Origin: Bacillota bacterium | Lineage (GTDB): Bacteria; Bacillota; Dethiobacteria; DTU022; UBA8154 | Reading direction: 5' to 3' | Length of the DNA stretch: 34,277 nucleotides | Assembly: GCA_012839215.1 (NCBI GenBank) | Contig: DUNV01000088.1 | Coordinates: forward strand, 1 to 34,277 | Shown here: positions 1 to 34,277 of the stretch, one piece after another | Position numbering within the stretch: position 1 is the first letter of the stretch | Layout of the letters: every line of letters begins with the position of its first letter | Notes under the pieces: model-generated | Seen by the model: only the letters and a program-made list of their open reading frames with translations | Database searches by the model: none | What the model was told of the DNA's origin: nothing | Made by a program: the position numbers and the translations under genes

Positions 1-329
1 CCTACATGACAAAAAAGGGAAAAAGCTAAACCGTATAAAAAAACATCCCTATACCTGGGATCTACCTTTTGGGGATAACATTCACTTGTAAGTAAAAAAA
101 TCGATTGGCAGGTCTTTCTGAGATCATCATATTTTCCTGCTGCCTTCTGTATCTCGGCAATCGAAAGGAGATTAAGAACTTTTTCCCGCTTTTCCAACAA
201 GTTTTCCGTTAGTGGGGTAGCCGTATTCCCACCTCGATCGAAATCTCTCCCGAAAAAGATCTCAAAATAACTGGATAATCTTTGGGAAAAAGAAAAATCC
301 TTGTCTGGGTTCAAATAATTTTTTTTCAT
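1..329 (-). CDS. Unknown protein, N-terminal part, runs off the left edge
   Basis: A reading frame with no stop runs from an ATG at 329 to the window edge, giving 109 codons. The protein begins MKKNYLNPDKDFSFSQRLSS. It is soluble-looking, with charged, helix-prone stretches (for example ENLLEKREKVLNLLSIAEIQ near residues 42-61) and no signal peptide. A GGGAGA ribosome binding site lies about 8 nt before the ATG. The ATG is only 2 nt after the stop of the membrane miniprotein upstream, so the two are probably translationally coupled. I recognise no family, and the C-terminus is outside the window. Confidence 0.6.
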   Translation of the reverse strand, partial: MKKNYLNPDKDFSFSQRLSSYFEIFFGRDFDRGGNTATPLTENLLEKREKVLNLLSIAEIQKAAGKYDDLRKTCQSIFLLTSECYPQKVDPRYRDVFLYGLAFSLFCHV

Positions 330-331
330 GG

Positions 332-586
332 CTAGTTTCTCCCTGGAAGGAAAAAAGAAAAGAAATCCCTGAGAAACAGGCAATCAAAAAAATAAACACG
401 TCCAGCAAAAATAATTTGCATCCCATTTTCCCGGCAAGTACAGCTAAATGCCTGCAGGGGGGCATCTTGGATTGCCTGCAGTTCACAAATCCCTTTTTCC
501 GCGATTGTTAGTCCCCAATAAAGGAATAAGAGCAACAATACAAATCCGCACATAAAAACAAACAATGTTTTCCAGTTCAAACGCAC
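332..586 (-). CDS. Small single-pass membrane protein, unknown function
   Basis: 84-residue protein starting at GTG (586), preceded by AAGGAGG with short spacing. Residues about 7-28 are a strongly hydrophobic segment after a short basic N-terminus (MRLNWK), so it is probably a membrane anchor or uncleaved signal. The rest is a short domain with Cys residues (CTC near 49-51) and a hydrophobic, Phe-rich tail that could be a second membrane contact. It lies downstream of spoIIP in the same direction, and its stop is 2 nt before the next start, which supports a real gene pair. No family is recognised; a role near the membrane is inferred only from the hydrophobic segment. Confidence 0.55.
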   Translation of the reverse strand: MRLNWKTLFVFMCGFVLLLLFLYWGLTIAEKGICELQAIQDAPLQAFSCTCRENGMQIIFAGRVYFFDCLFLRDFFSFFLPGRN

Positions 587-690
587 ACAGCCTCCTTGCC
601 GTTACCTTTGACTGGAAAGTTCCATTTTATACAATTGTTTTTATGCGGCTAAAAGATATCCGACGTGGGCATTATCACTATTGTATTCTA

Positions 691-1752
691 CTACATGACA
701 GTTGCCAAGGCCTTCGCCAAAAAGGGAATGGCTCTTTGGACTTCGAGCACAGAATTCTCATGCCCTCCTACCTCCACGATCAGGCTACGCTGGTGCAAGT
801 GCTGATTGTAGGTAAAAGGCTGCTTTCGTATCCCCCTAGAAAGCCCGGGGCAGACTTCTTCAAGGGCATCCTGGAGAAAAAGGGCGAAACGTAGGTTGTT
901 ATTCCATCCAGGATGGCCGGAACCGAGTACGAATAAAATCCTTCCGGTGTCTTTTCCATCAATAGTGGCAGTAGTAATGCTGCGTGAAACCCCATCACGG
1001 TGCAGGTCAAGAACAACTTTTATTTCCGGATGTTCAGCTAGAACACTTTCCACAGAAGGGCGTGCCTTTTCATAGGCACAGCGGCGCGGCACATCAAAAA
1101 TCTCACAGTGATGAAGAACGGTGAAACCATATTCCCCTTCCAAAATTTCCGCGAGGTATTTCCCCAGGACAGCAACCGTCTTGTCCATGTCATCGCTGAA
1201 GGCCTCACCAGAAGAAGGCAGAAACGATTCACTGGTATGTGTATGGTAGATCAAGACCCGGGGCGGCTTTATCCCGGTAGAAATGGCCTCAATTCCCCCG
1301 GGCATGCTTTCCGGCAGCCCCGGAGCAAATAGATCTCCTATCTCCCCAAAAGCGATTTCCTGGATTGGAACGAAGGATGCACCAACTGTATCATCACCTT
1401 CATGGGATCCGATCATCGCCGAAAAACCTGCAGGCATTTTTTCATCCGCCTTGTTTCCGGATAGGCCATCCTCCCGTAGTTCATGGATATCCGCCTTTAG
1501 TCCCATGCCCGGAATAGAATAGGCTAGCAGCAAAAGGGGAATATTTTCCACTGATTCCTTGCCCCGGGTGGAGAAGGTATCTTTCAGGACAGGAGAAAAA
1601 AGAGCTGCAAGAATAAACAAGGCCAACAAGAGAAGGTAAAAAAGCTTTTTCCCCTTGCTCCCACCCCCCCTGCCGCCGCTCCTGTTTACGCCTCTATAAT
1701 AACGCCCGGCAAGGTAGCCTCTCCTGCCCCGGTAGCTATACTTTAAGGACAA
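691..1752 (-). CDS. spoIIP: Stage II sporulation protein P (SpoIIP)
   Basis: SpoIIP is a membrane-anchored peptidoglycan hydrolase that works with SpoIID and SpoIIM in the mother cell to thin septal wall and drive forespore engulfment. The 353-residue protein has an unusually Arg/Gly-rich cytoplasmic N-terminus (1-36), one membrane segment (about 37-53), a low-complexity linker, and an amidase-type catalytic domain from about 164. Visible signatures are RVLIYHTHTSESF (165-177, metal-binding His and Glu), LDLHRDG (248-254) and EVGGHENS (327-334). The start is TTG (1752), because no ATG or GTG lies further upstream in frame; a G-rich AAGGGGGGG precedes it and sits inside an inverted repeat. In B. 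subtilis spoIIP is under sigma-E; I did not find a convincing sigma-E promoter here. It identifies the organism as a spore former. Confidence 0.93.
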   Translation of the reverse strand: MSLKYSYRGRRGYLAGRYYRGVNRSGGRGGGSKGKKLFYLLLLALFILAALFSPVLKDTFSTRGKESVENIPLLLLAYSIPGMGLKADIHELREDGLSGNKADEKMPAGFSAMIGSHEGDDTVGASFVPIQEIAFGEIGDLFAPGLPESMPGGIEAISTGIKPPRVLIYHTHTSESFLPSSGEAFSDDMDKTVAVLGKYLAEILEGEYGFTVLHHCEIFDVPRRCAYEKARPSVESVLAEHPEIKVVLDLHRDGVSRSITTATIDGKDTGRILFVLGSGHPGWNNNLRFALFLQDALEEVCPGLSRGIRKQPFTYNQHLHQRSLIVEVGGHENSVLEVQRAIPFLAKALATVM

Positions 1753-1757
1753 AACTT

Positions 1758-1801
1758 CCCCCCCTTATCCGTTCTAATATAGGTATGATTATAAGGGGGG
1801 G
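1758..1801. promoter_or_regulatory. 11-bp perfect inverted repeat over the spoIIP ribosome binding site
   Basis: CCCCCCCTTAT (1758-1768) and ATAAGGGGGGG (1791-1801) are perfect reverse complements with a 22-nt spacer. In leftward RNA the 3' arm is the only ribosome binding site of spoIIP, so the hairpin would hide it. It could also act as a weak terminator between iscU and spoIIP, but no T-tract follows. Confidence 0.5.
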
Positions 1802-1836
1802 TTTATACTAAAGGTAAGAAACATAATATTGCCGTA

Positions 1837-2202
1837 TCATTGTTTGGCCCTAAAATCCTCAATGGCTTTGTGTAACGCATCGGCTGCAAGGTTGGAACAA
1901 TGCAATTTTGGAGCCGGAAGCCCGCCCAATTCCTCAGCCACATCCTTGTTGGTAATCAGCAAGGCCTCATCCAAGGTTTTCCCCTTAACCATTTCAGTCA
2001 GGGCACTGCTGCTGGCAATAGCCGCTCCACAACCAAAGGTAAGAAATTTAATATCCTGAATAATATTGTCCTCTACCTTGATAAAAATTTTCATAATATC
2101 ACCGCAACGCATATTTCCTACCTCACCTACACCTCCGGGGTCAACCATTTCCCCCACATTTCGTGGATTTTGGAAATGTTCCATTACTTTTTCGTTGTAC
2201 AT
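1837..2202 (-). CDS. iscU: IscU/NifU-type iron-sulfur cluster scaffold protein
   Basis: Scaffold on which [2Fe-2S]/[4Fe-4S] clusters are built before transfer to client proteins. The protein is 121 residues, the usual size for stand-alone IscU. The three cluster-binding Cys and the conserved Asp are present: RCGD (Cys33, Asp35), FGCGAAIASSS (Cys58) and KLHCSNLA (Cys102). The ATG at 2202 is chosen because GAGGAGGGG lies 8 nt before it; the frame is open 16 codons further up, but without a better signal. It follows nifS by about 50 nt and the Rrf2 regulator in the same direction, so it is probably co-transcribed with its sulfur donor. Confidence 0.95.
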   Translation of the reverse strand: MYNEKVMEHFQNPRNVGEMVDPGGVGEVGNMRCGDIMKIFIKVEDNIIQDIKFLTFGCGAAIASSSALTEMVKGKTLDEALLITNKDVAEELGGLPAPKLHCSNLAADALHKAIEDFRAKQ

Positions 2203-2250
2203 ATTATCCCCTCCTCGGGTGGCACTTCGCTGCTGCCTTTTTCCCGGCAA

Positions 2251-3408
2251 CTATTTTCTGTAGATTGGAGACATGGCCCTTAAATTGTGGGCCGTTTCCC
2301 GAACGGCCTCCAGCGTATAATCGATATCCTCGGGTGTGTTATCCCTACCCAAGGTAAAACGAAGGGAGCCCTGGGCAGTCTGATGATCGAGTCCCATGGC
2401 CAGAAGAACATGGGAAGGATCGAGCGAGCCCGCTGTGCAGGCCGACCCGCTGGAAAGGGCGATACCTTTTAGATCGAGATGCAACAGCAAAGACTCCCCT
2501 TCAACAAAAAGAACGCTAACATTAATGTTGCCCGGCAGACGTTTTTCCGGGTGACCATTGAGGCGTACATCCCCTATCCGCAGCAACCCCGGGATGAGCT
2601 GATCCCGCAGGCGGAGAAGCTTTTCCCTATTTGCCGGCATATTGGCAACAGCAAGTTCTATTGCCTTGCCAAGACCCACAATACCGGGCATGTTTTCCGT
2701 CCCCGGCCGCAGTTTTCTTTCCTGCCCACCACCATAACAAATCTGCTCCAGTTTGGTTTTCCTGCGCTGGTATAGAACACCAACACCCTTGGGACCATAA
2801 AATTTATGGGCGGAAAGGGAAAGAAAGTCAATGGGTTGGCTCTGCAGATTAAAATGGATATGCCCGATTGCCTGGACGGCGTCGGTATGAAAGTAGACCC
2901 CCTTTTCCCGGCAAACCCCGCCAATTTCCTCAAAAGGCATGATGGTTCCAACCTCATTATTCGCAGTCATAATACTCACGAGAATGGTCTGTTCTGTAAT
3001 GGCATCTTCCACCTGCTGCGGCGATACCATGCCATATTCATCCACAGGCAGGATAGTAATATCGTAGCCGCTTTTTCCCAAAAATTTGACGGTATCAAGC
3101 ACGGCATGGTGTTCGACAGCACTGGTTATAATATGGTTTTTCCCGGGCGGGGAACCCTTAGCAACCCCGATAATGGCAAGGTTATTGGCCTCTGTCCCAC
3201 CGGAGGTGAAAAGAATCTCTTCCGGGGCACAGCCCAGGCAAGAAGCAGTTTTTTCCCTGGCAACATCAAGGGCTTTGAGCGATTCCCGGCCAAAGAAATG
3301 CAGGCTAGATGGATTCCCATATTTTTCCCCCAAAAAGGGAAGCATTGCTTCCAGCACTTCTTCTCTCATTGGAGTTGTGGCACCGTGATCCATATAAATT
3401 CTTTTCAC
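2251..3408 (-). CDS. nifS: Cysteine desulfurase (NifS/IscS family)
   Basis: PLP enzyme that takes sulfur from cysteine, yielding alanine and an enzyme persulfide passed to the scaffold. At 385 residues it is full length. Key sites are FTSGGTEANN (67-76), EHHAV (99-103), SAHKFYGPKGVG with the PLP lysine Lys202, and the mobile-loop SSGSACTAG with catalytic Cys324. The short loop around the active Cys is the group I (IscS/NifS) form rather than SufS. Start ATG at 3408 with an AGGAGG about 12 nt upstream. It lies between an Rrf2 regulator and iscU, forming a three-gene cluster-assembly unit. Confidence 0.96.
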   Translation of the reverse strand: MKRIYMDHGATTPMREEVLEAMLPFLGEKYGNPSSLHFFGRESLKALDVAREKTASCLGCAPEEILFTSGGTEANNLAIIGVAKGSPPGKNHIITSAVEHHAVLDTVKFLGKSGYDITILPVDEYGMVSPQQVEDAITEQTILVSIMTANNEVGTIMPFEEIGGVCREKGVYFHTDAVQAIGHIHFNLQSQPIDFLSLSAHKFYGPKGVGVLYQRRKTKLEQICYGGGQERKLRPGTENMPGIVGLGKAIELAVANMPANREKLLRLRDQLIPGLLRIGDVRLNGHPEKRLPGNINVSVLFVEGESLLLHLDLKGIALSSGSACTAGSLDPSHVLLAMGLDHQTAQGSLRFTLGRDNTPEDIDYTLEAVRETAHNLRAMSPIYRK

Positions 3409-3439
3409 TGAAAAACAGCCTCCTCCCGCTTCAACAAAT

Positions 3440-3877
3440 TCATTTAACTGCTTGCTTGCATTCCATCATATCTTGCAGGGATATGCTCCCGAGCAGTTGG
3501 TTTATCTGATCCCGCAACCTTTCCCAAACCTTCCTAGCCATGCAATCCTCACCTTTGCCACAGGAAGGGACCTCTGCCCTTGCCCCATTTTCAGCAAGGC
3601 AGTCAACCGGTGTAATTGGGCCTTCAAGAACGCGAACAATATCCCCAACGAAAATTTCCCCGGGGGGCGAGGAAAGAACATAACCCCCTTTGACACCCCT
3701 TACACTGTAAATAAGGCCACTCCGCCTCAGCAATAGAAAAATCTGTTCAAGATATTGGCGGGAGATGTTTTCCTCCATGGCAATTCTGCTTAAAGGAACA
3801 GGGTCTCCATCACCATAATGCAAGGCCAGGTGGATCATGGCCCTGACCCCATATTCACCCTTGGCAGAAAGACGCAT
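3440..3877 (-). CDS. iscR: Rrf2-family (IscR-like) iron-sulfur sensing regulator
   Basis: Winged-helix repressor of the Rrf2 family, 145 residues. The N-terminus MRLSAKGEYGVRAMIHLA and the recognition region SRIAMEENISRQYLEQIF are typical. Cys93, Cys106 and Cys112 have IscR-like spacing for a [2Fe-2S] cluster, so it probably senses cluster status and controls nifS-iscU. It is the first gene after a clear promoter (3980-4008), with two inverted repeats between promoter and start; autoregulation is inferred. CymR-like Rrf2 proteins, which regulate cysteine metabolism, lack these Cys residues, so the IscR-like reading is preferred. Confidence 0.9.
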   Translation of the reverse strand: MRLSAKGEYGVRAMIHLALHYGDGDPVPLSRIAMEENISRQYLEQIFLLLRRSGLIYSVRGVKGGYVLSSPPGEIFVGDIVRVLEGPITPVDCLAENGARAEVPSCGKGEDCMARKVWERLRDQINQLLGSISLQDMMECKQAVK

Positions 3878-3895
3878 TTCATCACCCCTTTGGCT

Positions 3896-3922
3896 AATAC
3901 CTGACTAATTTGGTAGGGTATT
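3896..3922. promoter_or_regulatory. Candidate Rrf2/IscR operator, proximal
   Basis: An imperfect 27-bp palindrome: the left arm AATACCTGACT and the reverse complement of the right arm, AATACCCTACC, share 8 of 11 bases. It ends 18 nt before the regulator's ATG. Its CCTGACT core recurs in the distal element at 3950-3967. Confidence 0.5.
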
Positions 3923-3950
3923 TAGGAAAAAAGAAAACAAAAAATTAATC

Positions 3951-3967
3951 CTGACTTTTAGGGTCAG
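3951..3967. promoter_or_regulatory. Candidate Rrf2/IscR operator, promoter-proximal
   Basis: CTGAC (3951-3955) and GTCAG (3963-3967) form a perfect 5-bp inverted repeat 7 nt apart. It covers the expected transcription start region, 12-28 nt downstream of the -10 box, where bound repressor would block initiation or early elongation. Confidence 0.5.
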
Positions 3968-3979
3968 CTATTTAGTTTT

Positions 3980-4008
3980 AGATTAGCACATCTTTTTTCA
4001 GTCGTCAA
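3980..4008 (-). promoter_or_regulatory. Sigma-A promoter of the Rrf2-nifS-iscU unit
   Basis: On the leftward strand: TTGACG (-35, 4008-4003), a 17-nt spacer, then TAATCT (-10, 3985-3980). The -35 matches consensus at 5 of 6 bases. It is the only good promoter between acpS and the regulator. Confidence 0.65.
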
Positions 4009-4062
4009 CGGTCTAAAAGCACCTTTCAAAAAATTTTTTTATGCGCTGCAATGCCTCCGGTT

Positions 4063-4449
4063 TTAGAAGGCTACTGCGGACGCGGTGGCATATAAACCGT
4101 CATGACTCATGGCAATTTTAACCCCTCTTATTTCCCTTTTTTCAGCCCATAGCGCGGCTTTTCCACGCAATAAAACCCTCGGGCTCCCCAAAGGATCAAA
4201 ATAAATTTCTATTTCCCTCCAACTAATTAAACCTATTCCGCACCCAAGGGCCTTGGCCACTGCCTCCTTGGCGGCAAACCTGGCAGCCATGGAAGGAAAA
4301 GGCCTTTTCTTCCTAAGAAGCAATTCTATTTCTTTGTCAGTAAATATTCTCCTAAGGAAACGAACCGGCCTCCGCCGGCAGGCATCAGCTACCCGCTTAA
4401 TGCGGATTAAATCTGTTCCGACACCCTTAACGGTTTCCCCTGAAGGCAT
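4063..4449 (-). CDS. acpS: Holo-[acyl-carrier-protein] synthase (AcpS)
   Basis: Transfers 4'-phosphopantetheine from CoA to the serine of apo-ACP, activating it for fatty acid synthesis. 128 residues, usual length about 120. Signatures: GVGTDLIRI (9-17, Mg-binding Asp13), FAAKEAVAKALGCG (58-71, catalytic Glu62) and SHDGLYATA (115-123). The ATG at 4449 starts six residues earlier than typical AcpS, and the upstream ribosome binding site is only a G-run, so the exact start is uncertain. It follows yyaL by 40 nt and probably shares its transcript. Confidence 0.94.
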   Translation of the reverse strand: MPSGETVKGVGTDLIRIKRVADACRRRPVRFLRRIFTDKEIELLLRKKRPFPSMAARFAAKEAVAKALGCGIGLISWREIEIYFDPLGSPRVLLRGKAALWAEKREIRGVKIAMSHDGLYATASAVAF

Positions 4450-4489
4450 AGCCTAGCCCCCCCCTGTTCCCCAAATTACTGAGGTGGAT

Positions 4490-6601
4490 CTACTGTAAAT
4501 ATTTTTCCAAATCCTCTGGACTGGTCAGAGGCGCCTGGCAGCTAAAATTTTCGCATATATAAACAGCCGGCTTACCATCGACGAGCCCTTTATCCTTAAT
4601 TAGTGGGGAAATCTTTGCCAGCTCCCTTCCGGTTTCTTGCCCGGGATTATAGAACAGGAACACTTTGCGCGGCAGAAAACGTTTCTGTATATTTCGTAGT
4701 AACGCCAATACATTACTATCCCCCGGGGCCTTACCCACCAGAACCATTTCCCGCACCGGCCCCAGGGAAAAATCAAGTGCAGAAAGCATGGCAGCATGGC
4801 TGGAGGGGGCCCAGCTAATAGAATCAGAAAAATAATTTATTAATTGTTGTGCCAACTCCCTCATTTCCCCATCCCCGGTAAAATGGGCAATGCGCAGCAT
4901 ATTCATTGCTGCCAGGGAATTGCCCGAAGGCAGGGCGCCATCGTAGGCCTCCTTATCCTGCAGGGGAAGTTCCCCCGCATTTTCCTTGCTGCTAAAAAAA
5001 AGCCCCCCATGCTTATCATCAAGGAATAGTTCTAGCATGAGTTTGTTTAAAGAAATAGCCCCGGCAAGGAAGCGTGGTTCGAAAACCGCTTCGTAAAGAT
5101 CCAGCAGGCCGGCCGTAAAAAAGGCATAGTCCTCTAAAAAACCCTCAAAGGCGGTTTCTCCATCCCGGTAACGGTGTAGGAGGCGGCCATTCTTTACTAG
5201 ATGGGTAAGGATAAAATCGGCAGCGCCAGAGGCCGACTGCAGGTAGACATCCCCACCCAAAACCCTCCCTCCCCTGGCCAGGGCGCCAATCATCAACCCG
5301 TTCCAGGAGGTAAGAATTTTATCATCAAGCGAAGGATTTACCCTCCCCGTCCGTCCCTGGAACAGCCTTTTGCGTGATTCCTCCAGAAAATAAGACCACT
5401 GCCGGGAATTGATCTTTCTTTCCCCGATGAAGGATTCTTCATCTACGGGCAGGTAAAGAACATTGTTTCCATCCCCAAAGTTGCCTTTTTCTGTCACGCC
5501 AAAATAGGAACTGATCAGTTCCCCTTGTTCGGCCCCCAATATTTCCAGGATTTCAGACTTTTTCCAAACATAGAACTTGCCCTCGATACCTTCAGTTTCG
5601 GCATTCTCGGCCGTGTAGAACCCCCCCTTGGGGGATTGCATCTTCTCTAAAACATAGGTGAATACCTTGTGGACAATATCTGCAAAGGCGTTTTCCCCCG
5701 TTATCTGATAGGCATCCAGATAAACCATTGATAACAGGGCTTGATCATAAAGCATTTTTTCAAAATGTGGCACAAGCCATTTTTCATCCGTACTATAGCG
5801 GTGAAAACCATAGCCCAGGTGATCAAAGATTCCACCCATGGCCATAGACCTGAGTGTATGTAATGCCGCCTCTAGGGCATCCCCATCCCCGCTGCGTTCC
5901 CACCAGCGCAGCAGAAAAGCAATTGAAGAGGGGATGGGAAACTTGGGTGCTTCCCCAAAACCACCGTTTTTTCCATCATATTGCCCAAGTAACTCCTTTG
6001 CCGCCTGCCCAAGCATTTCCTCCCCAAGCGCACACCCGGCCCCTGGGCGGTGGCCTTGGCCTTCACCCGCGCCCTTCCGGAGGGCTTCCATGATCCTTTC
6101 CCCATCCCTCACCAGGCCGGACTTTTCCACCGGCCATGCTTCGGCAATCTTTAAAAGAAGCTCTTTTAAGCCGGGCATATTTAATTTCCGCTCCTTGGGA
6201 AAATACGTTCCCACAAAAAAGGGTGTTTTTTCCGGGGTCAGGAAAACCGTAAGCGGCCATCCACCGTGGCCGGCCATGACCTGGCAAACCTTCATGTAGG
6301 CATTGTCGATATCCGGCCGTTCTTCCCGATCCACCTTGATAGATATGTAATGCTTATTAAGGATTCCGGCAATTTCTTCATCCTCGAAGGATTCCCGGGC
6401 CATGTTGTGACACCAATGACATGTGGCCATAACACAACCTTAAGAGTACCCAATAGATAGGAAGATCGGCTTGCCTTCATTTCTAGCAACTTTAAAAGCC
6501 TCATCGTTCCAGGGAAACCAATTCACAGGGTTATAGGCATGTTGCAAAAGGTAAGGACTTTTTTCATTGATCAGTCTATTGGGTACACCTTTGGGTTTCA
6601 T
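4490..6601 (-). pseudogene. yyaL: YyaL/DUF255 thioredoxin-domain protein, interrupted by an in-frame TAA
   Basis: The family (B. subtilis YyaL, human SPATA20) has an N-terminal thioredoxin-like domain with a CxxC-type motif and a long (alpha/alpha)6-barrel related to N-acylglucosamine epimerases; its function is poorly known. The true start is ATG 6601 ([20 protein letters not shown]), 10 nt after AAGGAGG. The frame runs to [11 protein letters not shown], then meets TAA at 6442-6440. The same frame continues after three codons at ATG 6430 with MATCHWCHNMARESF and stays open for 646 residues. Family members read SIGYS directly into TCHWC, so 18 nt (6425-6442) appear inserted without changing frame. 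No ribosome binding site precedes ATG 6430, and a product started there would lack the first strands of the thioredoxin fold. The rest looks intact, so the break is recent, or the two parts are made by an unusual route. Confidence 0.85.
6425..6442 (-). other. 18-nt in-frame insertion carrying a stop codon in yyaL
   Basis: Compared with the family junction SIGYS-TCHWC, the leftward strand has six extra codons: TAA GGT TGT GTT ATG GCC. On the rightward strand the insert begins GGCCAT, a direct copy of 6398-6403, and contains CACAAC (6433-6438), the reverse complement of GTTGTG at 6404-6409. This suggests a templated quasi-palindrome error. Confidence 0.7.
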
Positions 6602-6743
6602 GGGGGCACCACCTCCTTGTTCTAGAATGCAACTATATTTTATCCCCATTTCCATTTTATTACCATCATTAAACCTAATAAAGATAATTATCAATGTTAT
6701 ACGTAACTAAATGTTATTATTTTTTTATGTGGTCTTCCAGTCC

Positions 6744-6772
6744 TTGATTCTTTTTTCGCATTAAGGTAATAT
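6744..6772 (+). promoter_or_regulatory. Sigma-A promoter of the SPFH/ribbon-helix-helix unit
   Basis: TTGATT (6744-6749), a 17-nt spacer, then TAATAT (6767-6772), facing the SPFH gene at 6827. A second -10-like TATAAT overlaps at 6772-6777 but lacks a well-spaced -35. Confidence 0.55.
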
Positions 6773-6776
6773 ATAA

Positions 6777-6797
6777 TTGATATTAAAATGATATCAA
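6777..6797. promoter_or_regulatory. 7-bp inverted repeat at the transcription start, candidate operator
   Basis: TTGATAT (6777-6783) and ATATCAA (6791-6797) are perfect reverse complements, 7 nt apart, at the predicted start of transcription. The symmetry suits a dimeric regulator; the small ribbon-helix-helix-like protein encoded in the same unit is an obvious candidate, but that is inference. Confidence 0.4.
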
Positions 6798-6826
6798 AAA
6801 CTATTTCAAGAAAGCGGGAAATTTAA

Positions 6827-7861
6827 ATGTCAACACAGGCTGGTTTAAATGCGGGGAAACAGCATGTTGAGGAGATTGCAGCAAAGGCAAAAAGCGGGAT
6901 GGCCATGCTTCTGCTAAATATTGCCCTGATGATCGCCACCCTTCTCGGATTTGTTTATGGTATCATTTTTATGGGTACGGGCAACCTCACCCCGGGGATC
7001 ACATTAATCATTGTTTGTTCCCTGTATCTTTTCATTATCGGACCATTTCTATTTATAGGCCTGAAGGTGCTTAAACCCAACGAAGCACTCGTGCTGACCC
7101 TTTTTGGTAAATATTATGGCACGCTAAAGGGCGAGGGATTTTTCTTTGTTAACCCCTTTGTTGCCACCATCAACCCTGCGGCCACATCTACAACCAGTGG
7201 CGCGTTATTGGCGGAGCAAGCCGCCCCTTCCCGGGGCACGACCATGGCAAAAAACCTGCTCCCGGCAAGTAAGAAAATTTCCTTGAAAGTCATGACCCTG
7301 AACAATGATAAGCAAAAAATCAACGATCTGCTAGGCAACCCCATCATCATCGGCATCGTCGTCATTTGGAAGGTTGTCAATACTGCCAAGGCAGTTTTTA
7401 ATGTGGAAAACTATACGGAGTTTCTTTCCATCCAATGTGATTCCGCCCTGCGCAATATAGTGCGGCTTTATCCCTATGATACATCGGGCAATGATAATAA
7501 TGAAAAAACATTGCGCGGCAGCAGTGTGGAAATCGCCGCTAAACTACGGGATGAAATCCAATCAAAGGTGGAGATCGCTGGCCTGGATATTTTGGAGGCG
7601 AGGATCACCCATTTGGCCTACGCGCCGGAAATAGCCTCCGCTATGCTGCAAAGACAGCAAGCTTCTGCAATCATTGATGCCAGGCAAATGATCGTGGAAG
7701 GGGCCGTCGGTATGGTGGAGATGGCTTTGACCAAATTGAATGAAAACGGCATCGTGGAGCTGGACGAAGAACGCAAGGCAGCCATGGTCAGCAATTTGCT
7801 CGTTGTGCTCTGCGGTAACCGGGACGCCCAGCCGGTTGTCAATAGTGGTTCATTATACTAA
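6827..7861 (+). CDS. SPFH (stomatin/prohibitin, Band 7) domain membrane protein
   Basis: 344 residues. Two membrane segments (about 25-48 and 57-78) precede the SPFH entry [20 protein letters not shown] (81-100), followed by [10 protein letters not shown], a central SPFH core, and a helical C-terminal part rich in Ala/Glu ([20 protein letters not shown]-like region) that would oligomerise. SPFH proteins assemble large rings or scaffolds in membrane microdomains. The ATG is preceded by a weak GCGGGAA site. A 33-nt gap separates it from the ribbon-helix-helix-like gene, an arrangement I know from other Firmicutes, so a linked function is likely though undefined. Confidence 0.88.
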
Positions 7862-7893
7862 AACAAAATGGATGTGATAGGGTGCAAAGATAG

Positions 7894-8073
7894 ATGACGA
7901 GCAAAGAAAAAGGCAGAAAACAGCTTTTACTGCGGATTTCATCCCCTCTGTGGCAGGAGCTGGCTGCCTGGGCAGCTGACGATTTCCGTTCGATCAATGG
8001 GCAAATTGAATATCTTCTAACCGAATGCGTAAAACATAGGAAAAAGGCCAACAGGGATAAAGGTAGGAGATAA
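7894..8073 (+). CDS. Small Arc-like ribbon-helix-helix protein
   Basis: 59-residue protein starting MTSKEKGRKQLLLRISSPLW and ending in a Lys/Arg-rich tail. The pattern QLLLRISSPLWQEL (a beta-strand then helix) followed by DDFRSINGQIEYLL (second helix) is the Arc/MetJ-type ribbon-helix-helix form that binds DNA as a dimer through its strand. The start is fixed by a TAG just upstream in frame (7891); AGGG lies about 10 nt before the ATG. Its place directly after the SPFH gene is the familiar context. It may regulate the unit through the palindrome at 6777-6797. No toxin partner is seen next to it. Confidence 0.75.
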   Translation: MTSKEKGRKQLLLRISSPLWQELAAWAADDFRSINGQIEYLLTECVKHRKKANRDKGRR

Positions 8074-8168
8074 TATACTGCCACCACAAAAGCAGGGAAG
8101 AACACTGCAGACAAAGGGAAACGGCGTGACGATATTTTTGGGGGGCCCATAAACATATTGTCCTTTTA

Positions 8169-8194
8169 GCCCGGCAAAAACAAGGCTACCGGGC
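8169..8194. terminator. Possible shared hairpin between convergent genes
   Basis: GCCCGG (8169-8174) and CCGGGC (8189-8194) form a 6-bp stem with a 14-nt loop between the ends of the small DNA-binding gene and the CDF gene. On the leftward strand the stem is followed by TAAAAGG, and neither side has a strong T-tract, so termination is uncertain. Confidence 0.3.
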
Positions 8195-8195
8195 C

Positions 8196-9092
8196 TTATG
8201 GTATAATCCGGCACGGATTGATATGGATAATTACATCCCCAATATTATCATAATTATCCATCAGCGCCTTTTTTGCATCAGAGGCAATGTAATGGCCCTG
8301 CTCGATTGTTTTCAGCGCATCCACTTCGATGGCAAGATCCACCATAACATCTCTGCCCATATAGCGTGCCTTGATCCAGGTTACCCCCTCGATTCCCTCT
8401 ATCTCTAGCAATATTTCCTTAAAATTATCCATTACCTCTTCTTCCGGGGAAGTATCCATAAGCCTATTTACCGACTTTTTCATAACAGAAACAGCAATTT
8501 TGGCGATAAGAAACACCACAATGATACCAGCCATAGGATCAAGGTACTTAAGCAGCGAAACATCAAAGACATTTCCCGCCATGCTACCGGCAATACCGGC
8601 AAACGCCCCCATAGATGAATAGGCATCGGAACGGTGATCCCAGGCATTGGCCACAACGGCATCGCTACCTATTTTTTTTCCTGCAGCATATGTAATACGA
8701 AACATGATCTCTTTAACAAAAATAGAAACACCCGCAGCAATAAGGGCAATAGGCAATGGCACAAGGGGAATCCCGCTAGAGATAGATATGAGTATATCCC
8801 TGAGAATAAGACCACTTGCGGCAATCAGGGTTATCCCCACGAAGGCGGCAGCAAGTGGTTCCACCTTCCCGTGGCCATAATGATGATCGGCATCCACCGG
8901 CCTGTCAGCTATTTTTAGGCTAATATAAACAACGAGCGTAGCAACAACATCGGATAGCGAGTGATAGGCATCGGCCAACATGGCCTTGCTTCCACCAAAA
9001 TGGCCAGCAAAACCCTTGAATAGGCACAGAATAATGTTTCCAATTATGCAAAGGAGGGTAATCTTTTTCGCTTTTTCGCTGCCCCCGCCCAC
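8196..9092 (-). CDS. Cation diffusion facilitator (CDF) family metal exporter
   Basis: Proton-coupled exporter of divalent metal ions (Zn, Mn, Fe, Co or Cd), acting as a dimer in the membrane. The GTG at 9092 is chosen because GGAGG lies 8 nt upstream; this gives 298 residues, the usual size, and drops an implausible leader. Six membrane segments are visible, then a cytoplasmic C-terminal domain (from about 215). The metal-site motifs are AYHSLSD in helix 2 (His44, Asp48) and AWDHRSDA in helix 5 (Asp152, Asp156). The helix 5 position is usually His in the HxxxD form, so the site here is HxxxD plus DxxxD. It diverges from the c-di-GMP/TupA fusion gene, with about 180 nt between. Confidence 0.92.
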   Translation of the reverse strand: MGGGSEKAKKITLLCIIGNIILCLFKGFAGHFGGSKAMLADAYHSLSDVVATLVVYISLKIADRPVDADHHYGHGKVEPLAAAFVGITLIAASGLILRDILISISSGIPLVPLPIALIAAGVSIFVKEIMFRITYAAGKKIGSDAVVANAWDHRSDAYSSMGAFAGIAGSMAGNVFDVSLLKYLDPMAGIIVVFLIAKIAVSVMKKSVNRLMDTSPEEEVMDNFKEILLEIEGIEGVTWIKARYMGRDVMVDLAIEVDALKTIEQGHYIASDAKKALMDNYDNIGDVIIHINPCRIIP

Positions 9093-9208
9093 ATCAAATA
9101 CCTCCACAGAAAAACCCCCCCACAATATTCTATGAAAAAGATGATTATAAAGACTATGGGATCCTGAAGAAAGGCACCCTGCCCCGTCAGCCAATGGGGA
9201 AAGGCCCC

Positions 9209-9255
9209 TATAATAATATTTTTATGACCGAAACAAAGGGTTTCGGGGGATTTTT
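9209..9255 (+). promoter_or_regulatory. -10 box and leader hairpin with T-tract before the GGDEF-HD-GYP-TupA gene
   Basis: A perfect TATAAT lies at 9209-9214, with no good -35 box. Downstream, CCGAAAC (9228-9234) and GTTTCGG (9240-9246) form a 7-bp stem with a 5-nt loop, followed by GGGATTTTT. Since the upstream gene is divergent, a rightward terminator-like hairpin here can only act in the leader of the gene at 9274. The 4-nt gap before the T-tract weakens it as a classical terminator. Confidence 0.4.
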
Positions 9256-9273
9256 GTAGAATTAGGTAATAAT

Positions 9274-11379
9274 ATGGATAACATGGATAACACTGCCAAA
9301 ACCATCGAAATACTCCGCAATAAATGCGCCTTACAGGAAATGCAAATCGCTGAATTACAGGCCAAACTGAGCTGGTTTGAGGAGCAGCTTGGCCCGGGCC
9401 TGATGCAACATTTTGCTGAAAACAATAGGCCCCCCTATCAACAACCGTTTCAACCTTACCGGGAAACCAAACACGGGGCTAAACCTCCCCTGCATAAGCC
9501 TGCCTTAAAAAAGGCAAGCAACCATTACAAAAAGCAGGCCCACTTCGGGGCCGGGATCCAGCAAGAGGATCCCTCGGCAAAAACCGTGGAAAACAGCCCG
9601 CCTTTGGATTATATCAGAAAATATAAATATATGCTTTTCCATGACCCCCTTACTGGCGTTTTCAACCGGGCCTATTTTGAACAGGAAATGCTACACCTGG
9701 CTAACGGGCGCTTTAACCCGGTCGGCATCATCATTGCCGATATAGATGGTCTCAAAATAGTAAATGATAGTCTGGGACACAAAGCCGGAGATAAACTATT
9801 GATTACTGCTGCCCATTTCATCAAAAAATGTGTCCGCAACAGCGATATAGTATCACGCATCGGCGGCGATGAGTTTGCTATTTTATTGCCCCGTTGCAAC
9901 ACGAGGATGCTGGAAAAAACCTGCCGGCATATTAAAGAGGAAATCGCTGCCTACAACCGTGAGCACATCAATACGATACCGCTAGGCCTATCTATAGGTT
10001 ATGCCATTGATCATAAAGTTCCCCTCAACATCGATAGGCTTTTTAAAAAGGCTGATGATCGCATGTACCGGGAAAAATTACACCACCGGCAAAGCACCCG
10101 CAGCGACATCGTTTGTACATTGGCCAATACATTGGCAGCAAGAGATAGGGTTACTGGAAAACATGCTGAGCGCATGAAGGAACTGGTTGAAAGCCTGGCC
10201 AGGGCCATGGCACTTTCCGATCACCAAATATCCGATCTAAGCCTGCTGGCCCGCTTTCATGATATCGGCAAGGTGGGTCTGCCGGATGATATCCTCTTTA
10301 AAAAAGGACCTTTGTGCAAGGAAGAACAGATAGAAATGCAGCGCCACTCCGAAATAGGCAGTCGAATAGCCCGATCATCGGTCGAGTTGGCCCCTATCGC
10401 TGATTGGATTTTAAAACACCACGAGAGATGGGATGGCAAGGGTTACCCCTTGGGACTTCAGGGCGAAGAAATCCCTCTGGAATGCCGCATTATAGCTATC
10501 ACCGATGCCTATGATGCCATGGTCAGCGATCGGCCCTACCGCAAGGCAATGTCCCGTGCTGCTGCCCTCAAGGAAATCCAAAGGTGTGCAGGAACGCAGT
10601 TTGATCCCACCCTGGCCAAGAAATTTGTAAATTTAGTCGTTTTGGCTACCACCACCAGCACCCTTGACAGCGGACTCCTTGGTGTCCTGGTACCCATATT
10701 TAAGGCACAGACCGGCTATGATCTAAGAATAGTAGCCGTCGGCAGTGGGGAAGCTTTGAGGATGGGCAAAACAGGGCACGCGGACGTATTACTGGTGCAT
10801 GCCCCCAAGCATGAATGGCCCCTGGTGTTAGAACGGGTGGCCATAAACTACCAGCTGGTGATGCACAATGATTTTGTTCTGCTCGGACCTTCTTCTGATC
10901 CTGCCAAGGTAGGCAACACTACCAGCATTGTTGAGGCATTCAAAAAAATTGCCGCCCACCAGGCTCCCTTCATTTCCCGGGGCGATGATTCGGGAACAGA
11001 CAAAATGGAAAAGGACATCTGGGGCAAGGCTGCTGTTAATCTTCAGGAGAAAGCCTGGTACCTGGAAACAGGGCAGGGCATGGGCGCAGCCATTGCCAGT
11101 GCCGATGAAAAACAGGCCTATATACTCAGCGATCGGGGTACATTTCTGGCCAAATCAAAAAATACAACACTCAAGATCGTCTGCGAGGGAGACGAAGCGC
11201 TTAAAAACATCTACCATGTCATGCAAATCAGCCCGAAAAAATTCGCCTGGATTAATGAGGCGGGTGCAAGAGCGTTTGTAGAATTTATGATCAATGAAGA
11301 AACACAACGGATCATCAAAAATTTTCATGTAGACAGGTTTGGGGAGCCCTTATTTTTCCCCGACAGGTTGCAAGGTTGA
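9274..11379 (+). CDS. GGDEF - HD-GYP - TupA-like tungstate-binding fusion protein
   Basis: 701 residues in three parts. (1) An N-terminal coiled-coil-like segment (7-40) and a Pro/Lys-rich linker lead to a GGDEF diguanylate cyclase domain (about 117-270) with DPLTGVFNRAYF (124-135), an intact GGDEF (197-201) and an I-site RNSD (188-191) exactly five residues before it. (2) An HD-GYP phosphodiesterase domain (about 278-450) with HDIGK (329-333) and HHERWDGKGYP (382-392). (3) A periplasmic-binding-protein-like domain (about 455-695) matching TupA: ATTTSTLDSGLL (458-469), ADVLLVHAP (503-511), SRGDDSGT (568-575) and WYLETGQGMG (595-604). TupA is normally a secreted tungstate lipoprotein of an ABC transporter, but here there is no signal peptide or membrane segment, so the domain is inferred to be cytoplasmic. 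The protein would make and degrade c-di-GMP under control of an oxyanion. Start ATG 9274 has a weak AGGT site; ATG 9283 is an alternative. Confidence 0.93.
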   Translation: MDNMDNTAKTIEILRNKCALQEMQIAELQAKLSWFEEQLGPGLMQHFAENNRPPYQQPFQPYRETKHGAKPPLHKPALKKASNHYKKQAHFGAGIQQEDPSAKTVENSPPLDYIRKYKYMLFHDPLTGVFNRAYFEQEMLHLANGRFNPVGIIIADIDGLKIVNDSLGHKAGDKLLITAAHFIKKCVRNSDIVSRIGGDEFAILLPRCNTRMLEKTCRHIKEEIAAYNREHINTIPLGLSIGYAIDHKVPLNIDRLFKKADDRMYREKLHHRQSTRSDIVCTLANTLAARDRVTGKHAERMKELVESLARAMALSDHQISDLSLLARFHDIGKVGLPDDILFKKGPLCKEEQIEMQRHSEIGSRIARSSVELAPIADWILKHHERWDGKGYPLGLQGEEIPLECRIIAITDAYDAMVSDRPYRKAMSRAAALKEIQRCAGTQFDPTLAKKFVNLVVLATTTSTLDSGLLGVLVPIFKAQTGYDLRIVAVGSGEALRMGKTGHADVLLVHAPKHEWPLVLERVAINYQLVMHNDFVLLGPSSDPAKVGNTTSIVEAFKKIAAHQAPFISRGDDSGTDKMEKDIWGKAAVNLQEKAWYLETGQGMGAAIASADEKQAYILSDRGTFLAKSKNTTLKIVCEGDEALKNIYHVMQISPKKFAWINEAGARAFVEFMINEETQRIIKNFHVDRFGEPLFFPDRLQG

Positions 11380-11391
11380 TTTTTACCCCCC

Positions 11392-11406
11392 GGCTATGAT
11401 ATAGCC
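11392..11406 (+). terminator. Small hairpin after the c-di-GMP/TupA gene
   Basis: GGCTAT (11392-11397) and ATAGCC (11401-11406) form a 6-bp stem with a 3-nt loop, 12 nt after the stop. No T-run follows, so it is at best a weak or factor-dependent terminator. The rest of the gap to 11558 is GC-rich, with an open leftward frame described under findings. Confidence 0.25.
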
Positions 11407-11558
11407 CAAAGTGCCCGCCTATAAGCCGTAATACATTTGCTATCCCCGCAGTTGTTCCCTTTTGCTGTAACCACACCAAACAGGCAGGCCTCTGCTAAAT
11501 CAATCCATCCAAGGGTTGCCCGCCTGCCGGCTAGCCCGCCAGCCCTGCCGGCCCCAAC

Positions 11559-12290
11559 TTACCTTCCTCGCGGTTGGTGCCGCCCCCGGGGTTGAACACT
11601 TACATCGGGATTTTTATCCCCGAACCTCTCCATAATATCATCCAATATTTCCTTCCTGCCAAGGCCCTTTTGTTCTTTTGTTTTGATCAGTTTATATACA
11701 GCAAAGGTGGGTGAAGGACCGATTTCCGAGGAAAAATGGCCTATGCCCTGGTTCCAGGCCAGAAGCGTAAAAAGTTCATCTAGCTCCCGGACAGTTACAC
11801 CCAGGGAATAAGCCTTGATGAGCTCCCGTGTGGCCTGCCTGAACCGGGAGGCACCCATGGCGTTACTCATTGAAAGAAGAAGTTTTGTTTTAAGATCTAT
11901 TGCTGCATCCTCCGTCTCCCAAACCTGTTCCCAAAAATCCACCACCGTGCCCGCAAGTATATCGCTAATCACCTTATAATTTAAGATTGCGGTGGGCTTA
12001 AAGGGCATATCGGCCCCGCTTTCATAGGTAATAGTATTCATTTCTGTCCGGTAAAAATAACACCTGTACTCATGATCAGAAACCTTTTCTGTCACGTGTT
12101 CAAACCCCAGATCATTGAGGGCCGAATAGAGGGGTTTCGGCTCAAAGCTCTGCACGACACATAGGCCGCTATTAAGATCCACCTTTTGCGCCTGGCGCAA
12201 AATCATCGGTAAAAAATTGTTTGTCAAATTCCTTACATCAATTACCTCAAAACTGCTTTTCTTATCCTGCCAGTCAACTGCCATATCCAT
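11559..12290 (-). CDS. DUF2249 domain fused to an AhpD/carboxymuconolactone-decarboxylase-like domain
   Basis: 243 residues from ATG 12290. Residues about 13-80 (FEVIDVRNLTNNF, then SGLCVVQSFEPKPLYSAL, then GFEHV) match DUF2249, a TusA-like fold common in anaerobic redox and nitrogen-oxide contexts. Residues about 130-205 (KTKLLLSMSNAMGASRF, RELIKAYSLGVTVRELDELF, LLAWNQGIGHF) have the helical pattern of the AhpD/CMD superfamily, but the CxxC of AhpD peroxidases is absent. The C-terminus is a low-complexity QPRGRHQPRGR. The start follows GAGGAGAGG; ATG 12284 is an alternative with better spacing. A longer TTG start would overlap the RelE remnant and has no ribosome binding site. Function is unknown; a redox or small-molecule enzyme is inferred. 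Confidence 0.65.
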   Translation of the reverse strand: MDMAVDWQDKKSSFEVIDVRNLTNNFLPMILRQAQKVDLNSGLCVVQSFEPKPLYSALNDLGFEHVTEKVSDHEYRCYFYRTEMNTITYESGADMPFKPTAILNYKVISDILAGTVVDFWEQVWETEDAAIDLKTKLLLSMSNAMGASRFRQATRELIKAYSLGVTVRELDELFTLLAWNQGIGHFSSEIGPSPTFAVYKLIKTKEQKGLGRKEILDDIMERFGDKNPDVSVQPRGRHQPRGR

Positions 12291-12300
12291 TCCTCTCCTC

Positions 12301-12485
12301 TTAATGTATTTTTTCGCCTCTTCCTTGCCCAATTTTAATTACTATTATCCTAATCCAGACGTTGTCCATTTCCACAATTATCCCATAATTACCAACCCTG
12401 TATCGCCAGGAATACCTTGCAGCCTGGCATATTCGTTAAAAAGTTTTGTTTACTGCTTGTTCAATTCTGCTGTAACTGTGCCCAT
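12301..12485 (-). pseudogene. Decayed RelE/ParE-type toxin gene
   Basis: Two overlapping leftward frames together resemble a RelE/ParE toxin. From ATG 12485 (GGAG 8 nt upstream) the first frame reads MGTVTAELNKQ, a TAA (12452-12450), then TKLFNEYARLQGIPG. A second frame from about 12408 reads WRYRVGNYGIIVEMDNVWIR and then IIVIKIGQGRGEKIH before TAA at 12301. The WRYRVGxYxIIxE...VxIxIGxxR pattern is characteristic of the toxin C-terminal half. The frame change near GGTATTCCTGG and the internal TAA indicate loss of function. No antitoxin gene is recognisable beside it. The remnant ends 10 nt before the DUF2249 gene and explains most of the gap to the next gene. Confidence 0.55.
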
Positions 12486-12508
12486 TACTATATCTCCACC
12501 TTTTTACT

Positions 12509-12537
12509 ATTGTACATCCATGTAACACGGATTACAA
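12509..12537 (-). promoter_or_regulatory. Candidate promoter for the RelE remnant and DUF2249 gene
   Basis: Leftward TTGTAA (12537-12532), 17-nt spacer, TACAAT (12514-12509). The -10 matches consensus at 5 of 6 bases and the -35 at 4 of 6. It lies 23 nt before the remnant's ATG. Confidence 0.45.
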
Positions 12538-12562
12538 GATAAACGGTGAACAAGAAATAATA

Positions 12563-12592
12563 TTGGCATTCCTGTCGATAATGTTGGATAAT
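12563..12592 (+). promoter_or_regulatory. Candidate promoter of the PflX-like radical SAM gene
   Basis: TTGGCA (12563-12568), 18-nt spacer, GATAAT (12587-12592), about 50 nt before the gene's TTG start. Confidence 0.4.
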
Positions 12593-12643
12593 TGATACTG
12601 GAGGAAATAAACGCTCCCTGGGGAGTGTAGGAGGTGAATTATC

Positions 12644-13600
12644 TTGGATGCATATGCTGCAGATCCTCAGCCCCCTGCCTACTTATCCCTCAACCGTGAA
12701 CAGTGGGAGGCAAAACTTAAAAAAAGCAGGGAACTGGCCTCCCCCTGCGTTTTGTGTGGGAGGCTCTGCCATGCCTTGCGTTACACTTTTGCTGGTGGAC
12801 CTAAAGGTTCCGGCCAATCTACCACGGGAACCTGTAAAACCCGTAACAGGGCCACCGTCGCCAGCATGGGCCCACATTTTGGCGAGGAACCTCCTCTTGT
12901 TGGCTGGAAAGGTTCGGGAACGATCTTTTTTTCTGGTTGCAATTTGAAGTGCATATTTTGTCAAAACTACGATATTGCTCATCTATATGAGGGGCAAAAG
13001 GTAAGCGACGAGGAATTGGCCCGAATAATGCTTAAAGTTCAGGAAATGGGCTGCCATAATATAAATCTCGTTACCCCAACCCATATCGTTCCCAATATCC
13101 TTTCTGCAGTGAGAATAGCCACCGAACAGGGCCTAAATATCCCCCTCGTCTATAATACCGGGGGCTATGATTCATTTGAAACAATTAAATTGCTGGAGGG
13201 AATTGTTGATATTTATATGCCGGATATGAAATACGGGGAATCAGGTCCCGCCCAGGAGTTTTCCGATGCTGCAAACTATCCGGAGATAAACTTCGCAGCC
13301 GTCAAAGAAATGCACAGGCAGGTCGGCGATCTGGTTTTGGGAAACAATGGAATAGCCATCCGGGGGCTTTTGGTCAGGCACCTCGTCCTTCCCGGGGGGC
13401 TGGCCGGCACCAAAAAAATAATGGACTTTCTTGCCCAAAAAATATCCTCTGATACCTACATCAATATCATGGCACAGTACAGGCCACATTACCAAGCAAC
13501 AGGCCACGCTGTGTTGGGCAGAAGAATAAAAAACAGCGAATACCGCCGGGCCCTACAAATTGCCAAAAAAGCCGGACTGACAAGGATTCAGACGCAATAG
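12644..13600 (+). CDS. pflX: PflX-like radical SAM protein
   Basis: 318 residues, a homologue of pyruvate formate-lyase activating enzyme in the PflX (COG1313) group, whose substrate is generally not established. The radical SAM cluster motif is FFSGCNLKCIFCQNY with Cys99, Cys103 and Cys106. An N-terminal set of Cys (35, 38, 42, 64), in the pattern SPCVLCGRLC and TGTCK, is typical of the group and may bind a second metal centre. GPHFGEEPPLVGWKGSGT (77-94) and NLVTPTHIVP are family-specific. The start is TTG, 7 nt after a perfect AGGAGGTG; no ATG would keep the full N-terminus. It stands alone between the divergent DUF2249 gene and the beta-helix gene 90 nt downstream. Confidence 0.88.
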   Translation: MDAYAADPQPPAYLSLNREQWEAKLKKSRELASPCVLCGRLCHALRYTFAGGPKGSGQSTTGTCKTRNRATVASMGPHFGEEPPLVGWKGSGTIFFSGCNLKCIFCQNYDIAHLYEGQKVSDEELARIMLKVQEMGCHNINLVTPTHIVPNILSAVRIATEQGLNIPLVYNTGGYDSFETIKLLEGIVDIYMPDMKYGESGPAQEFSDAANYPEINFAAVKEMHRQVGDLVLGNNGIAIRGLLVRHLVLPGGLAGTKKIMDFLAQKISSDTYINIMAQYRPHYQATGHAVLGRRIKNSEYRRALQIAKKAGLTRIQTQ

Positions 13601-13640
13601 AAAAATTCACCCATAGCCAACCCAAACCTCCCATGGTCTA

Positions 13641-13654
13641 TCACAAAACTGTGA
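13641..13654. promoter_or_regulatory. Short inverted repeat upstream of the beta-helix gene
   Basis: TCACA (13641-13645) and TGTGA (13650-13654), 4 nt apart, lie 36 nt before the ATG and just upstream of TATAAT (13664-13669). It may be an operator; no clear -35 box is seen. Confidence 0.25.
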
Positions 13655-13690
13655 CAAAATAAATATAATGGCGTAAAGGAGGTTATAAAA

Positions 13691-15475
13691 ATGAGCATAC
13701 AAAATGATATTGATGCAGCACCACCCGGTGGTACTGTTAACGTTCCCCCCGGAACCTATAATGAACAGATAATTATAGATAAACCGCTAACCCTTTCCGG
13801 ACCGACACCCCCCCTCGGCGAGGCCATCATCGACGCCTCCGGCCTGATCGCGGATACAGCAACCATCCACATTCTTGCTAACGATGTGGTTGTGGAAAAT
13901 CTGACGCTGCAGAACGGCCCTGGTCAGGGAATACGTGCCGGGGACACCACCTTTACCAATCTTACCGGTATTATCATCAGGAACAATATCATTAGGGATC
14001 ACGATCGTGCCGGGGTCCTGACAGCAAACAGTGCCTCCATGCAGGTAGAGGACAATACCATCGTTGATAACGGTAAGATGATTGGTTTTCAGCGAACGGG
14101 TGTCTATCTTTACCCCCATGGTGAATCCTCTGTCAGGCGAAATATAATAAAAAACAATTTTGGAGATGGAATATTTGCCAGGGAAAGTAACTCGGGCCTA
14201 CTAATTGAAGACAATAAAATTGAAGACCATACCAACAGCGGCATTACCCTCGCCTGGGATGAGATCAATGTAACTATACGAAATAACGAAATATCTGACT
14301 GCGGCCAGGGAAATTTCGATGAACAGGGCGGGATAGTAATTATCCAATCTATGGCGGAAAACATTACAGGAAATACTATCCAAAACTGTAATCGATCGGG
14401 GATCTTCTGGGGATGGACCCCTACATCCGGCCCGCCGCCTCCCCAAATTTTGATAGCGGGCAATACAATTGATGGCTCTGCCAGGGATGCTATCTATCTT
14501 TTTTCTATGGGACCCGGTGGATGGATTCCCGCAGATCCCTTCCCCCTGGAGCCGGATGTGCTAGACAACCGGCTACTCAACAGCGGCAGGGCCGGCGTCT
14601 ATGTCAGCTACTTTTACTATTACTCCCCAGGCAATGCCAAACCAACAATTCATAATAATACTATCTTAGGAAATATGGAATACGGGGTTTTTAATGGTAC
14701 CGCAGCAGAAGTCGATGCTACCAACAACTGGTGGGGTTCCAGCAGCGGGCCATTCCATCCCGTTTCTAACCCTGAGGGCAGTGGGGATCCTGTCAGCGAT
14801 CGGGTACTGTTTTCCCCCTGGCTCACCTTACCCCCACCCCAGGGTATTGCTTGCCTGGTAATGGAAAAAGTATATGATCAATGCTATAGCGAGGATGTCG
14901 TCGTCAAAACCTTTGCCATCCCGGCAGAAATCCTAAGTGCATGCAACAATAACGGCCCTGGAAGCATAGATCGCCTTGATTGCGCAATTGTTACCGCCCA
15001 GTGCAGCGTAGTAGATGTCGGGCCGCCCCTCAATGATAACCAGCGCAGTGTTACTGTTCAGCAAAAATTTAAAATACGCATCGATCTGATCAACGAAAGA
15101 GCTAACCCACCCATAGTGCTTTCCTTTGATACACCGTTGGATCACTTCCACAGCCAGGCCCTGCTGGATGTTCCACCCCCGGGGGCTATCTTTGGTCCGG
15201 CGGGAGGCCCGTTTGTATCCTGCCAGGTAGTTAGCTCGGCATGCCTTTGCAAACTGGAAACTCCCCCTCCTGGTGAAACGATCACCAAGGTTATTTGTAC
15301 AGTCAAAATGTGTAAAATAATTGAAGTGAGCGCCTTTGTTAAGCTGCTTGTTCCGCATATGGGCTATTGCACCCCCGAACCCTGCCATGTTCCGCCCCAC
15401 CAGGAGGAAATTGAATGCCCCCCCATTGATGAACTTTTTCCTTCCGGGCCGCCCCTAAACGCCGGTGGCACGTGA
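13691..15475 (+). CDS. Right-handed beta-helix protein with a Cys-rich C-terminal domain
   Basis: 594 residues. About residues 5-390 are parallel beta-helix repeats: NVPPGTYNEQIIIDKPLTLS near the start, then repeated units such as IIIRNNIIRDH, MQVEDNTIVDN, VRRNIIKNNFGDGIF, LIEDNKIEDHTNSGI and the closing NNWWGSSSGP (about 355-364). Such helices occur in polysaccharide-acting enzymes and adhesins, but no catalytic site is evident. The C-terminal part (about 393-594) is Cys-rich, with CLVMEKVYDQCYSEDVVVKT and CTVKMCKIIEVSAFVK. This pattern resembles domains of Firmicute spore-surface proteins, though I cannot assign it. There is no signal peptide, which would fit an internally deposited spore-layer protein; that is inference. 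AAAGGAGG precedes the ATG. Its end overlaps the convergent flavoprotein gene by 21 nt. Confidence 0.75.
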   Translation: MSIQNDIDAAPPGGTVNVPPGTYNEQIIIDKPLTLSGPTPPLGEAIIDASGLIADTATIHILANDVVVENLTLQNGPGQGIRAGDTTFTNLTGIIIRNNIIRDHDRAGVLTANSASMQVEDNTIVDNGKMIGFQRTGVYLYPHGESSVRRNIIKNNFGDGIFARESNSGLLIEDNKIEDHTNSGITLAWDEINVTIRNNEISDCGQGNFDEQGGIVIIQSMAENITGNTIQNCNRSGIFWGWTPTSGPPPPQILIAGNTIDGSARDAIYLFSMGPGGWIPADPFPLEPDVLDNRLLNSGRAGVYVSYFYYYSPGNAKPTIHNNTILGNMEYGVFNGTAAEVDATNNWWGSSSGPFHPVSNPEGSGDPVSDRVLFSPWLTLPPPQGIACLVMEKVYDQCYSEDVVVKTFAIPAEILSACNNNGPGSIDRLDCAIVTAQCSVVDVGPPLNDNQRSVTVQQKFKIRIDLINERANPPIVLSFDTPLDHFHSQALLDVPPPGAIFGPAGGPFVSCQVVSSACLCKLETPPPGETITKVICTVKMCKIIEVSAFVKLLVPHMGYCTPEPCHVPPHQEEIECPPIDELFPSGPPLNAGGT

Positions 15476-16813
15476 TGCCCCAATGGCATTTTCCGCTGCG
15501 TTGACCAGTTGATAGGCAACAGGAGAGGCTGTCAGTGCCGGGTGTGTGCCAGTCTGGAATGTGACGACATCATCAGCAGTCATTCGCTGGTTGATGCAGG
15601 CGCTAATCACGTTAATCAGCTCACCTCCGCTGGTTGCACCAGTTACTTGGCCCCCTATCAGGACGTACCTTCCGGCTTCGAAAAGCAGCCGCACTTTTAG
15701 ATTGGCACCCCCCGGCATGGTGCCCGGGTGACGGTTAATCGATTCGGCCTCTCCTACAATTACACTGTAACCAAGGGCTTCTGCCTGCGATAAAGTCAGA
15801 CCCGCAGCTGCAAAAACATTGCCGCCAAGAATTGTCGAAAATACACCAATGACGCCATCATTCACCCGCCGCAGAGAAAAAAGGTTTGCCCCGGCCATCC
15901 TGGCCTCCATCGTAGAGATCGAGGCCAGTTTTAGGCTGGATGGTTGCCCATCAAAAAATGAAACCTTTTCAGCGCAATCCCCACAGGCAAAGATATCGCT
16001 ATCGCTGGTCTGCATATACCTATTGACCTGGACCCCTTTTGTCGGGCCAATTTCCAGGCCCGCCGCCCGGGCCAGTCCACTATTCGCCTCTGCACCAAGG
16101 CCCATGATCACCATATCGGCCTTTACCTCGGCCCCACTGTTTAATACTACCTTTTCAACCGCCCCCTCCCCCAGGAATGCCTCAACCCTTTCATCAAGCA
16201 ATAAGTTAATATTTTGTTCCCTCAGCACTTTTTCCGCAGTGAGGCTAAATTCCTTGTCGTAAACCAGTTGCAGGCAGTGGCGTAGCATCTCCACGATGCT
16301 GATATTCATGTCCGGGCGCCGCCTGCGACATTCCTCGGCAATCTCTACCCCAATAAACCCGCATCCGACGATACAGAGATCCTTTGCCTCCACCAGCTTG
16401 TCTATTATTTCCTGGATATAGGGTATATCCTTCTTTATAGCAAAAATATTTTTCCTTTCCCGGCCCGGCAGGGGGGGAATAACCGGGTTGGAACCAGTGG
16501 CGATGATCAGTTTCCCGTATTGGTATTTTTCCCCGCTGAGCGTGCTGACGGTATGCCCGGCCCTATCAATTTCCAGCACCTCATCGACCAGGGAATCCAT
16601 CCGGTTATTTGCCAGCATCTCATCAACAGGTATAAGGTTTTTCATGGGGGATCCAATAATGCCAAACGTATAAGGAATTCCGCAGGGAATAGAAACATGT
16701 TGCTCCTTGCGGATCAAGGCAAGGCTTTTATCCGGATAATGCTTTCTTGCTGTCATAGCAGCGGTGATGCCTGCTGCGCTTCCACCAATAACAATAACAT
16801 CATATCTCTTCAG
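15455..16813 (-). CDS. FAD-dependent pyridine nucleotide-disulfide oxidoreductase (CoA-disulfide reductase / NADH oxidase type), CTG start
   Basis: 452 residues if started at CTG 16813. The family uses NAD(P)H and FAD to reduce CoA-disulfide, polysulfide or O2 through one active-site Cys. From CTG the protein begins MKRYDVIVIGGSAAGITAAM, the complete FAD-binding strand and loop expected for the family, and places the redox Cys (SIPCGIPYTFG) at 44. The second nucleotide-binding motif is LCIVGCGFIGVEIAEE, and FACGDCAEK is the FAD-contact motif near the C-terminal half. The only in-frame ATG (16756) would remove the whole FAD loop, and a TGA lies three codons before the CTG. GGGAG lies about 9 nt upstream of the CTG. 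It follows the 53-residue basic protein by 81 nt in the same direction. Confidence 0.85.
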   Translation of the reverse strand: MKRYDVIVIGGSAAGITAAMTARKHYPDKSLALIRKEQHVSIPCGIPYTFGIIGSPMKNLIPVDEMLANNRMDSLVDEVLEIDRAGHTVSTLSGEKYQYGKLIIATGSNPVIPPLPGRERKNIFAIKKDIPYIQEIIDKLVEAKDLCIVGCGFIGVEIAEECRRRRPDMNISIVEMLRHCLQLVYDKEFSLTAEKVLREQNINLLLDERVEAFLGEGAVEKVVLNSGAEVKADMVIMGLGAEANSGLARAAGLEIGPTKGVQVNRYMQTSDSDIFACGDCAEKVSFFDGQPSSLKLASISTMEARMAGANLFSLRRVNDGVIGVFSTILGGNVFAAAGLTLSQAEALGYSVIVGEAESINRHPGTMPGGANLKVRLLFEAGRYVLIGGQVTGATSGGELINVISACINQRMTADDVVTFQTGTHPALTASPVAYQLVNAAENAIGASRATGV

Positions 16814-16894
16814 AACGTATCACTCCCATCACTATTTGCCCAATTGCTTAGCCTTGCCGTTTATGTTACCTAAAATCATTATCCACGTCAATCA

Positions 16895-17056
16895 TTATTT
16901 AAAAAGTTTCCGCATCGCCCGGCCAGTAGCCTTGCCGGCAGCACGCCTGGCAATACGCTTGCCAATTTTCTGCGGATTGCCACTGGAGATGGCCTGAAAA
17001 TCACCCAGCAACCTGGCAATCTTATAAAGAATACCTCTCGTTTTATTGATGCTCAT
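16895..17056 (-). CDS. Small basic protein (53 residues), unknown function
   Basis: A 53-residue protein starting MSINKTRGILYKIARLLGDF and ending ATGRAMRKLFK, with net strong positive charge and a Gly/Ala/Arg-rich second half (KIGKRIARRAAGKATGR). The ATG at 17056 has GGGAGGAG 7 nt before it, among the better ribosome binding sites in the window. Similar short basic proteins are annotated as hypothetical in Firmicutes; I recognise the pattern but no function. It could bind nucleic acid or membranes because of its charge. It is probably co-transcribed with the flavoprotein gene. Confidence 0.65.
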   Translation of the reverse strand: MSINKTRGILYKIARLLGDFQAISSGNPQKIGKRIARRAAGKATGRAMRKLFK

Positions 17057-17113
17057 GATAGAACTCCTCCCTAAAGGCTAATATTTTCCCCTGCTAACCC
17101 AGTGTATCACGGG

Positions 17114-17198
17114 TGTATCACGGGGACGGTTCTTCTGTTGCATTACCCTGAAATAGAAAATGCAGAAAGTGCAACAGAAGAACCGTCCCCGTGATGCA
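17114..17198. repeat. Palindromic repeat unit, left copy
   Basis: 29-bp arms at 17114-17142 and 17170-17198, with one mismatch, around a 27-nt loop. The loop differs from that of the right copy at one base (ACCCTG against ACCTTG). Confidence 0.85.
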
Positions 17199-17209
17199 CG
17201 TCTTTTCCA

Positions 17210-17443
17210 TCAGGTCGCCTGCTTTATCCATATTATACAGCATTTCCCAGGTTTTAAGGTGTTACCAGGGTTCCCCATGGCAACCGCCTCCATTCCCGAA
17301 CCTTCAAGGTTGTTGAGATAGATCATCCAGCTTTCCAGATCATCTGCCGGGCCACGTTTCATGTGCTTGTTTTTTTTCAGTTTAAGAAAGTGGATCCCCA
17401 GGCCGTCGCTGGGTAGTTTTCCTGCGGTGTCGTCCCCTTGCAT
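17210..17443 (-). pseudogene. Remnant of an Rpn-family (PD-(D/E)XK) transposase/nuclease
   Basis: A 77-codon open stretch whose first two thirds resemble the middle-to-late part of Rpn-type recombination-promoting nucleases (PF12784): DGLGIHFLKLKKNKHMKR, corresponding to the usual LxIHFxELPK region, then DDLESWMIYLNN, corresponding to LERWLxFL, and MEAVAMGNP. Catalytic N-terminal motifs are absent and the end is unrelated sequence, so this is a fragment. It lies inside the inverted-repeat element. Confidence 0.6.
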
Positions 17444-17492
17444 AGATTATATCATAGTTCCCGGTTATTATAGTCACAAGATTCCAAACAAA

Positions 17493-17577
17493 TGCATCAC
17501 GGGGACGGTTCTTCTGTTGCATTACCTTGAAATAGAAAATGCAGAAAGTGCAACAGAAGAACCGTCCCCGTGATGCA
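17493..17577. repeat. Palindromic repeat unit, right copy
   Basis: Perfect 29-bp arms at 17493-17521 and 17549-17577 around a 27-nt loop. In RNA this would be a very stable hairpin, and it could terminate the hydrogenase transcript, which ends just beside it. Confidence 0.85.
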
Positions 17578-17598
17578 CCCGTGATGCATTGGGTAACC

Positions 17599-19320
17599 TC
17601 AGTAGTGGACGTGCAGCAGCTCCTTGGCCCTGCCCCTCAGGACGCCTTTATAAAGCCCGGCCAGGAGGGGATTTTCCTCGGATTGCCTTATTTGTGATAG
17701 CTTATCGGCCCGATAGAGGCCGTCGGAGCGGCTTTTCTTGACAGGTTTCAGGCCGAAGGGTTGCCCGCCACCACCGACGCAGCCGCCGGGGCAGGCCATC
17801 GCCTCAATAAAATCATAATGAACCTCGCCGGCCAGAATCTTTTTAATGATTTCATCTATATTTTTAAGCCCGTTGACCACGGCAATTTTTAATTTTTCAT
17901 CGCCGACAGTAACCTCCGCTTCCTTGGCCCCTTCCAGCCCCCGGATACCGGTATAGGCTATGTCCAGTATGGCCTCCATGCTTTTATCCTCGGCCACCCG
18001 CCGGATAACCGCCTCGCTTACACCGCCCGTGACACCAAAAATTACGCCTGCGCCGCTGTGTATTCCAAAGGGCATATCCGGGGCCTCAGGCTCCAGATCA
18101 GCAAAAACGATTCCCGCCTCCCTAAACATTTTGACCAGCTCCTGGGTGGTGATGACATGATCGATATCCGCAATGCCATCGCGGTAAAACTCTTCCCTGA
18201 CAGCCTCAAATTTTTTGGCCGTGCAAGGCATGATGGCTACATTGATAATTGTTTTGGAATCCCCCACGTCATGCCTTTTGGCATGCTCTTTAATGACCGC
18301 ACCGAGCATCTGCATTGGCGATTTGCAGGAGGAAACCAGATCCTTAAGTTCCGGATACCTCTTTTCCATAAAGCAAATCCAGGCAGGACAGCAGGAGGTA
18401 AACAGTGGGAGGTTTTCTTTACTGCGAAGCCTTTCCAGGAATTCGGCGGACTCTTCCATAACCGTCAGATCAGCTCCCAGGGAAGTATCATAAACCCTGT
18501 CAAAACCCAGCATTCTAAGCCCTGCCACAATTTTTCCCATGACATTTTCCCCGGAAACGAGGCCAAACTCTTCACCAAAGGCCACGCGGACTGCCGGAGC
18601 AACCTGGGCAATAACCTGCTTGTCCCCATCGTAAAGATCCTTCCAAACAGCCGGGCAATCACATTTAACCGTGATGGCCCCCGTCGGGCAGACCGCAGCG
18701 CACTGCCCACAGTGGACACAATCGGTTGCGATGATCGGGTCACCAAAGGCAGTGCTGACCATCATCCCAGAGCCCCTTCCTTTAAAATCTATGGCCCCCA
18801 CATTTTGCACCTCGGCGCACATGCGTACACAATCGCCGCAAAGAATACATTTATTGGGATTCCTCACGATAGAAAAGCTGGAATTGTCGATGGGAAGATC
18901 ATGCCTTTTGAAACTTTCCCCATTGAAACGGATACCGGTAATGCTGAAACGAATGGCCAGCTCCTGCAGGAGGCATTTTCCATTTTTGGGGCAGGTGGTA
19001 CAATCACGGCAATGGGATGAAAGCAGCAGCTCCAAGATCATTTTCCTGTGTTTTTGCAGTTTGGGAGTACTGGTCTTAACTTTAAGGCCATCTTTGGGGG
19101 GCGTCTGGCAAGAGGCCAAAATTTGCCCTCGCTCGTCTTCCACTACACACATACGGCAGGCACCATAGACCGAAAGTTCGGAATGGTAACAAAAAGTAGG
19201 AAGATCAACCCCCGCTTGGCGCACCACCTCGAGGACATTCCTTTCTCCATTCAGTTCTACCCTGCGCCCATCCACCCACATGAATTCTTTTTTTACAGTT
19301 TTCATTTCGTTATCATTCAC
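17599..19320 (-). CDS. hydA: [FeFe] hydrogenase catalytic subunit of the trimeric NAD(P)-linked type
   Basis: 573 residues, cytoplasmic. Domains in order: [2Fe-2S] ferredoxin-like (Cys44, 55, 58, 71), His-Cys3 [4Fe-4S] (His103, Cys107, 110, 116), two [4Fe-4S] clusters (about 158-168 and 201-211), then the H-cluster domain with TSCCPAW (308-314), MPCTAKKFE and MACPGGCVGGGGQ. All three H-cluster motifs are canonical, so it should be active. With HydB- and HydC-like partners just upstream it fits the group A3 enzymes that couple H2 to NAD(P)H and often to ferredoxin (electron bifurcation). Start is GTG 19320, 9 nt after AAGGAGG; ATG 19305 is an alternative. It starts 4 nt after the hydB stop and is the last gene of the operon. 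Confidence 0.95.
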   Translation of the reverse strand: MNDNEMKTVKKEFMWVDGRRVELNGERNVLEVVRQAGVDLPTFCYHSELSVYGACRMCVVEDERGQILASCQTPPKDGLKVKTSTPKLQKHRKMILELLLSSHCRDCTTCPKNGKCLLQELAIRFSITGIRFNGESFKRHDLPIDNSSFSIVRNPNKCILCGDCVRMCAEVQNVGAIDFKGRGSGMMVSTAFGDPIIATDCVHCGQCAAVCPTGAITVKCDCPAVWKDLYDGDKQVIAQVAPAVRVAFGEEFGLVSGENVMGKIVAGLRMLGFDRVYDTSLGADLTVMEESAEFLERLRSKENLPLFTSCCPAWICFMEKRYPELKDLVSSCKSPMQMLGAVIKEHAKRHDVGDSKTIINVAIMPCTAKKFEAVREEFYRDGIADIDHVITTQELVKMFREAGIVFADLEPEAPDMPFGIHSGAGVIFGVTGGVSEAVIRRVAEDKSMEAILDIAYTGIRGLEGAKEAEVTVGDEKLKIAVVNGLKNIDEIIKKILAGEVHYDFIEAMACPGGCVGGGGQPFGLKPVKKSRSDGLYRADKLSQIRQSEENPLLAGLYKGVLRGRAKELLHVHY

Positions 19321-19324
19321 TTTA

Positions 19325-21247
19325 TTACCCCTCCTTTATGGCGCCAAATTTGCATGTAGCCAGGCAGGCTTTGCATTTGATACATTTTGTCACATCAATA
19401 ATAAAGGTTTGCTTGACCTCCCCGCTGATGGCCCCAACTGGACAGACCCGGGAGCAGCGGGCGCAACCCCGGCAGAGCGGGGCATCGATATAGATCGTTT
19501 TAAGGGCCTCGCAGGTCCCCGCCGGGCACCTTTTTTCCTGTACATGGGCATTATATTCATCCCGAAAATATTTAATGGTACTGACGACCGGAGAACCGGC
19601 AGTTTTACCCAACCCACAAAGGGAGGTGGCTGAAATTGTATCTTCCAATTCAAGCAGAAGGTCAATATCCTTTGGCTCCCCCCGCCCTTCCACAATGCGC
19701 TCTAGGATGCCGAGCATGGCCCTGGTACCCTCCCGGCAAGGCACACATTTACCACATGATTCATTCTGGGTAAATTTCATAAAGAAACGGGCCACATCGA
19801 CCATGCAGGTATCCTCATCCATGACGACAAGACCACCGGAACCGATGATGGCCCCCACTTTTTTTAGTGATTCAAAGTCAAGAGGCAGATCCAAATGTTC
19901 GCCCGTCAGGCACCCGCCGGAGGGACCACCAATCTGCACAGCTTTAAAGGCCCTATCATTTTTTATGCCGCCGCCAATATCAAAAACAATTTCTCTCAGG
20001 GTGGTACCCATAGGTACCTCAATGAGTCCGGTATGCCTAACATTGCCGGTCAGGGAAAAAATCTTTGTCCCCGGGCTGTCGACAGTGCCGATTTTGCGGT
20101 ACTCGGCTGCCGTCATGTTAATAATTACCGGAACATTGGCAAATGTCTCAACATTGTTTAAAACTGTGGGTTTGCCAAACAGGCCCTGCTCCACTGTCCG
20201 GGGAGGTTTTACCCGGGGCATCCCCCTGTTTCCCTCGATTGAAGCCGTCAGGGCGCTGCCCTCCCCACAGACAAAGGCACCCGCACCCTGGTTGATATGA
20301 ATTGTAAAAGGAAAATCCGTTCCCAGAATGTGCTCACCCAAGAGTCCATATTTTTCGGCTTGCCGGAGGGCATTGTTGAGCCGCCTAATGGCCAGCGGAT
20401 ATTCTGCCCGGACGTAGATAAAACCCTCCCTGGCGCCCGTGGCCACACCAGCAACGATCATGCCTTCCAGCAATCTGTGGGGATCACCTTCCATGATGCT
20501 TCTATCCATAAAGGCGCCGGGATCCCCTTCATCCCCGTTGCAGACCACATATCTTACCGGCTCATCCTGCAGTCTAACCTGATCCCATTTCCTTCCTGTT
20601 GGAAATCCCCCTCCCCCCCGTCCACGCAAACCCGCCTCACATATCTCCCGGCAGATCCTTTCCGGTGAAAATTCAAAGAGGGCTTTTTCAAGTGCCGCGT
20701 AGCCCCCGCCGGCAATGTATTCCTCGATAGATTCTGCATCGCTTTCCCCACTTTGCGCCCGGACAAGGCCTATCTGTTTCTGATAAAAGGGAATTTCCTT
20801 ACGTGTAGGGTAAGTAGCCCCCCCCTGCCGAAAAAGCAGCCTTTCTACCGGACGATCCCCGACAATGCTTGTCTCCAGTATTTCTTGGCAATCTTCCAGT
20901 TTCACCTTAAGAAACAGCCAGCCGGCCGGCTCAATGCGGATAAGCGGCCCCATCTCACAAAAACCATGGCAGCCACTTTTTTTAATACCGATACTTTCCT
21001 TCCCCATTATTTCCACAGGCCGATCCTTCTTTTCCAGCTCCCTGCCCAATTCCACAGCACAATCAATACCACGTTCCCGGCAAAGAGATTTGAGCTTGTC
21101 ATATATTTCCAGAGAACCCCCGGCCACACAACCAGTTTCAGCACAAATAAGAACCTTCTTTTTCTGCCGGTTTAAAGTAGAAACGAAATTGTACCGGGCC
21201 TCCTGAAGATCCGCTCTAGAGGTGAATTTTTTCACGTTTCTTTCCAT
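19325..21247 (-). CDS. hydB: Hydrogenase NADH-binding subunit, NuoF-like (HydB/HndC)
   Basis: 640 residues. An N-terminal thioredoxin-like [2Fe-2S] domain (Cys35, 40, 93, 97) is fused to a NuoF-type flavoprotein with the FMN/NAD loop RGRGGGGFPTGRKW (about 209-222), a [4Fe-4S] site ESCGKCVPCREG, and a C-terminal two-cluster ferredoxin domain (CRGCARCSRVCP and CIKCKACLATCK). It carries FMN, binds NAD(H) and passes electrons to HydA. Because the thioredoxin-like part is fused, no separate HndB subunit is needed. ATG 21247 follows AAGGAGG by about 10 nt and overlaps the end of the preceding gene by 32 nt, suggesting coupled translation. Confidence 0.95.
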   Translation of the reverse strand: MERNVKKFTSRADLQEARYNFVSTLNRQKKKVLICAETGCVAGGSLEIYDKLKSLCRERGIDCAVELGRELEKKDRPVEIMGKESIGIKKSGCHGFCEMGPLIRIEPAGWLFLKVKLEDCQEILETSIVGDRPVERLLFRQGGATYPTRKEIPFYQKQIGLVRAQSGESDAESIEEYIAGGGYAALEKALFEFSPERICREICEAGLRGRGGGGFPTGRKWDQVRLQDEPVRYVVCNGDEGDPGAFMDRSIMEGDPHRLLEGMIVAGVATGAREGFIYVRAEYPLAIRRLNNALRQAEKYGLLGEHILGTDFPFTIHINQGAGAFVCGEGSALTASIEGNRGMPRVKPPRTVEQGLFGKPTVLNNVETFANVPVIINMTAAEYRKIGTVDSPGTKIFSLTGNVRHTGLIEVPMGTTLREIVFDIGGGIKNDRAFKAVQIGGPSGGCLTGEHLDLPLDFESLKKVGAIIGSGGLVVMDEDTCMVDVARFFMKFTQNESCGKCVPCREGTRAMLGILERIVEGRGEPKDIDLLLELEDTISATSLCGLGKTAGSPVVSTIKYFRDEYNAHVQEKRCPAGTCEALKTIYIDAPLCRGCARCSRVCPVGAISGEVKQTFIIDVTKCIKCKACLATCKFGAIKEG

Positions 21248-21731
21248 AGTTTCCAGCCTCCTTTTCCCTAATCTTATTCAAGCAGGCCAACGCCTTTTCG
21301 GGCGTCATTTCAGCAAATATTTGCTCGTTGATGGAAATCACGGGTGAAAGGCCGCAAGCCCCCAGGCAGGAAACGGTTTCTACAGTAAAAAGCATATCAT
21401 CAGTAGTTGTTTTATCCTTATCCAACCCAAGCCCCTCCCGGATTGTTTTAAGAATGGAGGCAGATTTGCGCACATGGCAGGCAGTCCCATCACAAACCCG
21501 GACAATATACCTGCCCTTTGGCCTTAGGGAAAAATTCTCATAAAAGGTCGCCACGCTATAAATCTTGGCCGGGCTGACACCCAGTTTTTTGGCGACATAC
21601 TCGAGAGCCTGCCGTGGCAGGTACCTGTACTCGTGTTGAATCTTTTGCATGATGGCAATCAAGGCCCTTTTATCACCATTACAACTTGTTAGAATGTGGT
21701 CCAACGTTGCTCGATCTTTTCCTTCCACCAT
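21216..21731 (-). CDS. hydC: Hydrogenase NuoE-like [2Fe-2S] subunit (HydC/HndA)
   Basis: 171 residues. Thioredoxin-like domain with Cys80, Cys85, Cys122 and Cys126 (VCDGTACHV and VSCLGACGL) for one [2Fe-2S] cluster, preceded by a helical domain (YLPRQALEYVAKKLGVSPAKI). It works with the NuoF-like subunit in NAD(P)H exchange. The ATG at 21731 follows GGAGG by about 9 nt. The gap to the CAP gene upstream is only 33 nt and I see no promoter in it, so the CAP promoter may drive the hydrogenase too. Order hydC-hydB-hydA is the common one for this enzyme. Confidence 0.93.
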   Translation of the reverse strand: MVEGKDRATLDHILTSCNGDKRALIAIMQKIQHEYRYLPRQALEYVAKKLGVSPAKIYSVATFYENFSLRPKGRYIVRVCDGTACHVRKSASILKTIREGLGLDKDKTTTDDMLFTVETVSCLGACGLSPVISINEQIFAEMTPEKALACLNKIREKEAGNYGKKREKIHL

Positions 21732-21764
21732 AGCAGTACACCTCCATTTTGAATTATCACCCGG

Positions 21765-22436
21765 CTAAAGCGAGAGGAAATGCATGACAAAAACGACACC
21801 TTTATCCGGGCCCTTAACCACCCCAATACCAAGGTGGCTTTTTTTATCGCTCAGGATAGCCCCCCTATGACACTCGCTTTCCATCAGGAGACTAAAGGCC
21901 AGTTCGGGCTGCATATCTTTTGCCCTTAGGGTTCCAGCAAGATTTTCGCCGTAGGTGGAGAAAACCACACCCTTCCTGGAGGCCTCTTGCCCCGGCCTGC
22001 CCAACCTTGGTGAGTCGTGATCGATGTAACCATTGGCAAGCATATCCTCGCCCTTCTCTCTGGCAAAAGTAACCAGTCTTCTATCCATTTCATAGGGTGG
22101 CAAATTATGTTCCTTTCGTATCTTGTTAACAGATTCAAATAATGCTGTTTCGTAATCGGGGAGAAGAACGCAGCCATTTTCCCCAATAGCATAGCTATCT
22201 GGTATTGTAAAAATACCATCGGTCCCTTCCAGGCCCCGGGTAGGCATTTGGCAGAAGACAGATTTACCGCCATGATCAAGGAAACAAGGTAAAAGAACCA
22301 CAGAAAGGAACAGCAGCAGTAAACCTGAATTCACATATGTAGAATTGGTGTTAAAAAATCTTCCGTGAAAGGGATGAAATACCCTAAGTTTATAACCTGC
22401 TGATTCTAGGAAAGGAATGATTGTTAATTTTTTCAC
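21765..22436 (-). CDS. CAP/SCP-domain (YkwD-like) exported protein
   Basis: 223 residues. A basic N-terminus and a hydrophobic stretch at about 37-52 (SGLLLLFLSVVLLPCFL) indicate export or membrane anchoring; the N-terminus before it is longer than a usual signal peptide. The CAP domain spans about 93-222: ALFESVNKIRKEHNLPPYEM, LVTFAREKGEDMLANGYIDH, YGENLAG and HRGAILSDKKSHLGIGVV are typical of bacterial YkwD-like proteins, where the cavity His and Glu are kept. Function in bacteria is poorly known; spore and envelope roles are reported for some. GTG 22436 follows GAGGTG. It is preceded by a consensus promoter. Confidence 0.88.
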   Translation of the reverse strand: MKKLTIIPFLESAGYKLRVFHPFHGRFFNTNSTYVNSGLLLLFLSVVLLPCFLDHGGKSVFCQMPTRGLEGTDGIFTIPDSYAIGENGCVLLPDYETALFESVNKIRKEHNLPPYEMDRRLVTFAREKGEDMLANGYIDHDSPRLGRPGQEASRKGVVFSTYGENLAGTLRAKDMQPELAFSLLMESECHRGAILSDKKSHLGIGVVKGPDKGVVFVMHFLSL

Positions 22437-22509
22437 AATTCACACCTCTTCTCCACGTTTTCCCTGATGATGATTGGCCTTTATCCCGGCTATTCCCTTA
22501 GTCAGCTTG

Positions 22510-22539
22510 ATTATAACAGGGCATTTCCCCCGCTGTCAA
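22510..22539 (-). promoter_or_regulatory. Consensus sigma-A promoter of the CAP gene, possibly also of the hydrogenase operon
   Basis: Leftward TTGACA (22539-22534), 18-nt spacer, TATAAT (22515-22510): both boxes match consensus exactly. The leader to the GTG is about 65 nt. Confidence 0.8.
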
Positions 22540-22572
22540 CTAAAAATAGCAGCAAATACCCTGGTTCAACTG

Positions 22573-22602
22573 GATATAGTAGGGGAATTCCCCTATTATA
22601 TC
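22573..22602. promoter_or_regulatory. 30-bp near-perfect palindrome in a divergent promoter region
   Basis: GATATA-G-TAGGGGAATTCCCCTA-T-TATATC is self-complementary at 28 of 30 positions, with no loop at its centre (22587/22588). It lies 34 nt upstream of the CAP -35 box and about 106 nt before the histidine kinase. The lack of loop suggests a protein-binding site or cruciform rather than a terminator. Confidence 0.6.
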
Positions 22603-22622
22603 TCCTGCTGTTTAAAAAACCC

Positions 22623-22679
22623 ATTACATAGCTTCATTTAACGGCCTATGCAAAGTTGAAGATCCGCTAAATATGTAAT
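22623..22679. promoter_or_regulatory. Possible structured leader of the histidine kinase gene
   Basis: ATTACATA (22623-22630) and TATGTAAT (22672-22679) are perfect 8-bp reverse complements, enclosing a smaller pair CTTCA/TGAAG (22632-22636 and 22657-22661). Together they could fold into a stem-loop just before the kinase gene. It matches no riboswitch class I can name. Confidence 0.3.
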
Positions 22680-22708
22680 AAGCTTGGATCTGGGGGGGAG
22701 AAAAAATT

Positions 22709-24628
22709 ATGAGAAGATTAAATATCTGGCAGGTTTATTTTCTTGGTTTTATCATCTTAATTATCCTGGTTATCCTGATTACCAGTTTTGTGGTAATCGG
22801 GCTATTTAATACAGGGATTGAGCGGCAATCGGAGTTTACCATCAATAAGGAGCTCGATACGGCCAATAAAGTTTTCTATACCCAGCTGGACAGTTTGTTT
22901 CATTATTTTGATTCTCCTTCATTTCTGCTCTTTTTGCAGGACGCCCTTGGCAGGAAAGCAGACCTTGATGAGACATTGGCCGAAATCAGGGATAATCATG
23001 CATTAAGTTTTTTAATGATCGTTAAACCCGATGGGGCAGTTGTCGCCGGCACAAACAACTCTACAGCCCCTTGTGAAAAGTTGCCGGCTAGTGTCTTCCT
23101 CCAACGCTTCCTCGGCGAACAATCCCATAAGGGGATCATCCCCTTGGACAAACAATTTTTGGAAGCCGTCGGGCTGAGCAATAAGGCGAGGATTAGGGTT
23201 ATTCGGACCCCTGAGGCGAGGGAAGATGGCAAAACCAATGAGGCCAGGGGGCTTGCGCAGGTAATCTCTATCCCCCTTGGAAGCTTTGCCGGCAGCCCCC
23301 AGGCCTATCTACTGGGAGGTAAGCTAATCAACCGTAGCGTCAAGTTTGTCGATGAGGTATCCGACCTTTTAAAGGTTTACGCCACCATCTTCCTTGACGA
23401 TGTGCGCATTTCCACCTCCATACGCTTGGACAATGGGAACAGGGCCTTGGGAACAAGGGTTTCCCGAGAGGTAGCAGATACTGTATTGGATCAGGGAAAA
23501 CGCTACCTGGGAGAAGCAACGATCATTGGTGAAAAATATCTGACGGCCTACGATCCCATCCGCGATGATCAGGGAAATGTTATCGGAATTTTGTTTGTAG
23601 GCATACCCAAAGCCCCCTTTACAGCTATGAAGGAGAACACGTTAAGACAGTATATTTACATATCGTTATTCAGTATTTTTTTGGCACTGCTCATTGCCTA
23701 CACCCTCTCCCGCAAGATCACGGGGCCCCTGCAGCGCCTGACCAGGACCATGAAAAAGGTAGAGCTAGGGGATTTGTCCCAGAGGTTCGCCACTGAGCTC
23801 TCTTCCGGCACACACCCCGGAGCTGCCCTCCCCCATCGACCATCAGATGGGGTTCTATCGCCACCCCAGGATGAAATAGAAATGCTTGGTAATATTTTTG
23901 ACCAGATGATGTCCAGCCTACAAAGAAATTGGGAGGAAAATTTAAAATTGCAGGCGAACCTAGAGGAAAAGGAAAAAAACCGTCTAAAATTGCTCAAGAA
24001 ATTAATTTTTGTCCAGGAAGAAGAAAGGAAACGTGTTGCCCGCGAACTCCATGATGGGACAAGCCAATCCCTAACAAGCCTGATGTTGATTCTTAAGGCG
24101 ATACAAAAAAGCGAAGATCTGGAGGAAATCCGCAAGCTAGCCGAGACCTATAGGGGGGTTTTGTATAATACACTTGAGGAAATCCAGAAGATATCCTACG
24201 AGTTAAGGCCAATGACCCTCGATAAACTCGGAATTGATGAAGCCATTAAAAGATACATCGGGGATCTGGCCCAGCATTCGGATATAAACATTGTTTATGA
24301 TAATAAAGAATGCGTTTTTGCCAGCTTCGATCAGGAAATAGAAACGACCGCTTACCGTATCGTCCAGGAGGCACTAACCAATGCCGTCAGGCATGCCCAA
24401 CCCCAAAATATTGAGGTAGTGCTAAGATCCGATGATCAGGGCGTGGAAGTAATCGTTAAGGATGATGGCCTCGGATTTGAGGTGGAAAAAGTCACACAAA
24501 ATTGGGAAAACGCCCTCGGCATTTTGGGGATGATGGAAAGGGCATCGCTTCTCAGGGGAGAACTAAAAATTGATTCGGCCCCGGGCCGGGGAACCACGGT
24601 AATATTGCGCCTACCCCTTAACATATAA
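22709..24628 (+). CDS. Orphan sensor histidine kinase (extracellular sensor, HAMP, HisKA_3)
   Basis: 639 residues. Membrane segment 1 (about 9-32), an extracytoplasmic Cache-like sensor region (about 38-308, with FLMIVKPDGAVVAGTN and LTAYDPIRDDQGNVIGILFV), membrane segment 2 (about 314-334), a HAMP linker, then HisKA_3 with the phospho-His448 in RVARELHDGTSQSL and an HATPase domain (NAVRHAQ, KDDGLGFEV, GMMERASLLRGELKIDS). This is the NarL/LuxR-type kinase class. About 23 extra residues, Pro/Gly/His-rich (366-388), are inserted inside HAMP between its helices. No response regulator is encoded next to it, so its partner lies elsewhere. The signal is unknown; the neighbours (hydrogenase, CAP protein, glycogen genes) do not decide it. 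ATG follows GGGGGGGAG. Confidence 0.9.
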   Translation: MRRLNIWQVYFLGFIILIILVILITSFVVIGLFNTGIERQSEFTINKELDTANKVFYTQLDSLFHYFDSPSFLLFLQDALGRKADLDETLAEIRDNHALSFLMIVKPDGAVVAGTNNSTAPCEKLPASVFLQRFLGEQSHKGIIPLDKQFLEAVGLSNKARIRVIRTPEAREDGKTNEARGLAQVISIPLGSFAGSPQAYLLGGKLINRSVKFVDEVSDLLKVYATIFLDDVRISTSIRLDNGNRALGTRVSREVADTVLDQGKRYLGEATIIGEKYLTAYDPIRDDQGNVIGILFVGIPKAPFTAMKENTLRQYIYISLFSIFLALLIAYTLSRKITGPLQRLTRTMKKVELGDLSQRFATELSSGTHPGAALPHRPSDGVLSPPQDEIEMLGNIFDQMMSSLQRNWEENLKLQANLEEKEKNRLKLLKKLIFVQEEERKRVARELHDGTSQSLTSLMLILKAIQKSEDLEEIRKLAETYRGVLYNTLEEIQKISYELRPMTLDKLGIDEAIKRYIGDLAQHSDINIVYDNKECVFASFDQEIETTAYRIVQEALTNAVRHAQPQNIEVVLRSDDQGVEVIVKDDGLGFEVEKVTQNWENALGILGMMERASLLRGELKIDSAPGRGTTVILRLPLNI

Positions 24629-24660
24629 GTTTTTAGAAATATAGCCATATAAACATATAA

Positions 24661-24692
24661 AAAGGAGGCTGCCCCGGGCAGTCCCCTTTATT
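24661..24692 (+). terminator. Strong hairpin terminator after the histidine kinase gene
   Basis: AAAGGAGGCTGCCC and GGGCAGTCCCCTTT pair around a CG centre (24661-24689) with two internal mismatches, followed by ATTATT. The A-rich 5' flank and pairing into AAAGG/CCTTT suggest it could serve both strands, ending the convergent glycogen operon as well. Confidence 0.6.
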
Positions 24693-24747
24693 ATTCTGCC
24701 ATTCTGTCATTCTGTCATTTTGTCAATTTTGTCATTTTGCTATTATG
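24693..24747. repeat. Degenerate 8-bp tandem repeat
   Basis: ATTCTGCC, ATTCTGTC, ATTCTGTC, ATTTTGTC, AATTTTGTC, ATTTTGCT, ATTATG: about seven units of 8 (once 9) bases run up to and into the stop codon of the debranching gene. Confidence 0.7.
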
Positions 24748-27700
24748 TAAGTTCCACCCCGGGGATTCCAGAGGCAGAACGGGTGCGGTGATATTTTTCT
24801 GTCAGGTCCCTTAACTTTCCTGCCAGCTCCCCGTTCAAAAGATTTCCGGGGAAACGCCACTGCCAGTTGCCTTCCGCCGTACCCGGCAAATTCATGCGGG
24901 CCTCCGAGCCCAGGCAGAGAATATCCTGTAAGGGTATAATAACGATACGGGCGTCACTGCGCAGGGCCATCTCGATAAAATGCCAGCATACTTCTTTCTC
25001 ATCGTGGAGTTTTTCCCCCTTCTCCCCCTTTTTTCCTGTCGCGTACCATCCCAGCAGCGTATCGTTATCATGGGTACCTGTATAAAGTACATTTTCCTTG
25101 TCAAAGAGGGGCAGCTTCAGTTTTTGGTCCAGATGCGGCTTGATCATAAATTGCAGCACCTTCATCCCCGGGTAGCCCAGCCTGGTTTTCATTTCTTCCA
25201 CCTCGGGAGTTATGACCCCCAGGTCTTCGGCTATTACAGGAAAATCGCCGAGGGCTTCCTGCAAGCGGAAAAAGAATTTTTCTCCCGGGCCCTTGACCCA
25301 GCGGCCTTCGGTCGCATCTTTTCCCCCCGCGGGGACCTCCCAGTAGGCCTCAAAGCCGCGGAAATGATCGATGCGAACCAAGTCAACCAGTCGGAAAAGG
25401 ACCTTAAAACGTTCCTCCCACCAGCGGTAATTATCCTTTTCCATTTCACCCCAACGGTAGTGGGGATGGCCCCATAACTGACCCTTTTCACTGAAATAAT
25501 CCGGCGGCACCCCGGCCACCTTGAGAGGGTTCCCCTCTGCATCAAGCTCAAAAAGGTGAGGGTTACACCAGACATCGGCGCTATCATGGCTGATGAAGAT
25601 AGGCAGGTCCCCGATTAACCTAATACCTTTTTCCCCGGCATCTTTTTTAAGTTCCTCCCACTGGCTGAAAAAGATAAACTGTAAAAATTTGTGATATTCA
25701 ATATCAACGGAGAGACCTTCCCTATATTTTTTCAGGGCGTTCTCCCGGCGGGTAGCCACTGCCTCTTCCCACTGATTCCAGGGCTTACCCTCAAAATAAC
25801 GCTTTAGGGCCATAAAAAGGGCATAATCTTCAAGCCACCCGGCATTTTGCCGACAAAATTTTTCATAATCGGGATTTTGGGGTAGTGTGGTAAACTTTTG
25901 AAAGGCCTTCCTTAAATTTTTCTCCTTAAACTGCATAACTTCCCCAAAGTCCACTCTATTCTCAGGAAACTCCGGAAGACTTTTCTCGTCAAAGCCCATC
26001 AGCAAGCCCCCTTCGCTGAGCCTATCTAGATCGATCAGCAGGGGATTGCCGGCAAAAGCGGAAAAACATTGATAAGGAGACTGGCCCAACCCTGGGGGGT
26101 TTAGAGGTAATATTTGCCAATACCTTTGTTCGCTTTGCACCAGGAAATCAAGAAATCCATAGGCCCCCTTGCCCATATCACCGATACCAAATCTGGACGG
26201 CAGTGAGGTGGGATGAAGCAGTATGCCACTTTCACGGGTGTAATTCAAGTTAGCTGACCACCTGTCGTTTAAAAGTATCCTGCATTCCAAAGGTTTGAGT
26301 GTGAGTTCCAAACGATCATTAGTCAAGAAAATTTTACGATAATCATCAAGCAAATCGACAACGTTTCCCCGAATACTGCTCCCCGGATCAATAGAAACGG
26401 TTTTTTCCTTATGTACATCGCGATTAAGAATGATGATCGCAGCGTTATCTAGCGCCACCTGTTCGGTGGCACCACGGCCTCCCTCAACAACCCTAGTATA
26501 GGCATAAACGCTTCCGGAGGCACAAACTGTTTTCCACCAGCCGCTGCGTAACACATCATAATGATTTCTCAACGCAATAAGGGTCCGGTACCAATCAAGA
26601 AGATCCTTGTCTTCCCGACCCCAAGGATATGTTCCCCGATTGGAGGGATCCTTACCCCCCTCCAGTCCGGCTTCGTCACCATAGTAGATACAGGGAACCC
26701 CGGGGAAGGTCAGCTGCCAAAGCGTGACGAGCTGGAGCCTTTTAAACTTTAGCCTTTCCTTTTCTTCCCGAGAAATACCCTGTGGTAGACCATCCTGCAG
26801 CACCGTCAAAAGACGTGGGACATCATGATTCCCCAGCAAATTCATCGTGCTATAAAACGATTGCAGCGGATAATTCTCAAAGATGCCCATCAGGGATTGC
26901 TCTACCTGCTCGGCATCGAGGTGTCCCAAGGCGAAATTTAGGATAATACTGCGTAAGGGATAGTTTGTCACCCCGTCCAGTTCATCCCCTAAAAGATACT
27001 CCCTCCTTTCCCCATAGCTAATCTTGTTGGAGGCATCCTCCCAAACTTCTCCGATGAGGACAGATTCGCTATCTAGCTCTTTCATCTTTTCATGCAACTT
27101 TTTTAGAAATTCCCCCGGTAGTTCATCAGCGACATCCAACCGCCAGCCCTTGATACCCGCAGCCAACCATTTCTTTAGAACACTATTCTCTCCATAAATG
27201 ATCAAGTTCATGTAGGACAAATTTAGTTCGTTGACATTGGGCAGGGTATCAATTCCCCACCAGCAATCATAACGATGGGGATATTCCAGAAAACGGTACC
27301 AGCCATAGTATGGTGAATCAGGCGATTGGAAGGCTCCGATCCCAGGATAATTCCCTTCCTTGTTAAAATAAATACTGTCGCTTCCCGTATGGCTAAAAAC
27401 ACCATCCAGTATAATATATATACCCAACCCTGCGGCCTCTTTGCAAAGCTGGGCAAATTGTTCATCTGTGCCCAGCATGGGATCAATCTTGTGGTAATCG
27501 GCTGTATCATACCTATGATTGCTCGGGGATTCAAAAACCGGGTTGAAATAAAGAAGGGAAACACCCAGATTTTTCAGATAGGGAAGTTTCTTTCTAATCC
27601 CTTCCAGGTTCCCGCCAAAAAAATCCCAGCGAATCACCCTGCCGGAGGGATCGCGGATATAAACCGGGGTATTTTCCCAATGCGAATGGATGAGACTCTC

Positions 27701-28267
27701 TTTTTTGGGATTCAATACTTTCCCATCCCCAAGGCCATTATAAAAACGATCGGGAAAGATCTGGTAGATAACCGCCTCCTTCAACCAAGTGGGGGTTCTA
27801 AAACCCTCCCTATAGATCGTAATCTGGTAGGATGGCGGTACATGATCAGCAATACAGCCCAACCCGCCAGTTTTTAGTGAAGAATTGCCATAATAAAAAA
27901 GTGCCCCCCCGTCCCTGATCATAAAATAGTACCATAGCAAACAGGGCTCTTCCGGAGCTGAAATTTCCTTTATAAAGATTTGCCTGTCACCCCTAACCTT
28001 TTCCAGGGTCATGGGCAGCTCTTCTGTATGACTTTTACCATTCTTCTCCCTGATAAGAAATAAACTTACTTTTTCAGCTGCAGGAGCATAGTCAGCTGCC
28101 GGCTTATTCTTCACGGCAAACCGCAGGACAATCCTTTTATGGCAGGGCACCGCACCGAAGGGATTTCGAAAAAAAGTATCATGGGAGTTATGCCAAAAAC
28201 GATCTGTTTCCAAAAGCCGATCAACCTCCTGCCTAAAAACAACTTTTATAATGTTTGCCAGTTCCAA
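24743..28267 (-). CDS. Bifunctional glycogen debranching (GH13) / 4-alpha-glucanotransferase (GH77, MalQ) fusion
   Basis: 1174 residues. The N-terminal part has a starch-binding-like beta domain (about 25-155) and a GH13 neopullulanase/debranching barrel (about 160-665) with nucleophile Asp378 (GWRLDVADEL), acid/base Glu407 (LIGEVWED) and His481-Asp482 (LLGNHDVPR). The second part (about 678-1174) is a full MalQ: SGILLHPTSLPSRFGIGDMG, Asp967 (LVRIDHFRGF), Glu1014-Asp1015 (VIAEDLGVI) and THDND (1065-1069). It would remove branches left by phosphorylase and rearrange the maltodextrins. The fusion is known in Firmicutes. TTG 28267, 1 nt after the glgP stop, has no ribosome binding site; TTG 28213, 11 nt after AGGAGG, would give a start a few residues before FWHNSHDTFFRNPFGAVP, as in relatives, and may be the true start. 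Confidence 0.93.
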   Translation of the reverse strand: MELANIIKVVFRQEVDRLLETDRFWHNSHDTFFRNPFGAVPCHKRIVLRFAVKNKPAADYAPAAEKVSLFLIREKNGKSHTEELPMTLEKVRGDRQIFIKEISAPEEPCLLWYYFMIRDGGALFYYGNSSLKTGGLGCIADHVPPSYQITIYREGFRTPTWLKEAVIYQIFPDRFYNGLGDGKVLNPKKESLIHSHWENTPVYIRDPSGRVIRWDFFGGNLEGIRKKLPYLKNLGVSLLYFNPVFESPSNHRYDTADYHKIDPMLGTDEQFAQLCKEAAGLGIYIILDGVFSHTGSDSIYFNKEGNYPGIGAFQSPDSPYYGWYRFLEYPHRYDCWWGIDTLPNVNELNLSYMNLIIYGENSVLKKWLAAGIKGWRLDVADELPGEFLKKLHEKMKELDSESVLIGEVWEDASNKISYGERREYLLGDELDGVTNYPLRSIILNFALGHLDAEQVEQSLMGIFENYPLQSFYSTMNLLGNHDVPRLLTVLQDGLPQGISREEKERLKFKRLQLVTLWQLTFPGVPCIYYGDEAGLEGGKDPSNRGTYPWGREDKDLLDWYRTLIALRNHYDVLRSGWWKTVCASGSVYAYTRVVEGGRGATEQVALDNAAIIILNRDVHKEKTVSIDPGSSIRGNVVDLLDDYRKIFLTNDRLELTLKPLECRILLNDRWSANLNYTRESGILLHPTSLPSRFGIGDMGKGAYGFLDFLVQSEQRYWQILPLNPPGLGQSPYQCFSAFAGNPLLIDLDRLSEGGLLMGFDEKSLPEFPENRVDFGEVMQFKEKNLRKAFQKFTTLPQNPDYEKFCRQNAGWLEDYALFMALKRYFEGKPWNQWEEAVATRRENALKKYREGLSVDIEYHKFLQFIFFSQWEELKKDAGEKGIRLIGDLPIFISHDSADVWCNPHLFELDAEGNPLKVAGVPPDYFSEKGQLWGHPHYRWGEMEKDNYRWWEERFKVLFRLVDLVRIDHFRGFEAYWEVPAGGKDATEGRWVKGPGEKFFFRLQEALGDFPVIAEDLGVITPEVEEMKTRLGYPGMKVLQFMIKPHLDQKLKLPLFDKENVLYTGTHDNDTLLGWYATGKKGEKGEKLHDEKEVCWHFIEMALRSDARIVIIPLQDILCLGSEARMNLPGTAEGNWQWRFPGNLLNGELAGKLRDLTEKYHRTRSASGIPGVELT

Positions 28268-28268
28268 A

Positions 28269-30695
28269 TTAGATAGTCAAAGGCTGCAATCCCCAGGTTT
28301 CCGAGGCATACTGGGCAATGGTCCGATCGCTGGAAAATTTGCCTGAGTGGGCAACATTAATAATAGACATTTTAAGCCACCTGGACCGATCCTTAAATGC
28401 TTCCCCTATTCTTTCCTGAGCATATACGTAGGAATGGAAATCCTTGAGGACAAAAAATTCATCGTTATGCCTGAGCAGGGAATCCATAATTGTACTGAAT
28501 TCTCCCCGCCCGGCTGTATAGAAACCCTCCTGTATCTGATTGAGAATCTTTTTGACCCGTATATCACTTTGGCAGATGTCCAAGGGTGAATAGCCACCAT
28601 AACGATAATAACTAAGGACCTCGCTAGGGGAAAGCCCAAAAATGAACATATTGTCAGAACCCACCTGTTCCAAAATCTCAATATTTGCCCCATCCAGGGT
28701 CCCCAGCGTCACCGCTCCATTCATCATGAATTTCATGTTCCCCGTTCCAGAGGCTTCCTTACTGGCGGTAGAAATCTGCTCACTCACATTTGCAGCCGGA
28801 ATAATCTTCTCTGCCAGGGAAACACGATAGTTGTTCAAGTAAATGACTTTGATTATATCATTGACCCTATTATCATTATTGATCACCCCGGCAACAGTAT
28901 TGATTAGTTTAATGATTCTTTTGGCCAGGTAATAACCCGGGGCAGCCTTTCCGCCAAAGATAAAGGTACGGGGATGGATATCCAGGTTGGGGTTATCTTT
29001 AAGGCGGTTGTATAGATCGATAATATGGAACAAATTGAGAACCTGACGTTTATAGGCGTGAATCCGTTTGACATGGACATCAAAGATGGAATCTATATCC
29101 ACATCTAGATCACATTCCTCTTTGATATAATGGGCCAGCCCCAATTTGTTTTGCTGCTTGATCTCATAAAACCTTTCCTGGAAGCCGGCATCAGTGGCAT
29201 AGGAGATCAACCTTTCAAATTCTTGAGGATTATGGATCCAAGAAGTGCCGATCGTTTCACTAATGAGATTTGACAATCCCGGGTTGGCCTTGAGCAACCA
29301 GCGGCGATGGGTGATCCCGTTTGTTTTATTATTAAATTTCCGTGGAAACATTTCATAGAAATCTTTCATCTCTTTTTTTTGTAGGATCTTGGTATGGATT
29401 TCGGCCACCCCATTGACACTGTAGCTACCGACAATGGCCAAATTGGCCATCTTGACCTTTCCATCGGCGATAATGGCCATCTTCCTGATACGCTCCCAAT
29501 CACCGGGATAAAGCTCCTCCAACTGCAGGCAAAAGCGCCTGTTTAACTCCTCTACGATCATATAGATTCTGGGAAGTAGCCCCTTGAACATATCCACCGG
29601 CCAGGTTTCCAGTGCCTCTGACATCGTTGTATGGTTAGTATAGGAAATCGTCTGGCAGGTAATGGCAAAAGCCTCTTCCCATCCCATTCCTTCATCATCC
29701 ATAAGCACACGCATCAGTTCCGGTACCGCCAGGGCCGGGTGGGTATCGTTGATATGGAAGGCATTCCTAAGGTGGAATTCCTTAAGTGAATAATTACGCC
29801 GCTTATACCAGCGGATAATGCTTTGCACCCCAGCAGAAACAAAAAAATATTCCTGTTTGAGGCGCAGTATCCTTCCCTCATAGTTTGTATCATCAGGATA
29901 AAGAAACTGTGAGATCGACTCCACAGAATATTTATATTCGAGAAACTTCTGCTGGCTACTATGGGCCATGGCAGAGACATCCTTATTCGTGAAAATGCCC
30001 TCGGCACTCCAGAGCCTGAGTGTGTTAACTGTTTTGTTGTTATAACCGATAATGGGCAGATCATAGGGAACAGCAAGGACGATATCACAGTCTTCATGGT
30101 GCACAACGTAACCATCCTCGAGTTCTTCCAACCAGACGTGCCCACCAAAACAGACCTCCACAGCCCTGTCTGCCTTACGAATTTCCCAGACATTACCATC
30201 CCTGAGCCAGTATTCCGGTAACTCAACCTGGTAACCTTCCACAACCTTTTGTTCAAAAAGGCCATATTTATAACGTATCCCACAGCCGTGCCCGGGAAGG
30301 GAAAGCGAAGCGAGTGAATCCAAAAAACATGCCGCCAGGCGTCCCAAGCCACCATTGCCTAGCCCCGCATCCGGCTCCTGGATTTCCAGGTCCGTAAAAT
30401 CTACCCCCAATTCCCGCAATCCTTGCCGGCAGGTATCATAAAAACCCAGGTTGATCAAATTATTTCCCAGAAGCCTTCCCAGGAGGAATTCCATGGAAAA
30501 ATAATAGACCTGTTTTTGGCCCTCGCTTTTATAGCGGCTGTTTGTAGCAATCCAGTTGCGGGAAACATATTCCCGGATCATTGTACCCAAGGTTAGATAT
30601 TTGTCCATATCCGTTGTTTCATCAATACTTTTTCCATGCATGGTTTCCAGTTTTTCCAGGAAGGCTGCCTTAAAACTTTCCTTATCGCTAAACAT
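28269..30695 (-). CDS. glgP: Glycogen/maltodextrin phosphorylase
   Basis: 808 residues, full length. PLP enzyme that releases glucose-1-phosphate from the non-reducing ends of alpha-1,4-glucans. The cofactor-lysine motif EASGTGNMKFMMNGAVTLGT lies near residue 650; other conserved blocks are EPDAGLGNGGLGRLAACFLD near 110, HINDTHPALAVPELMRVLMD and VKRIHAYKRQVLNL. It sits between the synthase gene glgA and the debranching fusion, so synthesis and breakdown genes share a transcript. ATG 30695 is 14 nt after the glgA stop, with GGAAT-type weak spacing; no better start is seen. Substrate preference, glycogen or maltodextrin, cannot be told from sequence alone. Confidence 0.96.
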   Translation of the reverse strand: MFSDKESFKAAFLEKLETMHGKSIDETTDMDKYLTLGTMIREYVSRNWIATNSRYKSEGQKQVYYFSMEFLLGRLLGNNLINLGFYDTCRQGLRELGVDFTDLEIQEPDAGLGNGGLGRLAACFLDSLASLSLPGHGCGIRYKYGLFEQKVVEGYQVELPEYWLRDGNVWEIRKADRAVEVCFGGHVWLEELEDGYVVHHEDCDIVLAVPYDLPIIGYNNKTVNTLRLWSAEGIFTNKDVSAMAHSSQQKFLEYKYSVESISQFLYPDDTNYEGRILRLKQEYFFVSAGVQSIIRWYKRRNYSLKEFHLRNAFHINDTHPALAVPELMRVLMDDEGMGWEEAFAITCQTISYTNHTTMSEALETWPVDMFKGLLPRIYMIVEELNRRFCLQLEELYPGDWERIRKMAIIADGKVKMANLAIVGSYSVNGVAEIHTKILQKKEMKDFYEMFPRKFNNKTNGITHRRWLLKANPGLSNLISETIGTSWIHNPQEFERLISYATDAGFQERFYEIKQQNKLGLAHYIKEECDLDVDIDSIFDVHVKRIHAYKRQVLNLFHIIDLYNRLKDNPNLDIHPRTFIFGGKAAPGYYLAKRIIKLINTVAGVINNDNRVNDIIKVIYLNNYRVSLAEKIIPAANVSEQISTASKEASGTGNMKFMMNGAVTLGTLDGANIEILEQVGSDNMFIFGLSPSEVLSYYRYGGYSPLDICQSDIRVKKILNQIQEGFYTAGRGEFSTIMDSLLRHNDEFFVLKDFHSYVYAQERIGEAFKDRSRWLKMSIINVAHSGKFSSDRTIAQYASETWGLQPLTI

Positions 30696-30709
30696 CTTAT
30701 TCTCATTCC

Positions 30710-32146
30710 TTACATTTCAAGTAGGCGCCCATAAAGGGCCCGATATTCCTGAGCGGAACCTTTCCAGCTAAAATCCGATGTTACTGCATTATTTACAAGG
30801 GTACCCCATAGTTCCTTGTTTTTATACAGACTTATCGCTTCTTGTATAACGAAGAGCAGATCATGGGCGTTATAACTGCTAAAGGTAAAACCGTTGCCCT
30901 TTCTACTGCCTGCATCAAAGGGAACAATAGTATCCTTGAGGCCACCCGTTTCCCGCACGATAGGTATGCTTCCGTAACGGAGGGCGATCAATTGCGTTAA
31001 TCCACAGGGCTCAAACCGTGAGGGGAGCAGGAACAAATCTGAGGCGGCATAGATTTTCCTGGCCAGCGGTTCATCAAACTGAAACAGTGCCACCATTTTT
31101 TGGGGGTAGCGGGCTGCCGCCTCACCAAAAAAGCGCTGGTATTTTTCCTCCCCGGTACCCAAAATAACCAACTGTAGGCCAAGATCCAATATTTCCTCCA
31201 GGACATGCCCAATCAGGTCAAGCCCTTTTTGTTCTACGAGCCTGTTCACAAAAGCCAGCATGGGAATTTCTTCCCCGGGCGGAAGCCCGAGGGATTCCTG
31301 TAATTTAACCTTATTGGCCCGCTTTTTGGGCAGTGAACTTCTGAAAGGGAAATAGATATGATCATCTTTCATGGGATCATACAGTGTATAGTCAATGCCA
31401 TTTAAAATTCCCACAAGGTTGTCACTCCTCTTACGCAATAGCCCATCAAGCTCCGCACCAAAGTACGGGGTTTGGATCTCCTCAGCATAGCTCCTGCTGA
31501 CAGTATTCAACAAATCGGAAAAAACTAAACCCCCTTTTAGATAACTTCCCCTGCCATAAAACTCCAGCGTGTCTGCGTTAAAATATTCTGGCCCCAGATC
31601 GAGCAGTTCCTCTAGCAGTTCAATGGGGAAATTCCCCTGATAATGGAGGTTATGTATCGTAAAAAGCGTGCGGATATTCTGATAAAAAGGCTCACTTCTA
31701 TAATGGGTTTTTAGAAAAACGCTGATTAGCCCTGTATGCCAATCATGACAGTGCAGGATACCGGGTCTAAAATCAAGTGAGGGAAGTGCCTCCAGGACTG
31801 CCCGGCAAAAAAAGGCAAAACGTTCAGCATCATCATCAAAGCCATAAATGCCGCTGCGGTTATAGTAATATTCGTTTTCCAGAAAGTAATAGGTTATCCC
31901 GTTGTGTTTTAATTGTTCAATTCCACAATGCTGGAATCTCCAACCCAATGAAACGGTAATACTTTTTACAAAGGTTGCCTTCCCCAGCAAGGCTGCAGGT
32001 ATATCTTTATATTTGGGGATAATAACCCGTGCATCCACGCCAAGCTTTATAAGTTCGGATGGAAGAGAACCCACCACATCGGACAGGCCCCCAGTTTTAA
32101 TAAAAGGGGAACATTCTGAGGCAACAAAAAGCACTTCCATCTTCAG
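30710..32146 (-). CDS. glgA: Glycogen synthase, ADP-glucose type (GlgA, GT5)
   Basis: 478 residues from ATG 32146. Transfers glucose from ADP-glucose to the growing alpha-1,4-glucan. The N-terminus MEVLFVASECSPFIKTGGLS carries the ADP-glucose-binding KTGGL (Lys15); the C-terminal domain has PSRFEPCGLTQLIALRYGSI with the catalytic Glu. An in-frame TTG 33 nt earlier lacks a ribosome binding site and would give an atypical leader, while AAGGAG overlaps the end of glgD 12 nt before the ATG. It starts 10 nt after the glgD stop, so coupling is likely. Confidence 0.96.
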   Translation of the reverse strand: MKMEVLFVASECSPFIKTGGLSDVVGSLPSELIKLGVDARVIIPKYKDIPAALLGKATFVKSITVSLGWRFQHCGIEQLKHNGITYYFLENEYYYNRSGIYGFDDDAERFAFFCRAVLEALPSLDFRPGILHCHDWHTGLISVFLKTHYRSEPFYQNIRTLFTIHNLHYQGNFPIELLEELLDLGPEYFNADTLEFYGRGSYLKGGLVFSDLLNTVSRSYAEEIQTPYFGAELDGLLRKRSDNLVGILNGIDYTLYDPMKDDHIYFPFRSSLPKKRANKVKLQESLGLPPGEEIPMLAFVNRLVEQKGLDLIGHVLEEILDLGLQLVILGTGEEKYQRFFGEAAARYPQKMVALFQFDEPLARKIYAASDLFLLPSRFEPCGLTQLIALRYGSIPIVRETGGLKDTIVPFDAGSRKGNGFTFSSYNAHDLLFVIQEAISLYKNKELWGTLVNNAVTSDFSWKGSAQEYRALYGRLLEM

Positions 32147-32156
32147 TTTCAACTCC

Positions 32157-33278
32157 TTATAATTTTTTTCTTTTTCCAATTACTATGGGGTTGCTCGACC
32201 CGCCAATTATTCTTCCACCACTTGATATTGTTACTTCCTTATCGAGTATAGCGAATTCAACATGAGAATTTTCCCCAATATGGCTTTTCTGCATAATAAT
32301 ACTATTTTCAATAAAGGCCCCTTTCTCAACTTTTACCCCGCGGGACAAAATACTACTGTTTACTGTTCCTTCCACTACACAGCCATTGGCTAGCAACGAA
32401 TTGGTAACATGGGAACCGTTTAAATATCTGCTGGGTGGTTCATCTTTTCCCTTTGTATAAATAAGGCCGGGCTCAAAAAAAAGGCTCTGCCGGATTTTCG
32501 GATTTAAAAGATCGATATTTGCCTGGTAATAATGTTCGATTGAGTTAATCTCCGCAAAATAGCTATCGATGGGCAAAGCATAGATGTTATATTCGTCCTG
32601 ATACTTAAAAATAATATCCCTGAAAAGATCCTCTGCCCCATTAATAATACCGCTTTCCACCATTTCTAATAAGAGCTGTTTCGATAAAATAAAGATTTCT
32701 ACCAGTGGCATACTCCCCTGCCCGGCTTTCGATCCCTTTTCAATTTGTAAAACCCGGCCAGAAGGGCTTTTAACTAGCCCGTAGCCCCAAGGGGAAGATG
32801 ATCCGTTCCCCATAGCAGCACGATAAAAAACTGTAATATCCGCTCTCTTTTCCTTGTGAAAAGCCATTGCTTTCCTAAAATTTAGATTACAAACCAGATT
32901 ACCCGGGGAAATGATGGCATCATTTTGCCGACAGCGCCCCAAAAAATCCAGCTGGCTATAAAATAATTTAATGTTACCCGGAAGGTTAGGTTGCGTGGAA
33001 TAAAAAATGTTGGGTGAAAGAATATGCAGGCCATCCTCCTTGCGGTTTAGATCCCACGATTTCCCGGTCTCCAGATGGTCCATCAAGGAACCATATTTAT
33101 AGAGCGTAAAAACAGCCACCCTTTGCAAGCCCGAATTGGCCATGCTGGAAAGAATAAAATCGACCAGTCGATACCGTCCCCCAAAGGGCACTGATGCAAT
33201 ACAACGGAAATCAGTTAGCTCACTAAGTATATCATCCTGAGCTTTTATATCGATGATTCCTAGAACATCTTTCATCAT
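32157..33278 (-). CDS. glgD: Glucose-1-phosphate adenylyltransferase regulatory subunit GlgD
   Basis: 373 residues from ATG 33278, 7 nt after AGGAGG; the frame is open 15 codons further but without a signal. GlgD is the GlgC paralogue of Firmicutes, which forms a heteromer with GlgC and modulates it while having little or no activity itself. N-terminal nucleotidyltransferase domain begins MMKDVLGIIDIKAQDDILSE; it lacks the GGxGTRL-like loop of GlgC, keeps SVPFGGRYRLVDF, and ends in a left-handed beta-helix (NSSILSRGVKVEKGAFIENS, SIIMQKSHIGENSHVE). Directly follows glgC (45 nt). Confidence 0.93.
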   Translation of the reverse strand: MMKDVLGIIDIKAQDDILSELTDFRCIASVPFGGRYRLVDFILSSMANSGLQRVAVFTLYKYGSLMDHLETGKSWDLNRKEDGLHILSPNIFYSTQPNLPGNIKLFYSQLDFLGRCRQNDAIISPGNLVCNLNFRKAMAFHKEKRADITVFYRAAMGNGSSSPWGYGLVKSPSGRVLQIEKGSKAGQGSMPLVEIFILSKQLLLEMVESGIINGAEDLFRDIIFKYQDEYNIYALPIDSYFAEINSIEHYYQANIDLLNPKIRQSLFFEPGLIYTKGKDEPPSRYLNGSHVTNSLLANGCVVEGTVNSSILSRGVKVEKGAFIENSIIMQKSHIGENSHVEFAILDKEVTISSGGRIIGGSSNPIVIGKRKKL

Positions 33279-33323
33279 CGTCCAGCCTCCTAGAAAAAGT
33301 TCATCCGGCCATAGAAGCTTCAC

Positions 33324-34277
33324 CTAAAAAGATGTTGTCCTGATAACAGAATTCTCCGGCAAGACCAATTTTTCCCTCACAAGAATAATTTCAGGGGGAT
33401 CTTTTTTTTCGCTCCCGATAAGACAGTCATCCCCGATGTGCGCATTCTCATCAATGATTGCCCTTTCTATTCTGGTATTTCGCCCAATACTGACATTGCT
33501 CATGACCACCGAATCTTTTATGATGGAGCCCTCACCAACGTGCACACCATCAAAAAGAACGGAACCATTTACTTCTCCAAAAATCTCACAGCCCTCATTT
33601 ACCAGGGAATTAATGATTTTTGCACCCGCGGCAACATAGTGGGGAGGTTGGTTTCTATTGACAGTATATATTCGCCAGCTCCTATCGAAAAGATCGAGAC
33701 CGTTTCTGCTGCAAATAAGATCTAGATTAGCTTCCCAAAAGCTCTCAATTGTGCCCACATCCTTCCAATACCCCCTAAATTTATAGGCAAATATGCGGCC
33801 ACCCTTGGAGAGCATGAGTGGAATAACGTCCTTTCCAAAATCGTTGCTGGAATCCGGATTTTCGTTATCTGCGTGCAAATATTTTTTCAGGGTTTCTGTA
33901 TTAAAAATGTAAATTCCCATGGAGGCCAGGTTGCTTTGCGGGCGTTCGGGCTTCTCCTGAAATTCTGTAACCCTTCCCTGACGATCTGTATGCATAATAC
34001 CGAACCGGCTGGCCTCATCCCAGGGCACTTCGATGACGGCAATCGTCAGTTCGGCCTGTTTTTCCTGATGAAATTGCAACATAATTGAATAGTCCATCTT
34101 ATAAATATGATCTCCCGATAGAACCAACACATAGCGGGGTTTATATTTATCAATAAAGCATAAATTTTGGTAAATGGCATTCGCCGTTCCCCTGTACCAA
34201 TTATCATCTTCCTCTCCCCTTAGGAAGGGGGGCAAAACTGAGATGCCTCCATGTTTTCGATCAAGATCCCAAGGAAC
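33324..34277 (-). CDS. glgC: Glucose-1-phosphate adenylyltransferase catalytic subunit GlgC, N-terminus outside the window
   Basis: Makes ADP-glucose and PPi from ATP and glucose-1-phosphate, the committed step of glycogen synthesis. The visible 317 residues start at the edge with [20 protein letters not shown], continuous in frame, so about the first 60-70 residues with the nucleotide loop are missing. Landmarks: [23 protein letters not shown] (catalytic Asp), [14 protein letters not shown] and [18 protein letters not shown], then a beta-helix ([20 protein letters not shown]). The TTG at 34235 is internal. First visible gene of the glgC-glgD-glgA-glgP-debranching/MalQ operon; a branching enzyme gene is not in the window. 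Confidence 0.95.

Follow-up and report, generated by a model that had tools for sequence, protein, structure and literature searches.

The reading frame at 9274..11379 on the plus strand of the window (the whole stretch of 34,277 nucleotides analysed here) raises the question whether it is what its translation suggests: a c-di-GMP enzyme that carries at its C-terminus a TupA-like domain able to sense tungstate, or a related oxyanion, inside the cell. The gene starts with ATG, is uninterrupted and encodes 701 amino acids in the order N-terminal helix/linker, GGDEF, HD-GYP and TupA-like domain. The N-terminal region (residues 1-117; 9274..9624, plus strand) comprises a charged helix and a Pro/Gln-rich linker; an IS66-transposase-like assignment considered for it was dropped, as Pfam yielded for these residues only a weak, sub-threshold SlyX match and no known domain. 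The GGDEF (diguanylate cyclase) domain (residues 122-273; 9637..10092, plus strand; Pfam, 1.6e-35) has kept intact both the GG[DE]EF signature and the inhibitory RxxD I-site (RNSDIVSRIGGDEF, residues 188-201; 9835-9876, plus strand) and is predicted to be a cyclase.

The HD-GYP domain, of the c-di-GMP phosphodiesterase type (residues 283-447; 10120..10614, plus strand; Pfam HD_5/HD-GYP, 2.8e-37), contains the HD motif FHDIGK from residue 328 (10255-10272, plus strand), QRHSEIG at residue 356 and HHERWDGKGYP from residue 381 (KHHERWDGKGYP; 10414-10449, plus strand). In the alignment with PmGH (4mcw) and other solved HD-GYP proteins all metal-ligand motifs (H, HD, H, HH, D) and the GYP motif are kept, and a Val (RDRVTGKH) stands in place of the extra Glu of the tri-iron site (E185 in PmGH). 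The Val at this position suggests a two-metal site; c-di-GMP, pGpG and cGAMP are candidate substrates of the predicted enzyme.

The TupA-like domain occupies residues 455-697 (10636..11364, plus strand), an assignment based on the NCBIfam model NF041772, PDB matches, the binding pocket and a structure model. NF041772 matches the whole of these residues (8.8e-65) with 218.7 bits, below the 400 bits that serve as its equivalog cut-off for bona fide importer TupA, and Pfam PBP_like_2 matches residues 456-676 (7.2e-36). The PDB sequence matches of this part are the TupA proteins 3muq, 3kn3, 3lr1 and 5my5. The family motifs TTTS (459-462), LVHAP (507), SRGDDSGT (568-575), ETGQGMG (598) and SDRGT (619) are present. 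Pfam, NCBIfam and the motif check thus bear out the original prediction of one frame with intact GGDEF (RxxD included), HD-GYP and TupA domains, and the three TupA motifs that it had named, TTTS, SRGDDSGT and WYLETGQGMG, were all found. Pfam detects no HTH in the protein. The HD-GYP/TupA junction (FDPTLAKKFVNLVVLATTTS; 10600..10659, plus strand) is tight, the TupA part starting about 10 residues past the FDP motif of HD-GYP.

The absence of a signal or membrane segment, from which a cytoplasmic location had been predicted, was supported by a 19-residue hydropathy scan of all 701 amino acids, which showed neither a signal peptide with lipobox nor any transmembrane segment. The highest value was 1.52 in the whole protein and 0.15 in its first 60 residues, against 2.6-2.9 in importer TupAs.

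The same order of GGDEF, HD-GYP and TupA, with one junction, was found in four independent assemblies that span two classes of one phylum: the window genome, a genome of another genus of the same family (G017) and two Desulfoscipio MAGs (G498 and G499). The G017 protein is 74% identical to that of the window and identical to the one on contig JAAZMP010000056.1. In G498 (L069) the protein has 1,295 amino acids, with several PAS regions ahead of GGDEF-HD-GYP-TupA, and in G499 the gene is divided between two contigs whose ends share an identical stretch of 55 nt. The N-terminus therefore varies, from helix/linker in the window through one PAS domain in G017 to several in G498, and despite this the junction and the three-domain order are constant in all four. 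A further PAS-GGDEF-HD-GYP-TupA copy with a broken frame lies in G499 (L082, contig C57), i.e. a duplication followed by decay, so the gene appears dispensable, at least as a duplicate. The E-values together with these orthologues exclude a chance match.

The flanks differ at each of the loci compared (window, G017 and G498). The window gene is accompanied by a CDF transporter and a DUF2249-like gene; in G017, as read from translations, HIT-like, MiaB-like and tRNA-modification-like genes are the neighbours, and in G498, likewise read, a chemoreceptor-like and a topoisomerase-like gene. The gene downstream of the fusion in the window (11559-12332, minus strand) encodes a protein of 257 amino acids that matches DUF2249 only below threshold and has a distinct region at its C-terminus. 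That the fusion arose in assembly or binning has a negligible probability: the window assembly is fragmented (156 contigs), but the identical junction in the three other assemblies, amid different flanking genes, refutes this explanation, and the window is free of N, with GC and GC3 of the fusion like those of its neighbours. Recurrence in other genomes had been proposed as a check of the original prediction and argues in its favour. Nearness to tup/mod genes, proposed along with it, was not seen: none of the neighbouring genes that were read around the fusions is of this kind, neither tupB nor tupC adjoins the fusion, and the tupABC genes of the window genome lie elsewhere, on contig C46 (L059), with moeA nearby. 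On the whole the prediction stands as regards the domains, the cytoplasmic placement, the pocket (below) and recurrence, and is not borne out as regards this nearness at the loci read.

The architecture is very rare. It was present in 2 of 98 genomes of the window's own class and in 2 of 113 of the Desulfoscipio class, and among 399 genomes drawn evenly from the phylum the window genome alone had it. A scan of 84,980 species with two short peptide patterns, which diverged fusions would escape, returned the G017 and Desulfoscipio copies only; the in-depth survey covered Bacillota-type genomes. Long frames at TupA in two further genomes of the window's family, G018 (L063:4422-6143) and G006 (L064:4227-5894), were rejected as signalling fusions, since in them TupA is followed in one frame by the TupB permease.

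The origin of the domain was traced in a maximum-likelihood tree built from 123 TupA domains. Those of the four fusions form one clade (support 100/98) nested among the lipoprotein importer TupAs of Desulfoscipio and relatives, and the importer TupA of the window genome itself is remote from them (44% identity to the fused domain). The tree rejects an origin from the host's own importer TupA as well as from its HTH-TupA regulators (see below). The nearest non-fused GGDEF-HD-GYP relatives, about 60% identical, are found in relatives of Desulfoscipio, those in the window's family reaching 56% at most, and such non-fused paralogues stop 10-25 residues past the FDP motif, near the point at which the TupA part of the fusions starts. 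Tree nesting, nearest non-fused relatives and the shared end point together argue for a single capture, in which a Desulfoscipio-type, mature importer TupA, minus its signal, was joined to the C-terminus of a GGDEF-HD-GYP protein. The site of this capture was most likely the Desulfoscipio group, from where horizontal transfer most likely carried the gene to the family of the window, a direction that we infer; its GC and GC3 now match the surroundings. That the domain derives, as read from the tree, from an importer TupA belonging to a different bacterial lineage goes beyond the original prediction.

The pocket of the D. alaskensis importer TupA is formed by T9-11, S12, H59, R118, T124 and D170 (PMC5517513), to which T459, T460, T461, S462, H509, R569, T575 and D620 of the window protein correspond in the alignment. 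None of the eight is changed in any of the four fusions, although their alignment is invariant in only 150 of 251 columns. At 72 importer-conserved columns the fusions deviate 1-3 times, importers 2.1 times on average and the HTH-TupA regulators 17.7 times; in the latter TTTS is changed to STME. A model of the TupA domain (pLDDT 92) superimposes on apo TupA (5my5) with a TM-score of 0.90 and an rmsd of 1.6; the full-length model is good over GGDEF-HD-GYP and leaves the TupA part unresolved, the alignment being too shallow there. The complete oxyanion pocket that had been predicted is thus upheld by the eight conserved residues and by a TupA-like model, and the structure prediction suggested as a check gave a match to 5my5 with the pocket residues present.

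Between the window and G017 proteins dN was 0.17 (0.15-0.2) over TupA and 0.15 over HD-GYP, with dS near saturation, values which indicate that the TupA part is under strong purifying selection and evolves about as slowly as HD-GYP. These data bear on the reading that a neutral fusion placed an importer TupA after a GGDEF-HD-GYP gene, where it has no function of its own. The rarity of the architecture and the broken duplicate in G499 would suit it; nevertheless, a dN of 0.15-0.2, as low as in HD-GYP while synonymous change is saturated, and retention across two classes with no pocket residue lost make it very improbable. The dN values and the conserved pocket likewise speak against a functionless TupA relic.

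The affinity of importer TupA is in the pM range for tungstate and in the nM range for molybdate (PMC5517513). This is the main difficulty for a sensor role: at pM affinity very little tungstate in the cytosol would fill an unchanged pocket, which would rarely be empty, so that either the affinity must be lowered elsewhere, e.g. by the change of G521 to R/Q, or free tungstate must be buffered, a small TOBE protein being encoded in the window genome. Residue 521 is Gly in nearly all importers and HTH regulators and Arg or Gln in all fusions, a change that might tune affinity or coupling.

Part of the same evidence could be taken to mean that the domain binds the oxyanion but does not control the enzyme, acting as a tungstate buffer or a mere stabiliser of the protein. 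The importer-like affinity residues would indeed suit a binder better than a tuned sensor. Attachment to GGDEF-HD-GYP brings a buffer no gain, however, the direct junction is constant in the four fusions while the N-terminus varies, and a Mop-like protein (the one small TOBE protein of the window genome) is available for storage; we regard this reading as improbable.

The host genome provides a fitting background. Four AOR-family genes and tupABC agree with the tungsten-using anaerobe that had been supposed, and each of the other fusion genomes has at least four AOR-family genes. Two proteins in which a LysR/ModE-type HTH is followed by a TupA-like domain (L057:2848-4029 and L058:2400-3584) are encoded on contigs C112 and C120 of the window genome, the one on C120 adjoining a moaA-like gene; a gene of the same type lies upstream of tupABC in another genome (L060:5681-6871, G012). 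These are probably cytosolic, oxyanion-responsive regulators. Their layout resembles that of TaoR, described as an HTH plus PBP-like regulator of a tungsten aldehyde oxidoreductase (PMC11980592), with an HTH of a different type. The HTH-TupA proteins, AOR genes, TOBE protein and TaoR precedent together indicate that tungsten use and cytoplasmic TupA-like oxyanion sensing are at home in this host.

As side observations on its way of life, the minus strand of the window encodes a set for an NADH-dependent (group A6-like) [FeFe] hydrogenase with HydA-like, NuoF-like and thioredoxin-like ferredoxin proteins (17599-21731), consistent with a fermentative or syntrophic anaerobe; a glycogen cluster (24743-33323) with an amylase/4-alpha-glucanotransferase two-domain protein, phosphorylase, glycogen synthase and a GlgC-like nucleotidyltransferase; and a SpoIIP homologue (691-1752), which suggests a spore-forming lineage.

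Alternatively, the domain might be a cytosolic sensor chiefly of molybdate or another oxyanion rather than of tungstate. Importer TupA binds molybdate at nM, changes of R118 alter W/Mo selectivity (PMC5517513), with R118E in the D. alaskensis protein doing away with binding altogether, and moeA and moaA stand beside tup or HTH-TupA genes in the window genome. On the other hand, the pocket is the same as in importer TupAs, which favour tungstate about 1000-fold (PMC5517513), and the several AOR-family genes of the genome belong to a usually tungsten-dependent family; we consider the molybdate reading unlikely, if less so than that of a passive binder.

As for c-di-GMP itself, the fusion protein has matches at 16 places in the window genome, almost all of them to its c-di-GMP part. 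Three of the four fusion genomes, including that of the window, encode a PilZ protein, which may be an effector, and a search of the window genome for c-di-GMP-I riboswitches found none.

We consider it fairly probable, judging from sequence, that the fusion works in the cytoplasm as a one-component c-di-GMP enzyme, with the TupA domain at its C-terminus as the sensor of intracellular tungstate, or molybdate. The two TupA lobes would close on the oxyanion in the cytosol, and as hardly any linker separates TupA from the last HD-GYP helix, closure would be expected to act on HD-GYP, perhaps also on GGDEF, directly or via HD-GYP, and hence alter local c-di-GMP. The N-terminal PAS domains of the orthologues may add a second input. 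That ligand binding switches the predicted HD-GYP phosphodiesterase is a guess, little better than even. The protein as such is well supported, and its TupA domain is a plausible tungstate switch.

When compared with known systems, the domain shares the PBP type II fold (TM 0.90) and all eight pocket residues with the importer TupAs of D. alaskensis G20 (5my5) and Geobacter (3lr1); it is about 41% identical to 5my5 and descends from an importer TupA. Unlike importer TupA it has no signal peptide, lipobox or adjoining tupBC, is carried on GGDEF-HD-GYP and scores under the equivalog cut-off. TaoR and the HTH-TupA proteins of the host share with it a cytoplasmic output, a TupA/PBP-like sensor and ties to tungsten genes, their output being DNA binding; the HTH-TupA proteins differ further in their separate TupA clade, altered TTTS and LysR-type HTH. 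That cytoplasmic TupA-like sensors have precedents in the HTH-TupA proteins and TaoR is a second point beyond the original prediction.

PBP-clan domains on c-di-GMP enzymes are described in a review as periplasmic, and SBP_bac_3 alone as studied (PMC8846402). In RmcA (SBP_bac_3, L-arginine) and V. cholerae CdgH a Venus-flytrap sensor is attached to a c-di-GMP protein, as in the fusion, but it is N-terminal, periplasmic and linked via a membrane helix, whereas the fusion has a C-terminal, cytosolic sensor of the TupA family and no transmembrane segment. DgcZ, the CZB zinc-sensing diguanylate cyclase, resembles the fusion in its cytoplasmic metal input to c-di-GMP and differs in sensing a zinc cation on a helical bundle, without HD-GYP or an oxyanion pocket. 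The literature search found no description of a W/Mo-responsive c-di-GMP enzyme, nor of a soluble GGDEF-HD-GYP protein that ends in an importer-grade TupA, in agreement with the earlier statement that no system of this kind had been described. What appears new is the combination, as Venus-flytrap c-di-GMP sensors and, from TaoR, cytosolic TupA-like sensing are each already known.

Most c-di-GMP enzymes have no assigned sensory input, and here the likely ligand is named in advance; with relatives already measured and pocket mutants known, the input is directly testable. We hold it an evenly balanced proposition that the fusion is the first tungstate- (or molybdate-) responsive second-messenger enzyme, in which a captured importer TupA binds tungstate in the cytosol and thereby directly switches c-di-GMP turnover in tungsten-using anaerobic Bacillota. 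The fusion is also a clear case of an uptake protein that was apparently turned to sensing inside the cell and has spread from one bacterial class to another. If the proposition holds, the status of a trace metal that limits the tungsten enzymes of these anaerobes would feed into the c-di-GMP signal, which in other bacteria controls attachment and motility.

Follow-up and report, generated by a model that had tools for sequence, protein, structure and literature searches.

Phosphorylated NreC binds a GC-rich palindrome ahead of the staphylococcal operons for anaerobic nitrate respiration, according to two reports (PMC8139620, PMC5694512). Within the literature searched, the NreBC(A) system is the nearest described analogue that we found for the locus discussed here. 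It likewise consists of a two-component kinase and a response regulator, but its kinase is an FeS sensor, whereas ours is a membrane sensor of the sCache_3 type; its targets are nitrate reductase genes and not those of hydrogenase and formate dehydrogenase; and, unlike in NreBC(A), the kinase and regulator genes lie apart. The NreC box is TAGGG-N4-CCCTA, a pattern for which a text search of the literature returned no match. The sites described below have a spacing of N5 upstream of fdhE, and N6 both in the window and at the NiFe-hydrogenase operon of one relative (G014), and so do not have the form of an NreC box.

The candidate regulator of our locus, RR1, has VraR, NarL and DevR as its nearest solved relatives, falls well short of the NCBIfam thresholds for NarL, NarP, RcsB and MctR, and is not a member of the named NarL, NarP, VraR, DevR or RcsB families. 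The best NCBIfam matches of the kinase and RR1 are MctS and MctR (NF052443, NF052445), with scores far under the cut-offs (135 against 700 bits for the kinase, 176 against 300 bits for RR1). Because both fall short, and because a second regulator, RR2, also matches MctR best, these hits indicate no membership and say little about pairing. From the comparisons below we surmise, with a probability of roughly 0.6, that the palindrome is the operator of RR1, likely the unlinked partner of the divergent orphan kinase.

The palindrome and its surroundings

The window, by which we mean the whole stretch of 34,277 nucleotides analysed (contig DUNV01000088.1 of assembly GCA_012839215.1; source genome G000), contains the following features.

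17599-19320, minus strand: [FeFe] hydrogenase catalytic subunit (PF02906; TIGR02512 above cut-off)
19325-21247, minus strand: NuoF-like subunit (PF01512, PF10589)
21216-21731, minus strand: NuoE-like subunit of [FeFe] hydrogenase (PF01257)
21765-22436, minus strand: gene for a CAP-domain (YkwD-like) secreted protein (PF00188; TIGR02909 below cut-off)
22510-22539, minus strand: promoter to the CAP/[FeFe]-hydrogenase genes, TTGACA (22539-22534), 18-bp spacer, TATAAT (22515-22510)
22517-22531, no strand: within the spacer of this promoter, a weak site resembling the operator (plus strand CAGGGCATTTCCCCC), 9.5 bits
22573-22602, no strand: 30-bp palindrome, 28 of 30 positions self-complementary (inverted repeat I3)
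22580-22595, no strand: putative operator core TAGGGGAATTCCCCTA, with TAGGG and CCCTA as half-sites separated by 6 bp and with GGG-N5-CCC in two registers
22709-24628, plus strand: orphan sensor kinase (Pfam sCache_3_3, HAMP, HisKA_3, HATPase_c)

The top match of the catalytic subunit, NF040763 (group A6), reaches 689 bits and stays below the cut-off of 765. Downstream of the hydrogenase gene a hairpin repeat (CACGGGGACGGTTCT..TGTTGCA) is present twice (17113-17199 and 17493-17577); it is a dispersed REP/MITE-like element with 48 matches genome-wide at up to two mismatches (25 forward, 23 reverse) versus 0 in the control. Elsewhere in the window (1837-3877) the list of open reading frames places genes for an Rrf2-type regulator, a cysteine desulfurase and an IscU-like protein.

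The first-pass annotation described a loop-free palindrome, self-complementary at 28 of 30 positions, between divergent CAP and histidine kinase genes. Computation bears this out: 22573-22602 pairs at 14 of 15 places without a loop, flanked by the CAP gene on the minus strand and the kinase gene on the plus strand. It is the longest palindrome of the window and the sole 30-mer scoring above 22/30. The further claim that it is far longer than chance symmetry holds within the window, where 0.0014 such palindromes are expected (0.086 per 2.06 Mb) and where the maximum in 20 first-order Markov shuffles was 26 in three and never 28, but it is weakened by similar dyads elsewhere: in 125,945 further bases of the same genome, 14 of 15 pairs are reached by two palindromes and 13 by another two. 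With two dyads just as good in that DNA, symmetry by itself is a weak sign of an operator. The two additional 14/15-pair palindromes (L236, 10214-10243; L287, 2936-2965) are unrelated in sequence.

The 16-bp core has one exact copy in the assembly, the remaining matches carrying 3 mismatches in 16, and a 26-bp version with up to three mismatches was found in only one of 71 genomes of the order, its own. Being single-copy and having no near copy in the 70 other genomes of the order, the palindrome is not a dispersed repeat; scattered copies at gene ends, which would have spoken against a regulatory site, were not seen. The aligned stretch of G002 retains no more than about half of the palindrome.

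The promoter to the CAP/[FeFe]-hydrogenase genes matches the consensus at 12 of 12 positions, with TG ahead of the -10 element, and its counterpart in the aligned region of G002 matches at 11 of 12. A GGG-N5-CCC element is found in the spacers of both. The aligned spacer site of G002 scores 17.0 bits and a second site, 44 bp further down, 19.5 bits, where 1 Mb of random sequence holds one site at 17.0 bits and none at 19.5. In G005 a CAP gene comes after the kinase, and its promoter (TTGCAA-18-TATAAT) is arranged in the same way, with a 12-bit site in the spacer. Measured by arithmetic from its centre, the palindrome of the window is separated by 63.5 bp from the spacer site and by 121 bp from the start of the kinase gene, and it precedes the expected transcription start by about 84 bp.

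The orphan kinase and RR1

No response regulator is found beside the kinase, either in the window or in the corresponding stretches of its relatives. Kinase orthologues occur in nine family genomes and are full-length except for pieces in G003 and G018. Four of the nine (G003, G006, G012, G014) follow hypE, a gene named by eye, and a TPR gene adjoins the kinase in G003 and G012. Transporters also lie beside some copies: MFS transporters in G006, G014 and G018 (family-tested for G014), a sodium/solute symporter in G013, and a transporter named by reading in G005. These neighbours hint at a small carboxylate as the signal.

RR1 is an orphan NarL-family response regulator of the source genome (G000:C38:8069-8716) and one of its GerE-domain proteins, of which seven pass the Pfam cut-off. 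It has no kinase neighbour; alongside it is a TPR gene, homologous to that beside the kinase in G003 and G012. With Response_reg and GerE domains in RR1, and HisKA_3 and HATPase_c in the kinase, the two proteins have two-component architecture. Orthologues of RR1 were identified in 13 of 23 family genomes at 61-83% identity and almost full length (that of G004 is a 66% fragment), and the next-best matches reach at most 45%. Nine of the 23 genomes carry both genes, four RR1 only, none the kinase only and ten neither (Fisher p about 0.0009, a value that ignores phylogeny and incomplete assemblies).

In 8 of its 13 genomes (G003, G005, G006, G011, G012, G013, G014, G018) RR1 comes after genes for formate dehydrogenase, and in G003 and G012 it precedes a NiFe hydrogenase, the identities being tested for the G000 and G003 copies and assigned by likeness for the others. 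A TPR gene is beside or near RR1 in nine of the 13.

The intact kinase and RR1 genes are never neighbours in the stretches examined, and in G013 they share a contig about 18 kb apart. In G008 (C182; L239, about 7559-7790), a kinase remnant with its middle deleted lies directly after RR1. It comprises the first ~35 and last ~45 residues of the kinase; its N-terminal part reads MKKNLSLWHKIFLGFITGALIIILITGFV, and its C-terminal piece is 60% identical to the G012 kinase; ahead of it is an operator-like site of 21.5 bits. The co-occurrence and the fossil are seen directly in the genomes, and RR1 is likely the partner of the kinase, encoded at an unlinked locus.

Putative operator sites upstream of fdhE

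The fdhE stretches of the relatives carry TAGGG-N5-CCCTA. The lead to this gene was seeded by the core in the window, a match to which, with three mismatches, is found on contig C71 ahead of fdhE in G000. The name FdhE is based on sub-threshold Pfam and NCBIfam matches and on a neighbouring formate dehydrogenase that passes TIGR01553; the fdhE Pfam model PF04216 itself gave no match in the 23 genomes. On the same contig of G000 (C71; L228, 4938-4990) a stop divides the alpha subunit of formate dehydrogenase into two open frames, as would be expected of a candidate selenocysteine TGA.

Other genomes were scored within 800 bp upstream of fdhE, using a matrix that omitted the tested genome and its nearest relatives. 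A site of at least 15 bits was present in 10 of 11 genomes with RR1 versus none of six without it, although these genomes are not phylogenetically independent. The scores in bits with RR1 were 15.1 (G000), 19.3 (G003), 15.6 (G004), 19.1 (G005), 18.9 (G006), 16.5 (G008), 16.2 (G010), 19.0 (G011), 21.0 (G012), 8.7 (G013) and 18.9 (G014); those without RR1 were 12.6 (G007), 3.7 (G009), 3.8 (G015), 3.8 (G016), 7.0 (G017) and 1.7 (G022). In G013 the site is farther up, at -1015, where it precedes a second fdhE-like piece, and the 12.6-bit score of G007 appears, on reading, to lie within a coding frame. The upstream sequence available was 284 bp in G006 and 378 bp in G014. Genomes with no fdhE match stood outside the comparison (G002 and G018 with RR1; G001, G019, G020 and G021 without), and among the genomes lacking RR1 the orthologues are close in G016 and G017 (47-55%) and at 29-36% in G007, G009, G015 and G022. 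At fdhE, the presence of the motif tracks that of the regulator.

In G000 two sites lie 21 bp apart, and in several relatives the first dyad is accompanied by another at a distance of about 21 bp. The sequence flanking the G000 sites differs from that of the relatives; the sites are nonetheless retained. The DNA downstream of the fdhE sites showed no consistent promoter, so activation at this gene is a guess.

A second conserved block, TTATGGCAATATG, lies 65-86 bp below the operator upstream of fdhE (L246, L247, L248, L249, L255, L257). It matches at 13 of 13 positions in six genomes and at 11-12 in three more, occurs only in genomes with RR1, and is often followed by an inverted half; it may be another regulator site or a promoter element.

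The palindrome as a probable member of the operator set

All ten half-site bases of the palindrome match the fdhE operator at N6 spacing. Only two such sites were found in 1.03 Mb of shuffled window, or by arithmetic about 0.0005 expected in the 272-bp gap. The N6 spacing also occurs at the NiFe-hydrogenase operon of G014, in a site of 20.9 bits. In the N5 spacing on which the matrix was trained, either register of the palindrome gives 11.5 bits, a level reached 43 times per random Mb; with N6 allowed it scores 12.7 bits (shuffle p 0.024 within a 300-bp stretch). The palindrome is an inverted repeat resembling those of the other putatively regulated promoters, marginally so in strict N5. The suggestion made for it at first, that a regulator, possibly the partner of the kinase, binds here, is favoured by the comparative evidence, although the window site itself matches weakly at the spacing used for training.

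A site precedes the kinase in all five copies that have their own promoter, the G008 remnant included, the scores being 12.7 (G000), 19.5 (G002), 15.6 (G005), 14.6 (G013) and 21.5 (G008); the palindrome of the window is the weakest. Kinases behind hypE have none in four (6.3, 2.0, 3.6 and 4.7 bits). The comparison leaves aside G018, where the gene is cut by a contig end. The distance from site to kinase start is similar in G000 (121 bp), G005 (116.5 bp) and G013 (115.5 bp).

A relaxed pattern, RGGGRAANNCCC, was tried as a map of the regulon, giving 110 matches in G000 against 60 for the reversed control and 64 against 42 in G002. It was dropped because 27 of 29 readable matches, among 30 loci opened, fell in open frames of at least 163 aa. 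The strict pattern TAGGGDWWWHCCCTA with one mismatch gave counts in the 23 genomes that do not exceed those of the reversed pattern, from which it follows that the motif is not abundant and that its placement alone is informative. In G008 (C44; L303, 1666 and 3237), two intergenic 16.7-bit sites (TAGGGAACAACCCTAAT) lie 1571 bp apart and precede an apparent V-type ATPase operon, named by eye.

Alternative explanations

The palindrome might instead be the operator of a different regulator, for example RR2 or an unrelated dimeric repressor, which we consider unlikely though worth weighing. RR2 is a NarL-family regulator that pairs with a GAF-type kinase encoded next to tsf (G000:C47). In G000 the gene of that kinase is preceded by TAGGGGTTAACCCTA, at 18.1 bits; RR1 and RR2 share MctR as their sub-threshold best match; and no fdhE site equals the palindrome in length or symmetry. 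However, the box shared by the RR2 kinases is roughly TGAATTARGGNTTAACNCTTT and reaches at least 17 bits in only two of 13 genomes (G000 and G009; 14 stretches), whereas the TAGGG-N5-CCCTA of fdhE tracks RR1 and is missing from G017 and G009 despite the presence of RR2. RR1 is preferred for the fdhE sites because the RR2-kinase box differs and only those two genomes attain 17 bits. The TGAATTARGGNTTAACNCTTT box itself, which stands ahead of the GAF-type kinase gene in many family genomes (L296, L307-L319), is probably the autoregulatory site of this other NarL-type pair.

A role for the palindrome as a hairpin in RNA or DNA (a terminator, an element of an mRNA leader or a cruciform), and not as a protein site, is quite improbable. 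Its single strand folds as DNA at -9.0 kcal/mol (z -3.2), further long palindromes exist in the genome, and a scan flagged one terminator-like site where 0.7 are expected in shuffles; but the flagged tail, CCTGCTGTTT, lacks a proper U-run, the site lies between divergent starts and not at gene ends, and related sites vary on one arm only (e.g. CAGGG with CCCTT), which breaks pairing. An intrinsic terminator was rejected in view of this tail and of the divergent promoter region. An Rfam scan gave no match at the palindrome, finding only tRNAs. Symmetry arising by chance, with no function, is more improbable still. A single copy in a single species would suit it, as would an expectation of 0.086 per genome together with the two others found in 126 kb, but its ten half-site bases agree with an operator derived from sites in other genera, and the kinase genes of relatives also have an operator-like site at the same place.

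Proposed role and significance

Returning to RR1 as the regulator, we infer binding, phosphotransfer from the kinase, regulatory sign and signal from the comparative pattern. A dimer of RR1 would bind both TAGGG half-sites of the palindrome, which would place the kinase under autoregulation and let RR1 modulate the CAP/[FeFe]-hydrogenase promoter on the other side. The palindrome lies about 63 bp, or six helical turns, upstream of the weak spacer site. At the hydrogenase promoter RR1 would more likely be a repressor, as suggested by the related sites within the -35/-10 spacer. The palindrome would probably be a docking site for a switch protein working with the neighbouring sensor gene on hydrogen and formate enzymes. 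It is ordinary in kind, a predicted transcription-factor site with a concrete regulator, sensor and target set.

To our knowledge, the choice between H2 and formate as electron sink in fermenting and syntrophic anaerobes is poorly understood, and the open-access literature listings searched yielded no regulator of these genes in Dethiobacter-like bacteria. The outcome names a putative regulator, sensor kinase, operator and target promoters in an uncultured anaerobe, which is a modest lead, and offers an example of pairing orphan two-component proteins by means of a gene fossil and a common operator. Much more tentatively, a split two-component system in the Dethiobacter-like family may sort electrons between hydrogen and formate: the same operator would repress at the [FeFe] hydrogenase, where it overlaps or adjoins the core promoter, and could activate at formate dehydrogenase and NiFe hydrogenase, where it lies upstream, and a single carboxylate-sensing kinase might in this way pick the carrier used by a syntroph.
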